Shown here piece after piece: positions 1 through 64,000 of a DNA stretch of 64,000 nt. The stretch is from Streptomyces zhaozhouensis. Its GTDB lineage: Bacteria > Actinomycetota > Actinomycetes > Streptomycetales > Streptomycetaceae. Positions within the stretch are counted from its first letter, which is position 1. Each line of letters opens with the position of its first letter. Under the pieces are notes generated by a model. The model was given only the letters and a program-made list of their open reading frames with translations. It was not told where the DNA came from and did no database searches. Both the position numbers and the translations under genes were made by a program. Where the stretch lies: assembly GCF_900230195.1 (NCBI RefSeq), contig NZ_OCNE01000003.1, positions 372,001 through 436,000 of the forward strand. Direction: 5' to 3'.

Positions 1-1056
1 TTCGGCGGCCGGGCCACCTTCGGCTTCGACGCCTACGGGGGCGACGGCGGCGACGGCCAGGGCCACGGCAGCCATGTCGCGGGCACGGCCGCCGGCACCG
101 CGTACGGCGTCGCCAAGAACGCCGACCTGGTCTCCGTCCGGGTGCTGGACAACAGCGGCTCGGGCACCATCGAGGCGGTGGTCGGCGGCGTCGACTGGAT
201 CACCGGCAACGCCTCGGGCCCCTCCGTGGTGAACGTGAGCCTCGGCGGCGGCGCCAACAGCACCCTGGACACGGCGGTGCGCAACTCCGTCGACGCGGGC
301 ATCACCTACGCGGTGGCCGCCGGCAACGACTACGGCGCGGACGCCTCCCTCAGCTCCCCGGCGCGCGTGGAGGAGGCGATCACGGTCGGGTCGAGCACGG
401 ACCAGGACGCGATCTCGCCGTTCTCCAACGTGGGTTCCGTGGTCGACCTGTTCGCGCCCGGCAGCGCCATCACCTCCGCGTGGAACACCGGCGACACCGC
501 CGAGAACACCATCTCCGGCACCTCCATGGCCACCCCGCACGTCGCGGGTGCCGCCGCCCTGTACCTGGGCGAGCACCCGGACGCCACCCCGGCCGAGGTC
601 GAGGAGGCACTGGTGGGCTCCGCGCTCGGCGACGTGCTCAGCGGCATCCCCGGGGACACCGCCAACCTGCTGCTGAACGTCAGCGGCGACGGCTCGGGCC
701 CCGGGGCTCCGCCGTCCGGCGAGCGGTTCGAGAGCACCGCGCCGGTGGGGATCGTGGACAACACGTCCGTGACCTCCACGCTCGACGTGGCCGGGGTCGG
801 CACGTTGACCGGCGCCTTCGAGGTGGAACTGGACATCAGCCACACCTGGGTCGGCGACCTCACCGTGGAGCTGACCGCCCCCGACGGGACGACCGACGTG
901 CTGCGCGACCGTTCGGGCGGCAGCCAGCAGGACCTGCTGGCGACCTACCGGATCCCGGGCGCGGGGGTGTCGGCGGACGGCACGTGGGTGCTGACCGTCA
1001 CGGACAACGCGAGCCGGGACGAGGGCACCCTCAACGCGTGGGCGCTTCAGTTCTGA
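1..1056 (+). CDS. subtilisin-like serine protease (S8) with C-terminal P domain, 5'-truncated
   Basis: Reading is open from base 1, so the signal peptide, propeptide and catalytic Asp lie outside the window. Visible residue 22 is the catalytic His in GHGSHVAGT, Asn109 in AAGND is the oxyanion-hole Asn, and Ser175 in SGTSMATPHVAG is the nucleophile. After a Gly/Ser-rich linker, residues about 240-351 form a P-proprotein-convertase beta domain (motifs HTWVGDLTVEL and NAWALQF). This arrangement is common in secreted Streptomyces S8A proteases: the enzyme is exported and degrades extracellular protein, and the P domain probably stabilises it or binds substrate. A hairpin follows the stop. Family assignment is certain; the substrate is unknown. 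Confidence 0.95.
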   Translation, partial: FGGRATFGFDAYGGDGGDGQGHGSHVAGTAAGTAYGVAKNADLVSVRVLDNSGSGTIEAVVGGVDWITGNASGPSVVNVSLGGGANSTLDTAVRNSVDAGITYAVAAGNDYGADASLSSPARVEEAITVGSSTDQDAISPFSNVGSVVDLFAPGSAITSAWNTGDTAENTISGTSMATPHVAGAAALYLGEHPDATPAEVEEALVGSALGDVLSGIPGDTANLLLNVSGDGSGPGAPPSGERFESTAPVGIVDNTSVTSTLDVAGVGTLTGAFEVELDISHTWVGDLTVELTAPDGTTDVLRDRSGGSQQDLLATYRIPGAGVSADGTWVLTVTDNASRDEGTLNAWALQF

Positions 1057-1106
1057 CCGCTTCGTTCATCGGAACGACCGACGGCGCCCGCTGAACGCGC
1101 AGGCGG

Positions 1107-1140
1107 CGGGGCCCGGGGCCGGCGACGGCTCGGGGCCCCG
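1107..1140 (+). terminator. GC-rich hairpin terminator after the subtilisin gene
   Basis: CGGGGCCC at 1107-1114 pairs with GGGCCCCG at 1133-1140 across an 18-nt loop, 50 bp past the stop codon. There is no T-run, as is usual for Streptomyces terminators. Confidence 0.5.
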
Positions 1141-1188
1141 CTCGCGCGTGCGGCGCGGGCCTTCCCCAGGGCCCTCGACGCTCGGGGT

Positions 1189-1284
1189 CTCCCGCGTTCA
1201 TGCCCTCCCGCGTTCAGGCTCTCCCGCGTTCAGGCTCTCCCCCGTGCACGGCCTTCCCGCGTGCACGGCCCTCCCGCGCTCAGG
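1189..1284. repeat. degenerate 16-bp tandem repeat, about six copies
   Basis: Units resembling CTCCCGCGTTCAGGCT begin near 1189, 1205, 1221, 1237, 1253 and 1270. Copies 2 and 3 are identical; later copies change GTTCAGG to GTGCACG. The array fills the gap between two convergent genes and runs into the last codons of the permease gene on the minus strand. Confidence 0.7.
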
Positions 1285-2164
1285 AGACGATGTCCTTGCG
1301 GGCGAAGTGGCGGTAGGCCAGCGCCACCAGGAGCAGCGCGTAGGCGAGCGAGACCGCGCCACCGCGCAGCATCCCGTTCCACTCCACGTCGCGTTGGAGC
1401 GCGTCCAACCAGGCGAAGAGCCAGTGGGCCGGGATCAGCTGGCGCCAGTCGCCGAGCGCGGTGATGGCGTCGAGAATGGAGCCGAGGATGGTCAGCCCGA
1501 TCGCGCCGCCCACCGCGCCCAGCGGCGCGTCCGTCACCGTGGAGAGCCAGAACGCCAGGGCGGCGGTGACCAGTTGGCCGACGAAGATCGCCGCGAGCGC
1601 GAGGGCCAGCCGGAGCGCCGCCTCGCCGCCCGGCAGGGTGCCGCCGGTCGGCAGCCGCAGCTCTCCCCAGCCGTAGGCGACGGTGCCCACGCCCAGCGCC
1701 GACAGCGGCAGCAGCACCATCGCGACGGCCGAGAACGCGAGCGCCACCAGCAGCTTCGCCGTCAGCAGCCGCCAGCGCGGCACCGGCGCGGCCAGCAGAT
1801 AGCGCAGCGAGGACCAGCCGGCCTCCGAGGCGACCGTGTCGCCGCAGAACAGCGCCACCGGCACCACCAGCAGGAAGCCGGCCGAGAGATAGAGACAGAC
1901 GGCGGCGAAGTTGGGACCGGAGGCGGTGGCGGAGTCCAGCAGTGCGGACTCCGAGTCGTCGGGCGCGCCGCCCACCGCGAAGGCGACGGCCACCAGCGGC
2001 GGGAGCAGCGCCAGCAGCAACCCCACCACCAGCGTGCGGCGCCGCCGCAACTGCCGCACGGCCTCCACGCGCAGCGGCAGCGTACGGCGCGGAACATAGC
2101 CGGGGGCGGCGGGCGGGAACGGGTCGACGGCGGGTTCGCGCTGGTCGGCCGGGGATGTGGTCAT
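1280..2164 (-). CDS. ABC-2 type transporter permease
   Basis: The 294-aa product has a hydrophilic N-terminus (MTTSPADQREP) and about six hydrophobic segments, starting with LVVGLLLALLPPLVAVAFAV and ending in an LAYALLLVALAYRHFARKD-type tail. This is the pattern of ABC-2 membrane subunits that work as dimers with a cytoplasmic ATPase. The ATG lies two bases after the stop of the upstream hydrolase/ATPase fusion gene, so the two are translationally coupled and very likely one exporter. The substrate is unknown. The direction (export) is inferred from the ABC-2 family and the absence of a binding protein. Confidence 0.88.
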   Translation of the reverse strand: MTTSPADQREPAVDPFPPAAPGYVPRRTLPLRVEAVRQLRRRRTLVVGLLLALLPPLVAVAFAVGGAPDDSESALLDSATASGPNFAAVCLYLSAGFLLVVPVALFCGDTVASEAGWSSLRYLLAAPVPRWRLLTAKLLVALAFSAVAMVLLPLSALGVGTVAYGWGELRLPTGGTLPGGEAALRLALALAAIFVGQLVTAALAFWLSTVTDAPLGAVGGAIGLTILGSILDAITALGDWRQLIPAHWLFAWLDALQRDVEWNGMLRGGAVSLAYALLLVALAYRHFARKDIVS

Positions 2165-2166
2165 GG

Positions 2167-4869
2167 TCAGGCACCGCCGATCAGGGTCAGGAAGGCGTCC
2201 TCGAGCCGGCGGTGCGGCATGACGCCGCTCACCGGGATGCCCGCGGCCACCAGCGCGGCGACCAGCGTCTCGGGTCCCGCGCCGTCGAGGCGGACCAGCA
2301 CCCCGGACTCCGTGTCGGTGGCGTCGCCGACGCCCGGCAGCGCGCGGATGGTCGCCAGCCAGGCGTCGGTCATCGGCTCGGCGGTGCTGACCAGCACGGT
2401 GTCCCCCGTGCCGACGATCTCCGCCACCGGCCCCGAGGCGACCAGCCGACCGCCGTCCATCACCACCAGATGTGTGCAGGTCTGTTCGACCTCGGCCAGC
2501 AGATGACTGGAGACGATCACGGTCCGGCCGCCCTCGGCGTAGCGGACCATGACCTCCCGCATGGCGCGGATCTGCGGCGGGTCGAGGCCGTTGGTCGGCT
2601 CGTCCAGGATCAGCAGGTCGGGAAGGCCCAACATCGCCTGGGCGATGGCCAGTCGCTGGCGCATCCCCTGGGAGTAGGTGCGCACCGGGCGGGCCAGCGC
2701 GGGCCCCAGGTCGGCGATCTCCAGCGCCTCCTCCAGCCGTGCGTCGGCGGCCGGGCGGCCGGTGGCCCGCCAGTACAGCTCCAGGTTGGCGCGGCCGGAC
2801 AGGTGCGGCAGGAAGCCGGCGCCCTCGACGAACGCGCCCACCCGGGAGAGCACCGGCGAGCCGGGTCCCACGCGGTGGCCGAAGACCGTGATCTCGCCGG
2901 CGTCGGGGGTGATCAGGCCCATCAGCATCCGCAGCGTGGTGGTCTTGCCGGCGCCGTTCGGTCCCAACAGGCCGAGGACCTGGCCGCGTTCGACGCGGAA
3001 GGAGAGGTCGCGCACCGCGTAGCGGTCGCTGTGCCTGGCGTAGCGCTTGGTCAGCCCAGTGATCGCCAGCGGTGTTCCCGCCAGCCCGGGATCGTGGGAG
3101 ACGGCGGCGCGCCGGCGCACGCGCGGCGCGACCAGCGCGACCGCCACGGCGAGCGCCCCCAGCGGCAGCCCCCACACCCACCAGGGCACCGGCGTCGCCG
3201 CGGTGGCGACGCCGGGGGCGGTCGGCAGGGTGAGCCGCAGATCGTCGAGGGCGACGGTGTAACGGGCGGTGCCGGCCGGCGAGGCGTAGCCGATGTCGGT
3301 GCTGGAGACGACCAGCCGCATCCGGTGCCCGGCCTCGAACGGGTAGTCGACGGTGGGCAGTCGGAAGGTGACCACCCGGCCCTCGGGGCCGAGGTCCTCC
3401 ACCCGCAGCGGCGCCACCAGTTGGGCGGGCAGCGACTCGCTGCCGCCGTCCGGGGCCACGTCGTAGAGCTTGCCGAAGAGCACGGCCTCGTCCGTGTCGG
3501 AGGAGACCCGCAGCCGGACGGTCGGGGAGCCGGTGACCCGGGTGGCCTCGGTCAGCGGCGGGGAGTCGAAGCGGGCGAACTGGCCGGGGAAGTCGATCGC
3601 CGGCAGGAAACCCAGCCCGGTGAACCCGCCGAGGCCGCCCAGCCCCGGCACGGTGGAGACGGCGGCCGGCGCGCCGCCCGGCGGGTTGACGAACGTCTGC
3701 GGCTCGCCGGACAGTTCGACCGTCCCGGTCTTCTCGCCGTCCAGCCCCGGGTAGGCGTCGCCCGAGGCGCCGGCGAGCAGGGTGTCGCCGTTGGTGGTGT
3801 CGAAGCCGGTGATCCGGGTGACGCGGAAGGGCGGGCCGACGTCGGCCGAGGCGTCCTCGCGCAGATGGCGGTCGAACCAGGCGGTGATCCGCTCCTCCGT
3901 GCGGCCGGACTCGGAGATACCGCCGTCGTGGCCGGCCCACAGCCACTCGACGCGCACCGGCGCGCCGTTGGCCCGCAGCGCCTCGGCCATGGCGTCGGCG
4001 TGGTCGAGCGGGAAGAGCGAGTCGTGCTGCCCCTGGAGGATCAGGGTCGGCACGTCGATCCGGTCGGCCACGGCGGCCGGGCTGCGCTCCGCGAGCAGCG
4101 CGAGCGCCTCCGGGTCGGACGCGCCGGCGACCGCCACCCGCTGGTAGAGCGCGCACAGCTCGTCGGTGAACCGGCCGCACCCGGGGTCGACGCCCGCCTC
4201 GGCCGGCAGCTCGCCGCCGATCGGGGCGGCGGCGCCCGTGGTGAAGAGGATGCCGGCCCACAGTTGCTTGAAGACCCCGTTCGGGAAGAGCGCCTCGCCG
4301 AGGTCCCAGTAGGTGACGGCCGGCGCGATCGCGTCGACCCGGTCGTCGTGACCCGCGGCCAGCAGCGCGATGGCCCCGCCGTAGGAGGCGCCGGCGATGC
4401 CGACCCGGGGGTCGCCCGGGCCGTCCTGGGCGACCTCCGCGCGTTCGCCCAGCCAGTCGACGAGCCGCGAGACGTCGGCCACCTCGCGGTCGGGGTCGTT
4501 GAGACCGATCTGGCCGGTCGACGCGCCGAAGCCGCGCGCCGACCAGGTGAGCACGGCGTAGCCGTCGGCGGCCAGCGCCTCGGCCTGCTCGCGGGTGTCG
4601 TCCTTGCTGCCGCCGAAGCCGTGGCCGAGCAGCACGGCGGGGCGGGGGGCGCCGCCGTCGGCGGACTCGGCGACGAAGTAGGAGGTGTCGATCCCGACCG
4701 TGCGCTCCGACCCCGGCTCCTCCGGCATCGTCAGCACACGGTCGACACGGCGCACGGTCGGCGCGTCGTCGGCGACGGCGAGGCCGACCGTGCCGATCCC
4801 GACCAGCAGCGCGAACGCGCCGAGGCCGGCCCAGGCCCGCCGGGTGTTCCGGGGCCAGCGGAGTCTCAT
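2167..4869 (-). CDS. membrane-anchored CocE/X-Pro-peptidase-like hydrolase fused to an ABC transporter ATPase
   Basis: A 900-aa two-part protein. Residues 12-34 form an N-terminal membrane segment. Residues about 60-340 are an alpha/beta hydrolase with nucleophile Ser162 (GASYGG), Asp283 (QGQHDS) and His314 (AGHDGG). Residues about 345-550 look like the PepX C-terminal jelly-roll of CocE/NonD and S15 hydrolases. A second membrane segment at 562-583 is followed by Arg-rich sequence, and residues 600-900 are a complete ABC ATPase: Walker A GPNGAGKTT (636-644), signature YSQGM (732-736), Walker B LLILDEP (752-758), switch His789. The topology places the hydrolase outside and the ATPase inside. 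A GAAGGGA ribosome site precedes the ATG. It is coupled to the permease downstream. The hydrolase may process what is exported or cleave an external peptide or ester; that is inference. Confidence 0.9.
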   Translation of the reverse strand: MRLRWPRNTRRAWAGLGAFALLVGIGTVGLAVADDAPTVRRVDRVLTMPEEPGSERTVGIDTSYFVAESADGGAPRPAVLLGHGFGGSKDDTREQAEALAADGYAVLTWSARGFGASTGQIGLNDPDREVADVSRLVDWLGERAEVAQDGPGDPRVGIAGASYGGAIALLAAGHDDRVDAIAPAVTYWDLGEALFPNGVFKQLWAGILFTTGAAAPIGGELPAEAGVDPGCGRFTDELCALYQRVAVAGASDPEALALLAERSPAAVADRIDVPTLILQGQHDSLFPLDHADAMAEALRANGAPVRVEWLWAGHDGGISESGRTEERITAWFDRHLREDASADVGPPFRVTRITGFDTTNGDTLLAGASGDAYPGLDGEKTGTVELSGEPQTFVNPPGGAPAAVSTVPGLGGLGGFTGLGFLPAIDFPGQFARFDSPPLTEATRVTGSPTVRLRVSSDTDEAVLFGKLYDVAPDGGSESLPAQLVAPLRVEDLGPEGRVVTFRLPTVDYPFEAGHRMRLVVSSTDIGYASPAGTARYTVALDDLRLTLPTAPGVATAATPVPWWVWGLPLGALAVAVALVAPRVRRRAAVSHDPGLAGTPLAITGLTKRYARHSDRYAVRDLSFRVERGQVLGLLGPNGAGKTTTLRMLMGLITPDAGEITVFGHRVGPGSPVLSRVGAFVEGAGFLPHLSGRANLELYWRATGRPAADARLEEALEIADLGPALARPVRTYSQGMRQRLAIAQAMLGLPDLLILDEPTNGLDPPQIRAMREVMVRYAEGGRTVIVSSHLLAEVEQTCTHLVVMDGGRLVASGPVAEIVGTGDTVLVSTAEPMTDAWLATIRALPGVGDATDTESGVLVRLDGAGPETLVAALVAAGIPVSGVMPHRRLEDAFLTLIGGA

Positions 4870-4925
4870 AACCGTCAGGGGTCCCTTCGGGCGGGCGATG
4901 ATCCACCCACGCTACCCAATGTGTT

Positions 4926-4945
4926 CACCGGGCCTTCGCCCGGTG
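4926..4945. promoter_or_regulatory. perfect 8-bp hairpin upstream of the hydrolase-ABC gene
   Basis: CACCGGGC-CTTC-GCCCGGTG is a perfect stem with a tetraloop, 57 bp upstream of the divergent minus-strand start at 4869. It could be a 5'-leader stem or an operator. The rest of 4870-5301 holds only promoter-like AT-richer sequence near 5215-5265 and no gene I can support. Confidence 0.4.
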
Positions 4946-5237
4946 GCTCCTGAGCGGCGGCGCGTCAACGCCGGTGCGCCTTCTCCCGCTTGCCGCTTTT
5001 CCCGGGGCGCGGGTTCTTTTCCGGGGTCGGTCGGGACTATTCCGCTGACGCCTTCGCGCGCCCGACGGCCGCGCGGTGTGCGGGAGTTCACACACGTCAG
5101 CGGCGGCGCGCGGGAATAGCGGCGGACGGCGGAAGGCCCACCAGCGCATTCCGTTCGGCCCCGGCGCCCCGTGGCGCGCCCGAGGGCGCCGGGGAACGTG
5201 GGCGATATCCCGATTCGACTAAAGCTTTCCCCAATTC

Positions 5238-5254
5238 GTTTACGTGTAGTAAGC
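5238..5254. promoter_or_regulatory. imperfect dyad, possible repressor operator for the MFS exporter
   Basis: GTTTAC-GTGTA-GTAAGC is a 17-bp dyad with one mismatch, about 50 bp upstream of the exporter start in a locally AT-rich stretch. The size fits TetR/MarR-type operators, but no regulator gene is adjacent. Confidence 0.35.
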
Positions 5255-5301
5255 AACTTGTCATAGGGTCGCGGGCGGAAGACACCTCATGGGGAGATCG
5301 T

Positions 5302-6891
5302 TTGACCACGCACAGCAGGGAATCCATACCTGAGCCGGCCACCGCCGCCGGCCCCGTCCAGCCGCCGGAGACCCCGGCGCCCGCGTCGACGGACATGAGC
5401 CACCCCGAGATCATGCGGGCGCTCTCCGGGCTGCTGCTCGGCATGTTCGCCGCGATCCTCTCCTCCACCATCGTCACCAACGCCCTGCCGCGCATCATCG
5501 CGGATCTCGGCGGCGGTCAGTCCGCCTTCACCTGGGTGGTCACCGCGACGCTGCTGGCGATGACCGCCTCCATGCCGCTGTGGGGCAAGCTCGCCGACCT
5601 CTTCGACAAGAAGCTGCTGATCCAGGCCGCGTTGAGCATCTATGTGATCGGCTCGATGATCGCCGGCCTCTCCCAGAACCCGGCCATGCTGATCACCGTG
5701 CGGGTGGTCCAGGGCCTGGGCGTGGGCGGGCTGATCGGGCTCTCCCAGATCATCCTCGCCGCCATGATCCCGCCGAGGCAGCGCGGCCGCTACAGCGGCT
5801 ACCTGGGCGCCACCTTCGCCGCCGCCACGGTCAGCGGGCCGCTGATCGGGGGCGTGATCACCGACACCTCCTGGCTCGGCTGGCGCTGGTGCTTCTACAT
5901 CGGCGTGCCGTTCGCCCTCGCCGCGCTGGTGGTGCTGCACCGGACGCTGAAGCTGCCCGTGACCCGGCGCCCCGGGGTGCGCATCGACTGGACCGGCGCC
6001 GGGCTGGTCAGCGCCTCCGTCTCGCTGCTGCTGATCTGGGTGACGCTGGCCGGCGACTCCTACGACTGGGCGTCCTGGCAGAGCTTCGCCATGGTGGGCG
6101 GCTCGGTGCTGCTGGCGGCCCTCTTCGTCCTGGTGGAGACCAGGGCGGCCGAGCCGATCATCCCGCTGCGGCTCTTCCGGGACCGCACCATCTCCCTCAC
6201 CTCGGCGGCCTCGCTGCTGATCGGCGTGGCGATGCTCGCCGGCACGGTCTTCTTCGCCCAGTTCTTCCAGCTGGCGCGCGGCGAGAGCGCCACCATGTCC
6301 GGCGTGATGACCATCCCCATGATCGCCGGCATGACCCTCGCCTCGACGGTCTCCGGGCGGCTGATCACCAGGACCGGCCGCTGGAAGTCCTGGCTGCTGG
6401 CCGGCGGGGTGCTGCTGACCGGCGGCTGCGCGCTGCTGGGCGTCATGCGCTACGACACGCCCTACTGGCAGATCGCCGTCTCCATGACGCTGCTGGGGCT
6501 CGGCATCGGCATGACGATGCAGAACATGGTGCTGGCGGCGCAGAACGTGGTGGCCCCCGGGGACCTGGGCGCCGCCAGCTCGATGGTGGCGTTCTTCCGC
6601 ACGTTCGGCGGCGCGGTCGGCGTCGCGGTGCTGGGCGCGCTGCTGGCCAACCGGGTGGCGGAGTACTCCAGCAGCGGGCTCGCCGAGCTGGGCGCGGCGC
6701 CGGAGGGCGGCGGGCGGATCCCGGACATGGCCGCGCTGGAGGAGCCGGTGCGGACCGTGGTCGCGAGCGCCTACGGCCATGGCGTGGCGGACGTGTTCCT
6801 GACGACGGCGCCGATCGCGTTGGGCTCGCTGCTGCTGACGGTCTTCATCCGCGAGGTCGCGCTGCGCACCCACACCGGCCCCGGCCGCTGA
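5302..6891 (+). CDS. MFS multidrug exporter, DHA2/EmrB family (14 TM)
   Basis: A TTG start at 5302 is preceded at good spacing by GGGGAG (5291-5296), giving 529 aa. ATG at 5395 (MSHPEIM) is the alternative. About 14 hydrophobic helices are present. Motif A appears in the first cytoplasmic loop (GKLADLFDKK) and the antiporter motif C region is GPLIGGVIT. This matches drug:H+ antiporters of the EmrB/QacA group, which expel toxic hydrophobic compounds from the membrane. It is monocistronic, with a strong terminator after the stop. A TetR-like operator candidate lies upstream, but no regulator neighbours it. Confidence 0.92.
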   Translation: MTTHSRESIPEPATAAGPVQPPETPAPASTDMSHPEIMRALSGLLLGMFAAILSSTIVTNALPRIIADLGGGQSAFTWVVTATLLAMTASMPLWGKLADLFDKKLLIQAALSIYVIGSMIAGLSQNPAMLITVRVVQGLGVGGLIGLSQIILAAMIPPRQRGRYSGYLGATFAAATVSGPLIGGVITDTSWLGWRWCFYIGVPFALAALVVLHRTLKLPVTRRPGVRIDWTGAGLVSASVSLLLIWVTLAGDSYDWASWQSFAMVGGSVLLAALFVLVETRAAEPIIPLRLFRDRTISLTSAASLLIGVAMLAGTVFFAQFFQLARGESATMSGVMTIPMIAGMTLASTVSGRLITRTGRWKSWLLAGGVLLTGGCALLGVMRYDTPYWQIAVSMTLLGLGIGMTMQNMVLAAQNVVAPGDLGAASSMVAFFRTFGGAVGVAVLGALLANRVAEYSSSGLAELGAAPEGGGRIPDMAALEEPVRTVVASAYGHGVADVFLTTAPIALGSLLLTVFIREVALRTHTGPGR

Positions 6892-6911
6892 CGCCACCCG
6901 CGGCACGGGTA

Positions 6912-6956
6912 AACCCCCGTCGCCCGTCCCCGAGTGCGGGGCGGGCGGCGGGGGTT
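6912..6956. terminator. bidirectional terminator between MFS exporter and wrbA
   Basis: A stem of about 19 bp begins AACCCCCG and closes with GGGGGTT around the loop GAGTGC. It sits between two convergent genes and can serve both. Confidence 0.75.
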
Positions 6957-6980
6957 CGACGCGTCGCGGGGTGCCGTCGC

Positions 6981-7589
6981 TCAGGCGGTGCGGACCGCGG
7001 CGGCGAGACGGACCACGCGCTCGGCCTGGACGCGGGCGGCGGTGAGGGCCACCTCGTCGACGGGGTTGGCGCCCTGGGCGTCGACGTGGGAGGTGCCGTA
7101 GGGGTTGCCGTCGGCGAACTTGGACGGGTCGGTGTAGCCGGGGGTCACCAGCACGCCGCCGAAGTGGTGCACCGAGTTGTAGAGCGCGAGCAGCGTGGAC
7201 TCCTGGCCGCCGTGCAGGGTGGCGGTGCCGACGAAGCCGCTGTAGACCTTGTCCGCCAGCTTGCCCTCCGCCCAGAGCCCGCCGAGGGTGTCGAGGAACT
7301 GCTTGAGCTGCGCGGCCACGTTGCCGAACCGGGTCGGGGTGCCGAAGATCACCGCGTCCGCCCAGAGGACGTCGTCGGGGGTGGCGACCGGCACGTCGGC
7401 GGTGGCCTCGGCGTGCGCGGCCCAGCGCTCGTTGGAGGCGATGGCCTCGGCCGGCGCGAGCTCGGTCACCTTGCGCACCCGCACCTCGGCGCCGGCCTTG
7501 GTCGCGGCGTCGCCCAGCTCGGTGGCGAGCCGGGAGACGGTGCCGGTCGAGGAGTAGTAGACGATGGCGACCTTGACGGGAGTGGACAT
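6981..7589 (-). CDS. wrbA: NAD(P)H:quinone oxidoreductase, WrbA family flavoprotein
   Basis: The 202-aa flavodoxin-fold protein starts at the ATG of MSTPVKVAIVYYSSTG, preceded by GGAGGTC. YYSSTGTVSRLA binds the FMN phosphate, GTPTRFGN and GTATLHGGQE flank the isoalloxazine ring, and the GNPYGTSHVDAQG segment is typical of WrbA. The enzyme is a cytoplasmic tetramer that reduces quinones by two electrons, avoiding semiquinones and oxidative stress. The length is normal. A perfect dyad lies 34-59 bp upstream of the start and probably binds a redox- or quinone-sensing repressor (inference). Confidence 0.95.
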   Translation of the reverse strand: MSTPVKVAIVYYSSTGTVSRLATELGDAATKAGAEVRVRKVTELAPAEAIASNERWAAHAEATADVPVATPDDVLWADAVIFGTPTRFGNVAAQLKQFLDTLGGLWAEGKLADKVYSGFVGTATLHGGQESTLLALYNSVHHFGGVLVTPGYTDPSKFADGNPYGTSHVDAQGANPVDEVALTAARVQAERVVRLAAAVRTA

Positions 7590-7622
7590 GGGGAGTTGAC
7601 CTCCGGATCGTGCGGGACCGAT

Positions 7623-7648
7623 ACAATGGTTGAACTCTAAACCATTGT
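7623..7648. promoter_or_regulatory. perfect inverted repeat operator upstream of wrbA
   Basis: ACAATGGTT (7623-7631) and AACCATTGT (7640-7648) are perfect complements separated by 8 bp. The AT-rich site sits in the wrbA promoter region. Size and symmetry fit a MarR/OhrR- or HxlR-type repressor site, though no such regulator is adjacent. The rest of the gap (7649-7896) shows no feature I can support. Confidence 0.6.
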
Positions 7649-7896
7649 GGCGGCCGTGCCGCCGGGTACCCCCCTGAGACATGGATCACGCGGGCCCGCC
7701 CGTGACAACGACGCGGCGCCGGCCCCGGACACGGAAAAGACCCCCACGCCGCGGCCCGGGGGTCGGAGGATGCACCCCGCCTCTGCGGACGGGTGAAGGG
7801 GGTCCTTGCTGCGCTGGTGGTCGTATCGGCTCGGCCGGGACGAGGGGTGGCCCGGTCAGGCGCGGTGTGACATGGCGCGGATGACGGGAGCGCGCG

Positions 7897-8136
7897 TCAG
7901 GCGAACAGGAAGTCCGCCTCACCGCGCTTGGCGCCGCTGATGAACGTCTCCATCTCGTGCATGGTGTAGATCAACGCCGGACCGTCCGGGTCGGTCGACT
8001 GGCGGATCGCCACCCGTCCGTCGGAGAGCTTCAGCGCCTCGACGCAGTTCCCGCCGTTGGTGCCGCTCCACGGCTTCCGCCAGCCCTCGCTGCCCAGCTC
8101 CCTGGCCGGCATTCCGTTGTATATGTGTGTGATCAT
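7897..8136 (-). CDS. DUF397 protein
   Basis: A 79-aa protein with the DUF397 pattern: WRKPWSGTNGGNCVEA near the N-terminus, VAIRQSTDPDGPALIY in the middle, and a terminal F-x-x-GA-K-GE-DFL-like segment. Its ATG overlaps the TGA of the upstream HTH gene (ATGA), so the two are translationally coupled. In Streptomyces, DUF397 proteins accompany WhiJ-like HTH proteins in many copies and are thought to modulate the partner regulator; the biochemical role is unproven. Confidence 0.9.
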   Translation of the reverse strand: MITHIYNGMPARELGSEGWRKPWSGTNGGNCVEALKLSDGRVAIRQSTDPDGPALIYTMHEMETFISGAKRGEADFLFA

Positions 8137-8996
8137 GCGGTCAGCTCCTTGCGAATCTCACCGAGGATGACCTCGGTGTCCTGCGCTGACGCCGCTTGTG
8201 TACCCATGCGGTCCAGAACCTCCAGATAGGCCACGGTGTCGGGCCGCTCGTCGAGGTAGGTCGCTCCGGTCAGACTCTCGGCGTAGATGATGTCGGGCAG
8301 CTCCGGGATCTCGAATCGGAAGAGCTGGAACGGCCCGAACATGCCGGGATGGGGTCCGGCGCTGAACGGCATGATCTGAAGCGTGACATTGGGCAACTGC
8401 GTCGCCTCGATCAGCCGGTCAACCTGCTGGAGCATCGCGGCCTGGGATCCGACCCGACGCCTCAGCACATGCTCCTCGATCACGGCCCACAGCAACGGGG
8501 CGCGCGGCCGGGTGAGCAGGTCCTGACGTTCCATCCGCAGCGCTACCCGGCGCTCCAACTCGTCGTCGGAGGCGCCGGGAAACCCGGTGCGCAGCAGGGT
8601 GCGCGCGTAGGCCGCGGTCTGCAGCAGACCCGGCACGCAGTGCGGCTCGTAGGCGCGGATGAGGCTGGCCTCGCCCTCCAGGCTCACATAGAGGCTGAAC
8701 CAGTCAGGCAGCACGTCGCGGTACCCGTGCCACCAGCCGGGGCGGTTGGCCTCCTCGACCAGGCGGAGAAAGGACTCCGCCTCCTCGGCGGCCACCCCGT
8801 ACCGCTCCAGCAGGGCCTTCACATAGAGCGGCTTCAGGCCGACCTCGGCCTTCTCCATCCGGCGCACGGTGGTGCTGTTGACGCTGAGCGCGGCGGCCGC
8901 GTCGGCGAAGGAACACCTGGCCCGTTCGCGCAACTCCTTCAGCCGCAACCCCAGGACGATCTGTCCCACGGTCGGCCCCGACCGCGCCTCTGCCAC
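8133..8996 (-). CDS. WhiJ-like helix-turn-helix regulator with DUF5753 domain
   Basis: 287 aa from a GTG start (VAEARSGPTVGQ) with AGGAG six bases upstream. Residues about 12-70 are an XRE-type HTH (LRLKELRERARCSFADAAA, STTVRRMEKAEVG). Residues about 95-275 are DUF5753, recognisable by PGLLQTAAYARTLL, RQDLLTRPRAPLLWAVIEEH and YLDERPDTVAYLEVLDRM. Proteins of this architecture regulate Streptomyces development and antibiotic production. It is coupled to the DUF397 gene downstream and divergent from an anti-sigma-type ATPase gene. Confidence 0.93.
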   Translation of the reverse strand: MAEARSGPTVGQIVLGLRLKELRERARCSFADAAAALSVNSTTVRRMEKAEVGLKPLYVKALLERYGVAAEEAESFLRLVEEANRPGWWHGYRDVLPDWFSLYVSLEGEASLIRAYEPHCVPGLLQTAAYARTLLRTGFPGASDDELERRVALRMERQDLLTRPRAPLLWAVIEEHVLRRRVGSQAAMLQQVDRLIEATQLPNVTLQIMPFSAGPHPGMFGPFQLFRFEIPELPDIIYAESLTGATYLDERPDTVAYLEVLDRMGTQAASAQDTEVILGEIRKELTA

Positions 8997-9120
8997 CTTG
9001 GCTCCTCTTGCCGTTCGTGCCGCGCCTTCGCCATCTCGCCTACGCTGCACAGAAGTTTGCCACACCGGGTAGCGACATCCACAGAGATCCCTTCGCTTTC
9101 TGCGAATTGCAGAACTCCCC

Positions 9121-9149
9121 TTGCGCAGATGCCACACCCACCGCATAGT
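9121..9149 (+). promoter_or_regulatory. vegetative-type promoter of the ATPase gene, probably leaderless mRNA
   Basis: TTGCGC (9121-9126), a 17-bp spacer, then CATAGT (9144-9149). The GTG start begins six bases later, and no Shine-Dalgarno sequence precedes it, so transcription probably starts at the start codon. Confidence 0.55.
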
Positions 9150-9155
9150 TAACGC

Positions 9156-9728
9156 GTGACCCGGCTCACGACGGCCCCAGCTCCCCGGAAGGCGACCCCG
9201 CCCGTGCCCCCTGCTCACGGCGCGACGCCGTCCCCCCTCGGAGAACCCGCGATACGTCCTCCGCAACCGCCGGGCGAGAGCTTCGCCCTGCCCGCCAGGG
9301 ACACCTCCGTCGCCGTCGCCCGGCGACGGGTGCGGCACCAACTGTACGGCTGGGGTCTGCCGAGCACCACCTGCGACAACGCGCTGCTCATCGTCTCCGA
9401 GCTGGTCACCAACGCCATACTGCACACGCAGAGTAGCCAGGTGAGATGCCTGCTGTGGTCCAGCGGCCAACTGCTGCGGATCGAGGTCGCCGACGAGGGC
9501 CCCGGGCTGTTCCGGGTCCGCCCGCGCGCCGCCGACTCGGAGGCGGAGAACGGCAGGGGGCTGCTGCTGCTCGACGCGCTCGCCCTGCGCTGGGGTGTGG
9601 TCGCCCCCGACCAGCGCGCCGGTTGCACCGTCTGGGCCGAACTCACCGCCGCCGCCCAGCAGTCGGCGCCCGCCGCCCCGGCCCCGCACACGCGGGCGCG
9701 GACAGCGCAGGCGCTGCTTCCCGGCTGA
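9156..9728 (+). CDS. RsbW/SpoIIAB-like ATP-binding regulatory protein
   Basis: 190 aa. After a Pro-rich N-terminus, residues about 45-165 form a HATPase_c fold: N box in IVSELVTNAILHTQ, G1 box VADEGPGL and G2 box NGRGLLLLDAL. There is no kinase dimerisation domain, so it belongs to the anti-sigma-factor-like ATPases that are abundant in Streptomyces. The gene is divergent from the WhiJ-like HTH/DUF397 pair, the usual neighbourhood of such ATPases. The GTG start has no ribosome site but sits just after a good -10 box. Confidence 0.88.
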   Translation: MTRLTTAPAPRKATPPVPPAHGATPSPLGEPAIRPPQPPGESFALPARDTSVAVARRRVRHQLYGWGLPSTTCDNALLIVSELVTNAILHTQSSQVRCLLWSSGQLLRIEVADEGPGLFRVRPRAADSEAENGRGLLLLDALALRWGVVAPDQRAGCTVWAELTAAAQQSAPAAPAPHTRARTAQALLPG

Positions 9729-9730
9729 CG

Positions 9731-9756
9731 CGCCACCGCCACCGCCACCGCCACCG
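9731..9756. repeat. hexamer microsatellite (CGCCAC)n
   Basis: CGCCAC is repeated just over four times directly after the ATPase stop codon, in the 193-bp gap before the VanW gene. Confidence 0.6.
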
Positions 9757-9921
9757 CAGGCTGAACACTGTCCGTCGCGCGCTGAACGTTTCCACACCGG
9801 AACGTTCCGCTGCCGCACGTTTCTGTCACCCGGACCTTGTCGACGGCCCCGCCTTTGCTAGCCTTTCGAGGCTGTACTTCCCGCGTCGCACGCTCGCCGC
9901 CCGTCGCCTCAAGGGAGTTCC

Positions 9922-11670
9922 GTGGCCGTCATCCCGCCGATCCCGGCCCACCCGCCGCGCACGCCGCGGCCCGACCCGCCGTACTGGCAGCGCTGGGCGC
10001 TGTGGGGCGGTGCGGGACTGCTGGTCGTCGTACTCCTCTACCTTCTGGCCGGCATGGTCTGGGGCGGGCGGATAGCCTCCGGCACCACCGTGTTGGGCGT
10101 GGACATCGGCGGACTCTCCGAGCAGGCCGCCACCGAGCGGCTCAACGAGGAGCTGGGCGAGGAGCGGACGGCCCCGATCCGGGTGGTCCTCGGCGAGCGG
10201 GACGAGGAGGTCCACGAGGTCGACCCCGAGGAGGCCGGGCTGCTCCTCGACGTCTCCGCCACCGTCGAACGCGCCAGCCGTCCGGGCGTGCTGGGTCAGC
10301 TGCTCGGCACCGGCGGCGGCGCGCTCGACCCCGTCGTGGTGCAGCACGAGGAGCGCTCGGAGGCGGCGCTGGCCGGCCTCGCCGAGGCGGCGGACGCCGC
10401 CGTCACGGAGGGCGCGGTGGCCTTCAAGGACGGGGCGGTGCGCGTCACCGAGCCGACGGCGGGCAGCGCGCTGGAGGTGGGCCCCTCCGTCGAGCTGCTG
10501 CGTGACGGCTATCTGCGGCAGGAGGCGCAGCCGGTGCGGCTGCCGGTCTCGCTCGCCGAGCCGCGCGTCGACGAGGCCGAGGTGGCGCGGGCCGTCGCGG
10601 AGTTCGCCGAGCCGGCCATGTCGGGCCCGGTGCTGCTGCGCGCCGAGGACGGCGGCGCCGAGGTCTCCCTCTCCCCCACGGTGCTCGGCGACCATCTGAC
10701 GCTGGAGGCCGACGACGCCGGGCGGCTGGAGCCGCGCCTGGACGAGGAGGGCCTGGTCGGCGACGAGCGGGTGGTCCCGATGCTGGAGGCCGCCTCGACC
10801 GAGCCGAGCGACGCGACGCTCAGCCTGGCCGGCGGCGAGGTGGTCGCCTCCGGCGGCGGCGAGGGCCGCGAGGTCGACCTCGCGGAGGTCGGTCCCGCGG
10901 TGCTGCCGCTGCTGACCGGCTCGGGCGCGCACGCGCGCACCGGTGTGCTGCCGCTGGAGACCGTCGAGCCGACCCTGAGCGAGGAGAACTTCCGCGAGCT
11001 CGGCGTGGTGGAGGAGGTCTCCTCCTTCACCGTCGAGTTCGAGCCGGCCGCCTACCGGATCACCAACATCGGCCGGGCGGCCGAGCTGATCAACGGCTCG
11101 CTGGTCCTGCCGGACGAGGTCTGGAGCTTCAACGAGACGGTCGGCGAACGGACCCCGGAGAACGGCTTCGTCGAGGGCGTGATCATCCTCGACGACCAGT
11201 ACACGAACGCCCAGGGCGGTGGCGTCTCGGCGGTGGCCACCACGGTCTTCAACGCGATGTTCTTCGCCGGCGTCGAGATGGTGGAGTACGGCGCGCACTC
11301 GTTCTACATCGAACGCTACCCGGAGGGCCGCGAGGCGACCGTCGCCTGGGGCAGTCTCGACCTGCGCTTCCGCAACGACTCCGGGAACGCGCTCTACATC
11401 CTGGCCTCGGCCGACGACAGCTCGGTGACGATCACCTTCCTCGGCACCAAGCGCTTCGACGAGGTGCGCTCGGAGACCGGCTCCCGGGAGAACGTCGAGC
11501 AGCCGGAGAGCCGGGAGGGCGAGGGCGAGGAGTGCGTCCCGCAGCCGCCGTTGGAGGGCTTCGACGTCACGGTCGAGCGGATCTTCGTGCGCGACGGCTC
11601 CGAGGTGGACCGGCAGAGCTTCGACACGCACTACGTGCCGAGGGACGAGGTGCGCTGCCCCGACGCGTGA
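9922..11670 (+). CDS. VanW family membrane protein with peptidoglycan-binding-like domain
   Basis: 582 aa from GTG with AAGGGAG five bases upstream. Residues about 27-49 are a single membrane anchor (LWGGAGLLVVVLLYLLAGMV). The extracellular part carries VGVDIGGLS-like repeats of the PG_binding_4/YoaR type (about 55-340). A VanW domain follows (about 370-500), recognisable by WSFNETVGERTPENGF, GGGVSAVATTVFNAMFFAG and YIERYPEGREATVAWG. VanW proteins occur in some glycopeptide-resistance clusters and in general envelope loci. A cell-wall role is likely, but the reaction is unknown. No van resistance genes are nearby. Confidence 0.92.
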   Translation: MAVIPPIPAHPPRTPRPDPPYWQRWALWGGAGLLVVVLLYLLAGMVWGGRIASGTTVLGVDIGGLSEQAATERLNEELGEERTAPIRVVLGERDEEVHEVDPEEAGLLLDVSATVERASRPGVLGQLLGTGGGALDPVVVQHEERSEAALAGLAEAADAAVTEGAVAFKDGAVRVTEPTAGSALEVGPSVELLRDGYLRQEAQPVRLPVSLAEPRVDEAEVARAVAEFAEPAMSGPVLLRAEDGGAEVSLSPTVLGDHLTLEADDAGRLEPRLDEEGLVGDERVVPMLEAASTEPSDATLSLAGGEVVASGGGEGREVDLAEVGPAVLPLLTGSGAHARTGVLPLETVEPTLSEENFRELGVVEEVSSFTVEFEPAAYRITNIGRAAELINGSLVLPDEVWSFNETVGERTPENGFVEGVIILDDQYTNAQGGGVSAVATTVFNAMFFAGVEMVEYGAHSFYIERYPEGREATVAWGSLDLRFRNDSGNALYILASADDSSVTITFLGTKRFDEVRSETGSRENVEQPESREGEGEECVPQPPLEGFDVTVERIFVRDGSEVDRQSFDTHYVPRDEVRCPDA

Positions 11671-11680
11671 CGCGGGCGGC

Positions 11681-12320
11681 TCAGCCGGCCGGCGCGGCCG
11701 CGCGCGCCCGTTCGGCCGCCGGACGCGGCGCGTGGGCCGTGGCCGCGTCCAGGGGGCGGAACAGCGCGATCGCCGGCTTCGGGAGCGTCACGTCGGCGGG
11801 CGCGCGAACGTCGCCCTCGTGCCCAAGAGCGACAGCGCGCCCGGCGGGGAGCGCAGCCGCGGCGGCACCGGGACGGGTCCGGAGCCGGGGCCGAACGTCC
11901 CGCCGTCGGCCGGCCGCCCGCCGCCCGCCGGGGGCTCGGGCAGGCGCCGACCTCGTCGAGCAGCGCGCGGGTCGCCGGTGCTGTCGACCTGACGGCTCTG
12001 GTCCGACGCGGCGCGGACGCGGGCCGGTTCGCCGTCCTCCCCCGCGCTCTTCCGGTAGGCGGGGCGTGGTCGGCGGCCAGCGGCAGCGCGTTGCGCTCGC
12101 GCGGCGGGACGCCCGGCGCCGCCGCGAGGCGCGGCACCATCTCCCTGCTCGGCCGGGCCTTTTTGGTCTCCACGCAGGACGGATGCCGCGACGAGGTCTC
12201 GGCCCGCGAGGACAGCTCCGGTCGGCTCGGGCGCCCGCGCCGCCGCCACTCCCGCGACAGCGCCCCGACGCGCGCCGCCCGCGTGCTCCACGCCCGGAAA
12301 CGCGGCTCCGGGCCGGGCAT
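11681..12320 (-). pseudogene. unrecognised decayed gene with several frameshifts
   Basis: No uninterrupted frame covers this stretch, but segments in different minus-strand frames have the strong third-position GC of real genes and join end to end. They are, in order: MVPRLAAAPGVPPRERNALP; then YRKSAGEDGEPARVRAASDQ; then TRALLDEVGACP; then LRSPPGALSLLG; and a C-terminus containing EGDVRAPADVTLPKPAIALF, stopping at 11681. Joining them needs at least three or four frameshifts. I do not recognise the family. Together with the neighbouring broken genes it suggests a region under no selection. The remaining 12321-12437 shows nothing supportable. Confidence 0.45.
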
Positions 12321-12437
12321 CGCCGAAGTGCGGGATTCCCCTCGATTCGCGGCCTACGGAACACCGACGCGACGTCAGTGCGCGCTCGTGTCGGCAGCAC
12401 CATCCCCGCCCCGGGTGCCCCGACGCCCGGGAAGCCC

Positions 12438-13447
12438 GTGGCGCGTCCGTCCGACTGGTCGCCCGTCGACATGGATTCCGATCCGACGCTAGGTGAGCCC
12501 GACGAGGTGCGGGAGTTGGCGCGGGAGCTCCAGGAGTTCGCCGACGATGTCGGGGAGGCGCTGGGCAAGATCCGGGCGATGTCCTCCGAGCGGGCGATGC
12601 TGGAGTGGGCCGGGCTCTCGGCCGACACCTTCCGCGCCGAGTTCGACGGCGTCCCCGGCAACCTCACCAAGCTCGAAGAGAACCACAGCCTGTGCGCCCA
12701 GGCACTCGACGGCTACTGGCCCCAACTCCAGACCGCCCAGGGCATGGCCGACCGCGCCCTGGACCGCGCCCTGTCCGCACAAGCCGACCTGACCTCCGCC
12801 CACAGAGCGCTCGGCGACGCCACCGACTGGGTCGACCGCGCCGGCGAGGAAGCCGACCGCCTCCAACGCGAAGGCCAACGCCCGCACACCCAACCCCCCG
12901 ACGAAGCCGACGTCCGCGCCGCCACCCGCGACCAACAGGCCGCCCAGGCCGCCGCCGGCGCCGCCCAGACCCGCGTCACCGACGCCGAGGAACGCCTGAC
13001 CGCCGCCCGCCAACTCGCCCTCGACGCCCGACAGATGCGCGAAGAAGCCGCCCATGCGCTGATGGTCTCCGGCCGGCGTGAGAACGGCGAGCACGGCTGG
13101 GTGCTCCCCCACGGTCGAGTCGGCCCCGGTCAGTGCGTGATCGAGGCCGCCCGCGACCTGCTGAAACAGACCACCGGCCACGAACGCGCCCCCACGGATG
13201 TCCTGGCCATCACCCCGACCACTGACGACCACGGGACCCTTGACGGCCTGGTCTACGTCCTGGACGGCGGGGCCCTCCCCGGGCCCCCAACAACAGCAAC
13301 GACCCGCCCGAAGGCGCCAGTCGGGTCCCGATGCGCGAGTTCCACGAACCCCCCGCGCTCTACCAATACGCCATCATGGCCATCGGACAACACCGCCGAC
13401 TCCCCCTGCTGACCAACGCCGACCGTCCCGAAGCGGCCTTCCTGTGA
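12438..13447 (+). pseudogene. chimeric ORF: T7SS-type coiled-coil N-terminus joined to a frameshifted Nudix fragment
   Basis: From GTG 12438 the first 200 residues match the N-terminus of Streptomyces putative type VII-secreted proteins: VARPSDWSPVDMDSDPT, ELQEFADDVGEALGKI, EWAGLSADTFRAEFDGVPGN and a long Ala/Gln coiled coil ending LALDARQMREEA. The reading then passes directly into a Nudix fragment (HGWVLPHGRVGPGQ, TPTDVLAIT-like, LDGLVYVLDGG). The Nudix box is altered: the expected REL-EE is RDLLKQT and GE is GQ. At a C5 run near 13285-13289 the coding frame slips by one base. The true C-terminus continues in another frame (MREFHEPPALYQYAIMAIGQ) to TGA 13445-13447. So one product is a truncated N-terminus and the other a dead Nudix protein. 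It is possibly a remnant of a Pif-like Nudix gene from an integrative element (inference). Confidence 0.7.
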
Positions 13448-13830
13448 TGCCCCAACTGGACGCGGACTGGTACGTCGTCCCGCCAGCACCGGGCACCGAC
13501 TCAACGAAGTGGGTCGTCGGGCCCTGCTGGTTCTACTGCGACCACCGGATCACAGCCGTCCTGTGGATCGGGACCGTCACGACCGAGATCGCCTACGCCC
13601 CGATCTACGCCGGCGCCCCCTGCCTGGTCCAACTGGATGACCTGACCTGGGACTACCACGAAACGGCGGCCACACCGCCCCCAAACGAACATGGACGCGC
13701 GCTTCCGCTCTACCGGGCCTGGAACAACCCCGCCCCGCCTCAGAAGCGCCGTCAGGCTTCGCGCCCTCCCACTCGTACCAGATTAGGGGCGCGCTTACGC
13801 GGGCTGCTCGCCATCAACGACGGTGAGTGA
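13447..13830 (+). CDS. hypothetical protein coupled to the broken Nudix gene
   Basis: 127 aa; the ATG overlaps the TGA of the Nudix remnant (TGATG). The first 95 residues look like a folded domain, with PCWFYCDHRITAVLWIGTV, YAPIYAGAPCLVQLDDL and TWDYHE. The Arg/Pro-rich tail (QKRRQASRPPTRTRLGARLR) may be read-through into non-coding DNA. It ends 58 bp before the CRISPR array. I do not recognise the family; the arrangement suggests it once formed a two-gene unit with the Nudix protein. Cysteines in CWFYC and APC could bind metal. Confidence 0.55.
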   Translation: MPQLDADWYVVPPAPGTDSTKWVVGPCWFYCDHRITAVLWIGTVTTEIAYAPIYAGAPCLVQLDDLTWDYHETAATPPPNEHGRALPLYRAWNNPAPPQKRRQASRPPTRTRLGARLRGLLAINDGE

Positions 13831-13888
13831 CGGGGCCGGCTGGCCGTCAACCGCCTGCCCCCGCCATGGTCCGGCGGGCATGAGTGAA

Positions 13889-14343
13889 GGACCAACCCCG
13901 CGCGTGCGGGGAGCAGTGAACCCCTGCCCGGCCACGTAGCGGTGAAATAGGACCATCCCCGCGCGTGCGGGGAGCAGACCGCAGATCCGCGCTGTCGGCC
14001 GCCGACCGGGGGACCATCCCCGCGCGTGCGGGGAGCAGGCCCACCGCATCACCGCCCGCCCCGGCGGCCCGGGACCATCCCCGCGCGTGCGGGGAGCAGT
14101 TCTTGGAGTACGCCAAGCAGTTGGGGCTGACGGGACCATCCCCGCGCGTGCGGGGAGCAGCAGCCCATCAGCGACGGCGACGACCTCGTCGCGGGACCAT
14201 CCCCGCGCGTGCGGGGAGCAGCGGCGCCCTGCCCATCCGCGCGATGGACTCCAGGGACCATCCCCGCGCGTGCGGGGAGCAGATCCTCGCTCGCCTTCAC
14301 ACTCACGAGGAATCGGGACCATCCCCGCGCGTGCGGGGAGCAG
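13889..14343 (-). CRISPR. type I-E CRISPR array, 8 repeats and 7 spacers
   Basis: Eight 28-bp repeats start at 13889, 13950, 14011, 14072, 14133, 14194, 14255 and 14316, a constant 61-bp period with 33-bp spacers. If the G that precedes six of the repeats is counted, the format is the usual 29+32 of type I-E. On the plus strand the repeat begins GGACCATCCCC, contains the hairpin CCCCGCGCGTGCGGGG and ends AGCAG. Its reverse complement, CTGCTCCCCGC...GCGGGGATGGTCC, lines up with the E. coli I-E repeat, so transcription should run on the minus strand with the leader at 14344 and beyond. The repeat at 13889 differs (CCAACCCC), as expected at the old, distal end. All seven spacers differ. No cas gene is present in the window. 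Confidence 0.97.
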
Positions 14344-14420
14344 AGTTCGTGACCAGGGGTTTTCTAGCGGCGGGCTCGGATTTTACTTACTTTACCCAAC
14401 GCCTTGGCTGCCCCTACCTG
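14344..14420 (-). promoter_or_regulatory. CRISPR leader
   Basis: The sequence next to the repeat at 14316-14343 has AT-rich runs rare in this genome (GGTTTTCTAG, GGATTTTACTTACTTTACCC at 14378-14397). Position and composition fit the leader that holds the pre-crRNA promoter and Cas1-Cas2 integration signal. The rest of 14421-14654 shows no gene I can support. Confidence 0.6.
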
Positions 14421-14654
14421 GCCGCTCGCAGCGCCTCACGGACGCAGCGAATCACGCCCGCCAGGCTAGCGCGTCAACTCCTTCTGTCGGGGGGGGCACA
14501 CCGCCGCCTCGTCGGTTCCTGCTGATGGCGAAGTCCCTTGCCACTTCGTTTAATCCGTTGTGTGGCCGCCTCCTCCCGCGCACGCCCAGAGGACGCAATA
14601 CAACCTGTAATTGCGTACCCCGCGTGCGCCAAGTCTGGAGGAGACCTGAACCGA

Positions 14655-14952
14655 TTGACGGCCTCATGTCCTCCGCCCCGGACTCGACACTCCGGGGCGC
14701 TGGCTCACCCCTACCGAACGCGACTTCCTGCGCCTGACCGCCGACCCCGACTTCCTTCGGCGCCTGGACCAACTCCACCGAACGGGCGGTTACGAACGCC
14801 CGATCCACCTCACCGGACACACCACCTGGTTCGACACGGACGGCAGCGTCCTGCGGCACTACACCACCCGTGATGAGCCAGGTGAACGCATCGCCGTGCG
14901 CTGCGGAACCCGACGCGCGTCCCCCTGCCAACCCCGCTCCCGCCTCCACGCG
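14655..14952 (+). pseudogene. RepSA-like replication initiator remnant (N-terminal part)
   Basis: The frame opens right after a stop at about 14652-14654 and has no usable start codon. It encodes RWLTPTERDFLRLTADPDFL, LDQLHRTGGYERPIHLTGHT and RIAVRCGTRRASPCQP, ending RLHA. This is the conserved N-terminal region of replication initiators of pSAM2-type actinomycete integrative elements and plasmids (usual pattern: TGG-C-P-I-LTG, then CGNRRAS-C-PCSRLHA). The second cysteine of the CxxC pair is Arg here (PRSRLHA). The frame then runs into DUF4241 sequence, so only about 98 of about 450 residues remain. Confidence 0.75.
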
Positions 14953-15533
14953 GAGGAGTGGACCGAGCGGTACGCCTACGACACGGCCGGCGACCTCACC
15001 CACGCCGAGTGGCCGGCCGAGGGCGTCGAGCCGTTCACCGACGAGGTGCCGCCCGGCACCTACCCGGTGGTGCTCTCCGTCGCGGAGATCGCCCGCCCCG
15101 GTGACGCGTCGTACGCCCACGAGCGGGCCGCCGCCGCCTGGCTGCGGATCGGCGAACGGCCGGCCGCCGGCTGGTCGTCGGCGCGCACGGCCGGGCCCAG
15201 GACCCGGCGGAACTGGCGGACGGCGCGTGGTGCGGCTGCGGCGTGGACACCGGGACGGCCTGCTTCGTCGACCCCTCGGTCACCCCGTGCCTGCGCCCGC
15301 TGCTCGGCGAGGACGGCGAGGGTGACCCGCTGATCGACGCGGTCTACGGCACGGCGTCGCCCTCCCCCGCGCCCCGGCCGGCGGCAGTCGTGGAGCCGGA
15401 GTCGGGGGTGGGCGTGGTCGCCTTCCCGTCAGGCTGGGGCGACGGTGCGTACCCGACCTGGGTCGGGCGGGACGCGTCGGGGCGGGTGGCCGGGTTCGTG
15501 ACCACCTTCTTCGTGGTCGACGCCCCGGACTGA
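14953..15533 (+). pseudogene. DUF4241 protein remnant with a frameshift
   Basis: The frame inherited from the Rep fragment encodes EPFTDEVPPGTYPVVLSVAE and YAHERAAAAWLRIGERPAAGW, typical of DUF4241. Between about 15172 and 15205 the coding frame slips by one base. The rest continues as QDPAELADGAWCGCGVDTGT, ACFVDP, FPSGWGDGAYPTWVGRDASG and FVTTFFVVD to the stop at 15533. The N-terminus of the family is missing. The 3' end overlaps the opposite-strand P-loop gene by 190 bp, which suggests that insertion of this fragment damaged that gene's end. Confidence 0.7.
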
Positions 15534-16735
15534 GCGTCCCGTGCGCCGTCCTCCCAGAGCCCCAGCACGGCTCCGGCGACGTCGGCGACGCTCCGCCCGT
15601 CCGTGCGCACCCGGTGGTCGCCGACGGCGGCCGACGTCAACGCGCGGGCCTCGCACGCCGCTTCGGCGGCGACGCGGCGCAGTTCGGCGTCGGGCGCGCC
15701 GCGCAGCCGGTCGCCGGCGAGCGGCGGGGCCTGGCCGGCGCCGCGCCGGCGGACCCGGTCGAGCAGCGCCTCGGGGCCCGCGTCCAGCCGGCAGAGGGTC
15801 AGCGGCGCCCCGCGCAGGGCACGGCGGTAGCGGTCGGCGGTCGCGCCGTCCGGGACCGGGCCCACCGCCACCAGCCGACGGGTGCCGACCGCCGCGTACC
15901 GGTCGAGAAGGGCGGCGAGGTTGGCCGCGCTCAGCCGGTGCCGCCCGGGGTCGTCGGCGGGCGCGGGCGCCAGGAGGCCGACCTGCCCGAGGTCGACGAA
16001 CGCGGCGGGTCCGCCGGCGCGTCGGAGGCGTTGGCCCACCTCCCAGCCGACGGTCGACTTGCCGACTGCCTCGGCGCCGCAGAGCAGCAGCACGGCGGGG
16101 CGGGCGCCGCTCCGTTCCGGTCCCCTCGCGGCCTCCCCGGGTGGCGCGGGGGCGGTGGCGGGCGGGCGCCAGTGGGCCAGCACCCGGTCGACGACGTCGG
16201 CGGGCGACCGGCCGTCGGTGTCGATCCGCAGGTCGGGACGGCCGCTCGGTCCCGCTCCCCGGGACTCGGCCTCGGCTTCGGTCTCGGCTTCGGTCTCGGC
16301 CTCGGCTTCGGCTTCGGCTTCGGCTTCGGCCAGCACTCTCCCCAGGTCCTCGGGCAGGGTGCCGCGCCCGAGGTAGCGCCGGCTCAGCTCGCCACGCCCG
16401 GCGGTCAGCGCGCACAGGGTGAGGTCCACGCCGGGAAGGTGCCCCCGGTCGACGCCGGCCGCCGGGTCGACCACCCCCGAGACGACCAGGCAACGCGCGC
16501 CCTCCGCACGGTAGTTGACCACCAGGGCGGCGAGGTTGCCGGCCTTCAGCAGATGGCGGCCGGGGTCGCCCGGCGGCTCGGGGTAGTTGATCCCCAGCTG
16601 GTCGATGTCCACGTACCCGACCGGTGTCCCGTCCGCCGCGAGCCGGCGGTACAGGGCCCATCCGGCGGTGGACTTCCCGACCCCGGGCGGACCGCAGAGC
16701 CACAGGACGGGGAACGGGGAGGGAGACGCGTTCAT
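15344..16735 (-). CDS. tandemly duplicated P-loop NTPase/kinase-like protein
   Basis: 463 aa from ATG 16735 (MNASPSPFPVLWLCGPPGVG). Two homologous halves: residues about 8-180 with Walker A GPPGVGKSTAGW, and about 245-420 with GAEAVGKSTVGW. Each half continues with YVDIDQLG or FVDLGQVG, a PGRHLLKAGNLAALV-type motif and ends with a TDGRS-ADVVDRVL-like helix. The halves resemble adenylylsulfate- or shikimate-kinase-like small-molecule kinases, but the substrate is unknown. They are joined by a low-complexity Ala/Glu/Thr linker. The C-terminal 60 residues are unlike the rest and overlap the DUF4241 remnant on the other strand, so the original stop may be lost. Iterated repeats fill the upstream region. 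Confidence 0.75.
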   Translation of the reverse strand: MNASPSPFPVLWLCGPPGVGKSTAGWALYRRLAADGTPVGYVDIDQLGINYPEPPGDPGRHLLKAGNLAALVVNYRAEGARCLVVSGVVDPAAGVDRGHLPGVDLTLCALTAGRGELSRRYLGRGTLPEDLGRVLAEAEAEAEAEAETEAETEAEAESRGAGPSGRPDLRIDTDGRSPADVVDRVLAHWRPPATAPAPPGEAARGPERSGARPAVLLLCGAEAVGKSTVGWEVGQRLRRAGGPAAFVDLGQVGLLAPAPADDPGRHRLSAANLAALLDRYAAVGTRRLVAVGPVPDGATADRYRRALRGAPLTLCRLDAGPEALLDRVRRRGAGQAPPLAGDRLRGAPDAELRRVAAEAACEARALTSAAVGDHRVRTDGRSVADVAGAVLGLWEDGARDAQSGASTTKKVVTNPATRPDASRPTQVGYAPSPQPDGKATTPTPDSGSTTAAGRGAGEGDAVP

Positions 16736-16760
16736 GGTGCGGGAGTATCGCCCGCGGCGC

Positions 16761-16848
16761 GGGATACCCGCCACGCGATTCCCACCACACGCGATTCCCA
16801 CCACGCGATTCCCACCACACGCGATTCCGGCCACGCGCTTCCCGCCGC
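16761..16848. repeat. iterated 14-bp direct repeats upstream of the duplicated P-loop gene
   Basis: GCGATTCCCACCAC occurs at 16775, 16791 and 16805, with variants at 16821 (GCGATTCCGGCCAC) and 16835 (GCGCTTCCCGCCGC) and a partial copy at 16761. Spacing alternates 16 and 14 bp, so the higher-order unit is 30 bp. The array lies 26-113 bp upstream of the minus-strand start at 16735, where a promoter would be. It could be iterons for a regulator or a simple slippage array. Confidence 0.8.
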
Positions 16849-16910
16849 GGACGGGTCGGGAGACGACCGCGGCCGACGGGGAATCCGTCGGCCGCGGCGG
16901 CGCGTTCCGG

Positions 16911-16934
16911 CACGGCACGCCGCCGCGTGCCGTG
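16911..16934 (-). terminator. terminator of the SGNH lipase gene
   Basis: CACGGCACGC and GCGTGCCGTG form a perfect 10-bp stem with a 4-nt loop, 12 bp past the lipase stop. Confidence 0.7.
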
Positions 16935-16946
16935 AGCGGGCGCGGG

Positions 16947-17741
16947 TCAGTCGTTGGCGGAGAGGACCGGGTGGTAGCCGCCCGAGTGCCCGAGGGCCGT
17001 CGGGTGGTAGGCCTCCCAGACGGGCAGCGCCAGGTCGTGGAGCCAGTCGTCGCCCGAGCAGAGCTCGTGGCCGTCGAAGGCCGCGGCCACGTCGCCGTAG
17101 GTGAAGCCGTGGGCGGCGGCGCGCGAGGAGATCACGGAGTTCAGCAGGTCGGCCGCGTCGTTGATGGCCTGCCGCTTGGTCTGGCTGAGCCCGAGGCAGA
17201 TGCCGGAGGGCTCGGTGTAGAAGCGCGGGTAGCCGAGCACCACCACGTGCGCGTTGGGCGCGTTGGCCTTGATGGCGTTGTACACGCTGTCGAGGCGGGC
17301 GGGGAGCGTGCTGTTGACGAAGTCGCGCGCGGTGGCGATCCGGTTCAGGCAGCCGCTGTCGGAGCTGATCACACAGGTGGTCATGACGTCGGCGAAGCCC
17401 GCGTCGTTGCCGCCGATGGTGATGCTCACCAGTCCGGTCGAGCTGTCGAGCGCGCTGACCTGGGAGCCCGTCACATCGCTGGTGACGGCGCCGGAGCAGG
17501 CCACGAAGTCGAACGACGAGGGGGCGTTGGCCTCGGCCCACAGGGACGGGTAGGCGTTGTTGCTGCGGTGGCAGTCACCGCTGGAGTCGATGTAGTCGCC
17601 GGCGCCGTTGCCCGAGGAGTACGAGTCCCCGAGCGCCACGTACGCGGGGCCGGCTGCCTGCGCGGGGGTCGCGCCCATCATCGCCAGCGCGAAGCCGAGG
17701 ACGAGGGCGGCGACGGTGGACAGGCGTCTGGTCAGTCTCAC
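16947..17741 (-). CDS. secreted SGNH/GDSL lipase or esterase
   Basis: 264 aa from GTG 17741 with GGAGG just upstream. Residues 1-31 are a signal peptide (VRLTRRLSTVAALVLGFALA, cleavage after AQA). The SGNH blocks are present: block I ALGDSYSSG with the Ser nucleophile, Gly in ACSGAVTSD, block III ITIGGNDAGF, and block V YHPTALGHSGGYHPVL with the catalytic His. Several cysteines could form three disulfides as in related Streptomyces extracellular lipases. It hydrolyses ester bonds outside the cell; substrate chain length is unknown. Confidence 0.95.
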   Translation of the reverse strand: MRLTRRLSTVAALVLGFALAMMGATPAQAAGPAYVALGDSYSSGNGAGDYIDSSGDCHRSNNAYPSLWAEANAPSSFDFVACSGAVTSDVTGSQVSALDSSTGLVSITIGGNDAGFADVMTTCVISSDSGCLNRIATARDFVNSTLPARLDSVYNAIKANAPNAHVVVLGYPRFYTEPSGICLGLSQTKRQAINDAADLLNSVISSRAAAHGFTYGDVAAAFDGHELCSGDDWLHDLALPVWEAYHPTALGHSGGYHPVLSAND

Positions 17742-18251
17742 GGAACCTCCATGGGGGGGGTCGCTGTGGCACCGTTTGTACCAAGCAACGCGCGTTGATG
17801 GAAGTGCCCATGTCAATAACGAGCGACATTGGGCGAACACTTCACCCCGCTGATCGCCTTGTGCTGTCACTCGATCAACTGACCTTCGCGCGAACGCCCT
17901 TGACGCCGCGCGCGGCCATGGATTCTCCACATCCGGAGGGACGTCACCGGCCTGACACCCCCTCAGCGCGGCCCGCGACGGGGACGCACGGCGAGCGCGG
18001 TGACACGGAGAGCGGGCGGGAGAGGCGCCGTTACGTCCGCACCTCCACCCCAATCAAGGGCTTTGTCAGACCCAGCGGCTACCGTTTGCGTCGACAGGAT
18101 CACTTTCTGCCAAGAACGTGAGGTATCGGGTCGATAACCATCGCGCATGGCGGTGCCGAGCCCGGGTAGCCGCCACCGCGTACCAACCGCTTGCCCTGTG
18201 CAGGTATCCGGCCTGACCAGGGAACATAACGAAACAGATAGGTGGAATCGC
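17742..18251. other. intergenic region between divergent lipase and BCCT genes
   Basis: 510 bp without a supportable gene. It holds the ribosome site of the lipase, a perfect 12-bp palindrome CAACGCGCGTTG at 17786-17797 (45 bp upstream of the lipase start) and the AT-richer promoter area of the transporter near 18200-18245. Confidence 0.6.
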
Positions 18252-20027
18252 GTGCCAGGCGATCAGAACTCACCGACAACGGAAGAGCCCCGGCGGGCCG
18301 CCTTCGCCAAGCCACGGACCGACCCCGTGGTCTTCGGCGTCTCCGCCGCGATCACTCTTGCCTTTGTCATCTGGGGCGCCGTCGCCACCGACTCGCTGGC
18401 CGACGCGGCGAGCGACGCGCTGGGAAGCATCATCAAGAACGCCGGGTGGGCCTTCGTGCTCGCCGCCTCCGGCTTCGTGGTCTTCGCGCTCTGGCTGGCC
18501 GCCAGCCGCTACGGCCGGATCACCCTGGGCAAGGAGGGCGAGGAGCCCGAGTTCAAGACCGTGTCCTGGGTGGCGATGATGTTCAGCGCCGGCATGGGCA
18601 TCGGGCTGATGTTCTGGGGCGTGGCCGAGCCGATCAGCCACTACGTCACCGCGCCTCCCGGCACGACGCCCGGCGACTCCGGCGAGGCCATGGCGACCTC
18701 CATGGCGACCACGCTCTTCCACTGGACGCTGCACCCCTGGGCCATCTACGCGGTCGTCGGTCTGGCCATCGCCTACAGCGCCTACCGGCGCGGGCGCCGG
18801 CAGACGATCAGCGCCGTCTTCACCCCGCTCATCGGGAAGCGTCGCGCCGAGGGCGGCCTCGGCAAGGTCATCGACATCCTGGCCATCGTCGCCACCCTCT
18901 TCGGCTCCGCCGCGTCCCTCGGTCTCGGCGCGCTCCAGATCGGCAGCGGCATAGAGGAACTGGACTGGATGACCGATGTCGGCGAGGGTCTGCTCGTCGT
19001 CATCATCACCGTGCTGACCGCGGCGTTCATCGTCTCCGCCGTCTCCGGCGTGGCCAAGGGCATCCAGTGGCTGTCCAACATCAACATGGTGCTGGCCGGC
19101 CTGCTCGCGGTGTTCGTCTTCGTGGCGGGTCCGACCGTCATCATCATGGACCTGATCCCCACCTCGATCGGTTCGTTCGTCGACCAGCTGCCGCAGATGG
19201 CCGCCCGCACCGAGGCCAGCGGCGGCGAGGGCGTCGGCGCCTGGCTCTCCGGCTGGACGGTCTTCTACTGGGCGTGGTGGATCTCCTGGACGCCCTTCGT
19301 CGGCATGTTCATCGCGCGCATCAGCCGTGGCCGCACCATCCGCCAGTTCGTCGGCGGCGTGATCCTGGTGCCCAGCGCGGTCAGCCTGCTGTGGTTCGCC
19401 ATCTTCGGCGGGACCGGGATGCGGGTGCAGGAGAGCGGCGTGGACGTCGCCGGCCAGGGCGCCGAGGAGGCGCAGTTGTTCGCGGTGCTCGCCGAGTACC
19501 CGATCGCCACGGTCACCTCGCTGCTGGTCATGATCCTGGTCGGCATCTTCTTCGTCTCGGGCGCCGACGCGGCCTCCATCGTGATGGGCACCCTCTCGCA
19601 GCACGGCTCGCAGGAGCCGCACCGCCTGGTCGTCATCTTCTGGGGCGCCCTGACCGGTGCGGTTGCCGCGATCATGTTGCTCGTCGGCAGCGGCACGGGC
19701 GAGGACGGGGAGAACAAGGCGCTGGACGGCCTGCAGAACATGACGATTCTGGCGGCCGTCCCGTTCACCGTGGTCATGATCGGCCTCTGCTTCGCGCTGA
19801 TGAAGGACCTGCGGCGGGACGCCCTGGTGCTGCGCGCCGAAAAGGGCGAGGAGGTCGTCGAGATGGCCGTCATCGCGGGCAGCGAGAAGTACGCCGGCGA
19901 CTTCGAGATCCGGATCGGCCCGGGCGAGGGCAACGGCGAGGGGAACGGCGGGAGCGGCGGAAGCGGCGGGAGCGCCGCCTCCACGGACATAGAGGACACC
20001 GGGCCCACGGGTCCCGCGAAGTCCTAG
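18252..20027 (+). CDS. BCCT family transporter (betaine/choline/carnitine)
   Basis: 591 aa from GTG 18252 with AGGTGG upstream. Twelve hydrophobic segments; conserved GMGIGLMFWGVAEP after the third helix and the Trp-rich substrate box YWAWWISWTPFVG. The family couples Na+ or H+ to uptake of quaternary ammonium solutes, mainly glycine betaine as an osmoprotectant. The charged C-terminal tail (about 515-591), ending in a Gly/Ser/Asn repeat, could act as an osmosensor as in BetP. It is monocistronic and followed by a strong terminator. Confidence 0.95.
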   Translation: MPGDQNSPTTEEPRRAAFAKPRTDPVVFGVSAAITLAFVIWGAVATDSLADAASDALGSIIKNAGWAFVLAASGFVVFALWLAASRYGRITLGKEGEEPEFKTVSWVAMMFSAGMGIGLMFWGVAEPISHYVTAPPGTTPGDSGEAMATSMATTLFHWTLHPWAIYAVVGLAIAYSAYRRGRRQTISAVFTPLIGKRRAEGGLGKVIDILAIVATLFGSAASLGLGALQIGSGIEELDWMTDVGEGLLVVIITVLTAAFIVSAVSGVAKGIQWLSNINMVLAGLLAVFVFVAGPTVIIMDLIPTSIGSFVDQLPQMAARTEASGGEGVGAWLSGWTVFYWAWWISWTPFVGMFIARISRGRTIRQFVGGVILVPSAVSLLWFAIFGGTGMRVQESGVDVAGQGAEEAQLFAVLAEYPIATVTSLLVMILVGIFFVSGADAASIVMGTLSQHGSQEPHRLVVIFWGALTGAVAAIMLLVGSGTGEDGENKALDGLQNMTILAAVPFTVVMIGLCFALMKDLRRDALVLRAEKGEEVVEMAVIAGSEKYAGDFEIRIGPGEGNGEGNGGSGGSGGSAASTDIEDTGPTGPAKS

Positions 20028-20047
20028 CCGCGCCTCCTACGGGGTGA

Positions 20048-20087
20048 GACCCCGGGGCGGTCGGCTTCGGCCGGCCGCCCCGGGGTC
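20048..20087. terminator. strong terminator after the BCCT gene
   Basis: GACCCCGGGGCGG...CCGCCCCGGGGTC, a stem of about 18 bp closed by a TTCG loop and followed by TTCTTC. It can also serve the convergent FAD dehydrogenase gene. Confidence 0.85.
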
Positions 20088-20107
20088 TTCTTCGTCCGGC
20101 CCCGGGG

Positions 20108-21760
20108 TCAGAGGTCGCGGGCGGCGGAGCGGCCCGCCGTGCGCCCGGAGAAGAGGCAGCCGCCGAGGAAGGTGCCCTCCAGGGAGCGGTATCCGTGCAT
20201 CCCGCCGCCGCCGAAGCCCGCCGCCTCGCCCGCCGCGTAGACCCCGGACAGCGGCTCGCCGCCCTCGGTGAGCACCCGCCCCGAGAGGTCGGTCTCCAGC
20301 CCGCCGAGCGTCTTGCGGGTCAGGATGTGCAGCCGCACCGCGATCAGCGGGCCGGACCTCGGGTCCAGCAGCCGGTGCGGGGAGGCGACCCGGACCAGCC
20401 GGTCCCCGAGATAGCCCCGCGCGCCCCGGATCGCGGTGATCTGCGCGTCCTTGGTGAAACGGTTGCCGATCTCGCGGTCACGCTCCTCGATGGTCCGGCG
20501 CAGCGCGCCCTCGTCGATCAGCCGCTCGCCCGAGACGGCGTTCATTCCCCGTACCAGCGCGCCCAGTTCGTGCTCCACGACGAAGTCCGGGCCGCGTTCG
20601 AGAAACGCCCGCACGGGTGCCGGTGCGCCGGGGCGGACGCGCTGCGCGACCTGGCGGAGGCTCTTCTCCGTCAGGTCCGGGTTCTGCTCGGAGCCGGAGA
20701 GCGCGAACTCCTTCTCGACGATCTTCCGGGTCAGCACGAACCAGCTGTGGTCGTGGCCGGTGCGCCTGAGGTGTTCCAAAGTGCCCAGGGTGTCGAACCC
20801 CGGGTAGAGCGGGACGGGCAGCCGGCGTCCCCTGGCGTCCAGCCAGAGCGAGGAGGGGCCGGGCAGGATGCGGATCCCGTGCCGGGCCCAGACCGGGTCC
20901 CAGTTGGTGATGCCCTCGGTGTAGTGCCACATCCGGTCGCGGTTGATCAGCCGGGCGCCGGCCCGTTCCGCGATGCCGAGCATCAGGCCGTCGACATGCG
21001 CCGGAACCCCGCTGAGCAGGTGGGCGGGCGGGGAGCCGAGCCGTTCCGGCCAGGCGTCGCGGACCAGTTCCGGGTTGCCGCCGATACCGCCCGAGGTGAG
21101 GATCACGGCCTGGGCGCGCAGTTCGAAGGCGCTGACCACCTCGCGGTTGCTGGCCACGCCCCGGCGCGCGGTGTCCTCGGCGAGCACCTCCCCGAGCACG
21201 GTGTCCACCCGCCCGCCGGTGCGCGCGAGTCCGCTGACCCGGTGGCGGAAGCGCAGGTCGACCAGGCCGCGCTCGGCCGCCGCGCGGACCCGGCGCTCGA
21301 ACGGCGCGACGACGCCCGGCCCGGTGCCCCAGGTGATGTGGAAGCGCGGCACCGAGTTGCCGTGGCCCGAGGCGTCGTAGCCGCCGCGCTCGGCCCAGCC
21401 GACCGCCGGGAAGAAACGAACGCCCTGGCCGTGCAGCCAGGAACGTTTCTCTCCCGCCGCGAAGTCCACGTACGCCTCGGCCCAGCGGCGCGGCCAGTGG
21501 TCCTCCCTGCGGTCGAAGCCGGCGGTGCCGAGCCAGTCCTGCCAGGCCAGTTCGTGGCTGTCGCGCACCCGCAGCCGGCGCTGCTCGGGGGAGTCGACCA
21601 GGAAGAGCCCGCCGAACGACCAGTGCGCCTGGCCGCCGAGTGAGGCCTCGGGCTCCTGGTCGAGCAGGATGACCTTGCGGCCGGCGTCGGCCACCTCGGC
21701 CGCGGCCACCAGGCCGGCGAGCCCGGCGCCGATCACGATCACGTCGGCGTCATACGCCAT
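20108..21760 (-). CDS. FAD-binding dehydrogenase of the 3-ketosteroid dehydrogenase/fumarate reductase flavoprotein family
   Basis: 550 aa. The N-terminus has the dinucleotide motif VIVIGAGLAGLVAAAEVADAG and an acidic LLDQEPEASLGGQAHWSFGG segment that contacts FAD. ILTSGGIGGNPELVRDAWPE and the C-terminal GVYAAGEAAGFGGGGMHGYR are characteristic of this subgroup. The substrate is unknown; relatives dehydrogenate steroids or reduce alpha,beta-unsaturated acids. The length is normal for the family. Confidence 0.88.
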   Translation of the reverse strand: MAYDADVIVIGAGLAGLVAAAEVADAGRKVILLDQEPEASLGGQAHWSFGGLFLVDSPEQRRLRVRDSHELAWQDWLGTAGFDRREDHWPRRWAEAYVDFAAGEKRSWLHGQGVRFFPAVGWAERGGYDASGHGNSVPRFHITWGTGPGVVAPFERRVRAAAERGLVDLRFRHRVSGLARTGGRVDTVLGEVLAEDTARRGVASNREVVSAFELRAQAVILTSGGIGGNPELVRDAWPERLGSPPAHLLSGVPAHVDGLMLGIAERAGARLINRDRMWHYTEGITNWDPVWARHGIRILPGPSSLWLDARGRRLPVPLYPGFDTLGTLEHLRRTGHDHSWFVLTRKIVEKEFALSGSEQNPDLTEKSLRQVAQRVRPGAPAPVRAFLERGPDFVVEHELGALVRGMNAVSGERLIDEGALRRTIEERDREIGNRFTKDAQITAIRGARGYLGDRLVRVASPHRLLDPRSGPLIAVRLHILTRKTLGGLETDLSGRVLTEGGEPLSGVYAAGEAAGFGGGGMHGYRSLEGTFLGGCLFSGRTAGRSAARDL

Positions 21761-21893
21761 CCCACGAACCTCCCGTTCGACCGTTAGTGATCCTGGGCGG
21801 GGCGGAGGCGGGCGTCAACCAGTGGGGAGGGCCGGAAACGGCGCGGCACCGCGCCCCGCCGGGAGCCGAATGTCTTGCCCTAGGCTCATACGC

Positions 21894-22283
21894 GTGATCG
21901 GACGCGTGCGAGAGACCCTGCGCTGGTGGTTCGCCCCGCAGCGGGTGCGGGAGGAGGGGCCCACCCCGGACTACCGCTTCTCGCTGGCCAACGAGCGCAC
22001 TTTTCTGGCCTGGCTGCGGACGGCGTTGGCGCTGCTGGCCGGCGGAATCGCGGTGCAGCAGTTCCTGACCGAGCTGCCGTGGGCGCTCCGCACCACGGTC
22101 GCCCTGCTGCTGGTGGCGGGCGGCGCGCTGTGCGCGGTGCGGGCCGTCGACCACTGGGTGCGGACGGAGCGCGCCATACGGCGCGGCGACGACCTCCCGT
22201 TGAACCGTTTCCCCGCCCTGCTCTCGGTGGGCACGGTGCTCATCGCACTGCTGATCATCGGCGCGCTGCTGTGGCCGCGCTAG
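21894..22283 (+). CDS. DUF202 membrane protein (YidH-like)
   Basis: 129 aa with three membrane helices. DYRFSLANERTFLAWLRTAL is the DUF202 signature. The GTG start has no ribosome site but follows TAGGCT by seven bases, the pattern of a leaderless transcript. The next gene overlaps its 3' end by 13 bp and is a second DUF202 protein, so the two probably form a complex. Function unknown. Confidence 0.85.
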   Translation: MIGRVRETLRWWFAPQRVREEGPTPDYRFSLANERTFLAWLRTALALLAGGIAVQQFLTELPWALRTTVALLLVAGGALCAVRAVDHWVRTERAIRRGDDLPLNRFPALLSVGTVLIALLIIGALLWPR

Positions 22284-22609
22284 GCCGGAACGGCGGGGCG
22301 GAGGCCGGGGGGCAGGCGGAGCGCACCCGGCTCTCCTGGCGGCGGACGACGTTGGCCTTCGCGCTGACGCTGGGGCTCGCGGTGCGCGGGCTGGTGATGG
22401 CGGACTCGGGGGTGCTGGTCGGCGGGTTGGCGGTGGCGTGCGGCGGGCTGCTCTGGGCCGGCTTCCTGGTGCTGGCCCAGCGGCGGATCGTCGCACTGTC
22501 GCGGACCGGCGGCCACGGCGTGTCCGCGTCGACCGTGCTGGTCGCGGCGGGCGCGGTGGGACTGCTGGCGGTGGCGGCCGGGGTGTTGGCCGTGGTCACG
22601 CTCGGCTGA
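22271..22609 (+). CDS. second DUF202 membrane protein
   Basis: 112 aa from GTG 22271, overlapping the upstream DUF202 gene. It has the shorter DUF202 pattern ERTRLSWRRTTLAFALTLGL followed by two more hydrophobic segments. Tandem DUF202 genes (YidH plus YidG-like) are common in actinobacteria; the pair is co-translated here. Role unknown. Confidence 0.85.
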   Translation: MAALGRNGGAEAGGQAERTRLSWRRTTLAFALTLGLAVRGLVMADSGVLVGGLAVACGGLLWAGFLVLAQRRIVALSRTGGHGVSASTVLVAAGAVGLLAVAAGVLAVVTLG

Positions 22610-22658
22610 GGGCGCTCGCGCACTCCCCCGCGGGGCTACCGGTGAGTATCCTGGCCGG

Positions 22659-23120
22659 ATGGCTGAACCCCGGATCTTCTCCTCGCCCGAAGAACTGCCG
22701 GGCGCGGTGGGCGAGCCGCTGGGCCCGAGCGAGTGGCTGCTGGTCGACCAGCACAGGATCGACCAGTTCGCCGAGGCCACCGGCGATCACCAGTGGATAC
22801 ATACCGATCAGGAACGGGCGGCGACCGGCCCCTTCGGGGCGACGATCGCCCATGGCTATCTCACCTTGGCCCTGTTGCCCGTGCTGACGCCCCAGCTGCT
22901 GCGCGTCGAGGGGGTGCGGATGGCGCTCAACTACGGGAGCAACCGGGTGCGTTTCCCCGCCCCCCTGCCGGTGGACTCCCGGGTCCGGGCGCACGGCTCG
23001 GTGGCGAACGTGGAGCCGGTACCCGGCGGTTGGCAGCTGACGCTGGCGGTCACGGTGGAGCGGGAGGGCGGCGCCAGACCGGTGTGCGCCGCGGAGACCA
23101 TCACCCGCTTCGCTCTCTGA
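22659..23120 (+). CDS. MaoC family dehydratase
   Basis: 153 aa with a hot-dog fold. FAEATGDHQWIHTD carries the hydratase Asp/His pair, and FGATIAHGYLTLALLPVL is the family's helical motif. The length fits single-domain (R)-enoyl-CoA hydratase-like proteins. The substrate (an enoyl-CoA) is inferred. It stands alone between the DUF202 pair and the TPR regulator. Confidence 0.92.
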   Translation: MAEPRIFSSPEELPGAVGEPLGPSEWLLVDQHRIDQFAEATGDHQWIHTDQERAATGPFGATIAHGYLTLALLPVLTPQLLRVEGVRMALNYGSNRVRFPAPLPVDSRVRAHGSVANVEPVPGGWQLTLAVTVEREGGARPVCAAETITRFAL

Positions 23121-23342
23121 GGCGGCCAGGGCCGCGCCCCCGACCGCGGGACCGCGCGCGGGCGTTCACGTCACCGGGCGGAGCGGGCGGGCGTGGCCCG
23201 GCGGGCGCCGGCGGGCCGGAGACGGCGGGCGGTTCCGGCGGGCGGACGACGGCGGCATAGGCGTTCGGATCATTCATGCCCATACGGTCAACCACCCGGT
23301 CGACACACGCCACTTGTGAGTGACCGAATACCCCAAAAGCAA

Positions 23343-23360
23343 CCCGATCGTGTGATCGGG
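23343..23360. promoter_or_regulatory. 7-bp dyad upstream of the TPR regulator
   Basis: CCCGATC-GTGT-GATCGGG lies 73 bp upstream of the ATG at 23434 and could be an operator. The rest of the 313-bp gap (23121-23433) has repeated GGCGGGC words near 23170-23240 and nothing else supportable. Confidence 0.4.
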
Positions 23361-23433
23361 GTGCAGGACGCCCGCGCCCCATGCCTCCATGCGCCCTGGT
23401 GTCTCGCGCCCCCCGCGTGAGACGACTGGAGGC

Positions 23434-24741
23434 ATGAAGAAGCGGCAGGGGCCGAACCACCGGCTGCGCGCCTTACTCACCGAGGCCGGTTGGACCCAGG
23501 AGGCGCTGGCGCGTTCCGTGAACATCCTCGGGGCCGAGATCGGTTCCTCGCTCCGGTACGACCGCACCGCGGTCGCGCACTGGCTCTCCGGGACGCAGCC
23601 GCGCCACCCGGTGCCGCAGCTCGCCGCGGAGGCGCTCTCCCGGCGGATCGGCCGGGCCATCACCCCGGAGGCCGCCGGCTTCGCCGACCTGGCCGGCGAG
23701 GGACCGCCGATCGACCCGGTCACCGGCTTCACCGCGCTCTGCCGCTCCGACGCCGACGCGGCCCGCCGGGTCCCGCTCCACCAGCGCCCCTACCGGGTCG
23801 CCGACGCCGTGGTACCCAAGCCGCCCCAAGAGCCCGCGCTCTTCCGCGCCTTGGGCCAGCGGACCGAGGAGACCAAGGCGTTGCACGACGCCGTGGAGTT
23901 CTTCGCCACCTCGATCGACTCGCACGGCGGGCGGCACGCGCGCAGCGCGCTGTCCGCCTACCTCGCCGACGACGTGGTGCCGCTGCTCAGCTCCCGGCAG
24001 ACGCCCAGGATGCGGGCCGAGCTGCTCGTGCTGGCCAGCCGGCTGGCGTTCCTGCTGGCCAGGATGTACGAGGACGGGCTGCTGCACGGAGTGGCCCAGC
24101 GCTACTACAACTACGCGCAGCGGCTGGCCGGCGAGTCAGGCGACCGGACGGCGTGGAGCGTGGTGCTGCGCGCGATGAGCGCGCAGGCCCAGCGCCTGGG
24201 GCATCTGCCCTCCGCGCTCCAACTGGCGGAGGCGGCGCACCAGGGGGCGCGCGGGGCGCCCGTGCCCCACCAGCTCTATGTCGGCACCCAGTTGGCGGTG
24301 GTGCTCGCGCACAGCGGGGACCGCGGGGAGGCGCTGGCCGTGCTCGGGCGGGCCGAGCGGGCGGCGGAGCGGGCGACCGACCAGGGGGGACCGTTCGACA
24401 GCTATCCGTCGGCCGCCCTGCACTTCCAGACGGCGGAGGTGCTGGAGGCGCTGGGCGATCTGTCGGGGGCGCTGGGGGCGCTGCGGCGTTCGGCCGTCGA
24501 GCGCTCGGCGGCCGACCTGCGGGGGCGGGCGCTGACGCAGGCGAGATTCGGACAACTCCTGCTGCGCGCCGGGCGGCTGGACGAGGCGTGCGCGGCCTGG
24601 AGCGGCTTCCTCGACGGGCGGGAACGGCTGCGTTCCGGCGACGCCGAGCAGGCGCTTCGCGCGATGCGCCAGGCGTTGCAGCCCTATCGCAACCGCCGCC
24701 AGACGGCCGAGTTGTTGAGCCGTACTCCGCAGGGTCGTTGA
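23434..24741 (+). CDS. HTH/tetratricopeptide-like regulatory protein
   Basis: 435 aa; ATG preceded by GGAGG. Residues about 5-85 resemble an unusual HTH ([36 protein letters not shown]). The rest is a series of helical pairs resembling TPRs ([40 protein letters not shown]). This is the layout of a large Streptomyces-specific group that includes pleiotropic regulators of sporulation and antibiotic synthesis such as NsdA. Orthology to NsdA itself is not shown. The N-terminal fold may bind DNA, and the TPRs may bind peptide or protein. Confidence 0.8.
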
Positions 24742-24814
24742 CTTGCCCGACCGACGTTTCTACCGTCGATTCCTCAGCAACAGCGAAGGAATCATCGGGC
24801 GGCGGGAGTGTGGG

Positions 24815-26164
24815 ATGGACACCGAAGAGGTGGCCGCGACGGCGGTCGAGGGCGGGCGGCCGGCCGAAGCCGCGCCGCGCTATCTGTCCGGGTTCGGCAA
24901 CGAGCACAGCAGCGAGGCCGAGCCCGGCGCGCTCCCGGTGGGACGCAACTCCCCCCAGCGCGCACCCCTCGGGCTCTACGCCGAACAGCTCAGCGGGACC
25001 GCGTTCACCGAGCCGAGGGCGCACAACCGGCGCACATGGCTCTACCGTGCGCGCCCTTCCGCCGCGCACCCGCCGTTCCACCGCGTCGGCAACGGCTCGC
25101 TGCGCGGCGCGCCGTTCGAGGAGACCGAGCCCGACCCGAACCGGATGCGCTGGGACCCCCTCCCCCCGCCGCCCGCGGGCACGGACTTCGTCGCCGGGCT
25201 GTGGACGCTCGGCGGCAACGGGGACGCCAGGCTGCGCTCCGGGATGGCGATTCACCTGTACCACGCCAACTCCCCCATGACCGACAGGGTCTTCGGCGAC
25301 TCCGACGGCGAGCTGCTGCTGGTGCCCGAGCGCGGGGCGCTGCGGCTGTGCACCGAGTTGGGCGTGCTGGTGGCGGCGCCGGGGCAGGTGGCGCTGATCC
25401 CGCGCGGGGTGCGCTTCCGGGTGGAGCTGCCGGACGGCGAGGCCAGGGGGTACGTCTGCGAGAACTACGGCCAGCCGTTCACCCTGCCCGAGCTGGGCCC
25501 GATCGGCGCCAACGGCCTCGCGAACCCGAGGGACTTCCTGGCGCCGACGGCCGCCCCCGAGGAGTCCGAGGGGCCGGTCGAGGTGGTCAACAAGTTCTGC
25601 GGGCGGCTGTGGGCCGCCGAGTACGCCCACTCGCCGCTGGACGTGGTGGCCTGGCACGGCACCCATGTGCCCTACCTCTACGACCTGCGCCGGTTCAACG
25701 TGCTGGGCACGATCAGCTACGACCACCCCGATCCCTCGCTCTTCACGGTGCTGACCTCGCCGTCCGAGCTGCCGGGCCAGGCGGGCGTCGACTTCGTGGT
25801 CTTCGCGCCCCGCTGGCTGGTCGGCGAGGACACCTTCCGGCCCCCGTACTTCCACCGCAACGTGATGACCGAGTACATGGGTCTGATCGAGGGCGCCTAC
25901 GACGCGAAGGCGGAGGGGTTCCGGCCCGGCGGTGGCTCCCTGCACAACATGATGTCCGCGCACGGTCCCGACCGGACCACCTTCGACCGGGCGAGCGCCG
26001 CCGAGCTGAGGCCCCAACGGGTCGACGACGGGCTCGCGTTCATGTTCGAGACACGTTGGCCGGTGACGCTGACCGCGGCCGCCGCCGACGCGCCCCACCG
26101 CCAGCGCCACTACGACCAGGTGTGGCAAGGTCTGGAGCGGCACCACTCCCCGACGCGACCGTAG
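24815..26164 (+). CDS. hmgA: homogentisate 1,2-dioxygenase
   Basis: 449 aa from ATG 24815 ([14 protein letters not shown]) after GGGAG. The sequence [20 protein letters not shown] is the hallmark N-terminus. The Fe(II) ligands lie in the [18 protein letters not shown] segment (His and Glu) and in NMMSAHGPD (His). The enzyme opens the homogentisate ring to maleylacetoacetate in tyrosine and phenylalanine degradation; its loss causes brown pyomelanin. A GntR/UTRA regulator follows 51 bp downstream and probably controls it. Other pathway genes (hppD, fumarylacetoacetase) are not adjacent. Confidence 0.97.
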
Positions 26165-26215
26165 CGAAGGCCCGCCGGGCCGGCGCCGGTCCTCCCCGAT
26201 CCGGAGCCCTGATCC

Positions 26216-27031
26216 GTGAACGTCTTCGCCCCCGACTCACTCGACCTCAACCGCAAGCTCCCGCTCTGGTACCAGGTCTCCCAGTCCTTACGCGCCTCGA
26301 TACTGGGCCGCTCGCCTCAGGCGCCGCTGCGGCTGCCCACCGAGGAGCGGCTGGCCGAGCACTACGGCGTGAGCGTGCTGACCATGCGCCAGGCGCTCAA
26401 GGAGCTGGAGAACGAGGGGCTGATCAGCCGGCACCGGCGGCGCGGCACCTTCATCGAGCCCGCGGCCCGACGGGGCGTGCCGGTGCGGCTGCTGGGTTCC
26501 CTGGACGCCATCGTGGCGCAACAGTCCGGCGGGCACACCACCCTGCTCGACCCGGGCCCGGTGGCCGTGCCGGTGCCGGCCGAGTGGGCCGAGCACTTCC
26601 CCGGCGTCGCCGAGGTGGTGCGCTTCCGGCGGCTGCGCCGCGCGGCACCGGACGGGGAGCCGGTCAACTGGGTGGAGAACCTGATCCACCCGGAGGTCGC
26701 CGACGCCATCGACCCGGAGGCGCTGGCGCGTTGGCCGATGACGCGGGTGCTGCGGGACGTGGCGGGGGTGCGGGTCGGAAGGATCGACAACACGGCGGGG
26801 GCCCGGCTGGCGGATCCCACGACGGCCAGGCTGCTCCAGGTGCCGCTGCTGAGCCCGATCCTGCACATCACGGGGGTGGAGTACGACCTCTCCGAGCGGG
26901 TGGTCGACGTGGCCCTGATGTCCTACCGGGGTGACCGGTTCTCCTTCGCGGTCACCGTCGAGGCAGGCGAGGAGGCGGAGGACGCGGGGGCGGGCCGACC
27001 GCCGACGACCGGGCTCGACCCCCTCAACTGA
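26216..27031 (+). CDS. GntR family regulator with UTRA ligand-binding domain (HutC subfamily)
   Basis: 271 aa from GTG 26216. Residues about 12-85 are the winged HTH (RLPTEERLAEHYGVSVLTMR, NEGLISRHRRRGTFIEP). Residues about 105-250 are a UTRA domain that binds a small molecule. It lies directly after hmgA on the same strand, so it is a likely regulator of homogentisate or tyrosine degradation; that is inference from position. Its C-terminus is short and acidic. Confidence 0.9.
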   Translation: MNVFAPDSLDLNRKLPLWYQVSQSLRASILGRSPQAPLRLPTEERLAEHYGVSVLTMRQALKELENEGLISRHRRRGTFIEPAARRGVPVRLLGSLDAIVAQQSGGHTTLLDPGPVAVPVPAEWAEHFPGVAEVVRFRRLRRAAPDGEPVNWVENLIHPEVADAIDPEALARWPMTRVLRDVAGVRVGRIDNTAGARLADPTTARLLQVPLLSPILHITGVEYDLSERVVDVALMSYRGDRFSFAVTVEAGEEAEDAGAGRPPTTGLDPLN

Positions 27032-27236
27032 GCGCGCCGGCGCGCTCTCGCGCACGGAAGGGGCCGCGCGGCGCGCGCCGGGTGCCGTGGAGCGGAGACC
27101 GCGGTGGGAGGAACCGGGTGGCGTCGGGGACCGGGTGGGACGACGCGGGGGGAGAGACCCGGCGCCCTCGCGCGAGGGCGCCGTCACCGCCGAAGACCGG
27201 ACCGGGCCCGACGGCGACGGGATCAGCCGGCCGGGC

Positions 27237-27506
27237 TCAGCCGCGTCCGCCGAAGAGCGTGCGACGCAGCCGGCGAAGCGGGGCGAACAGCAGCACCCTC
27301 GCGGTGCGGTTGGTCCTGGTGGGGCTCTTGTGGTCGCGCCGGGTCAGCTCACGCATCAGCGTGGTCGCCTCCTCGGTCTCCCCCGCCGGCACGGCAGGGC
27401 CCGAGAGCACGCTCAGGTGCCTGTCGAGGCGCGCGCTGTTGACCGTGCTCCCACAGTTGATCGCAGGCACTCGCGGCGGCCTGCCGTGCGCTGTTATCTG
27501 CTTCAT
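27237..27506 (-). CDS. small conserved hypothetical protein
   Basis: 89 aa from ATG 27506 with GGGAGAG five bases upstream. Basic at both ends; the middle (LSVLSGPAVPAGETEEATTL) is acidic and predicted helical, and the C-terminus is Arg-rich (LLFAPLRRLRRTLFGGRG). Codon bias and ribosome site support a real gene. I do not recognise a named family. It is flanked by an unassigned 200-bp stretch (27032-27236) after the GntR gene. Confidence 0.6.
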   Translation of the reverse strand: MKQITAHGRPPRVPAINCGSTVNSARLDRHLSVLSGPAVPAGETEEATTLMRELTRRDHKSPTRTNRTARVLLFAPLRRLRRTLFGGRG

Positions 27507-27818
27507 GACTCTCCCACCCGTACAGCGGCACCCGGTCCGGGCAGAGTAACCCTAACGCCCCACAAGGACACGTGGGTATCCCGGTCCCATGATTCAGCTT
27601 TCCCGCAACGGGGTTGACGAACACGCCCGCGCCCCGCGCCACTTCGGGAATCGCCTCCTCCCCGGCGTCCCGGGCGACCCGGGCGCCCCTGGAAACGCAT
27701 CCGTACCACCATCATGGCATCCACCCTCAAGGGCTAATATCCCGATCGTCCGCCCTGTCCAAAGAACCGTGAATGTGTCGATAGGACAAGCCGAACGCTC
27801 CGTGCGCTCACCCGCTCG
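27507..27818. other. intergenic region, no gene seen
   Basis: 312 bp between two minus-strand genes. AT-richer words near 27735-27790 (GGGCTAATATCCCG, GTGAATGTGTCGATAGG) may be promoter elements. No ORF with coding character. Confidence 0.5.
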
Positions 27819-28256
27819 TCAGGCCGCCCGGGGGACCCCCGTCTCGCGGAGGAACGCGGCGCGCACCGTCTTGCCGTCGCCCCGGGGCAGCACGCTCACG
27901 CCGCCAGTGGCCAGCGAGGTGACCAGGTGCCAGCCGAAGCCGCCGCCGCGCAGCACGTCCGGCTCGCGCGGCCGTGGCGGGCGCGACTCGCCGTCGTCGA
28001 CCTCCACCACCATCGCCTCGGGCGTGGCCGTCAGACGCAGCACATAGCTTCCGCCGCCGTGTCGCAGCGCGTTGGTGACCAGTTCGGAGACCACCAGCAG
28101 CAGGGCGTCCTCCGCGTCCCGTGGGAGGTCGAGGCCGTCGCAGAAGGCGCGGGTGAGGTCGCGGGCACGGGCCACGTCGGCCCCGTGCGCGCCGGCGACG
28201 CTGACGGTGACCCCGCGTGGGGCGCTCGCCCGGCCCATCGTCCGTATGCCGTTCAT
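27819..28256 (-). CDS. RsbW-like anti-sigma-type ATP-binding protein
   Basis: 145 aa from ATG 28256 with GGGGAG upstream. HATPase_c fold with N box LLVVSELVTNALRHGGG, G1 VEVDDGESRPP and G2-like GGGFGWHLVTSLA. There is no Pro-rich tail. Like the copy at 9156 it lacks a kinase module and is expected to bind a partner sigma factor or regulator. No sigma factor gene is adjacent. Confidence 0.88.
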   Translation of the reverse strand: MNGIRTMGRASAPRGVTVSVAGAHGADVARARDLTRAFCDGLDLPRDAEDALLLVVSELVTNALRHGGGSYVLRLTATPEAMVVEVDDGESRPPRPREPDVLRGGGFGWHLVTSLATGGVSVLPRGDGKTVRAAFLRETGVPRAA

Positions 28257-28440
28257 CGGTCCGCTCCCCTCGACGTCGTGGGGTCCGCCTCTCGGACCCG
28301 TCACCACCTCCGTGGGAGCGAGCGTTCCCGTTTCGGCGCCCTCCAGTCGCCTTTCGGGCCCGTTTTCCCGGTAGTTCGGCCGGTTTTCCCCCGTTGCCGG
28401 CTCGGCTCGTCCGCCGGGGCGGCCCCCCGGGGAGACGCCG

Positions 28441-28467
28441 CACCGGCGGGCTCGGGGCCCGCCGGTG
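28441..28467 (-). terminator. terminator of the GH43 gene
   Basis: CACCGGCGGGC and GCCCGCCGGTG form a perfect 11-bp stem with a 5-nt loop, 26 bp past the stop at 28493. Confidence 0.75.
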
Positions 28468-28492
28468 CCCGCGTCCCCCGGTGGTCGACGCG

Positions 28493-29977
28493 TCAGTCGG
28501 TGTAGACCTCCGCCCGGTCCACGCTCACGAACGCCCCGCCGGAGTCGGGGTTGTGCTCGCCGGTGACCCGGACCGTCAGCGTGTGCTCGCCCTCGGGCAG
28601 CCGGGGGCTGAGGTAGTGCACGGTCTCGCCGGTGCGGATCGGGCCGTGGAAGTCGACGCGCTCCTCGGGGCCGCCGTCCACGCTGATCGCGGCGATGCCG
28701 TTGCCGGTGTCCTCCACCGAGAGCAGCGCGATCCGGGTGCCGGTGAAGGTGAACGTGGCGGTGGCGCCCGGCTCGTCGCTCCAGTGGTCGTCGCTCCAGA
28801 AGCACTGGGTGGCGCAGCCTGAGCCCGAGTTCCAGTTCCCCTCGAAGGTCACGGTGCCGTCGCCGCTGGAACGGCCGTCGTCATTGATCCAGTAGTTGCC
28901 CGAGCCGGGGTCGCCCGAGGGCAGGTCCAGCGTGGCGCCGAGCGCGAGCGGCCGGCCGAGGTTCGGGCTGCCGTCGTCGTTCCAACTGATCGGCTGCGCG
29001 CGGGTGGTGCGGTGGGTGTAGGTGTTCTCCGAGGTGTTCTTGGCGTGGTAGATGATCCAGTCCTCGGTGCCGTCCGGCGAGGTGAAGAAGGTGTGGTGGC
29101 CGGGGCCGTAGACACCCACCTCGTCGTTGCGCGAGAACAGCGCGCCGTCGTGCTGCGTCCAGTTCTCCCGGACCAGCGGGTCGGCGCCCTCCGGCAGCGA
29201 CATCATCCAGACCTGGTAGTCGGGCTTGCCGGTGTCACAGGCCGAGTAGGTCATCCAGGTCTTGCCGTTGCGGTAGAGGAACGCCGGGCCCTCGCGGACC
29301 TCCGGGCAGCCGCCGGCGGCGTCGAAGGGCACGGCGTCGCCGGAGACGGTGTACGGGTTGGACATCGGGGCGATGTTGAGGCCGTTGTGCTGGTACTCGT
29401 TGAGCCCGCTGTAGGCCAGGTAGAGCTTGCCGTCGTGCTGGAGGATGCCCGGGTCGATGGCGAACTTGTCGACGTGGTTGGGCGGTTCGAGCTTGGCCTT
29501 GAAGTGGTAGGGACCCCTCGGGTCGTCGCCCTCCGACTCCAGGACGAAGAGCCGGTGGTGCTCGTCCACCCCGTCGTCGGCCGTGTAGTACATGTACCAG
29601 CGGTCGCCGAACCGGTAGAACTCCGGCGCCCAGATGTGCTGGTCACGCGAGGGGTCGGTGTCGGTCCACACCGTGACGGGATCGGCGGCGAGCAGGTCGG
29701 CGAGCGAGGAAGCGCTCCACATCCTGATGCCGTCGCCCTGGGTGGTGGCCAGGTGGTACTCGCCGTTCGCGTAGGTGAGGAACGGGTCGGGGCCGGGGTT
29801 CAGCGGGTTGCGGAAGGTTCCCGAGGCGGCCGGGGCGGCCTCGTCGGTCGTGGTCTCCGTCGTGGGGGGCGGGTCCTGTGGCATGGAGTCTCCTGCGGTG
29901 GCCTGCGGCCCCCAGGCCAGGCCGACGAGCAGTGCGAGCACCACCACGACCAGGTTCTTTCTGGAACGGGCGCGCAT
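28493..29977 (-). CDS. secreted glycoside hydrolase family 43 protein
   Basis: 494 aa from the ATG of MRARSRKNLVVVVLALLVGL, chosen because GGGAG lies just upstream; a longer TTG start at 30007 is less likely. After a signal peptide and a Thr/Pro linker, residues about 45-350 are the five-bladed GH43 propeller: NPGPDPFLTYANGEYHLATT holds the general base Asp, DPGILQHDGKLYLAYSG the pKa-modulating Asp, and CPEVREGPAFLYRNGKTWM the acid Glu. Residues about 360-494 form a C-terminal beta-sandwich, probably carbohydrate binding. GH43 enzymes release arabinose or xylose from plant hemicellulose or pectin, consistent with the pectate lyase nearby. Confidence 0.92.
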   Translation of the reverse strand: MRARSRKNLVVVVLALLVGLAWGPQATAGDSMPQDPPPTTETTTDEAAPAASGTFRNPLNPGPDPFLTYANGEYHLATTQGDGIRMWSASSLADLLAADPVTVWTDTDPSRDQHIWAPEFYRFGDRWYMYYTADDGVDEHHRLFVLESEGDDPRGPYHFKAKLEPPNHVDKFAIDPGILQHDGKLYLAYSGLNEYQHNGLNIAPMSNPYTVSGDAVPFDAAGGCPEVREGPAFLYRNGKTWMTYSACDTGKPDYQVWMMSLPEGADPLVRENWTQHDGALFSRNDEVGVYGPGHHTFFTSPDGTEDWIIYHAKNTSENTYTHRTTRAQPISWNDDGSPNLGRPLALGATLDLPSGDPGSGNYWINDDGRSSGDGTVTFEGNWNSGSGCATQCFWSDDHWSDEPGATATFTFTGTRIALLSVEDTGNGIAAISVDGGPEERVDFHGPIRTGETVHYLSPRLPEGEHTLTVRVTGEHNPDSGGAFVSVDRAEVYTD

Positions 29978-30165
29978 CAGCGGCTCCCTGGTTCTCATCG
30001 CGTCCAACGGACGACGTAACGGGATCGGTTGACGACCTGGTCATGTCATCACGGGAGTTACAGCGATGGAAATACCCCGGACGAAAGCGGTTGCCGCTTG
30101 CCGCTCGCCGCTTGCCGCGGAGGGGTGGGCGACGACGGCGGTCGGGGGCGCGGGCCGTTGTCGAC

Positions 30166-30379
30166 CGCGGGTCCCTGCGGGGCGGAGCCTGGCGGGGCGG
30201 GTGCGGGTCGACTGGGGGTTGCTCGCGGGTCCCTGCGGGGCGAACCCCGGCGGGGCGGCTGCGGGACGGCTTGGGTTGCTCGCGCAGTTCCCCGCGCCCC
30301 TTGGTGGGGTTGAGCCCGGCAGGAACAGTGCGGGACTGCTCGCGCGGTTCCCCGCGCTCCTGTCGGGGCGCGGGGAACC
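30166..30379. repeat. Streptomyces-type GC-rich intergenic repeat cluster
   Basis: Two copies of GGGTCCCTGCGGGGCG (about 30168 and 30227) and two copies of GCTCGCGC-GTTCCCCGCGC (about 30279 and 30337) fill the gap between two minus-strand genes. The GTTCCCCGCGCCCC word is the well-known dispersed palindromic repeat of Streptomyces chromosomes. Together with 29978-30165, where nothing else is seen, it accounts for the gap. Confidence 0.7.
30346..30379 (-). terminator. terminator of the DUF1906 gene
   Basis: GGTTCCCCGCGC and GCGCGGGGAACC form a perfect 12-bp stem with a 10-nt loop, 28 bp past the stop at 30407. It is part of the dispersed repeat element above. Confidence 0.75.
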
Positions 30380-30406
30380 GGTGGGGTGTCGGCGTCTCGC
30401 CTCGGG

Positions 30407-31696
30407 TCAGGGGGCGACGTCCAGGTAGTTGCGGTCGATGTTGATCGAGACGCCGCCGTGGGTCTCGGTCACCTCGCCCACGTACTGGTGGATGCGCTGG
30501 CGGTCGGCCCAGTACTCGGCGGGGGCGTAGCGGCCGGCGTCGGTGTCGGCCTGGCCGTTCCACCAGGCGAACCAGATGTGGTCGACGCGGGTGTAGGCCG
30601 GGTCGTCGTATGCGTTGGCCACGTCCTGGATGCCGGAGGCACCGCTGGAGTAGACACCGCTGAGGTAGCCCTGGGCGTGCAGGCCCTCGGTCCAGCCGGA
30701 GAGGTAGCTGAGCACGGCGGCGGTGCAGGTGGCGCCCGGGGTGTACGCCTCGATGTCGCTGTAGAGCACGCTGCCCGCCGGGATGCCCAGGGCGGCGGCG
30801 GCCGCGACCGACTCGTCGGCGGCCTGGGCGCCCTCGGCGCGGGCGGTGGCCGGGTCCTCGGAGATGCGCTGGGCGTAACTGGTGCAGGGCGCCTGGCGGC
30901 CGACGTCGATCGGGGTCAGATGCCAGCCGGCGGCGGTCTGGGCCTCGACCCAGGCGGCGGTCAGGTGGGGCTGGTCGCAGGCGCGGCTGGCACCGGAGAT
31001 GTAGACGCCGACGGCCTGGAACGGCGAGCCGGCGCCCCAGGCGTCCATCGCGGCCTGGGAGGGCGCGGCGCAGGCGTCGAAGCCGAGGCCCGTGTAGTCG
31101 CCCGGCTGGGGGCCGACGGCGGCGGGGCGCGCGGTGGTCCCGGCGGGCGCCGGGGGCGCCGCCGGGCGCGCGTCCTCGGTCAGCCCGGCGCCTTCGAGCA
31201 CGGCCCGCGCCTCGTTCTCGGTGGCGGGCGTGTGGGCGGCGGTGACCAGCAGCCCCGCCTGCTCGACGGCGAGTTGGAGGGTGCCGCCGTGCGAGGTGGC
31301 GCGGGCCGCCGCGGCGGCCGGGTCGCCGGCGGCGACGGCGGTGCGGTCACCGAGGCGCTCCGGAGCGACCTCTGCCAGCGGCTCGATCACCATGCCGACG
31401 TCCCGGCCGACGAGCCCGGCCGGGCAGTCGCGCTGTCCGTCGGGGCTGCCCAGGTAGAGGGTGGGTATGTCGAAGCGGACGCAGGCCGAGGGGTCGTCGT
31501 CGAGGTCGACGACGCGCCAGTCGGCCGGCACCTCGAGGCTCAGGCCGCGGTAGGTCACCGCGGTGGCGGAGTCACCGGACTCCCCGGCCTGGGCGGCGGT
31601 GGGGGCGACGCCGAGGCCGGTGGCGAGGAGGCCGCCGAGCGCGGCCAGGACGGCCGCCCGGCGTCGGCGGGTCGAGACGGGTGCCGGCAGGTGCAT
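30407..31696 (-). CDS. secreted DUF1906 (glycoside-hydrolase-like) protein
   Basis: 429 aa from the ATG of MHLPAPVSTRRRRAAVLAAL; GGAGA precedes it. A signal peptide ends after AQA. Residues about 45-190 form an uncharacterised N-terminal domain, with an Ala/Pro linker to about 205. Residues about 210-429 are DUF1906: GLGFDACAAPSQAAMDAW, AVGVYISGASRACDQP, AGSVLYSDIEAY and HIWFAWWNGQADTD. DUF1906 has a TIM barrel related to glycosyl hydrolases (Rv2525c-like) and is usually exported to the envelope. The Asp/Glu pair in YSDIEAY is the probable active site; the substrate may be peptidoglycan. Confidence 0.9.
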   Translation of the reverse strand: MHLPAPVSTRRRRAAVLAALGGLLATGLGVAPTAAQAGESGDSATAVTYRGLSLEVPADWRVVDLDDDPSACVRFDIPTLYLGSPDGQRDCPAGLVGRDVGMVIEPLAEVAPERLGDRTAVAAGDPAAAAARATSHGGTLQLAVEQAGLLVTAAHTPATENEARAVLEGAGLTEDARPAAPPAPAGTTARPAAVGPQPGDYTGLGFDACAAPSQAAMDAWGAGSPFQAVGVYISGASRACDQPHLTAAWVEAQTAAGWHLTPIDVGRQAPCTSYAQRISEDPATARAEGAQAADESVAAAAALGIPAGSVLYSDIEAYTPGATCTAAVLSYLSGWTEGLHAQGYLSGVYSSGASGIQDVANAYDDPAYTRVDHIWFAWWNGQADTDAGRYAPAEYWADRQRIHQYVGEVTETHGGVSINIDRNYLDVAP

Positions 31697-32562
31697 GAGC
31701 GTCTCCAGGGGTGGGGGGTGAGAACGCGACCCGTCCACCTTGACATGCACACCACGTACAGAGAAGGGGCACGGTCATCGCGGTAGAGTCCCCCGGTGCC
31801 GTGTGCGGGGGCGCGACGGCCTCCCGTTCGGCGCGGACAGGGCGGGCACGGCCGCCCCCGACTGTGGGCGCCTCGGGTCGGCGGCCCGGTCCCGGTTCCG
31901 GCCGGCCGGCGCGGGGGCCGGAGTGGTGACGGCAGGCGGGTCCCAGGAACCGGTCGGGAAGCGTGCCCGGGAACGCGCCGCGCGTGACGAGGTCGCCGTT
32001 CACCAGGCAACGGGGGACGGGGACGCGAACCCCGCGCGGGCACGGTGGCCTCGGCCCCGGAGCCGGCGCCAGCCGCTCCCCGGTCCCGGCGGAGGTGGCG
32101 GCCGCGCTCACGGGGCTCCCCCGCACCCGGTGCGCGGTATTGTCCACGCCCCGCGCTGGATTGTCGGCCGCACGCCCCTACGCTGAGTCGGAGAAGCAGG
32201 CCCGAGGGGGCGGAGGGACGCCGCCCCCGACGGCAGGCGTGCACCGCGTCGAGGCGCCGCGCCCCTCGTGGGCCGTTCCGCGCCGCGCCGTGTCGCCCCA
32301 CCCGTGCCGCACCACCAAGCGCGGACGCCCGCCGTGGCGTCCCCGCCCGGCGGCGCCGCGCCCGCCCGCAGCCGGGGGCGGACCGTCGCCCGCCACCTCC
32401 CATCGCCCTCCCCCCACCCGTCCCCGGCGCGTCGCGAAGGCCGGCCCCCGGGTGGGTAGCGCGCGCCCGAACGGCCAGGTCACCGGGGGCGAATGCCCCC
32501 TCCCCCCACGGTTTCCTCCGTCTCGAAGACGACCTCTCACGCGGACGAAAGGCAAACCAGAG
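31697..32562. other. long intergenic region with no confident gene
   Basis: 866 bp. A plus-strand frame from GTG 31803 to 32186 has high third-position GC but no ribosome site and no recognisable domain (VRGRDGLPFGADRAGTAAP). TTGACA at about 31740 and TAGAGT at about 31783 could be promoter elements. The last 100 bp should hold the pectate lyase promoter and ribosome site (GAAAGG). Confidence 0.4.
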
Positions 32563-34140
32563 ATGAGAAGACCAGTCGGCTCGCGGTCCGGGTCGCGACC
32601 CGGACCGCGGCTGAGATCGCGGCTCGGACTCTTCGCGGTGCCGGCCCTGATGGCCATGGTCGCCGCCGTAGGGGTGGCGTTGCCGACCTCGACGGCCTCG
32701 GCGGCGACGGGGGGTGCCACCGGGTTCGCGTCGCAGAACGGCGGCACCACCGGCGGCGCCGGAGGCCAGACGGTCCGCGCCACCACGGGGACCGCCATCC
32801 ACGCGGCCCTCTGCGGCAGGGCCAGCAGCAGCACCCCGATCACCATCCAGGTCGAGGGCACCATCAACCACGGCAACACCAGCAAGGTGTCGGGCGGCAG
32901 TTGCAACACCGCCGACGGCGTGATCGAGCTGAAGCAGATCAGCAACGTGACCCTGGTCGGCGTCGGCGACGGCGCGGTCTTCGACCAACTGGGCATCCAC
33001 GTCCGGGAGTCCAGCAACATCATCATCCAGAACGTGACGGTGCGGAACGTCAAGAAGTCCGGCTCGCCGACCTCCAACGGCGGCGACGCCATCGGCATGG
33101 AGAACAACGTCCGCAACGTCTGGGTCGATCACGTGACGCTGGAGGCGTCCGGCGGCGAGGACGAGGGCTACGACGGGCTCTTCGACCTGAAGAACAACAC
33201 CCGTTACGTCACCCTCTCGTACAGCGTGCTGCGCAACTCCGGCCGGGGCGGGCTGGTCGGCTCCAGCGAGAGCGACACCTCCAACGGCTATGTCACCTAC
33301 CACCACAACCTGTACGAGAACATCGACTCCCGCGCCCCGCTGCTGCGCGGCGGCGTCGGGCACATGTACAACAACCACTACCTGCGGGTGAACGACTCGG
33401 GCATCAACTCCCGCGCGGGGGCGCGCGCCAGGGTGGACAACAACTACTTCGAGGACTCCAAGGACGTCCTCGGCACCTTCTACACCAACGAGGCCGGCTA
33501 CTGGCAGGTCGACGGCAACGTCTTCGACAACGTGCGGTGGTCGAGCCCGGGGAACCAGAACAACCCGGCCGGCCCGAACCCGCGGTCCAACACCTCCGTC
33601 GACATCCCCTACGCCCACAGCCTCGACGCCGCCGACTGCGTGCCCGGCGTGGTGCGCGACACGGCGGGCGCCAACAAGGGGAACCGGGTGTCGGACGGCG
33701 ACTGCGCCCCGCAGGACCCGGACCCGACCGACCCGCCGGACAACCCCGACCCGCCGGACCCGACGGACCCGCCAGGCGGCACCAACCTCAGCCTCGCGGC
33801 CGACGCCGACGGCAGCAGCAAGGCCAGCGGCACCTCCTACGGCAACGTGCGGGACGGCGACATGAGCACCTACTGGTCACCCACCGGTTCGACCGGCGCC
33901 ATCTCCATCAAGTGGCCGTCGGCGACCAGCGTCTCCGCCCTCACCATCCGTGAGGCGTCCGGCGCGACCGGCGTCATCGGCGACTGGCGCGTGCGGAACG
34001 CCGACACCGGTTCCGTCCTGGCGACCGGGAACGGCGCGGGCACCATCCGCTTCCCCGCGACCTCGGTTCGCAAGCTCACGTTCGAGATCACCAGCGCCGA
34101 CGGCACCCCACGGGTCGCCGAGTACGAGACCTACGCCTAG
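32563..34140 (+). CDS. secreted pectate lyase (PL1) with C-terminal discoidin-like carbohydrate-binding domain
   Basis: 525 aa. An Arg-rich signal peptide (MRRPVGSRSGSRPGPRLRSR, hydrophobic core LFAVPALMAMVAAVG) is cleaved near SASAA. Residues about 45-370 are a right-handed beta-helix. DAIGMENNVRNVWVDHVTL corresponds to the vWiDH calcium region, and SRAPLLRGGVGHMYNNHYL holds the catalytic Arg and the lyase signature. A Pro/Asp linker (about 385-405) leads to residues about 407-525, an F5/8-type fold (NVRDGDMSTYWSPTGS, AEYETYA). The enzyme cleaves polygalacturonate by beta-elimination. Confidence 0.95.
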   Translation: MRRPVGSRSGSRPGPRLRSRLGLFAVPALMAMVAAVGVALPTSTASAATGGATGFASQNGGTTGGAGGQTVRATTGTAIHAALCGRASSSTPITIQVEGTINHGNTSKVSGGSCNTADGVIELKQISNVTLVGVGDGAVFDQLGIHVRESSNIIIQNVTVRNVKKSGSPTSNGGDAIGMENNVRNVWVDHVTLEASGGEDEGYDGLFDLKNNTRYVTLSYSVLRNSGRGGLVGSSESDTSNGYVTYHHNLYENIDSRAPLLRGGVGHMYNNHYLRVNDSGINSRAGARARVDNNYFEDSKDVLGTFYTNEAGYWQVDGNVFDNVRWSSPGNQNNPAGPNPRSNTSVDIPYAHSLDAADCVPGVVRDTAGANKGNRVSDGDCAPQDPDPTDPPDNPDPPDPTDPPGGTNLSLAADADGSSKASGTSYGNVRDGDMSTYWSPTGSTGAISIKWPSATSVSALTIREASGATGVIGDWRVRNADTGSVLATGNGAGTIRFPATSVRKLTFEITSADGTPRVAEYETYA

Positions 34141-34157
34141 CTCCGTGCGCACCACCC

Positions 34158-34185
34158 GGCCGGGGCGCGGCAGACGGCCCCGGCC
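34158..34185 (+). terminator. terminator of the pectate lyase gene
   Basis: GGCCGGGGC and GCCCCGGCC form a 9-bp stem 17 bp past the stop. Confidence 0.7.
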
Positions 34186-34234
34186 GGGGCGGCCCGACCC
34201 CAGACCGCGTCACCAACCTGCCCGAACAACACAC

Positions 34235-34663
34235 CTAGAGGGTCCTCAGATAGACGAGTTCGCCGCCGTCCGACCGGACGTCGTCCTCGGCGTCACGGCG
34301 GGCGCGGCCGTCGATGGAGAGGTACAGCGGGTCGGGCACGAGCACCACCGCGACCGCCCCCTCCCGCACCAGCGCGCGCACCCGCCGCCATCCGGCCCGC
34401 CGGTGCAGGCGCACCTCGGGCGCGTCGTCCTCGCACACGTCGTCGGCGTGGAGGGCCACGTGCTCCCGGGAGCACCACAGCAGCGCCGCGTCGCGGTCCG
34501 CCGCCTGCCTGGCCGGGGCGTCGCGCACCGCTCTCAGCGCCAGATAGAGCACGGCCCTACGCGTCTCCGCCCCGTCGGCACGGCCGTCCAGGCGGTGGAC
34601 CGAGGCCCCCGGCTCGGCGCTCGCGCCCTTCTCGTGCCGCCCCTCGACGGCCGCGCCCCACAC
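34235..34663 (-). CDS. hypothetical protein
   Basis: About 142 aa. GTG 34663 (VWGAAVEGRHEKG) has GGGAG seven bases upstream; TTG 34678 is a rival start. Coding bias is good throughout. The middle (RRAVLYLALRAVRDAPARQA) is helical; later LWCSREHVALHADDVCEDDA and AVAVVLVPDPLYLSID suggest an alpha/beta domain with two cysteines. No family recognised. It ends 50 bp from the pectate lyase terminator on the opposite strand. Confidence 0.55.
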   Translation of the reverse strand: MWGAAVEGRHEKGASAEPGASVHRLDGRADGAETRRAVLYLALRAVRDAPARQAADRDAALLWCSREHVALHADDVCEDDAPEVRLHRRAGWRRVRALVREGAVAVVLVPDPLYLSIDGRARRDAEDDVRSDGGELVYLRTL

Positions 34664-34796
34664 CGCGGGCTCCCTCAACTCGCCACCTCCCGTGTACCCC
34701 CCTCGTCCCCTCAACTCGCCCCGCCACGATACTACTTTGGGTGACGAAGATCACGCCGATGGTGAGGAACGGGCGGGGAACCATCGGCCCCTCGGC

Positions 34797-34971
34797 TCAC
34801 GCGCCGACGTCGGCGACGACGACCTCGACGCCCGTGCTCCCCCGACGCGTCCAGGCAGCGCGCCGGGGCGGAGGCGTCCGTGACGAGGCTCCAGGGCAAC
34901 GGCACGCGCGGCCAGGCGTGGAACGGGGACGCCCCGATCCCGCCGCCGTGCGCGAGGTCGCCCACGCGCTC
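34797..34971 (-). pseudogene. C-terminal gene remnant with a frameshift
   Basis: One minus-strand frame encodes ERVGDLAHGGGIGASPFHAW, PRVPLPWSLVTDASAPARCL and DASG with strong third-position GC. At a five-base G run (34839-34843) the signal moves one frame, where STGVEVVVADVGA ends at a TGA (34799-34797). Upstream, coding character moves between frames again. It looks like the tail of a degraded gene of unknown family, next to the DHFR-like gene. Confidence 0.4.
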
Positions 34972-35043
34972 CGCCGCGACGGATCACCAGCTCCCCCCGG
35001 CCGCGTCTGGACGGGGTCCGCCTCGCGGCTCTCCCCGCCGGCG

Positions 35044-35649
35044 TCACGCGGGGGCGCCGAGCGGCGGGCGCGCGAGCACGCGCGGGCGGTACTCGACCAG
35101 TTGGATGCGGCCGTCGAAGGTGCGGTGCGCGATCATCTCGAGGGCGACGTCCGGATAGCCGTCGTAGACGCGCTCCGCGCCCGTGGCCCCGGTGATCACC
35201 GGGAACATCACCACCCGGAAGCGGTCGACGAGTCCGGCACGCAGCAGGGACCGGCACAGGCTCAGGCTGCCGATCGTGGCGAGCAGCCCCGGTCCGCGCG
35301 CCTTCATCGCGCGGACCTCCGCGACGGCGTCACCGCGGACGAGTGTGGAGTTGGCCCAGGTCAGCGGCTCCGCGAGGGAGGAGGAGAAGACCACCTTGGG
35401 CGCCCGCGTGAGCGCGTCGACGGAAGCCTCCTCCTCGGGCCTGAACTCGTCCTGGCCGTCCGGGACCTGACCGGCGGCGAAGCCCGACATCTGGCGGTAG
35501 GTGTTCGCCCCCATCAGATGGGTGGCCTCGGGCTGTTCCTCGAGCCACGCGAGGTACTCCGGGCCCTCGAGGCCCCAGAAGCCGGGCCAGCCCTCTCCCG
35601 ACGCGTGGCCGTCGAGCGAGGTGATGAAGTCGACGAGAAGCTCCGCCAT
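35044..35649 (-). CDS. dihydrofolate reductase-like protein (RibD C-terminal family)
   Basis: 201 aa from the ATG of MAELLVDFITSLDGHASGEG, preceded by GGAGGAAAGG. The motifs ATHLMGANTYRQMSGF and LLATIGSLSLCRSLLRAGLV are typical of the YyaP/YwjB branch of RibD_C proteins that bind NADPH. Cytoplasmic. The true substrate is unknown; these proteins are not the main folate enzyme. Confidence 0.92.
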   Translation of the reverse strand: MAELLVDFITSLDGHASGEGWPGFWGLEGPEYLAWLEEQPEATHLMGANTYRQMSGFAAGQVPDGQDEFRPEEEASVDALTRAPKVVFSSSLAEPLTWANSTLVRGDAVAEVRAMKARGPGLLATIGSLSLCRSLLRAGLVDRFRVVMFPVITGATGAERVYDGYPDVALEMIAHRTFDGRIQLVEYRPRVLARPPLGAPA

Positions 35650-35826
35650 GGCGGTGTCCTTTCCTCCGGTGTCACCCGTCCTTGGTGTCACCAGCTCTGA
35701 CCGTCCGGGCGCCGGAAACTCATCGGCCGTGCCGTGGGGCGACGGGGAAGGCCGCGGCACCCGGCCGCCCGTCTCGCCGCCGCACGCCGTCCGCCGGGTG
35801 TGCGCCGTCCACCGGGTGTGCGCCGG

Positions 35827-36993
35827 TCACCAGCCGCCGTCCGTCCACTCCCCCGTCACGTGGTCGTGCACCAGCGCGCCCTCCGCCCCCGCGCCGCTGG
35901 TCCGGAACGGGGCTCCCCCGTCGTCCAGCCGCAGCGTGCCGCCCTCGTCGCCGCTGGTCCACTCCACCTCGACATACCAGTCGCAGTCGCACTCCGCCGC
36001 CTCCGCCTCGATCCGCAGCGCCAGCGGCTCCTGCGGGGTGACGGCGAACGGCAGGCTCGGCGGGGCCAGTTCGCGCTCGCTCATGGCGTCGTAGCCGTCG
36101 CGGGGCCGGAGTTGGGGGCGCTCGGCGTCCAGGTCGGCGGTGAAGGCGGCCGGGGTCAGCGCGCCGCCGCAGCCCGAGGACATGTCGTAGGCGGTCCACC
36201 CGAGCGGCGCGCGGCGCTCCGCGACCCGCAGGTGCAGCGCCTCGATCACCACCGGCTCCGACGCGGTGCCGGTCAGGGTGGCCTCCACGATGGTGGACTC
36301 GCCGTGCACCGCGCCCAGTTCGGCGGCCCACGCCTCGGCGTCCTGGGCCACCGGGGGCGGCGGGACGGCGTCCGGCGCCCGGTCGACGAGATAGCGGTGG
36401 CCGCAGCCCTCGGCCCAGACGTGCGAGCGGACCGCGTACGCCAACGGCGGCTGCCCGGCGGCCTGTCGGGGCGCCGCCTCCCCCTCGCCGCGCGCGTCGC
36501 CGGGCGCCGCGGCGTCGGACGCGCCCTCGCCGCCAGGACCCGTCGCCCGCCACAGCCCCCAGCCGCCGACCAGCGCCACCAGCAGCACCGCCGCCGCCAG
36601 CACCCCCCACGGCCGCCGCCCGCGCCAGGCGGCCGGAGCGGCGGCGGGAACGGGGGCCGGTACGGCGGTGGGCGCCGGAACCGGAACGGACTCCTCCGGC
36701 TCCGGCGCCGCGGCCGGCTCCGGCTCCGGCTCCTGTCCCGCGCGGCCCCGCGCGCCGTCGGCCGCGAGCCAGAGCCGGTGCAGTTCCAGCAGCTCCTCGG
36801 GGCGCGCGCCGCACGCCGCCGCCAGGCGTTCGACCGCCGGGTAGTCGGCCGGCACCACCGCGCCCGAGCAGTAGCGGTGGAGGGTGGAGGTGCTGGTGTG
36901 CAGCCGCCGGGCCAACGCGCCGTAGCTGAGCCCCGATCGCTCCTTGAGCGCGCGCAGTCTGGCCGCCAACTCGCCGGCCGGCCCGTTCCCCAT
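35827..36993 (-). CDS. HTH-domain membrane protein
   Basis: 388 aa. Residues 8-75 are an XRE-like HTH (LRALKERSGLSYGALARRLH, STLHRYCSGAVVPADYPAVE). A Pro/Glu-rich linker leads to one membrane helix at about 129-147 (WGVLAAAVLLVALVGGWGLW). The rest is extracytoplasmic, with cysteine pairs (GCGHRYLVD, SSGCGG, ECDCDWYVEVEW). This DNA-binding domain-TM-sensor layout is a frequent Streptomyces family. It may sense an envelope signal and act at its promoter directly (inference). The divergent secreted protein at 37212 could be a target. Confidence 0.85.
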   Translation of the reverse strand: MGNGPAGELAARLRALKERSGLSYGALARRLHTSTSTLHRYCSGAVVPADYPAVERLAAACGARPEELLELHRLWLAADGARGRAGQEPEPEPAAAPEPEESVPVPAPTAVPAPVPAAAPAAWRGRRPWGVLAAAVLLVALVGGWGLWRATGPGGEGASDAAAPGDARGEGEAAPRQAAGQPPLAYAVRSHVWAEGCGHRYLVDRAPDAVPPPPVAQDAEAWAAELGAVHGESTIVEATLTGTASEPVVIEALHLRVAERRAPLGWTAYDMSSGCGGALTPAAFTADLDAERPQLRPRDGYDAMSERELAPPSLPFAVTPQEPLALRIEAEAAECDCDWYVEVEWTSGDEGGTLRLDDGGAPFRTSGAGAEGALVHDHVTGEWTDGGW

Positions 36994-37211
36994 GCGTGAC
37001 TCTCCCCCGCCGTGTGCCCGTTCCCGCGTCCCGTTCCGCGTTCCAGGGGCTCACGTTCTTCGACGTCAGAGGGGCTTCGGACGTTCCACCTTCCCAGATG
37101 TTCCCGCCCCGGTTGCCGGCGGGCGGCGGGGCGTCCCAGGCTGCTCGGCAGGGCGGCCGCGGGCCGCCGGGAGACGGCCCACGGGGCCGACGAGACGAGG
37201 GGGAGACGCCC

Positions 37212-37862
37212 ATGCGACACACACGAGGGTCGGCACGCGGGCTGGCGGTCGCCGCCGGGGCGGCGCTCGGTGCCGGGGCGCTGGCGCTGACCACGCTGGC
37301 GGGCACGGCGACGGCCGGGGAGAGCGCCGGGGAGCCGGCCGCCGTGGACACGGAGACGTTCGTCACCGGCGACGAGCTGCCGACGCATCCGGACGGCTGG
37401 TACAGCGACGGCCCGTTCGAGGGGCTGCCGGAGGCGCCGGTGTTCTGCTTCGGCTCGTTGCTGCCGGAGGAGGGCGCGCGCCATGTCAACCACCGCACCG
37501 AGCTGGACACCAACGCCACCCAGGTGGTGATGGACCTCGGCAGCGAGGACGCCGCCGCCGGGCTGGTCGAGGTGCTGCACGAGGCCGGCACGGACTGCGC
37601 GTCCGACTGGCTGTGGCAGAACCCGGGCGGCACCGCCTCCTGGGACGAGTGGGGCGAGCTGGAGAACGCGGACTACGGGCGGGTGTTCGGCGTGTACACC
37701 GCGCCGGAGCAGGCCGGCCGGGATGTGAACCTCTTCGCGGTCGTCCGCGAGGGAAGCCTGGTCACGGTGGTGCGCTGGGGGCAGATGGGCACGCTGGACC
37801 AGGCGCCGGTGGAGGAGTTCCTCGCCACGGCCGAGTCCGCGCGGGCCCGGCTCGACGGGTAG
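37212..37862 (+). CDS. secreted protein of unknown function
   Basis: 216 aa; ATG preceded by GGGGGAG. A signal peptide (LAVAAGAALGAGALALTTLA, cleavage after TATA) precedes a mature domain of about 180 residues with FCFGSLLPEEGARHVNHRTE and GTDCASDWLWQNPGG, so two cysteines may form a disulfide. The pattern resembles PknH-like sensor domains but I cannot assign it. It is divergent from the HTH membrane protein. Confidence 0.7.
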   Translation: MRHTRGSARGLAVAAGAALGAGALALTTLAGTATAGESAGEPAAVDTETFVTGDELPTHPDGWYSDGPFEGLPEAPVFCFGSLLPEEGARHVNHRTELDTNATQVVMDLGSEDAAAGLVEVLHEAGTDCASDWLWQNPGGTASWDEWGELENADYGRVFGVYTAPEQAGRDVNLFAVVREGSLVTVVRWGQMGTLDQAPVEEFLATAESARARLDG

Positions 37863-38093
37863 CGCCGGGCGCCGTCCACGACGGCCGGCCCGGTCGGTCG
37901 ACGCCCACGCGTCGGCCGGCCGGGCCGGGGCCGTTCCGGCGCGCCGAGTGGGTATGTCTCTCCGGTGGGCGGTGTGCGCGGGAACTGCTTCCATGCACAC
38001 GTTTACAACGCGCCGCCACGGGATCGGCACCGGGGAACGGACGCCAACCGTCCGTTTAGCGCTCCGAGTTGGCCGAAAGCACAAGATTTTTCA

Positions 38094-38107
38094 TGTAAGC
38101 GATTGCA
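38094..38107. promoter_or_regulatory. LacI-family operator (cre-like)
   Basis: TGTAAGCGATTGCA fits the LacI/CcpA-type pattern TGNAANCGNTNNCA. It lies 52 bp upstream of the LacI-type regulator start, so autoregulation is likely. Confidence 0.65.
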
Positions 38108-38158
38108 CCACCTCCGGTGTCGGCAGTACGTTCGGCTTACCGCCGTGATCGGAGGGTT

Positions 38159-39235
38159 ATGGCCGCGAGCATCATCGATGTCGCCAAGCGGGCCGAGGTG
38201 TCGACCGCCACCGTCTCCCGTGCCCTGCGGGGGCTGCCGAACGTGTCGGCGGCGACCCGGGAGCGCGTGCTGCGCGCCGCCGAGGAGCTGTCGTACTCGG
38301 TCTCCCCGCACGCCTCCTCGCTCGCCTCAGGCCGCACGGGCACCGTCGGCGTCGTGGTGCCGTTCGTCAACCGCTGGTTCTACAGCCAGGTGTTGGCCGG
38401 CATCGACTCGGTGCTGCGCGCCCACGACCTCGATCTGCTGCTCTACAACCTCGGTGACGAGCGGGTGCACGAGCGGTTCTTCACCAGGATGCCGTTGCGC
38501 CGCAGGGTGGACGCCCTGATCGTGCTCAACCTGCCGCTGTCGGCGGCGGAGAGCGAGGCGCTGGTGTCGATGGAGGTGCCGATCGCCGTGCTCGGCAGCT
38601 CGATCCCGGGCTGCTGGCACGTCTCGATCGACAACCAGGAGGGGGCGAGCACCGCCGTTCGCCACCTGATCAACCTGGGGCATCGCCGAATCGGTATGAT
38701 CACCGCCGCCCCCGGAGATCCTCGGGGGTTCACCACCCCGATCGTTCGCCAGCACGCCTACCGCACGGTGCTCGCGCAGGCCGGGATTGCCTACGACCCG
38801 GATCTGGAAGTGCCTGGCCATCTGAGTATCGACGAGGGCGCCTCGGCGATGGCGCAGTTGCTGAGCCTCGCCGAACCCCCGACGGCGGTCTTCGCCGAGT
38901 CGGACCACATGGCCTTCGGCGCACTGCGGACGTTGGGCCGCATGGGGCTTACCGCCCCCGACGATGTCTCGGTCATCGGGTTTGACGACCACGAGACGGC
39001 CGAGCTGCTCGATCTCACCACGATCGCGCAACCCGTAGCCCACCAGGGGGAGTTGCTCGCCCGCCAGATCCTGGACGCACTGTCCGGGGGCGACGAGGAG
39101 CCCGCCCAGGTGGTGGTGCCGACCCGGCTGGTAGTCCGGGGCACCACCGGCGCGGCGCGGGAACATCCGCCCCGATATCACTCCACACCTCGGCCGGGAC
39201 CTGAACCGGACCAGCACAGCACCACCGCGCGGTGA
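38159..39235 (+). CDS. LacI family transcriptional regulator
   Basis: 358 aa; ATG preceded by GGAGGG. The N-terminal HTH and hinge are IIDVAKRAEVSTATVSRALR, followed by a periplasmic-binding-like core (GTVGVVVPFVNRWFYSQVLA, RRIGMITAAPGDPRGF, DDVSVIGFDDHETAELLDLT). The gene lies 55 bp upstream of a GH13 glucosidase on the same strand and probably represses it in the absence of an alpha-glucoside. A matching operator sits upstream. Its C-terminal 35 residues are Pro/Arg-rich and extend beyond the fold. Confidence 0.95.
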   Translation: MAASIIDVAKRAEVSTATVSRALRGLPNVSAATRERVLRAAEELSYSVSPHASSLASGRTGTVGVVVPFVNRWFYSQVLAGIDSVLRAHDLDLLLYNLGDERVHERFFTRMPLRRRVDALIVLNLPLSAAESEALVSMEVPIAVLGSSIPGCWHVSIDNQEGASTAVRHLINLGHRRIGMITAAPGDPRGFTTPIVRQHAYRTVLAQAGIAYDPDLEVPGHLSIDEGASAMAQLLSLAEPPTAVFAESDHMAFGALRTLGRMGLTAPDDVSVIGFDDHETAELLDLTTIAQPVAHQGELLARQILDALSGGDEEPAQVVVPTRLVVRGTTGAAREHPPRYHSTPRPGPEPDQHSTTAR

Positions 39236-39290
39236 GCCGCCGCCGACCGCGCATCTCCCAGGGTCAACTCGCAAGAGGAATGGAAGATAC

Positions 39291-40967
39291 GTGCCCCGCA
39301 CCCGCATTGACCAGAAGTCGGCCGCGCCCTGGTGGCGAGACGCCGTCATCTACCAGGTCTACATCAGAAGCTTCGCCGACGGGAACGGCGACGGGATCGG
39401 CGACCTCGCCGGTCTGCGTGCCCGTCTGCCCTACCTTCAGGAACTGGGGGTGGACGCGCTGTGGATCAACCCCTGGTATCCGTCCCCGATGGCCGACGGC
39501 GGCTACGACGTCGCCGACTACCGGAACATCGACCCCGCCTTCGGCACCCTCGCCGAGGCGGAGGAGATGATCGCCGAGGCGCACACCTTCGGGATGCGCG
39601 TCGTGCTGGACATCGTCCCCAACCACACCTCCGACCAACACGCCTGGTTCCAGGAGGCGTTGGCCGCCGCGCCGGGATCTCCCGAGCGGGAGCGCTACGT
39701 CTTCAGGGACGGCCTCGGTGAGGACGGCGCACGGCCGCCCAACGACTGGCGCAGCCGGTTCGGCGGCCCCGCGTGGACGCGGATCACCGAGCCCGACGGC
39801 ACGCCGGGCCAGTGGTACCTGCACCTGTTCGACTCGCTCCAGCCGGACCTGCACTGGGGGAACCGGGAGGTGCGGGACGAGTTCGAGGCGATTTTGCGCT
39901 TCTGGTTCGACCGGGGTGTGGACGGCTTCCGGATCGACGTGGCGCACGGGCTGGTCAAGGACCCGGCCCTGCCCGACCTGGGCATCCCCGAGGACGCCGT
40001 CTTCGAGCACGAGCGGCACCGGGAGAGCCACCCGCACTGGGACCAGGACGGGGTGCACGAGATCTACCAGGCGTGGCGCAAGATCGCCGACTCCTACGCG
40101 GGCGACCGGGTCTTCGTGGCCGAGGCGCATGTGCGGGACGAGCGGCTGGCCGGCTACCTGCGCCAGGACGAGCTGCACACGGCGTTCAACTTCCCCTATC
40201 TGAAGTCCTCCTGGGAGCCGAAGGCGATGCGGGAGGTGATCGACCGCAGCGTGACCACGCTGGCGACGGTCGGCGCGCCGCCGACCTGGGTGCTCTCCAA
40301 CCACGACGTGCCCCGGCACGTGACCCGCTACGGGCGGGAGGACACCACGACGCACGAGCACGACACCGTCGGGGGCCGGGTCGACCTGGAACTGGGAACG
40401 CGCAGGGCGCGCGCCGCCGCGCTGCTGACGCTGGCGCTGCCCGGCGGCGCCTACCTGTACCAGGGCGAGGAGTTGGGCCTGTGGGAGGTCGAGGACCTGC
40501 CGGACGAGGTGCTGGCCGACCCGACGTGGGAGCGTTCCGGGCGCACGGTGCGCGGGCGCGACGGCTGCCGGGTGCCGCTGCCGTGGTCGGGGCTCGACGG
40601 GCCGTTCGGCTTCGGGCCGAAGGGCACGGAGCCGTGGCTGCCGCAGCCGGCCGAGTGGAAGAGCCTGACGGCGCAGGCGCAGTCGGGCATCCCCTGGTCG
40701 ATGCTGGAGCTGTACCGCTCGGCGCTGCGGCTGCGGCGGGAGCAGCCGGGCTTCGACAGCGGGACGCTGCGCTGGTTGACGACGCCGGAGGGGGTGCTCG
40801 CGTTCGAGCGGTCGCCGGTGCTGCGGTGCGCGGTCAACTTCTCGGGTGAGCCGTACCCGCTGCCGAAGAACTGGGGCGTGCTGTTGACCAGCGAGCGGCT
40901 GGTCAACGGACACCTGCCGCCGGACACGACGGTCTGGCTCTGGGGCGGCGGCTCAGCGCGGGGGTGA
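39291..40967 (+). CDS. GH13 alpha-glucosidase
   Basis: 558 aa from GTG 39291, with GGAAG upstream. TIM barrel with the family motifs DIVPNHTSDQHAWF, GFRIDVAHG (nucleophile Asp216), VFVAEAH (acid/base Glu278) and LSNHDVPRH (Asp339). The QVYIRSFADGNGDGIGDLAG start is typical of oligo-1,6-glucosidase/AglA-type enzymes. There is no signal peptide, so it hydrolyses imported maltose- or isomaltose-type sugars. No ABC sugar transporter genes flank it, unlike typical agl or mal loci. A strong terminator follows. Confidence 0.94.
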   Translation: MPRTRIDQKSAAPWWRDAVIYQVYIRSFADGNGDGIGDLAGLRARLPYLQELGVDALWINPWYPSPMADGGYDVADYRNIDPAFGTLAEAEEMIAEAHTFGMRVVLDIVPNHTSDQHAWFQEALAAAPGSPERERYVFRDGLGEDGARPPNDWRSRFGGPAWTRITEPDGTPGQWYLHLFDSLQPDLHWGNREVRDEFEAILRFWFDRGVDGFRIDVAHGLVKDPALPDLGIPEDAVFEHERHRESHPHWDQDGVHEIYQAWRKIADSYAGDRVFVAEAHVRDERLAGYLRQDELHTAFNFPYLKSSWEPKAMREVIDRSVTTLATVGAPPTWVLSNHDVPRHVTRYGREDTTTHEHDTVGGRVDLELGTRRARAAALLTLALPGGAYLYQGEELGLWEVEDLPDEVLADPTWERSGRTVRGRDGCRVPLPWSGLDGPFGFGPKGTEPWLPQPAEWKSLTAQAQSGIPWSMLELYRSALRLRREQPGFDSGTLRWLTTPEGVLAFERSPVLRCAVNFSGEPYPLPKNWGVLLTSERLVNGHLPPDTTVWLWGGGSARG

Positions 40968-40991
40968 CGTCGCCCTCGCCGGTCGTCGATC

Positions 40992-41037
40992 GGGGCGGTC
41001 GGCCCGCTGCCGCGAGGCACCGGGCCGACCGCGCCCC
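40992..41037. terminator. bidirectional terminator between glucosidase and GntR gene
   Basis: GGGGCGGTCGGCCCG pairs with CGGGCCGACCGCGCCCC (one bulge) across a 14-nt loop, between convergent genes. Confidence 0.8.
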
Positions 41038-41061
41038 TCCCCCGCCGGCGACGCGTCCCGT

Positions 41062-41439
41062 CTATGAGGCGTACGCGGCGCGGACCGCCTCGACCGCCGC
41101 GGCGAGGGCCTCGTCCGCGTTGAGGCCGAGCCGCTTCGCGCGGCGCGCGAAGGTCTCGGCCGCGGCCGCCGCCTCCCGGGCGGCGGCCGAGTCGGCCGGC
41201 GCGACGAACGTGCCCTGGCGCCCCCGCGTCTCCACGACGCCGTCGGCCTCCAGGGTGCGGTACGCCTTGGCGACCGTGTTGACCGCGACGCCCAGTTCCG
41301 CGGCGAGGGCCCGCACGGTGGGCAGCCGGTAGCCGACGGGCAGCGCGCCGCCTCTGGCCTGCTCGGCCACCTGGCGGCACAGCTGCTCGTAGGGCGGCAC
41401 GGCGGACTCGGGGTCGATGCGCACTGTCATCCCGTTCAT
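41062..41439 (-). CDS. GntR family regulator, short YtrA-type
   Basis: 125 aa. Only the winged HTH (PPYEQLCRQVAEQARGGALP, LAAELGVAVNTVAKAYRTLE, VVETRGRQGTFV) plus a short helical tail (ADEALAAAVEAVRAAYAS), as in the YtrA subfamily that usually controls ABC transporters. Start could be ATG 41439 or ATG 41430. It lies 36 bp downstream of the siderophore N-hydroxylase gene, in the place where an acyltransferase gene would normally be. No ABC genes are adjacent. Confidence 0.9.
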   Translation of the reverse strand: MNGMTVRIDPESAVPPYEQLCRQVAEQARGGALPVGYRLPTVRALAAELGVAVNTVAKAYRTLEADGVVETRGRQGTFVAPADSAAAREAAAAAETFARRAKRLGLNADEALAAAVEAVRAAYAS

Positions 41440-41475
41440 CGGTCCGATTCTGCCGCACCGCCCCCGGCGCCCGCG

Positions 41476-42822
41476 TCAGCCGGCCGGCGGGCCGCCGGGG
41501 CCGAAGGTCTGGAACGCGGTGTTCCTCGGGATCCGGAAGACCTCGCGCCCGCTGACCGCGTTCAGGATCAGGGCGCTGCGGTAGGCGCCGATGCCCAGGT
41601 CGGGGGCGGCGGCCCCGTGCGTGTGGAGTTCGGCGTTCTGGACGAAGAGCCCGCCGGTGACCTCGGGGGCGGTCGCCACCCGGTGCTCGGCCGAGACGTC
41701 GTAGCGGCCTCGCGCGTCCCAGACGATCAGCTTCTCGACGGGCGCCAGGCAGTCGGGGCGGCGGGCCGCGTAGCCGGTGGAGGCGATCACGGCGTCGGTG
41801 CGGTGGACGGCCTCGCGTTCGGTGTCGGCGTGCCAGGTGGTCAGGCGCAGGCCGCCGTCCTCGTCGGGTTCGGCGCCGCGCACGGCCGTGGCCGGGAGCA
41901 GCGTGACGGGCGGCCGGTCGCCGTCGAGCAGGTGGTCGTAGAGCTCCTGGTGGATGAGGTCGATCGTCTCGCTGTCGATGCCCTTGTAGAGCTGCCACTG
42001 GGAGGTGACCAGTCGGTCCCTGGTCTCCGGTGGCAACGCGTGGAAGTACCGCATGTAGGCGGGGGTGGTGTACTCCAGCACCAGCTTGGAGTAGTCCAGT
42101 GGGGCGAACCCCCAGGAGCGGGTGAGCCAGTTGACCGACCAGTCGGCGTCGCGCTGGCGGCGCAGCAGGTCGAGGAAGACCTCGGCGCCCGACTGGCCGG
42201 AGCCGACCACGGTGACGGAACGGGTGCCGGCGTCGACGAGCGCGTCGACGCGGTGCAGGTACTCGCCGGAGTGGAAGACGCGGTCGCCGGCCAGCCGGCG
42301 CAGCGGCTCGGGGAGGACGGGTTCGGTGCCGACACCCATGACGAGGTGGCGGGCGCGGCGGGTGGTGACGGCGCCGGTGGCGGTGTCGCGGAGGGTGAGC
42401 AGCCAGCGTGCGGCCGCGGCGTCCCAGTCGACGGCCGTCACGTCGGTGCCGAAGTGGCAGCCGGGCAGCCGGGCGGCGGCCCAGGCGCAGTAGTCGGCGT
42501 ACTCGCGGCGCGGGACGTGGAAGCGTTCGGCGATGTAGAAGGGGTACATCCGGTCGTGTTCGACCAGGTAGTTGAGGAACGACCAGCGGCTGGTGGGGCG
42601 GATCAGGGTGACGAGGTCGGCGAGGAAGCCGACCTGGAGCGAGGCCCAGTCGAACATCAGGCCCGGGTGCCAGTCGTAGCGCGGGCGGCGGTCGAACGCG
42701 GCGAAGCGCAGCTCGGGCACCTCGTCGGCGAGCGCGGCGAGGGCGAGGTTGAACGGTCCTATGCCGACGGCCGCCAGGTCGAGGTCGGGCTCGGTCACGG
42801 ACCCGGTTGCGGACTCGGTCAC
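41476..42822 (-). CDS. diamine/lysine N-hydroxylase for hydroxamate siderophore
   Basis: 448 aa from GTG 42822 (preceded by GGAGGAA); the GTG overlaps the TGA of the decarboxylase gene (GTGA). FAD site near the start (AAVGIGPFNLALAALADEVP), NADPH motif VVGSGQSGAEVFLDLL, and the family's IASTGYAARRPDCL near the C-terminus. It belongs to the IucD/SidA/DesB flavoprotein monooxygenases, which hydroxylate the terminal amine of a diamine or amino acid. Its partner upstream is a PLP decarboxylase, so the substrate is probably cadaverine or 1,3-diaminopropane. A DesB- or RhbE-like role fits. Confidence 0.9.
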   Translation of the reverse strand: MTESATGSVTEPDLDLAAVGIGPFNLALAALADEVPELRFAAFDRRPRYDWHPGLMFDWASLQVGFLADLVTLIRPTSRWSFLNYLVEHDRMYPFYIAERFHVPRREYADYCAWAAARLPGCHFGTDVTAVDWDAAAARWLLTLRDTATGAVTTRRARHLVMGVGTEPVLPEPLRRLAGDRVFHSGEYLHRVDALVDAGTRSVTVVGSGQSGAEVFLDLLRRQRDADWSVNWLTRSWGFAPLDYSKLVLEYTTPAYMRYFHALPPETRDRLVTSQWQLYKGIDSETIDLIHQELYDHLLDGDRPPVTLLPATAVRGAEPDEDGGLRLTTWHADTEREAVHRTDAVIASTGYAARRPDCLAPVEKLIVWDARGRYDVSAEHRVATAPEVTGGLFVQNAELHTHGAAAPDLGIGAYRSALILNAVSGREVFRIPRNTAFQTFGPGGPPAG

Positions 42823-44369
42823 GGGAGTTCCTCCGTCTCCACCGCGCGGCCCGCCGCCTCGACGGCGGTCAGCAGCTCCTGGATGTCGTCCCGCGTGGCC
42901 TGCGGGTTGAGCAGGGTGAGTTTGAGCCGGACGCGGCCGGTGGTCGCGTCGCCGGCCAGGTCGTCGGTGCGGCCGATCAGGGCGCGCCCCTGGAGCAGCA
43001 GCCGGCGGCGCAGGGCACCGTTGACGGCGTCGGCGCGTGCGGGGTCGGCGGTGCCGCCGGCGGGCACGTAGCGGAAGACCACGGTGGTGAGCACCGGGGT
43101 GGCGACCAGTTCCAGGCGGGGGTGGGCCGTTATCCGTTCGGCGGCGAAGACGGCCAGGTCGTGGCAGGTCTCCAGCATCCGGCCTATGCCGCGCCTGCCG
43201 AGCGCGAGGAAGGTGGCGACGACCTTGAGCGCGTCCGCCCTGCGGGTGGTGGCCAACGAGTGGCCGAGCAGCCCGTCGTAGCCGGCGGCGCCGTCGTCGT
43301 CGGGGTTGAGGTAGGCGACGCGCAGCCCGGTGCTGCCCGTCAGGTCGGCGCGGTCGCGGACCAGCAGCACGCTGGCGGCGGCCGGCTGCCAGGCGGTCTT
43401 GTGCAGGTCGATGGTGAGCGAGTCGGCGTGCTCGACGCCGTCGAGCAGCGGGCGCAGCCGGTCGGAGAAGAGGGCGCCGCCCCCGTAGGCGGCGTCGACG
43501 TGCAGGCGCGCGCCGTGGCGGTGGGCGGCGGCGGCCAGCTCCGCCAGCGGGTCGACGGAACCGTAGTCGGTGGTGCCGGCGGTGGCGACGACGGCGATCG
43601 GCAGTTCGTTCTCGGGGCGCGCGGCGAGGGCCCGCTCCAGCGCCTCGGCGGTCATCCTGCGGTGCGCGTCGGCGGGCACGGGGCGGACGGCCTCCTCGCC
43701 CAGGCCCAGCACCGAGCAGGCCCTGGCGACCGAGAAGTGCGCCAACTCGGAGCAGTAGACGACGGGTTGGGTGGCCATTCCGGTCAGGCCCGCGCTTCTG
43801 ACGTCGCGTTGGGCGCGCAGCGCGGTGTCGCGGGCGATGAGGAGCGCCTGGAGGTTGGAGGCGGTGCCGCCGGGGGTGAGCACCCCGTCGGCGTGCGGTC
43901 CGTAGCCGGCGAGCGCGGTGAGCGCGCGCACCAGGCGGCTCTCCAACTCGACGGCGACGGGGCCGCTGTCCCAGGTGTCGACGGAGGCGTTGAACGCGGA
44001 GGCCAGCACGTCGGTCGCGGTGGCGACGCCGAGGGCCGGGGGCTGGAGGTGGGCGGCGGCCCTGGGGTGGGCGAGGTCGACGGTGTGGCTGGCGTAGGTC
44101 CTGGCCAGCGCGAGCACCGCGTCGCGGCCGCCGCCGTCGGCCGGCAGGGGGCCGTCGGGGAGCTGGGCGTCCACCACGTGGGCGAGTTCGAGGGGGGTGA
44201 GCGGCGGGAGCGGGCCGCCCCGGCGGCGCAGGGCCTTGGCGGCCTCGCTGGTCAACTCGCCGACGAGGCGGCCGACCTCGACGATGCCCTCGGGGTCGGC
44301 GGCCAGCAGGTCGGGCTCCCTCAGGGGGTCGGGCGCGGGCACGGTGGGTACGTGGCCGGACATGCTCAT
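42819..44369 (-). CDS. PLP-dependent group II decarboxylase for siderophore diamine
   Basis: 516 aa from ATG 44369 (MSMSGHVPTV; ATG 44363 also possible). GVLTPGGTASNLQALLIARD and LHVDAAYGGGALFSDRL are typical, and the PLP Lys is in TIDLHKTAWQPAA. The family includes lysine decarboxylase DesA and 2,4-diaminobutyrate decarboxylases such as RhbB; the sequence could be either. A perfect iron box 91 bp upstream marks it as iron-repressed. It is the first gene of a two-gene operon with the N-hydroxylase. The acyltransferase and NIS synthetase found in complete pathways are missing next door. Confidence 0.88.
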   Translation of the reverse strand: MSMSGHVPTVPAPDPLREPDLLAADPEGIVEVGRLVGELTSEAAKALRRRGGPLPPLTPLELAHVVDAQLPDGPLPADGGGRDAVLALARTYASHTVDLAHPRAAAHLQPPALGVATATDVLASAFNASVDTWDSGPVAVELESRLVRALTALAGYGPHADGVLTPGGTASNLQALLIARDTALRAQRDVRSAGLTGMATQPVVYCSELAHFSVARACSVLGLGEEAVRPVPADAHRRMTAEALERALAARPENELPIAVVATAGTTDYGSVDPLAELAAAAHRHGARLHVDAAYGGGALFSDRLRPLLDGVEHADSLTIDLHKTAWQPAAASVLLVRDRADLTGSTGLRVAYLNPDDDGAAGYDGLLGHSLATTRRADALKVVATFLALGRRGIGRMLETCHDLAVFAAERITAHPRLELVATPVLTTVVFRYVPAGGTADPARADAVNGALRRRLLLQGRALIGRTDDLAGDATTGRVRLKLTLLNPQATRDDIQELLTAVEAAGRAVETEELP

Positions 44370-44459
44370 GAGTCGGTGGCGTCCCTTGTCTCGGGTGTCG
44401 CGGCTGTCGTGGGGGTGTACGTGTCCGGAGAGCGCGGCCGGACGGCAACCCACGACAAT

Positions 44460-44478
44460 TTAGGTTAGGCACACCTAA
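44460..44478. promoter_or_regulatory. DmdR/IdeR iron box
   Basis: TTAGGTTAGGCACACCTAA, which contains the perfect dyad GGTTAGG-CACA-CCTAACC when extended to 44480. It matches the actinobacterial DtxR-family operator and sits between the siderophore operon (minus) and the PPOX gene (plus). Fe(II)-repressor binding should block the operon when iron is sufficient. Confidence 0.92.
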
Positions 44479-44606
44479 CCTTGCAACCGAGCCCCGCCAC
44501 ACCGGGCTTCGCCGGCGCCACTGTCAGTGGGCGGGAGTAGGGTCGCCGAGCAGAAGGAAGCCCCCGACGCCCCCGGGGGGCTTCGGGCAGCGGGGAGGAG
44601 CGCGCG

Positions 44607-45263
44607 GTGGTCGACGACGAGGCGTCCTGGCGGAGGGACGGGGAGATACACGAGGTCACCGGCGAGGCGGAGTTGACCGCGCTGGTCGGCGAGCCCAAGC
44701 CGTACACCAGGGACAAGGTCCGCACCGCGCTGCACCCGTGGGACCGGGAGTGGCTGGCGCACTCGCCGCTCTGCCTGGTCGCCACCTCGGACGCCGAGGG
44801 CCGGCTCGACGTCTCGCCGAAGGGCGATCCGGCCGGCGTCGCGCTGGTGTTGGACGACCACACGCTCGCGCTCCCCGACCGTCCGGGCAACCGCCGGGTG
44901 GACGGCTTCCGCAACATCCTGCGCAACCCGCGGGTCGGGCTGATCTTCCTGCTGCCGGGGCGGGGCGACACACTGCGGGTCAACGGCCGCGCCAGGATCG
45001 TCAGCCGGGCGCCGTTCCTGGACCGCATGGTGGTCCGGGGCAACCGCCCCCGGCTCGCGCTGCTGGTGGAGGTCGAGGAGGTCTTCCACCACTGCGCCAA
45101 GGCGTTCCTGCGCTCCCGCGCCTGGGAGCCGGAGAGCTGGCGGCCGGACGCGCTGCCGGCCAGGGCCCGGCTCGCCCAGGCGCTGGAGCGCCCCGACGAG
45201 CCGCTGGAGGTGCTGGAGGAGCACTACGGCCCGGCCTACGCCCAGCGGCTCTACGGGGAGTGA
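44607..45263 (+). CDS. PPOX-class FMN-dependent flavoprotein (MSMEG_1061-like)
   Basis: 218 aa from GTG 44607 with GGAGGAG upstream. A pyridoxamine-phosphate-oxidase-like split barrel: LCLVATSDAEGRLDVSPKGD, LPDRPGNRRVDGFRNILRNP, GLIFLLPGRGDTLRVNGRAR. These proteins bind FMN or F420. The function is unknown, and despite the fold they do not make PLP. The iron box 127 bp upstream could affect it too. It converges on the lipase gene with a 13-bp gap. Confidence 0.9.
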   Translation: MVDDEASWRRDGEIHEVTGEAELTALVGEPKPYTRDKVRTALHPWDREWLAHSPLCLVATSDAEGRLDVSPKGDPAGVALVLDDHTLALPDRPGNRRVDGFRNILRNPRVGLIFLLPGRGDTLRVNGRARIVSRAPFLDRMVVRGNRPRLALLVEVEEVFHHCAKAFLRSRAWEPESWRPDALPARARLAQALERPDEPLEVLEEHYGPAYAQRLYGE

Positions 45264-45276
45264 GGCGCCGGGCCCC

Positions 45277-46143
45277 TCAGGAGACGAGGTGGCGGCAGTC
45301 GGTCGGCTCGGCGCCCGCCGGGTCGAGGGCGTTGACCACCTCGTGGAAGGCCATCCGGTCGCTGAGGCCGATGGTGACGTGCTCGGAGACGTTGAGCGGG
45401 CAGAGGTCCTGGAGCAGCACGTTGCGCACGCCCGGCTCGTCGATGAACTGCGTCTCGTACGGCGTGACGACCTGGTCGTAGCGGGTGGCGATCACGGTGT
45501 ACTCGACACCGGGGACGGTGTACCCGTCGGCGTTCAGCTCGGTCAGGAAGTCGGAGCCGACGACCTGTTGGGTCAGCGCCGGGGTGAAGGTGTCGAGGGC
45601 GTCGGCGAGTCCGGGGACGAGGTCGAGCAGCGTGGTGAGCCCGGACAGGGTGGTGCCGTTGGTGCTGGGCGCGAGCGCGACCAGGGCGTTGACCTTGTCG
45701 GCGGCGCCCGGGTGGTTCTTGAGGTAGTGACGGGGCATCATCCCGCCCTGGGAGTGGCCGACGATGTCCACCTCGTCGGCGCCGGTGGCGGCCAGCACCT
45801 CGTCGACATAGGCGGCCAGTTGCCCGGAGGACTCCTCGATGGGGCCGAGCGCGGCGAGGACGGGCACCCCCGGCAGCCGGCCGTAGTCCAACGAGTAGAC
45901 GCAGTAGCCGCGGTCGACCAGATAGGGGGCGAGCCCCAGCCAGTTGACGGTGCCGTTGGCGCCGGTGCCGTGGACCAGGACGACGGGGCGGTGCTCGGAG
46001 GAGCAGTCGGACTCGTTCCACCCGCCGGTCGGGGCCGCGGCGTGCGCGGTGCCGCCGGGCAGCGCGAGCAGGGGCAGGGCCAACAGGCCGGCGAACAGGG
46101 CGCGTCGGCTGGTGCGTGATGGTGTCGGTGTCCCGAAGGGCAT
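45277..46143 (-). CDS. secreted lipase/esterase, alpha/beta hydrolase
   Basis: 288 aa from the ATG of MPFGTPTPSRTSRRALFAGL (GAGGAGA upstream). The twin-arginine-like signal TSRRALFAG with hydrophobic LLALPLLALPG and AHA cleavage suggests Tat or Sec export. RPVVLVHGTGANG forms the oxyanion loop, and DIVGHSQGGMMPR carries the nucleophile Ser. The acid and His are probably in the VVTPYETQF region and SEHVTIGLSDR. It matches Streptomyces class-2 lipases such as EstA/LipA. Extracellular ester hydrolysis. Confidence 0.93.
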   Translation of the reverse strand: MPFGTPTPSRTSRRALFAGLLALPLLALPGGTAHAAAPTGGWNESDCSSEHRPVVLVHGTGANGTVNWLGLAPYLVDRGYCVYSLDYGRLPGVPVLAALGPIEESSGQLAAYVDEVLAATGADEVDIVGHSQGGMMPRHYLKNHPGAADKVNALVALAPSTNGTTLSGLTTLLDLVPGLADALDTFTPALTQQVVGSDFLTELNADGYTVPGVEYTVIATRYDQVVTPYETQFIDEPGVRNVLLQDLCPLNVSEHVTIGLSDRMAFHEVVNALDPAGAEPTDCRHLVS

Positions 46144-46266
46144 GGCGGCTCTCCTCACCCGGGGTATCGGTGTGGCTCGCGTCACAGCGGCGGGCCCATG
46201 CCAAGTTACGGGCGGGTAACCCGCCCCGCCCACAGGCGAGACGGTGAAGAAGTCTTCACGCGTCAC

Positions 46267-47250
46267 TCACAGCGCGACCGTACGCGCCGCCGGCCCCACG
46301 GCCCGCGCGCCGAACCGGCGCCTGGCGCGGTCGGCGGCCAGCTCGGCGCGGCGGCGGCGCTCGTCGGCCGGGTCCAGGGAGAGCTGACGGGTGGCGCGTT
46401 CCGCCGCCGCGAGCCCGTCGGCGCGCAGCGCGACCGCGCGCACCCGGGCGCGTTGCAGCCCGAGCGCGTCGTGCAGGGCGTCGGCGAGGGCGAGCAACGC
46501 CGGGGTGTGCGCGGTCGGTTCGGCCAGCCCCCGGCGGCGGGTGGTGGTGGCGTGGTCGGCGTAGCGGACGGTGAGGGTCAGCGCGCCGGCGGTCTGGCCG
46601 GCGCCGCGCAGCCGGTAACCCAGCTCGTCGGCGAGGGTCAGCAGCGCGCGGTGGCGCCGGCCGGCGTCGAGTTCGTCGCGGTCGAAGCGGTGCTCGACGG
46701 CCAGCGAGGGCTCCGGGGCGCCCGGCACCACCGGCGTGGGGTCCTGCCCCTCGGCCAGCGCGCGCAGCCTGCGCGCCTCGCGTGCGCCGAGCACCCGTTG
46801 CAGCGTGGCGGGCGGCGCGGCGGCCAGCCGGCCCACCGTTCCCAGCCCGTAGCCGGCCAGCGCGCGGGCGGTCGAGGCGCCCACCCCCGGCAGCGCGTCG
46901 ACCGGCAGCTCGGCGAGGAACGCGGCGACGCCCCCGGCGTCGGCCGGCACCACCCACACCCCGGGACCGTCGCGGCCGACCAGGGCCAGCCGGGCCAGCA
47001 GCGGGTTGGAGGCGACGCCCACCGCGCAGTCCACGCCGTGCCGCGCCAGCGCGCGCACCCGCAGCAGCCCCGCCAGCCGCTCGGCGTCGGAGCCGAAGTA
47101 GCGCAACGCGCCCCCGACGTCGGCGAGCGCGCCCTCCGGCGGCAGGGCGCGCACCACGGGGGTGAGATCCCCCAACAGCCCGACCAGCGCCGGGTGTTCC
47201 TCCGGCCGGTGGCCGAGGAAGCGGACCTGGAGCACCGCGCGTCCGGTCAT
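46267..47250 (-). CDS. imuB: ImuB-like Y-family polymerase (catalytically degenerate)
   Basis: 327 aa; the ATG overlaps the TGA of dnaE2 (ATGA). The Y-family little-finger and helix-hairpin-helix regions are clear (VGVASNPLLARLALVGRDGP, LPVDALPGVGASTARALAGY, TVGRLAAAPPATLQRVLGAR). The usual catalytic N-terminus is missing: there is no DMDAFYASVE-type sequence, and the YSIDE position reads GALADVGGALRYFG. That fits ImuB, a non-catalytic partner that bridges DnaE2 to the sliding clamp in SOS translesion synthesis. A clamp-binding motif is not obvious. The DinB alternative is unlikely given the missing residues. Confidence 0.8.
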   Translation of the reverse strand: MTGRAVLQVRFLGHRPEEHPALVGLLGDLTPVVRALPPEGALADVGGALRYFGSDAERLAGLLRVRALARHGVDCAVGVASNPLLARLALVGRDGPGVWVVPADAGGVAAFLAELPVDALPGVGASTARALAGYGLGTVGRLAAAPPATLQRVLGAREARRLRALAEGQDPTPVVPGAPEPSLAVEHRFDRDELDAGRRHRALLTLADELGYRLRGAGQTAGALTLTVRYADHATTTRRRGLAEPTAHTPALLALADALHDALGLQRARVRAVALRADGLAAAERATRQLSLDPADERRRRAELAADRARRRFGARAVGPAARTVAL

Positions 47251-50200
47251 CCCGCGCTCCCGGGGCTGGCGTGCCAGAGCTTGCGCGGCGTCTTCGCCGA
47301 CCCGCCGGCCGGCCGCAGGTCGGCCCAGGGGTGCAGGGGATGCCCACCCGGCTGCTCGATCCGCCGGGTCACCTCCGCCTCGGCGGCCTCCCGTTCGCCC
47401 TCCGCCGCCCGTTCACCCGCCGCCGCCTCGGTGTGGGCGAGATGCTCGGCGACCGCGGGCAGGCCACCGGCGGCGCGGAGGTCGGCGAGGTCGGCGAGGT
47501 CCCAGGCGATCTCGCCGACCACGCTCAACGTGCGCGGCCCGCGCCGCTGCACCGTGCCGCGCACCAGCAGCAGCCAGGAGTGGAAGACGGTGTGGGCGCT
47601 GGCGGCGTGGCTGTCCTCGAAGAAGGCGAGGTCGACCAGGCCGTGGGTGTCGTCCAGGGTCACGAAGATCACCCGCCGCCCCGAGCGGATCGGCGGGGTC
47701 TGGGTGGCGACCTTGGCGCCGGCCACCAGCACCGTCTCACCGTGCGCCACCTCGCGCAGCCGGCGCGCGTCGACCACCCCCAGCTCGTCGAGGAACGCCC
47801 GGTGGTCGGCGAGCAGATGGCGCTGGGTCTCCATGCCGAGCACGCCCAGCTCGGCGTCCAGGCGCTCGCCCCCGTCCAGGTCGGGCAGGCCGGCCGGCGG
47901 GGTGCGGGCGGCGTCGGCCAGCGGCAGCTGCCGCGCGCCGGGGCGCCGCCCCCGGCGCTGGCGGTGCAGCTCGGCCAGGTGCAGCAACAGGTCGCGCCGG
48001 TTCTCGCCGAAGGCGTCCAACGCGCCGACGGTGGCGAGCCGTTCGGCGACCGGGCGGCTGGGCGCGGCGCGGTTGACCAGGTCGGGGAGCGAGGCGTACG
48101 GGCGGCCCGCCGCGATCCTGGCCGCCTCCTCCTCGGCGATGCCCTTCACCTCGCCGAGCGCCAGCCGCACGCCCCACACCCCGGATTCAGACTCCAGTTC
48201 GATTCGATAGACCGCGTCGGACCGGTTCACGTCGAGCGGCAGCACCGGCACCCCGCGCCGCCTGGCGTCGGCGAGCAGCAGCCGCTTGGGGTACATCCCG
48301 GGGTCGTGGGTCAGCAGCCCGGCGTAGAAAGCGGCCGGGTGGTGGGCCTTGAGCCAGGCCGACTGGTAGGTCGGCACGGCGAAGGCCACCGCGTGCGCCT
48401 TGCAGAAGCCGTAGGCGCCGAACGACTGGACGCTCTCCCAGGCGCGGGCGACCACCTCCGGCGGGTAGCCGCGCCGCTCGGCCAGCTCGGTGAACCAGAC
48501 CCGGACCCGGCCCAGGCGCTCCGCGTCGGACAGCGCCCGCCTGGCCTCGTCGGCCAGTCCGGCGTCGCAGCCGGTCATGGTCGCGATCACCCCGATGATC
48601 TGCTCGTGGAAGACCACCACCCCGTGGGTCTCCCGCAGCACCGGCTCCAGGTCGCGGTGGAGGAAACGGGCCGCGCGCCGGCCGTGCTTGGCGTCGATGA
48701 ACGGGTTGACCATGTCCGCGGAGACGGGGCCCGGCCGAAAGAGCGATATGTCGACCACCAGGTCGTGGAAGTCCACGGGTTGCAGCCGGCCCAGCAGGTC
48801 GCGCTGGCCGGGGGACTCGATCTGGAAGCAGCCCAGGGTCTCGGTGGAACGGATCAGCCGGTAGGTCTCCGGGTCGCCCTCGGGCACCCGGTCCAGGTCG
48901 ATCCGCTCGCCGGTGGCCCTCTCGGTCTCGGCCACCGCGTGCGCCATCGCCGACTGCATCCGCACCCCGAGCACGTCGAGCTTGAGCAGCCCGAGGTCCT
49001 CCACGTCCTCCTTGTCGAACTGGGACATCGCGAACCCCTCCCCGCTGGTGGGCACCACCGGGGTGCGGGCGCGCAGCGAGGCGTCGGAGAGCAGCACCCC
49101 GCACGGGTGCATCGCCATCCCGCGCGGCAGCCCGTCCAGCGCCTCCACCAGCTCCCACATCCGGGGCCCGTAGGCGTCGGCGTCCACCCCGCGCAGCTCG
49201 GGCAGCTCGGCCAGCGCGGCGCGCGCGTCCCCGGCCCTGATGTGCGGGAACGCCTTGGCCAGCCGGTCCACCTCGGCCGGTTCGACGCCGAGCGCCAGCC
49301 CGACGTCCCGCACCGCGTGCCGCACCCGGTAGGTCTCCGGCATCGCGACGGTCGCCACCCGCTCCTCGCCGAAGCGCGCGAAGATGGCCCGGTACGCCTC
49401 CAGCCTGCGGGCCGACTCGACGTCCACGTCGATGTCGGGGAGGACCGGGCGGCGCGGGGAGAGGAAGCGCTCCATCAGCAGTCCGTGCTCCACCGGGTCG
49501 GCGGCGGCGATCCCCAGCAGGTGGTTGACCAGCGACCCCGCTCCCGAGCCCCGCGCGGTGACCCGGATGCCCAGCGCGCGGACGTCCTCCACCACCTGGG
49601 CGACGGTCAGGAAGTAGGAGGCGTAGCCGAGTCGTTCGACGATCGCCAGCTCGGCGTCGAGCCGGTCCCACCGCGCGCGGTCCGCCGCGTGGCCGCGGAG
49701 CGTCATCGCGGCGGCGCAGCGGGAGCGCAGCACCCGGGCGGCGGTGCGCCGTTCGGCGCCGACCAGCGCGGGCTCGGGGAAGTGGACGCTGCCGAGGCCC
49801 AGGTCGTCCTCGGGGTCGACCCGGCAGGAGAGCGCGGTCTCGGCGGTGTGCTCCAGCAGCCGGCGCGCGGCGTCGGGACCGTAGCCGGCGGCGCGGGCGA
49901 CGCGCTCGGCCTCGCGCTCCATCGCGGCCGGGTCCTTCAGCCACCGCTCCCCGTTGTCCAGCGCGCCGCGCGTGTCGACCGGCACCAGCCGGCGGGCGGA
50001 GTCCAGCACGTCGGCCACCGGGCCCTGGCCCGGGTCGGCGTAGCGGACGGCGTTCCCGAGCACCGGGACGACGCCGGTCTCGGCGGCCAGGCCCAGGGTG
50101 CGGGCCGCGGTGCGCTCCGGGCCGCTGGCCACCACCTCCAGCCGCAGCGCCGGCCCGAACACCTCCCGCCAGGGCGCCAGCAGCCGCACGGCCCGGTCGG

Positions 50201-50690
50201 GGCGGCCCGCCGTCAGCGCGCGCCCGGGCTCGGAGTCCGGGCCCAGCAGCGCGAGAACGCCGCGCCCGCCTCCGGCGGCCAGCTCCGCCCAGGGCAGCAG
50301 CGGCCGTTCCCCGCCGCCGGCGTGGGCCGCGGTGACCAGCCGGCACAGCTCGGCCCAGCCGGCCGCGCCGTCCGTGGCCAGCAGCACCACCCGGGGCGCC
50401 GACTCGTCGGTGAACGCGCCCCCGCGCACGGGAGTGCGGCGACGTTGCGTGGCGGTGCGCTCGCGCTCCTCGGGCGGGCCGACGGCCAGCTCGACGCCGT
50501 AGACCGGGCGCACCCCGGCCGCCGCGCAGCCCTTGGCGAAGCGGACCGCGCCGGCCAGGGTGTCGCGATCGGTGAGCGCGACCGCCTCCATCCCCCGCTC
50601 CCCGGCCCTCCGGGCCAGCCGCTCGGGGTGCGAGGCGCCGTAGCGGAGCGAGAACCCCGAGGCCACATGGAGATGGGTGAACCCCGCCAT
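47247..50690 (-). CDS. dnaE2: error-prone DNA polymerase III alpha subunit, DnaE2
   Basis: 1147 aa. Residues 1-80 are the PHP domain (FTHLHVASGFSLRYGASHPE, ALTDRDTLAGAVRFAKGC). The palm holds PDIDVD with the metal-binding Asp pair, and ITARGSGAGSLVNHLLGI. The later FGAYGFCKAHAVAFAVPTYQ and SAWLKAHHPAAFYAGLLTHD are highly conserved. A C-terminal OB fold lies near residues 960-1060. It performs mutagenic translesion synthesis after DNA damage. It is coupled to the ImuB-like gene and preceded by an SOS-like box. No imuA is seen. Confidence 0.96.
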   Translation of the reverse strand: MAGFTHLHVASGFSLRYGASHPERLARRAGERGMEAVALTDRDTLAGAVRFAKGCAAAGVRPVYGVELAVGPPEERERTATQRRRTPVRGGAFTDESAPRVVLLATDGAAGWAELCRLVTAAHAGGGERPLLPWAELAAGGGRGVLALLGPDSEPGRALTAGRPDRAVRLLAPWREVFGPALRLEVVASGPERTAARTLGLAAETGVVPVLGNAVRYADPGQGPVADVLDSARRLVPVDTRGALDNGERWLKDPAAMEREAERVARAAGYGPDAARRLLEHTAETALSCRVDPEDDLGLGSVHFPEPALVGAERRTAARVLRSRCAAAMTLRGHAADRARWDRLDAELAIVERLGYASYFLTVAQVVEDVRALGIRVTARGSGAGSLVNHLLGIAAADPVEHGLLMERFLSPRRPVLPDIDVDVESARRLEAYRAIFARFGEERVATVAMPETYRVRHAVRDVGLALGVEPAEVDRLAKAFPHIRAGDARAALAELPELRGVDADAYGPRMWELVEALDGLPRGMAMHPCGVLLSDASLRARTPVVPTSGEGFAMSQFDKEDVEDLGLLKLDVLGVRMQSAMAHAVAETERATGERIDLDRVPEGDPETYRLIRSTETLGCFQIESPGQRDLLGRLQPVDFHDLVVDISLFRPGPVSADMVNPFIDAKHGRRAARFLHRDLEPVLRETHGVVVFHEQIIGVIATMTGCDAGLADEARRALSDAERLGRVRVWFTELAERRGYPPEVVARAWESVQSFGAYGFCKAHAVAFAVPTYQSAWLKAHHPAAFYAGLLTHDPGMYPKRLLLADARRRGVPVLPLDVNRSDAVYRIELESESGVWGVRLALGEVKGIAEEEAARIAAGRPYASLPDLVNRAAPSRPVAERLATVGALDAFGENRRDLLLHLAELHRQRRGRRPGARQLPLADAARTPPAGLPDLDGGERLDAELGVLGMETQRHLLADHRAFLDELGVVDARRLREVAHGETVLVAGAKVATQTPPIRSGRRVIFVTLDDTHGLVDLAFFEDSHAASAHTVFHSWLLLVRGTVQRRGPRTLSVVGEIAWDLADLADLRAAGGLPAVAEHLAHTEAAAGERAAEGEREAAEAEVTRRIEQPGGHPLHPWADLRPAGGSAKTPRKLWHASPGSAG

Positions 50691-50777
50691 CGCCGCACCG
50701 CCTCTCGTCGCGCACCGCCCCCCAGGCCGTCTCCCGGCCCGTCGCCCCCGCCGTTCCGGTCCACCATAAACCAGCCA

Positions 50778-50793
50778 TCGAACGTACGTACGA
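50778..50793. promoter_or_regulatory. SOS (LexA) box upstream of dnaE2
   Basis: TCGAACGTACGTACGA differs by one base from the actinobacterial LexA consensus TCGAACNNNNGTTCGA. It lies 88 bp upstream of dnaE2, consistent with LexA control of the dnaE2-imuB operon. Confidence 0.7.
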
Positions 50794-50968
50794 TTGATGT
50801 CCTTCGCAGGTCACCCGGGCTTTCGGCGATCTTCGCTGGCCGAAAAACGACGGGCGGACAACACCCCTCGCCACGCCCCGAGTTGCCCCTCACCCCGGCT
50901 TCCGCGCCCCCGCGGGTGCGACGCTTCTCACGCTCCTGGGCGCACGCTCCGCGCGCTAGGCTTCCCGG

Positions 50969-51634
50969 GTGGCGAATCCCTCCATACCCCCGTTCGACCT
51001 GGTGATCTTCGACTGTGACGGCGTGCTCGTGGACAGCGAGCCGCTGGCCCTGAAGGTCTGCCTGGAGCTGGGCGCCGAGCTGGGCTGGCCCCTGACCGAG
51101 GACGAGGTGGTCGACCGCTTCCTCGGCCGCTCCGAGCGCGCGGTCGAGCGGCAGATCGCCGAACGGCTCGGCGCGGAGCTGGCCGTCCGCTGGGGCGAGG
51201 AGTACCGCGCCCGGCTGGCCCGCGTGATCGACGCCGAACTGGCCGAGGTGGCCGGCGTCTCCGAGGCGCTGGACGCGCTGCCGATACCGCTGTCCTGCAT
51301 CGCCTCCAGCGGCAGCCACGACAAGATGCGCCGCACCCTGGGGCGCACCGGGCTGCGCGCCAGGTTCGAGGGCAGGATCTTCAGCGCCGGCGAGGTGGAG
51401 CGCGGCAAGCCGGAGCCCGACCTCTTCCTCCACGCGGCGCGGCGGATGGGGGTCCCGCCGGCCCGCTGCGCGGTGGTCGAGGACAGCCAGTACGGCGTGC
51501 GCGCCGCCCGCGCCGCCGGGATGCGCGCCTTCGGCTACGCGGGCGGGCTGACCCCGGCCGACTGGCTCGCCGGCCCCGGCACCACCGTCTTCCACGACAT
51601 GCGGGAGCTGCCCGCCCTGCTGGCCGCCGCCTGA
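50969..51634 (+). CDS. HAD superfamily phosphatase, beta-phosphoglucomutase-like
   Basis: 221 aa. Motif I FDLVIFDCDGVLVDSEPLAL with nucleophile and acid Asp, motif II IASSGSHDK, motif III Lys in RGKPEPDLFLHAA, motif IV VVEDSQYGVRAARAAGM. A helical cap follows motif I (subfamily IA). It hydrolyses a sugar or small phosphate; the substrate is unknown. The GTG start lacks a ribosome site but follows TAGGCT by six bases, so the mRNA may be leaderless. Confidence 0.93.
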   Translation: MANPSIPPFDLVIFDCDGVLVDSEPLALKVCLELGAELGWPLTEDEVVDRFLGRSERAVERQIAERLGAELAVRWGEEYRARLARVIDAELAEVAGVSEALDALPIPLSCIASSGSHDKMRRTLGRTGLRARFEGRIFSAGEVERGKPEPDLFLHAARRMGVPPARCAVVEDSQYGVRAARAAGMRAFGYAGGLTPADWLAGPGTTVFHDMRELPALLAAA

Positions 51635-51708
51635 CGGGGAACGCCGCGCGCGGGCCGGGGCGCTGTGCTACCGTGGCGGAAGTTGCAGTTGTGGTTCCCA
51701 AGAATTTC

Positions 51709-51753
51709 AGGTGCTCTTCCCGTCCGTTACTACGTTCGGTGAGCACCTTTTTT
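51709..51753 (+). terminator. intrinsic terminator with T-run in the leader of the cold-shock gene
   Basis: AGGTGCTC (51709-51716) pairs with GAGCACCT (51741-51748), and six T residues follow (51748-51753). A T-run terminator is rare in such GC-rich DNA. It ends 94 bp before the csp ATG and starts 75 bp after the HAD stop. It could end HAD transcription or, if the csp promoter lies upstream (near 51660-51690), act as a regulated attenuator. The flanking leader is AT-rich for this genome. Confidence 0.7.
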
Positions 51754-51847
51754 CATTTTCCGGTTGTTTCCGGAAGGGGGAAATCATCACAGCGACTCCG
51801 GCTCCGCAAGGTGCGGTTCCGGGTCTGCCCCCGAAGGAGACGCAGGG

Positions 51848-52051
51848 ATGGCTTCAGGCACCGTCAAGTGGTTCAACGCCGAAAAGGGCTTCGGCTTCAT
51901 CGAGCAGGAGGGTGGCGGCGCCGACGTGTTCGCCCACTACTCCAACATCTCGGGCTCCGGCTTCCGTGAGCTGCACGAGGGCCAGAAGGTGACCTTCGAC
52001 GTGACCCAGGGCCAGAAGGGCCCGCAGGCGGAGAACATCGTTCCCGCCTGA
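51848..52051 (+). CDS. cold-shock protein, CspA family
   Basis: 67 aa; GAAGGAG precedes the ATG. A single S1-like beta barrel with RNP1 KGFGFIEQ and RNP2 DVFAHYSNI. It binds single-stranded RNA/DNA and acts as an RNA chaperone. Normal length. Its 5' leader contains a T-run hairpin that may control expression, and a strong terminator follows. Confidence 0.97.
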
Positions 52052-52071
52052 TCGCGCCCCACGGCGTGCCA

Positions 52072-52105
52072 GGGCCCCGTCCCCGTTTCCACGGGGGCGG
52101 GGCCC
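52072..52105. terminator. bidirectional terminator between csp and pentapeptide genes
   Basis: GGGCCCCGTCCCCG pairs with CGGGGGCGGGGCCC around TTTCCA; TTCGCTTT follows. Confidence 0.85.
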
Positions 52106-52133
52106 TTCGCTTTCCCGCGTTCCGGCGCCCCGG

Positions 52134-52976
52134 CTAGCCGGCCCAGTGCGCCGGCCGGGTCAGTCCCTCGGGAACGGTGGTCGCGCCGTCGCCGCGCGCC
52201 GCGTTCAGCTGGGCCTGGGTGACGAAGAGCGCGCCGTCGAGACGGGCTCCGCGCAGGTCGGCGGCGCGCAGGTCGGCCCCGATCAGATCCGCCCCGCGCA
52301 GGTCGGCCCCACCGAGCTCGGCCGCGAGCAGCAGCGCGCCCCGCAGATTGGCGCCGCGCAGGTCCGCCCGGCGCAGCCGGGCGCCGACCAGGTCGGCGCC
52401 CCTGCGGTAGCGGCGCGCGGCCGGCAGCCCGGCCCTGGCGCGCTCGCTCACCGCGAGCAGCAGCGCGTTGACCCCGTCGCGGTGCGCCGGCACGTCCAGC
52501 GCCAGCAGCTCGTCCGCGTCGGCGTCGACCAGCCGCTCGGTCTCGGCCAGCGCCGGGTCGAGGCGGTCGGCGAACGGGGCGGCGGCGGGCAGCGAACGGG
52601 CCACCGTCAGGTACCACAGCAGCTCGTGGAGCTGGCGCTGCACCGGGAAGACGGCGAACATCCGGCGGGCCAGCTCCGGGTCCCCGCGCCAGTCCCGGCC
52701 GCCGAAGGTGACCTGGGAGACCCGCTGACCGGCGCCGAAGCAGTCGAAGACCGCGCAGCCCGCGTAGCCGGACTCCCGCAGCCGCGCGTGGATGCCGCAG
52801 CCGGAGTCGGCGCCCAGGTGGCCGCACGGGGTGCCGGCCGGCTTGCTCCGCGCGAAGTCCGCCGAGGCGGCGAACGGCAGCGCCACACAGCACAGGCCGT
52901 GGCAGTCGGCGCAGTCGCCGACCAGCGCCAGCCGCCGCCGCGCACCCGCCGTCACCGGCACCGTCCCGTCCGCCAC
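52134..52976 (-). CDS. pentapeptide-repeat protein with N-terminal cysteine cluster
   Basis: 280 aa. Residues 20-82 hold eight cysteines (C22, C25, C29, C30, C51, C60, C74, C79) in a YkgJ-like metal-chelating pattern ([32 protein letters not shown]). Residues about 190-255 are A(D/N)LRG pentapeptide repeats ([20 protein letters not shown]), a right-handed quadrilateral helix. Some pentapeptide proteins mimic DNA and protect gyrase, but here the repeat count is small. The zinc or iron cluster plus repeat fusion has an unknown role. It stands alone between two terminators. Confidence 0.88.
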
Positions 52977-53034
52977 CGCGGTACCCCCGTCGTTCTCGTC
53001 CCGCGGGGCCCGTCGGCCCCGCGCGCCCCATTGT

Positions 53035-53066
53035 CCCCCCGGCCGGGGTCAGGGCCGGCCGGGGGG
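53035..53066 (-). terminator. terminator of the PhyH gene
   Basis: CCCCCCGGCC and GGCCGGGGGG form a 10-bp stem 25 bp past the stop at 53091. Confidence 0.75.
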
Positions 53067-53090
53067 CGTGCGGGGTCGGACACGCGCCGA

Positions 53091-53951
53091 TCAGTGCGGC
53101 GCGCGCCCGCCGTCGTCGAACTCCGTCCCACAGGGGCCGGCGCCCACGCTCTCCGGCAGCCGCACCCGGTCTCCGCTCATCGCCATGGTCGGGTACCAGG
53201 TCCCGATCCGCTCCGTGGAACGCCCCACGTAGTGGCAGATGAACGAGCGGCGGAAGCGGTCGGCCGTGCGGTTGGGTTGCGAGCCGTGGACCAGGCTGCC
53301 GTTGAAGAACAGCACGTCGCCCGGCTCCATGTCGACCGGCACCGCGGCCAGTCCGGGCGGCGGGGGAACGTACTCCCGCACGAAGGAGAGCGTCGGGTCG
53401 GCCTCTTCCGGACAGAAGATGTCCATCTCGTGAGTGCCAGGGACCACTTCCAGCCCGCCGTTGTCGCGGTCGATCAGGTCGCAGGCCACCCAGGCCGCCA
53501 CGCAGGTGCCGGGCTCGACCCGCAGATAGAAGTTGTCCTGGTGCAACGCCTGTCCCCTGGCGCCGGGCGGCTTGTAGTAGAACATGCTCTGCGCCGCCAG
53601 CGGCTCCTCCCCCAGCAGCCCCTCCAGCACCACGCGCAGCCTGGCGTCCAGCAGCCAGCGCAGCGCCAGCTGGCTGATCTGGTGCGGGTGCATCACCCGG
53701 GGCAGCCGCGCCAGCGGGTCCTCGGGCGCGCCGGGGGCCGGCTCCCTCGGCTCGAAGTGTCCCGGCACCGGGCCGCCCTCGCCGATCGCCGTGAACTCGG
53801 CCCGCAGCTCCTCGATCTCCTCCCGCGCGAAGAGCCCGCGCAGCACCAGGAACCCCTGGTCCCTGAAGCGCCTCCGCTCCGCCTCCGGCAGGGTTCCCTC
53901 TGTCTCCTCGACCGCCCCGCCGACCGTTCGGCGGGTCTCCGCTGTAGTCAT
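53091..53951 (-). CDS. phytanoyl-CoA dioxygenase (PhyH) family protein
   Basis: 286 aa; GGGAG precedes the ATG. Fe(II)/2-oxoglutarate oxygenase fold: the HxD pair is in QALHQDNFYLRV, the distal His in NGSLVHGSQPN, and an Arg for 2-oxoglutarate in TADRFRRSFICHYV. The substrate is unknown; close family members oxidise lipids, ectoine or natural products. It is divergent from an AraC regulator with a gap of about 180 bp, which probably controls it. Confidence 0.93.
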   Translation of the reverse strand: MTTAETRRTVGGAVEETEGTLPEAERRRFRDQGFLVLRGLFAREEIEELRAEFTAIGEGGPVPGHFEPREPAPGAPEDPLARLPRVMHPHQISQLALRWLLDARLRVVLEGLLGEEPLAAQSMFYYKPPGARGQALHQDNFYLRVEPGTCVAAWVACDLIDRDNGGLEVVPGTHEMDIFCPEEADPTLSFVREYVPPPPGLAAVPVDMEPGDVLFFNGSLVHGSQPNRTADRFRRSFICHYVGRSTERIGTWYPTMAMSGDRVRLPESVGAGPCGTEFDDGGRAPH

Positions 53952-54138
53952 CTCATCGCTCCCGATGGTGCCGTCGTCGGCTTCTTCGGTTGTCCCGGAC
54001 GGGGGTGGCGTGTGCCGGGGATGTCTGTTTGGCTCGCACCTCGACGCGGGGCGCGGTGCCCCGCGACCTGTTCGCCTCGACCGTTCGCCCCGTTGTCCGT
54101 TCCGACGCTAGGCGCGCTCGGCGGCCTGGAGGATGCCC

Positions 54139-56201
<2,063 letters not shown>

Positions 56202-56219
56202 GCGCGGCCGGAAACGGGC

Positions 56220-56263
56220 GGTGGCCCGCGTCCTCGTTCTCACGAACGGGGACGCGGGCCACC
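56220..56263. terminator. terminator between asd and chaplin genes
   Basis: GGTGGCCCGCGTCC and GGACGCGGGCCACC form a perfect 14-bp stem, with a second small stem CGTTC-TCAC-GAACG inside the loop, followed by TTCGT. Serves both convergent genes. Confidence 0.85.
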
Positions 56264-56294
56264 TTCGTCACGTCGGTACGGCGGGTGCGTCGGG

Positions 56295-56618
56295 TCAGGC
56301 GTTGACGCAGATGTTGCCGCTGGCCGGGTTGAGCAGGCCGATGATGTTGATCGAGTTCCCGCAGACGTTCACGGGGATGTGGATCGGGACCTGGATGTTG
56401 TTGCCGGACAGCACGCCGGGCGAACCAGCGGCGAAGCCGATGGCACCGGCACCGCTGTGGTGCCCGCCCTTGCCGTGCTTGTCACCCTTGTCGTGCTTGT
56501 CGCCGTGGTCGGAGACCGTGCGGGGCGAGTGCTGCTCGGTGGCGGAGGCGGCCGAGCCGGCGCCGAGAACGACGGTGCAGGCAACGGCCGTCACGGCCGC
56601 AGCGGTGCGAAGACGCAT
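56295..56618 (-). CDS. chaplin (short type)
   Basis: 107 aa; GAGGGG precedes the ATG. A signal peptide ends near SASA. Residues about 58-107 are one chaplin domain: GFAAGSPGVLSGNNIQVPIH, IPVNVCGNSINIIGLLNPAS, GNICVNA, with the two cysteines of ChpF-H-type proteins. An unusual Asp/His/Lys/Gly-rich insertion (HGDKHDKGDKHGKGGHHSG) separates signal and domain. Chaplins form amyloid fibrils that lower surface tension and coat aerial hyphae. Short chaplins lack the sorting signal and are held through the long ones. Confidence 0.96.
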   Translation of the reverse strand: MRLRTAAAVTAVACTVVLGAGSAASATEQHSPRTVSDHGDKHDKGDKHGKGGHHSGAGAIGFAAGSPGVLSGNNIQVPIHIPVNVCGNSINIIGLLNPASGNICVNA

Positions 56619-56731
56619 GGGGTTACCCCTCGTGAGGAAGAACTGAACGGGAAGATCTCACCGCGCGCCCGGCCGCCGACCTGGGCATTACTCCACTCGG
56701 AGGCGTGTCGTCCACCGCCGCGCGACGCCCC

Positions 56732-57910
56732 TCAGCAGTTGCAGTCGCAGCAGCAGCCGTCGCAGTCGCAGCACCGGCAGCAGTCGCAGCAGTCGCCGCA
56801 CTTGTGGCACCAGCCCTCGCGGCGCCGGCCGCGCCACGGCTCGCGGTACTCCGAGCGGCAGCACACCTGGCAGGTGCAGAACAGCCCGGTCCACACCGCG
56901 CAGCCGGCCAGCCGGCCGCGGATCAGCGGCGGCTTCCCCGTCGGGGGCGGCGGCGGGCCGAAGCCGCCGCCGGGGCCCGGAGCCCCCGGGCCGGGCGCGT
57001 GGGGGCCGGGCGCGTGGGAGCCCTGAGGACGAGGCCCCCCGGGATGGGAGCACGTCGTCCCGAAGCCGCGGTCCACCGCCCGCTCCAGCTCGTGCACCAG
57101 CAGCGCGTGCGCCAGCCTGCCGTCGTCGAACTCGCAGTCGTCCAGGGCCAGTCGCACCCCCCTTACCGCGTCGTCGCAGAGCCGGCGGACCTCGGCGGCG
57201 GGGGTGGCGGTCACGTCGATCGGGTTCCACAGGCCGGCGGCCCGGTCGGCCGCCAGGTCCTCGACGGCGTCCAGCAGGTGGGCGAGCCGGCCGAAGAGCC
57301 GGCCGGCCTCGGCCAGCGGCGCCGCGTTCTCCGGACGCCCGGCGAGACGCGCGGTGTGGGCGAAGACGGCGGAGGTGGCGGTCTCCGTGGGCTCGGTGAC
57401 GGCGAGCAGGGGACTGCCGAGCGCGGTGCGTTCCTCGATCGCCTGCTGCCGCCGCACGGCCTCGACCAGCACACCGGTGTCGAAGCCGACGCCGGCGCCG
57501 CCCCTGGCACCGGCCGCGTCCCAGCTCCCGGCGACCCGGGTGGCCGCCGCGGCGAGCGGCCGGCGGCGGAACGCGCCGTCGCCGTCCGCCACATGGTCCC
57601 TGATCTTGGCCGAGGCCAGCACCAGGGAGACGGCGGCGGCCAGTTGGGCGCCGGCCCCCTCGGCGACCGTGGCGGTGCGCATTCCGCGCAGCGGGCACGG
57701 CCCCGCGGTGCGCCGCCCGCCGGGGCGCGGCGCGGGCAGCTGGGCGTCGTGCAGCACGGAGACCAGCAGCCCGTCGTAGTTGGTGGCGACCCTGGCCGCC
57801 TGGCCGTGCGTCCCGCGCAGCGCGAGGCAGAGGCCGCACAGATGGGCCGTCCACTCCTCGCGCAGCCCCCGGGACAAGCGGTGCTGACAGGGCCTGATGA
57901 TGCCGAACAC
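56732..57910 (-). CDS. DUF5685 family protein with extreme cysteine-rich C-terminus
   Basis: 392 aa from GTG 57910 (VFGIIRPCQHRLSRGLREEW) after GGGGAG. An N-terminal helical domain carries CQHRL and HLCGLCLALRGTHGQ, so cysteines cluster there too. The body (about 60-300) is all-helical. A Gly/Pro stretch (about 320-345) precedes a C-terminal tail in which 14 of the last 25 residues are Cys, mostly as CC and CDC words. This could bind zinc, copper or an iron-sulfur cluster like a metallothionein. It is 113 bp upstream of the chaplin gene on the same strand. Function unknown. Confidence 0.85.
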   Translation of the reverse strand: MFGIIRPCQHRLSRGLREEWTAHLCGLCLALRGTHGQAARVATNYDGLLVSVLHDAQLPAPRPGGRRTAGPCPLRGMRTATVAEGAGAQLAAAVSLVLASAKIRDHVADGDGAFRRRPLAAAATRVAGSWDAAGARGGAGVGFDTGVLVEAVRRQQAIEERTALGSPLLAVTEPTETATSAVFAHTARLAGRPENAAPLAEAGRLFGRLAHLLDAVEDLAADRAAGLWNPIDVTATPAAEVRRLCDDAVRGVRLALDDCEFDDGRLAHALLVHELERAVDRGFGTTCSHPGGPRPQGSHAPGPHAPGPGAPGPGGGFGPPPPPTGKPPLIRGRLAGCAVWTGLFCTCQVCCRSEYREPWRGRRREGWCHKCGDCCDCCRCCDCDGCCCDCNC

Positions 57911-57971
57911 GTGCGCTCCCCGAACCCGTGGGGCACACCGGCCCCGCCCATCCCACACTTCCAGGACGCAC

Positions 57972-58003
57972 GGACCCCCGGCCGCGGTTGCGGCCGGGGG
58001 TCC
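57972..58003 (-). terminator. terminator of the first streptogrisin-type protease gene
   Basis: GGACCCCCGGCCGC and GCGGCCGGGGGTCC form a perfect 14-bp stem with the loop GGTT, 64 bp past the stop at 58067. Confidence 0.85.
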
Positions 58004-58066
58004 GGGTGGAGAGATCGCGCTCACCCTGGCCGGGCCGCCACGGGGACGGCCAGGCCAGGGGTGCCG

Positions 58067-59140
58067 TTACGGAAGCTGCGAGCCGGTGGCGGCCAGGGCG
58101 TCCGTGACGGGGTAGAAGAAGGTCTGGCCACCGGAGGAGCAGTTGCCGCTGCCACCGGAGGTCAGGCCGACCGCGTCGCTGCCGGAGAACAGCGCGCCGC
58201 CCGAGTCGCCGGGCTCGGCGCAGACGTCGGTCTCGATGGTGCCGTAGACCGTGCCCTGCGGGTAGCTGACGGCGACGTCGGTACCGGTCACCGAGCCGCC
58301 GTGCAGACCGGTGGTGCTGCCGGAGCGCTCCACCGACTGGCCGACGACGGCCTCGGCCGCACCGCTGATGGACTGGGTGCTGCCGTCGTAGCGGTTGACC
58401 TCGCTGGCGCCGCTGCCGCTGCTGTACTCGACGAGCGCGTAGTCGGCGCCCGGGAACTCGCCGGCGGTCATGGTGCCGATCGGCGAACCGCCGGAGGTGT
58501 CGGACCAGCTGCTGCCGACGCTGCCGCAGTGACCGGCGGTGAGGAACGCCGCACCACCGTTCACGTTGAAGCCGGCCGAGCAGCGCGCGCCCGAGCTGTA
58601 GATGGCGTCACCACCGGCGACGAAGGGCTGGAACTCGCCGTTCACCGACTCCAGGGTGGCCAGGTCGCCCAGCTCGCTGACACCCGCCTGGATGTCGGCC
58701 AGGTCGGCCTCGGACACGGTGCTGTCCACCTTGACCTTGACCGCGTTGCTCACGGGGTCCACGGACCACGAGGTGCCCGGCACGGCGAACGTGTCGACCT
58801 CGGTCATGACCTCGTTGAGGGTCTCCTGGCTGTTCTCGACGATCCGGGCCTCGGCGCCGGACTCCTCGACGAGGGCCGCCGCGCTCTCGTCCAGGACGTT
58901 GACCACGAGGGTCTGGGAGTCGGATTCGTAGTAGGTGCCGGCGGCGGCGGTGTCGCCCAGCTCCTCGACCAGGGTGGTCGCGAGCGTTCCGGCCTCGGCC
59001 GAGGTCAGCACGCTCGGGGTCGCGGCTTCGTCCGCCGGGCTGGCGCTCGCTTGAGCGACGGCGAAGGAGCCGACGAAGAGGGCTGCCACACCGGTGGCGG
59101 CAACCGTGATGCGCCGGGCTGACGTGCGTCGATGAGTCAC
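58067..59140 (-). CDS. streptogrisin-type serine protease (S1E) with propeptide
   Basis: 357 aa from GTG 59140, with AGGAGG upstream. Signal peptide to about residue 34; the propeptide (about 35-175) has the alpha-lytic-protease pro domain that folds the enzyme. The mature chain starts near residue 176 (GDAIYSSGARCSAGFN). Triad His204 (LTAGHC), Asp233 (GADYALVEY) and Ser313 (GDSGGALF). Cys187/Cys205 and the CAEPG/NCSSGG cysteines form the expected disulfides. A chymotrypsin-like extracellular protease, close to SGPC/SGPD or alpha-lytic types. Confidence 0.95.
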   Translation of the reverse strand: MTHRRTSARRITVAATGVAALFVGSFAVAQASASPADEAATPSVLTSAEAGTLATTLVEELGDTAAAGTYYESDSQTLVVNVLDESAAALVEESGAEARIVENSQETLNEVMTEVDTFAVPGTSWSVDPVSNAVKVKVDSTVSEADLADIQAGVSELGDLATLESVNGEFQPFVAGGDAIYSSGARCSAGFNVNGGAAFLTAGHCGSVGSSWSDTSGGSPIGTMTAGEFPGADYALVEYSSGSGASEVNRYDGSTQSISGAAEAVVGQSVERSGSTTGLHGGSVTGTDVAVSYPQGTVYGTIETDVCAEPGDSGGALFSGSDAVGLTSGGSGNCSSGGQTFFYPVTDALAATGSQLP

Positions 59141-59540
59141 GCTTTTTTCCTCCTGTGGGGGTTGGAGCTTTCGCTCCGGAGTAGCAAGGACCCGGCCAGA
59201 CCCTGATGCTGGTCCGCCACGTCCATGCCAAGCGGTACCGGCGAGTATTCCCATGAGCCCCTGGGTCACACAAGAACAAGTTCTTGCCCCGACCAGATCA
59301 TCACACTGGTGCGCGTTACGCGCATAAACCGCCCGGAACACTCCGGATTTCCCCCTCAATAGGTGCACAGTTGGGGCGACCAAGGGGGTCCACACCGGCG
59401 TGCAGGGGCGCACGGTCCGTCACATGCGCTGGTCTGGACCTGGCTTGAAATCGCTTCTCGGGCCGGTCACGGCTCTCCCCGTGGCCACCATGGAGCGAAC
59501 ACGCCTCACAGAGGCGTTCACACGCGCCCCCCGAACGCAC
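59141..59540. other. intergenic region upstream of the first streptogrisin-type gene
   Basis: About 400 bp without a supportable gene. It holds the ribosome site and promoter of the minus-strand protease, with AT-richer stretches near 59265-59300 and 59320-59360. Confidence 0.5.
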
Positions 59541-59574
59541 CACTGCCCCCACCCGGGTGAGGGCGGGGGCAGTG
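59541..59574 (-). terminator. terminator of the second streptogrisin-type gene
   Basis: CACTGCCCCC and GGGGGCAGTG form a 10-bp stem 56 bp past the stop at 59630. Confidence 0.75.
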
Positions 59575-59629
59575 GCCGGAGCTCGCCCCCGTCGCGTGTC
59601 GACGCGGCGGGCGCGCGGGCGCGCGGGGC

Positions 59630-60547
59630 CTAGAGGATGCTGGCCCCGTAGTCGTTCAGCGCCTCGACGACCGGCTGGAAGTAGGTCGTGCCGCCGACGG
59701 AGCAGTTGCCGTTGCCGCCGGAGGTGAGGCCGATGGCGGTGTTGCCGGAGAAGAGCGGGCCGCCGCTGTCGCCGGGCTCGGCGCAGACGTTGGTCCGGAT
59801 GAGACCGGAGACGATGTCACCGCCGCCGTAGTTGACCGTGGCGTTGAGCCCGGTCACCGAGCCGCCGCTGACGCCGGTGGTGCTGCCGGAGCGGGTCACC
59901 GAGAGGCCGACGGTCGCGTTGGCCGCGCCGGTGATGTCCCGGGTGGTGCCGTTGTACAGGTTGACCACGCCGGGGCGCGGGACCGAGGAGTTGTCGTAAC
60001 GCACCAGGCCGTAGTCGTCGCCGGGGAAGCTGGCGTCGATGCTCGGGCCGATGTAGGTGCCGAGGCCGGAGTTGGCGTACCAGCCCGGCAGACCCTCCGT
60101 GCAGTGGCCGGCCGTCAGGAAGTAGGCCGACCCGCCGATGCTGACGTTGAAGCCGGCGGAGCAGCGCCAGCCCGCGGACGCGTAGATGGCGTCCCCGCCC
60201 GCGATCAGACGCGTGATCTCCCCCTCGGTGCGCTCGATCGTGAGGGCACCGGCGAGGTCTCCCGCCTGCTCGGTGATCTCCCGGATCTCCGCGTCGGTGA
60301 CGGTCTCGTCGACCGTGACCTCCAGGGTGTTGGTCTCCTCGTCCACCAGCCAGGCGGTGCCGGCGATGTCGGCGGCGAGCACCGCGTCGCCGGCGGTGGA
60401 GAGCTCCGACGCGGAGAAGGTCCGGACCTCCTCCGCCTGCGCCGTGCCCGGCAGGGCGAAGGCGGCGGCGGCGAGAAGGCCGGTCCCGGCGGCGATCAGC
60501 CCCAGGCGGGAGCCGCGTCTGTGAGGGTTGGTGCGCTTCAAACTCAC
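59630..60547 (-). CDS. second streptogrisin-type serine protease (SGPA/SGPB-like)
   Basis: 305 aa from GTG 60547 with GGAGGAAG upstream. The signal peptide ends AQA; the propeptide (about 40-115) is shorter than in the neighbour, as in SGPA and SGPB. The mature chain begins near [20 protein letters not shown]. Triad His148 (LTAGHCTEG), Asp178 (GDDYGLVRY) and Ser261 (GDSGGPLF). Its 3' end faces a terminator. The two proteases are about 50% similar by eye and probably arose by duplication. Confidence 0.95.
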
Positions 60548-60908
60548 GTGCTTCCTCCAGTCAAGGAATGGGTGACCCTGTGGGTGTCGGGTCGTGAGGC
60601 GTGGTCGGGATCACGCAAAGGTCATGACCCTGACAAGCGCTGGGTGAATCTTCTTCACAGGAACCGCCGTTGTCGAGAACACCTTTCGGCCACGCCGTCC
60701 GGTACCCTCACCCGTTTGGCGGGCCGAACGGAACTCACTCCCCGTCAGCATCCGCACACGACAGATTCGCTGATGGGACGGTACGCCGAATGCACCAGAA
60801 CCGTCACGAAACTCATAACAGCCAGGTATCCACATGGCACCACAAGCGCATCATGGACGACCATAGACGGGCGGACGGGTAGAGGCCGCGTCAGGAGAGG
60901 AGGCGACC
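60548..60908. other. divergent promoter region between protease and sepF
   Basis: 361 bp; contains both ribosome sites and AT-richer promoter-like sequence near 60640-60660 and 60810-60880. No gene seen. Confidence 0.5.
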
Positions 60909-61349
60909 ATGGGATCGGTACGGAAGGCCAGCGCCTGGCTGGGCCTCGTCGACGACAGCGAGATGCGCTACTACGACGACGAGTACGCCGAGGGCCCGGA
61001 GCCCGGGGACAGCCAGGCCCCCTGGACCACCGACCCGAGGCTGCGGGTCGCGGCCGAGGCGGCCGAGGAGGAGGGCAGCCGGATCGCGATGGTCACCCCG
61101 GAGAACTTCAGGGACGCCCGCCGCATCGGCGAGCTGTTCCGCGACGGCGTGCCCGTGGTGATCAACCTGACTCTCCTGGAGACCGCCGACGCCAAGCGCG
61201 TGGTCGACTTCGCGGCCGGGCTCAACTTCGGTCTGCGCGGGGACATCAAGCGGGTCGCCCACCGCGTCTTCCTGCTCACCCCCGCGACCTACCAGGTGGT
61301 CGCCGAGACGCCCCGGCACGACGACGACGGCTTCTTCAACCAGAGCTGA
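60909..61349 (+). CDS. sepF: SepF cell-division protein (stand-alone paralogue)
   Basis: 146 aa; GGAGAGGAGG precedes the ATG. An N-terminal amphipathic helix for membrane binding ([15 protein letters not shown]) and an acidic linker precede the SepF domain at about 57-140 ([54 protein letters not shown]). SepF tethers FtsZ to the membrane. It is not beside ftsZ here, so it is probably one of the extra Streptomyces SepF-like proteins rather than the dcw-cluster SepF. A terminator follows. Confidence 0.95.
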
Positions 61350-61357
61350 CGGCGGAG

Positions 61358-61388
61358 GAGGGGCGCCGCCCGGCAGGCGGCGCCCCTC
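61358..61388. terminator. terminator between sepF and acyl-CoA dehydrogenase genes
   Basis: GAGGGGCGCCGCC and GGCGGCGCCCCTC form a perfect 13-bp stem with a 5-nt loop, between convergent genes. Confidence 0.85.
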
Positions 61389-61411
61389 CGGCGGGACGTC
61401 CGGCGGCGCCC

Positions 61412-62608
61412 TCAGCCCCGGAAGGCGTCCAGCCCGGTCAGCGCCTTGCCGAGCACCAGCTGGTGCATCTCGCTGGTGCCCTCGTAGGTGAGCACCGACT
61501 CCAGGTTCGCCATGTGCCGCATCACGGGGTACGCGTACGAGATCCCGTTGGCGCCCAGGATCGTCCTGGCCGTCCGGCAGATCGTCAGCGCCTCCCGCAC
61601 GTTGTTCAGCTTGCCGAAGCTCACCTGCTCGGGCAGCAGCGTCCCGGCGTCCATCCGCCGCCCCAGGTGGAGCGCGAGCAGCAGCCCCTTGTGCAGTTCG
61701 AGCGCCATGTCGGCGAGCTTCGCCTGGGTCAGCTGGAAGCCTCCCAGCGGCCTGCCGAACTGCTCCCGCGTGGTGGCGTACTCCAGCGCCGCCGCCAGGC
61801 AGCTGCGGGCCGCGCCCAGCGCCCCCCAGACGATGCCGTAACGGGCGTGCGCCAGACAGCTCAACGGCCCGCGCAGCCCGCGCGCGCCCGGCAGCACCGC
61901 GTCGGCCGGCAGCCGCACCCCGTCCAGCGTCAGCTCGCTGGTGACGGAGGCGCGCAGGGACCCCTTGTGGGGGATGTCCCGCGCCGCGAACCCCGGGATC
62001 CCCGCCTCCACCACGAAGCCCCGCACGCCGTCCTCGGTCCTGGCCCACACGACGGCGGCGTCGGCCAGCGAACCGTTGGTGATCCACATCTTGCGGCCCG
62101 TCAACACCCAGCCGTCGCCGTCCCGTTCGGCACGGGTGCGCATCCCCGCCGGGTCGGAGCCGTGGTCCGGTTCGGTCAGCGCGAAGCAGCCGATCCGCTC
62201 GCCCGCCGCCATGCCGGGCAGCCACCGTTCCCGCTGCTCCTCCGAGCCGAAGCGGTGGATCGCGTACATCGCGAGCGAGCCCTGCACCGAGACCAGCGAA
62301 CGGATACCGGAGTCCGCCGCCTCCAGCTCCAGGCAGACCAGGCCGTACTGGACGGCCGACGCCCCGGCGCAGCCGTAGCCCCGCAGCGACATGCCCAGCG
62401 CGCCCAGTCCGCCCAGCTCACGCGCCAGCCCCCGGGGGTCGTCCACGGCGCCGCGCTCGTACCAGCCGGCGACGTGCGGCAGCACCCGCTCGGCCGCCCA
62501 ACGGCGCACGGTGTCACGCACCGCGCGGTCCTCGGGCGACAACAGGTCGTCCACGCCGAGCGGGTCGGCGGGGTCGAAGACGGGGCGGCTCGCGGGGGCT
62601 TCTGGCAT
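61412..62608 (-). CDS. acyl-CoA dehydrogenase, glutaryl-CoA dehydrogenase-like
   Basis: 398 aa from the ATG of MPEAPASRPVFDPADPLGVD. FAD-binding CFALTEPDHGSDPAGMRTRA and WVLTGRKMWITNGSLADAAV, FAD/tetramer region EQFGRPLGGFQLTQAKLADM, catalytic Glu in VLTYEGTSEMHQLVLGKALT. The sequence is closest in pattern to GcdH, which oxidises and decarboxylates glutaryl-CoA to crotonyl-CoA in lysine and tryptophan breakdown. That substrate is inferred, and no partner ETF genes are adjacent. Confidence 0.93.
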   Translation of the reverse strand: MPEAPASRPVFDPADPLGVDDLLSPEDRAVRDTVRRWAAERVLPHVAGWYERGAVDDPRGLARELGGLGALGMSLRGYGCAGASAVQYGLVCLELEAADSGIRSLVSVQGSLAMYAIHRFGSEEQRERWLPGMAAGERIGCFALTEPDHGSDPAGMRTRAERDGDGWVLTGRKMWITNGSLADAAVVWARTEDGVRGFVVEAGIPGFAARDIPHKGSLRASVTSELTLDGVRLPADAVLPGARGLRGPLSCLAHARYGIVWGALGAARSCLAAALEYATTREQFGRPLGGFQLTQAKLADMALELHKGLLLALHLGRRMDAGTLLPEQVSFGKLNNVREALTICRTARTILGANGISYAYPVMRHMANLESVLTYEGTSEMHQLVLGKALTGLDAFRG

Positions 62609-62723
62609 GACGGGCGGCCTCTCACACGGCGGGTTCTGGCGGGCGCGGCCGACGTTACCGCCGGCGCCGCCCCCCGACCCTGCCGGGGCGGTCACGGAAG
62701 TGGTCGGCGCGGCACGGCGAGGG

Positions 62724-64000
62724 CTACTCGCGTGACCGGTCAGCCGAGGCCAGCGGGCGGGCGGCTCCCGGGGCGGTGGCCGGGAGCCGCAGGGCCATCA
62801 GCGCGCCGAGGACCAGCAGCGCCGCGCTGGTCAGCAGCGTCATCCGCATCCCGTGCACGAACGCGTCGCGCGCCGCCGCGCGGAGCGCGTCCGCCGCGGG
62901 GCCGCCCAGCCGGTCGGCCACCGTCAGCGCCTCCCCCAGCGAGTGCGCCGCGTCCCGCGACTCCTCCCGCGGGACGCCGTCCGCGCCGCGCACCGCAGGC
63001 CCGTACAGCGCGTTCATGACGCTGCCCAGCACCGCTATCCCGACGCCGGCGCCGAACTGGTAGGCGGTCTCCCCCACCGCCGCCGCCTCCCCCGCCTGGC
63101 CGGCGGGGGCGTCGTTGAGGAGCGACTCGTACGCGCCGAAGAGCGTCGTCTCCAGGCCGAAGCCCAGCAGCACGAACCCGGCGCCCAGCAGCAGCGGCCG
63201 GTCCACGTCGTCGAGGCCGGTCAGCAGCAGTACCGCCACCACGGTCAACGCGAACCCCCCGGAGACCATCGCGCGCGGCCCCAGCCACACCAGCATCCGG
63301 GAGCCGAGCAGCCCGGCGCAGATCGCCGACAGGCTCAGCGGCAGCAGCCGCAGCCCGGTCTCCAACGGCGAGAGGCCGAGGACCAGTTGCAGGTACTGGG
63401 CCGCCACCAGGGCCAGCCCGACCAGCGCCAGCACGGTCAGCACCACGCAGCCCGCCGAGGCGCCGAACGCCGGCCTGGCGAACGCCGACAGGTCCAACAG
63501 GGGCCGCCGCGCCGCCCGTTGCCGGCGGACGAAGGTCGTCAGCAGCAGCGCCCCGACGAGCGCCGCCAGCAGCGTGCCGGGCGTGTCCAGGTCGCCGCCG
63601 CCGGTGCGCTTGAGCGCGAGGATCGCCGCGAAGAGCCCTCCGGTGGCGCAGAGCGCGCCCGTCACGTCGAAGGGGCCCTCGCCCGTGCCGCGCGACTCGG
63701 GGACCAGCACGAGCGCGACCGGCAGGCAGAGCGCCATCAGGGGCACGTTGACCAGGAAGACCGAGCCCCACCAGAAGTGTTCCAGCAGCAGCCCGCCGAC
63801 CAGCGGCCCGATCGCCGCGCCCACGGCCGCGACCGCGCTCCAGATGCCGATGGCCAGGGCGCGTTCGCGGCGGTCGGGGAAGACCTGGCGCAGGATGGAG
63901 AGCGTCGCCGGCATGATCATCGCGCCGCCGGCCCCCAGCAGCGCGCGGGCCAGGATCAACGCCAGCGGCCCCGGCGCGAGCGCCGCGAGCGCCGAGGCGA
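62724..64000 (-). CDS. MFS drug exporter, DHA2/EmrB family, 5' end outside the window
   Basis: The frame is open to base 64000 (LALILARALLGAGGAMIMPA), so the N-terminal 60-80 residues are missing. About ten or eleven membrane helices remain. Motif RQVFPDRRERALAIGIWSAV and motif C GAAIGPLVGGLLLEHFWWG identify 14-TM H+ antiporters that export antibiotics or dyes. The short Arg/Ser-rich end stops at a TAG. A TetR-type regulator could be divergent beyond the window. Confidence 0.93.
   Translation of the reverse strand, partial: ASALAALAPGPLALILARALLGAGGAMIMPATLSILRQVFPDRRERALAIGIWSAVAAVGAAIGPLVGGLLLEHFWWGSVFLVNVPLMALCLPVALVLVPESRGTGEGPFDVTGALCATGGLFAAILALKRTGGGDLDTPGTLLAALVGALLLTTFVRRQRAARRPLLDLSAFARPAFGASAGCVVLTVLALVGLALVAAQYLQLVLGLSPLETGLRLLPLSLSAICAGLLGSRMLVWLGPRAMVSGGFALTVVAVLLLTGLDDVDRPLLLGAGFVLLGFGLETTLFGAYESLLNDAPAGQAGEAAAVGETAYQFGAGVGIAVLGSVMNALYGPAVRGADGVPREESRDAAHSLGEALTVADRLGGPAADALRAAARDAFVHGMRMTLLTSAALLVLGALMALRLPATAPGAARPLASADRSRE

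Follow-up and report, generated by a model that had tools for sequence, protein, structure and literature searches.

A predicted ecto-hydrolase fused to an ABC ATPase beside an ABC-2 permease gene is an old, conserved architecture in many actinobacteria

In many actinobacteria, a hydrolase and an ABC ATPase are joined in one polypeptide chain with a permease gene adjoining, and our analyses show that this arrangement is old and strictly kept. We describe it from a window of 64,000 nucleotides of Streptomyces zhaozhouensis (contig NZ_OCNE01000003.1, positions 372,001 to 436,000), the whole stretch of DNA analysed here, to which coordinates refer. The source genome has 6.5 Mb, and the closest named homologue, in a listing that may omit records very near the source genome, is from Streptomyces sedi with 94% identity in the best segment. 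The fused gene, delineated by its open reading frame, Pfam matches and alignment, occupies 2167..4869 on the minus strand and encodes 900 amino acids from an ATG start without internal stop. A basic N-terminus precedes a first hydrophobic segment (TM1, residues 15-33, 4771..4827, minus strand) that, judged by hydropathy and charges, is either a signal anchor or a cleavable signal peptide. The predicted extracytoplasmic hydrolase of S15/CocE fold with a PepX_C jelly roll follows at residues 36-553 (3211..4764, minus strand); it carries the catalytic triad S162 (in GASYGG), D283 and H314 as well as Cys231 and Cys239. A second transmembrane segment (TM2, residues 563-581, 3127..3183, minus strand), assigned from hydropathy and a structure model, leads over an Arg-rich stretch to the ABC ATPase (residues 601-894, 2188..3069, minus strand). 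The latter features Walker A (636-643), the signature YSQGM (732), Walker B LLILDEP (752), the switch H789 and a Glu at the Q-loop position. By hydropathy alone, the two segments are the top two 19-residue windows of the protein (2.08 for 15-33 and 1.89 for 563-581). Pfam assigns Peptidase_S15 (PF02129) to residues 73-311 (80.9 bits, cut-off 23), PepX_C (PF08530) to residues 429-532 (56.5 bits, cut-off 22.5) and ABC_tran to residues 620-760 (105.2 bits, cut-off 25). The ABC-2 type permease of 294 amino acids (1280..2164, minus strand) begins 2 bp past the fused-gene stop; queried as 1280-2173, it matched ABC2_membrane_2 (PF12679) with 44.9 bits against a cut-off of 27.2.

Homologues were collected from named genome contigs, plasmid records and further genomes, and a frame was scored as fused when matched by both a hydrolase profile and an ABC profile. 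Removal of identical-sequence frames and of the window's own loci left 119 distinct loci besides the window, near relatives, e.g. many Rhodococcus, each being counted singly. In the alignment of these loci with the window, the triad S162, D283 and H314 is identical in 120 of 120 rows, and the same holds for K642/T643 of Walker A, S733/G735 of the signature, D756/E757 of Walker B and H789. H83, which likely belongs to the oxyanion region, is kept in 118 of 120 rows. Residue 682 (codon 2824-2826), which we take to be the Q-loop position of the ATPase where Gln is usual, is Glu instead in 119 of 120 rows. A permease frame lies beside the fused gene in 118 of the 119 distinct loci, and at the sole locus without one (L122) the sequence ends 510 bases after the fused gene. 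With duplicates still included, 125 of 126 loci had the permease on the strand of the fused gene at a distance of -100 to +300 bases. A misassembly or chance frame is hence ruled out by the identical fusion in 119 other distinct loci, with its motifs in 120 of 120 rows. Thus, what an earlier note on this DNA had read from the window as one polypeptide, with an intact Ser-Asp-His hydrolase, a complete ABC ATPase and a coupled permease gene, recurs throughout this collection, and the misassembly that it had named as a possible objection did not come up.

We then surveyed the architecture more widely, as the earlier note had proposed, with a junction profile composed of PepX_C, TM2 and the start of the ABC domain. 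Searched at E 1e-55, it hit 106 of the 394 class genomes, including one (G136) that was matched by the ABC half only; the true junction is present in 105 of 394 genomes at 107 places, all free of internal stops. Of the 40 genomes in the window's genus, 36 have the junction, the source genome included. Two genomes (G067 with L142 and L143; G211 with L144) have two fused copies each. Carriers also include six genomes of only 1.3-1.6 Mb in family f27, which hints at a housekeeping role in the cell envelope. Across the phylum, 41 of 296 surveyed genomes gave a match to the hydrolase profile, a count that includes solo enzymes. Sixteen loci outside the class were examined: ten are fused with the permease behind (L189-L197, L199), and the remaining six are solo hydrolases (L198, L200-L204). 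With at most nine candidates scored per genome, the solo hydrolase half was seen in 2 of 151 genomes from the phylum of a Chloroflexi MAG and in none of 149 from the Bacillus phylum. The junction was found in none of 151 and none of 150 genomes of these phyla, respectively, a weak test with at most 16 candidates scored per genome. Among the fused homologues, that of Actinomadura harenae (L045, 5001-7928) stands out by an extended low-complexity insertion that separates TM2 from the ABC domain.

Read from these sequences, the hydrolase likely lies outside the cell and the ATPase inside, which follows from the cysteine pattern, the N-terminal charges and the exported solo relatives. The charge before TM1 is more positive than after it in 119 of 119 loci; after TM2 it is more positive than before in 92, and 27 loci break the rule. 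A hydrophobic window of at least 1.6 is present for TM1 in 108 and for TM2 in 114 of the 119 loci, with minima of 0.88 and 1.41, respectively. Cysteines of the outer half come as a pair or not at all: 117 rows have exactly two, three rows have none and no row has one; those at positions 231 and 239 are lost jointly, a pattern that fits a disulfide formed in an oxidising environment. The rows without cysteines (L126, L134, L178) all belong to the window's genus and could reflect a single loss. Moreover, the 22 solo relatives look exported, as by hydropathy alone their pre-hydrolase hydrophobic windows of 1.29 to 2.39 resemble export signals. Nothing found places the hydrolase in the cytoplasm, in agreement with the orientation suggested earlier. 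The two membrane segments of that proposal need a qualification: TM1 may be a cleaved signal peptide, as 81 of 119 fused homologues have an A-x-A close to where this segment ends (a count without chance control), and TM2 alone is hence surely retained. In five of the 22 solo relatives, the C-terminus forms a membrane anchor, consisting of a hydrophobic segment and an Arg-rich tail. Two of these five have a sortase-type motif (LPATG in L204, LPNTG in L170).

The model of the fused protein has a pLDDT of 75.8, with values below 50 at residues 26-34 and 579-590 among others, and at its pTM of 0.58 the relative placement of the two halves is not firm. TM2 appears as a helix at 563-579. Residues 36-551 of the model matched the lipase PaL (8yzn) with Z 26.5 and an rmsd of 3.3 over 444 residues, followed by the cocaine esterase CocE (1ju3) with Z 23.5 over 445 residues. 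The next structural matches were CocE/NonD, an archaeal aminopeptidase, X-Pro dipeptidyl aminopeptidase and amino acid ester hydrolase; the X-Pro peptidase structures 6nff (Z 21.4) and 1lns (Z 20.3) rank below the lipase and CocE. Foldseek also places PaL and cocaine esterase nearest. By sequence, PaL is the one solved relative among the matches listed that covers nearly the full hydrolase, and none of the 56 sequence matches of the hydrolase is named an X-Pro peptidase. In NCBIfam, the hydrolase half matched CocE_NonD (TIGR00976) with 95.9 bits against a cut-off of 66.3. S15 is a family label, not an activity, and from the modelled fold an esterase, lipase or amidase appears likelier than an X-Pro peptidase. 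The peptidase specificity of the earlier proposal is thus not borne out, the closest solved relatives being PaL and cocaine esterase. CocE/NonD, PaL, cocaine esterase and alpha-amino acid ester hydrolase share the catalytic fold and the C-terminal domain with the fused hydrolase. In contrast to it, the solved PaL/CocE-type enzymes, with 20-23% identity, are not joined to a transporter, as judged by their chain lengths.

The ATPase half is closest by sequence to ABCA proteins and NosF. Its best NCBIfam match, drrA with 173.7 bits, stays below the cut-off of 312.45, and Rv1218c is among its PDB matches. FtsE is found among the near folds at rank 33 with Z 18.1, where many ABC ATPases score alike. 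A defence system was ruled out, as PADLOC matches were confined to the ATPase half. The permease model (pLDDT 91.6) has no separate outer domain and is closest to NosY (Foldseek E 5.3e-05), one of ten matches at E <0.001; KpsM, PmtCD, ABCG proteins and a mycobacterial efflux pump are weaker, at E 0.006 and above. Pfam reports ABC-2 families only, which together with the lack of a separate outer domain in the model rules out a permease of the FtsEX/MacB type. ATPases of ABC-2 exporters normally are soluble and bind the permease from inside. Drug exporters of the DrrAB/Rv1218c type, related to the fused system by the ATPase matches to drrA and Rv1218c, are not known to have a hydrolase or a transmembrane segment on the ATPase chain. 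Unlike these usual soluble ATPases, the fused ATPase would be tethered to the membrane by its outer enzyme.

We favour, tentatively and at close to an even chance, an ABC-2 exporter whose ecto-hydrolase processes the cargo on exit; the invariant active sites and the permease as constant neighbour point this way. The two genes would encode an exporter of the ABC-2 class (type V) whose ATPase subunits each bear an outer-face hydrolase via TM2. As an ABC transporter depends on a pair of ATPase domains, the complex would consist of two fused subunits and two permeases and would put two CocE/lipase-fold active sites near the exit. The permease would most likely extrude an amphipathic cell-envelope molecule with an ester or amide group, which the tethered hydrolase would cleave as it leaves the cell. 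The cargo would be matured or de-acylated, and its cleavage would make export irreversible. We infer here the subunit numbers, the export direction, the shared substrate and the chemistry. Because neither active site varies across the 120 rows, a single molecule probably has to perform both activities, although hydrolase and exporter might act on different molecules. In the opposite direction, the hydrolase could release a product from an outer ester for import by the ABC-2 unit. We regard such uptake as highly improbable: the ATPase resembles ABCA proteins by sequence, some of which are importers, but ABC-2 permeases of this fold, such as KpsM, PmtCD, ABCG proteins and the mycobacterial efflux pump, are exporters, and no recurring binding-protein gene was seen among the nearby genes, which were clustered and not all named.

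How the fusion arose was addressed with two trees, both quick, without bootstrap and with unproven roots. The hydrolase-core tree contained 35 fused representatives of less than 62% identity, taken from the 120 rows, and all 22 solo enzymes. The fused proteins take one side of one branch (SH-aLRT 97) with no solo row inside. In the ABC-domain tree, the same 35 were set against the 40 best-scoring unfused ABC domains, lower-scoring ones being dropped, and the fused proteins again fall on one side of one branch (SH-aLRT 99); several unfused ABC rows are long-branched. Distances in the hydrolase and ABC halves correlate with r 0.69, a value reached by 0 of 999 permutations, but this would also be expected from shared ancestry alone. 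As each half forms one clade apart from the sampled unfused relatives, one old fusion is likely, and the simplest reading of the sequences is that no later splitting occurred. Near unfused ABC genes, among the matches listed, were inspected at 14 loci. Ten have a recognised ABC-2 permease beside them, hence the motor also occurs as a plain transporter. None of the 14 encodes a close hydrolase relative, the only match being a weak one of 30 bits at L220. Given the exported and partly anchored solo hydrolases, the surface enzyme seems to have been added onto an exporter. The C-terminal anchors of five solo relatives suggest that this happened by joining an ABC ATPase to the inner tail of such an anchored enzyme. 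A split form was searched for at 22 distinct solo-hydrolase loci, mostly with flanks of 4-5 kb, and none adjoins such an ABC gene with permease; lower-score ABC frames lie on the opposite strand at L171 (153 bits) and L201 (81 bits). The solo hydrolases L166 and L167 of family f13 score 466 and 465 bits against the fused-family profile, above other solos, and lack TM2 and the ABC domain.

The fusion could also serve co-localisation only, anchoring a surface esterase and setting its amount with no common substrate or control. Gene fusion is a simple route to fixed stoichiometry, and five of the 22 solo relatives are themselves membrane-anchored. Still, we consider this improbable, as neither active site was lost in any of the 120 rows and no split form appeared in the loci examined, although its presence within and beyond the class marks the fusion as old. 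An old fusion of probably single origin that was never seen undone in the examined loci rather implies that enzyme and transporter likely share a task.

Such a shared task could also be ATP-driven control of the outer hydrolase by mechanotransmission, which needs no export and which the earlier note had placed beside export-coupled processing. The ABC cycle would shift TM2 and the permease and thereby open or clamp the hydrolase. This follows the logic of FtsEX, in which an inner ATPase acts with an outer peptidoglycan hydrolase; there, the hydrolase forms a protein of its own and the permease belongs to a different type. Among solved structures, NosDFY, likewise an ABC unit with an outer partner, matches the permease best and is one of the top matches of the ATPase. 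Its task concerns a periplasmic protein, not small-molecule export, and its rank as best permease match counts against a small-molecule export reading. NosD presumably is a separate periplasmic protein, neither a hydrolase nor joined to the ATPase. ATP control would be consistent with these likenesses, FtsE near the ATPase fold included (though many ABC ATPases score alike there), with the invariance of both active sites across all 120 rows and with the absence of solo rows within the fused clade. Nonetheless, we hold it to be rather unlikely, although it is the strongest of the alternatives. The permease is of ABC-2 and not of FtsX/MacB type, its model lacks a separate outer domain, a lone transmembrane helix is a weak lever, and ten of the 14 near unfused ABC genes among the matches listed sit in plain ABC and ABC-2 pairs. 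A more far-reaching version, in which the ATPase stroke would gate or power the attached hydrolase via one transmembrane helix, as an actinobacterial class of ecto-enzyme ABC proteins of the basal envelope that would act even in genomes close to 1.3 Mb, is an unlikely conjecture.

An outer enzyme and an ABC domain in one chain have a precedent in PamJ, which belongs to another enzyme family. XcnG, ClbP and PamJ peptidases have the S12 beta-lactamase fold. Membership of the fused protein in their group was ruled out, as none of the nine Pfam families listed for it is a beta-lactamase. According to PMC4234257, which reports Reimer et al. 2011, the PamJ polypeptide unites an XcnG-group peptidase with an ABC domain that presumably is cytoplasmic. 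In this 'type II' design, nine transmembrane helices are followed by the ABC domain, and the peptidase function is described there as unconfirmed. PamJ thus resembles the fused protein in carrying an outer peptidase and an ABC domain in one chain, but it has its channel in the same chain, whereas the fused protein has one or two transmembrane segments and a separate permease. PamJ was found in NRPS/PKS clusters, in contrast to the fused loci, for which no conserved biosynthetic neighbours were seen. In a zeamine cluster described in PMC3547906, genes for an ABC ATPase, an ABC-2 permease and a hydrolase lie side by side but separate. For an S15 hydrolase-ABC fusion, a search of the open-access literature with all terms required jointly returned no description; one may be in print elsewhere. 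The earlier remark that the combination is rarely discussed therefore holds for the open-access literature searched, with PamJ as precedent in an unrelated family. By knock-out of the fused gene, export-coupled surface chemistry could readily be tested in Streptomyces and its relatives.

The surroundings were scanned at 44 fused loci with median flanks of approximately 4.9 and 4.7 kb, the shortest being 105 and 657 bases. No NRPS/PKS cluster context was found in these flanks, and no third gene recurs in them across many families, a lack that counts against the export reading. The largest neighbour clusters consist of frames overlapping the two core genes (235 of 241, 23 of 23 and 12 of 16 members). 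Clusters mostly outside the core cover at most 5 of the 44 loci; most link Rhodococcus, f6 and f48 loci, and two sets of four loci link Actinomadura, f1 and f19. We take both for plain synteny. At L139, the neighbours presumably are uvrB-like and DNA-ligase-like genes. A promoter scan at the fused gene and the permease found nothing, and a lone terminator-like site lies outside both genes on the other strand, within shuffle expectation. Between the convergent permease and subtilase genes, a 16-bp unit is repeated 5.9 times in tandem at the stop codon of the permease (window positions 1189-1284); this repeat is absent behind the permease in S. sedi (L017). In the one annotated record that was read, the fused protein of Tsukamurella tyrosinosolvens (WP_232066410.1) overlaps an 'ABC transporter permease' by 4 bp and is named 'alpha/beta fold hydrolase', a name that conceals its ATPase half.
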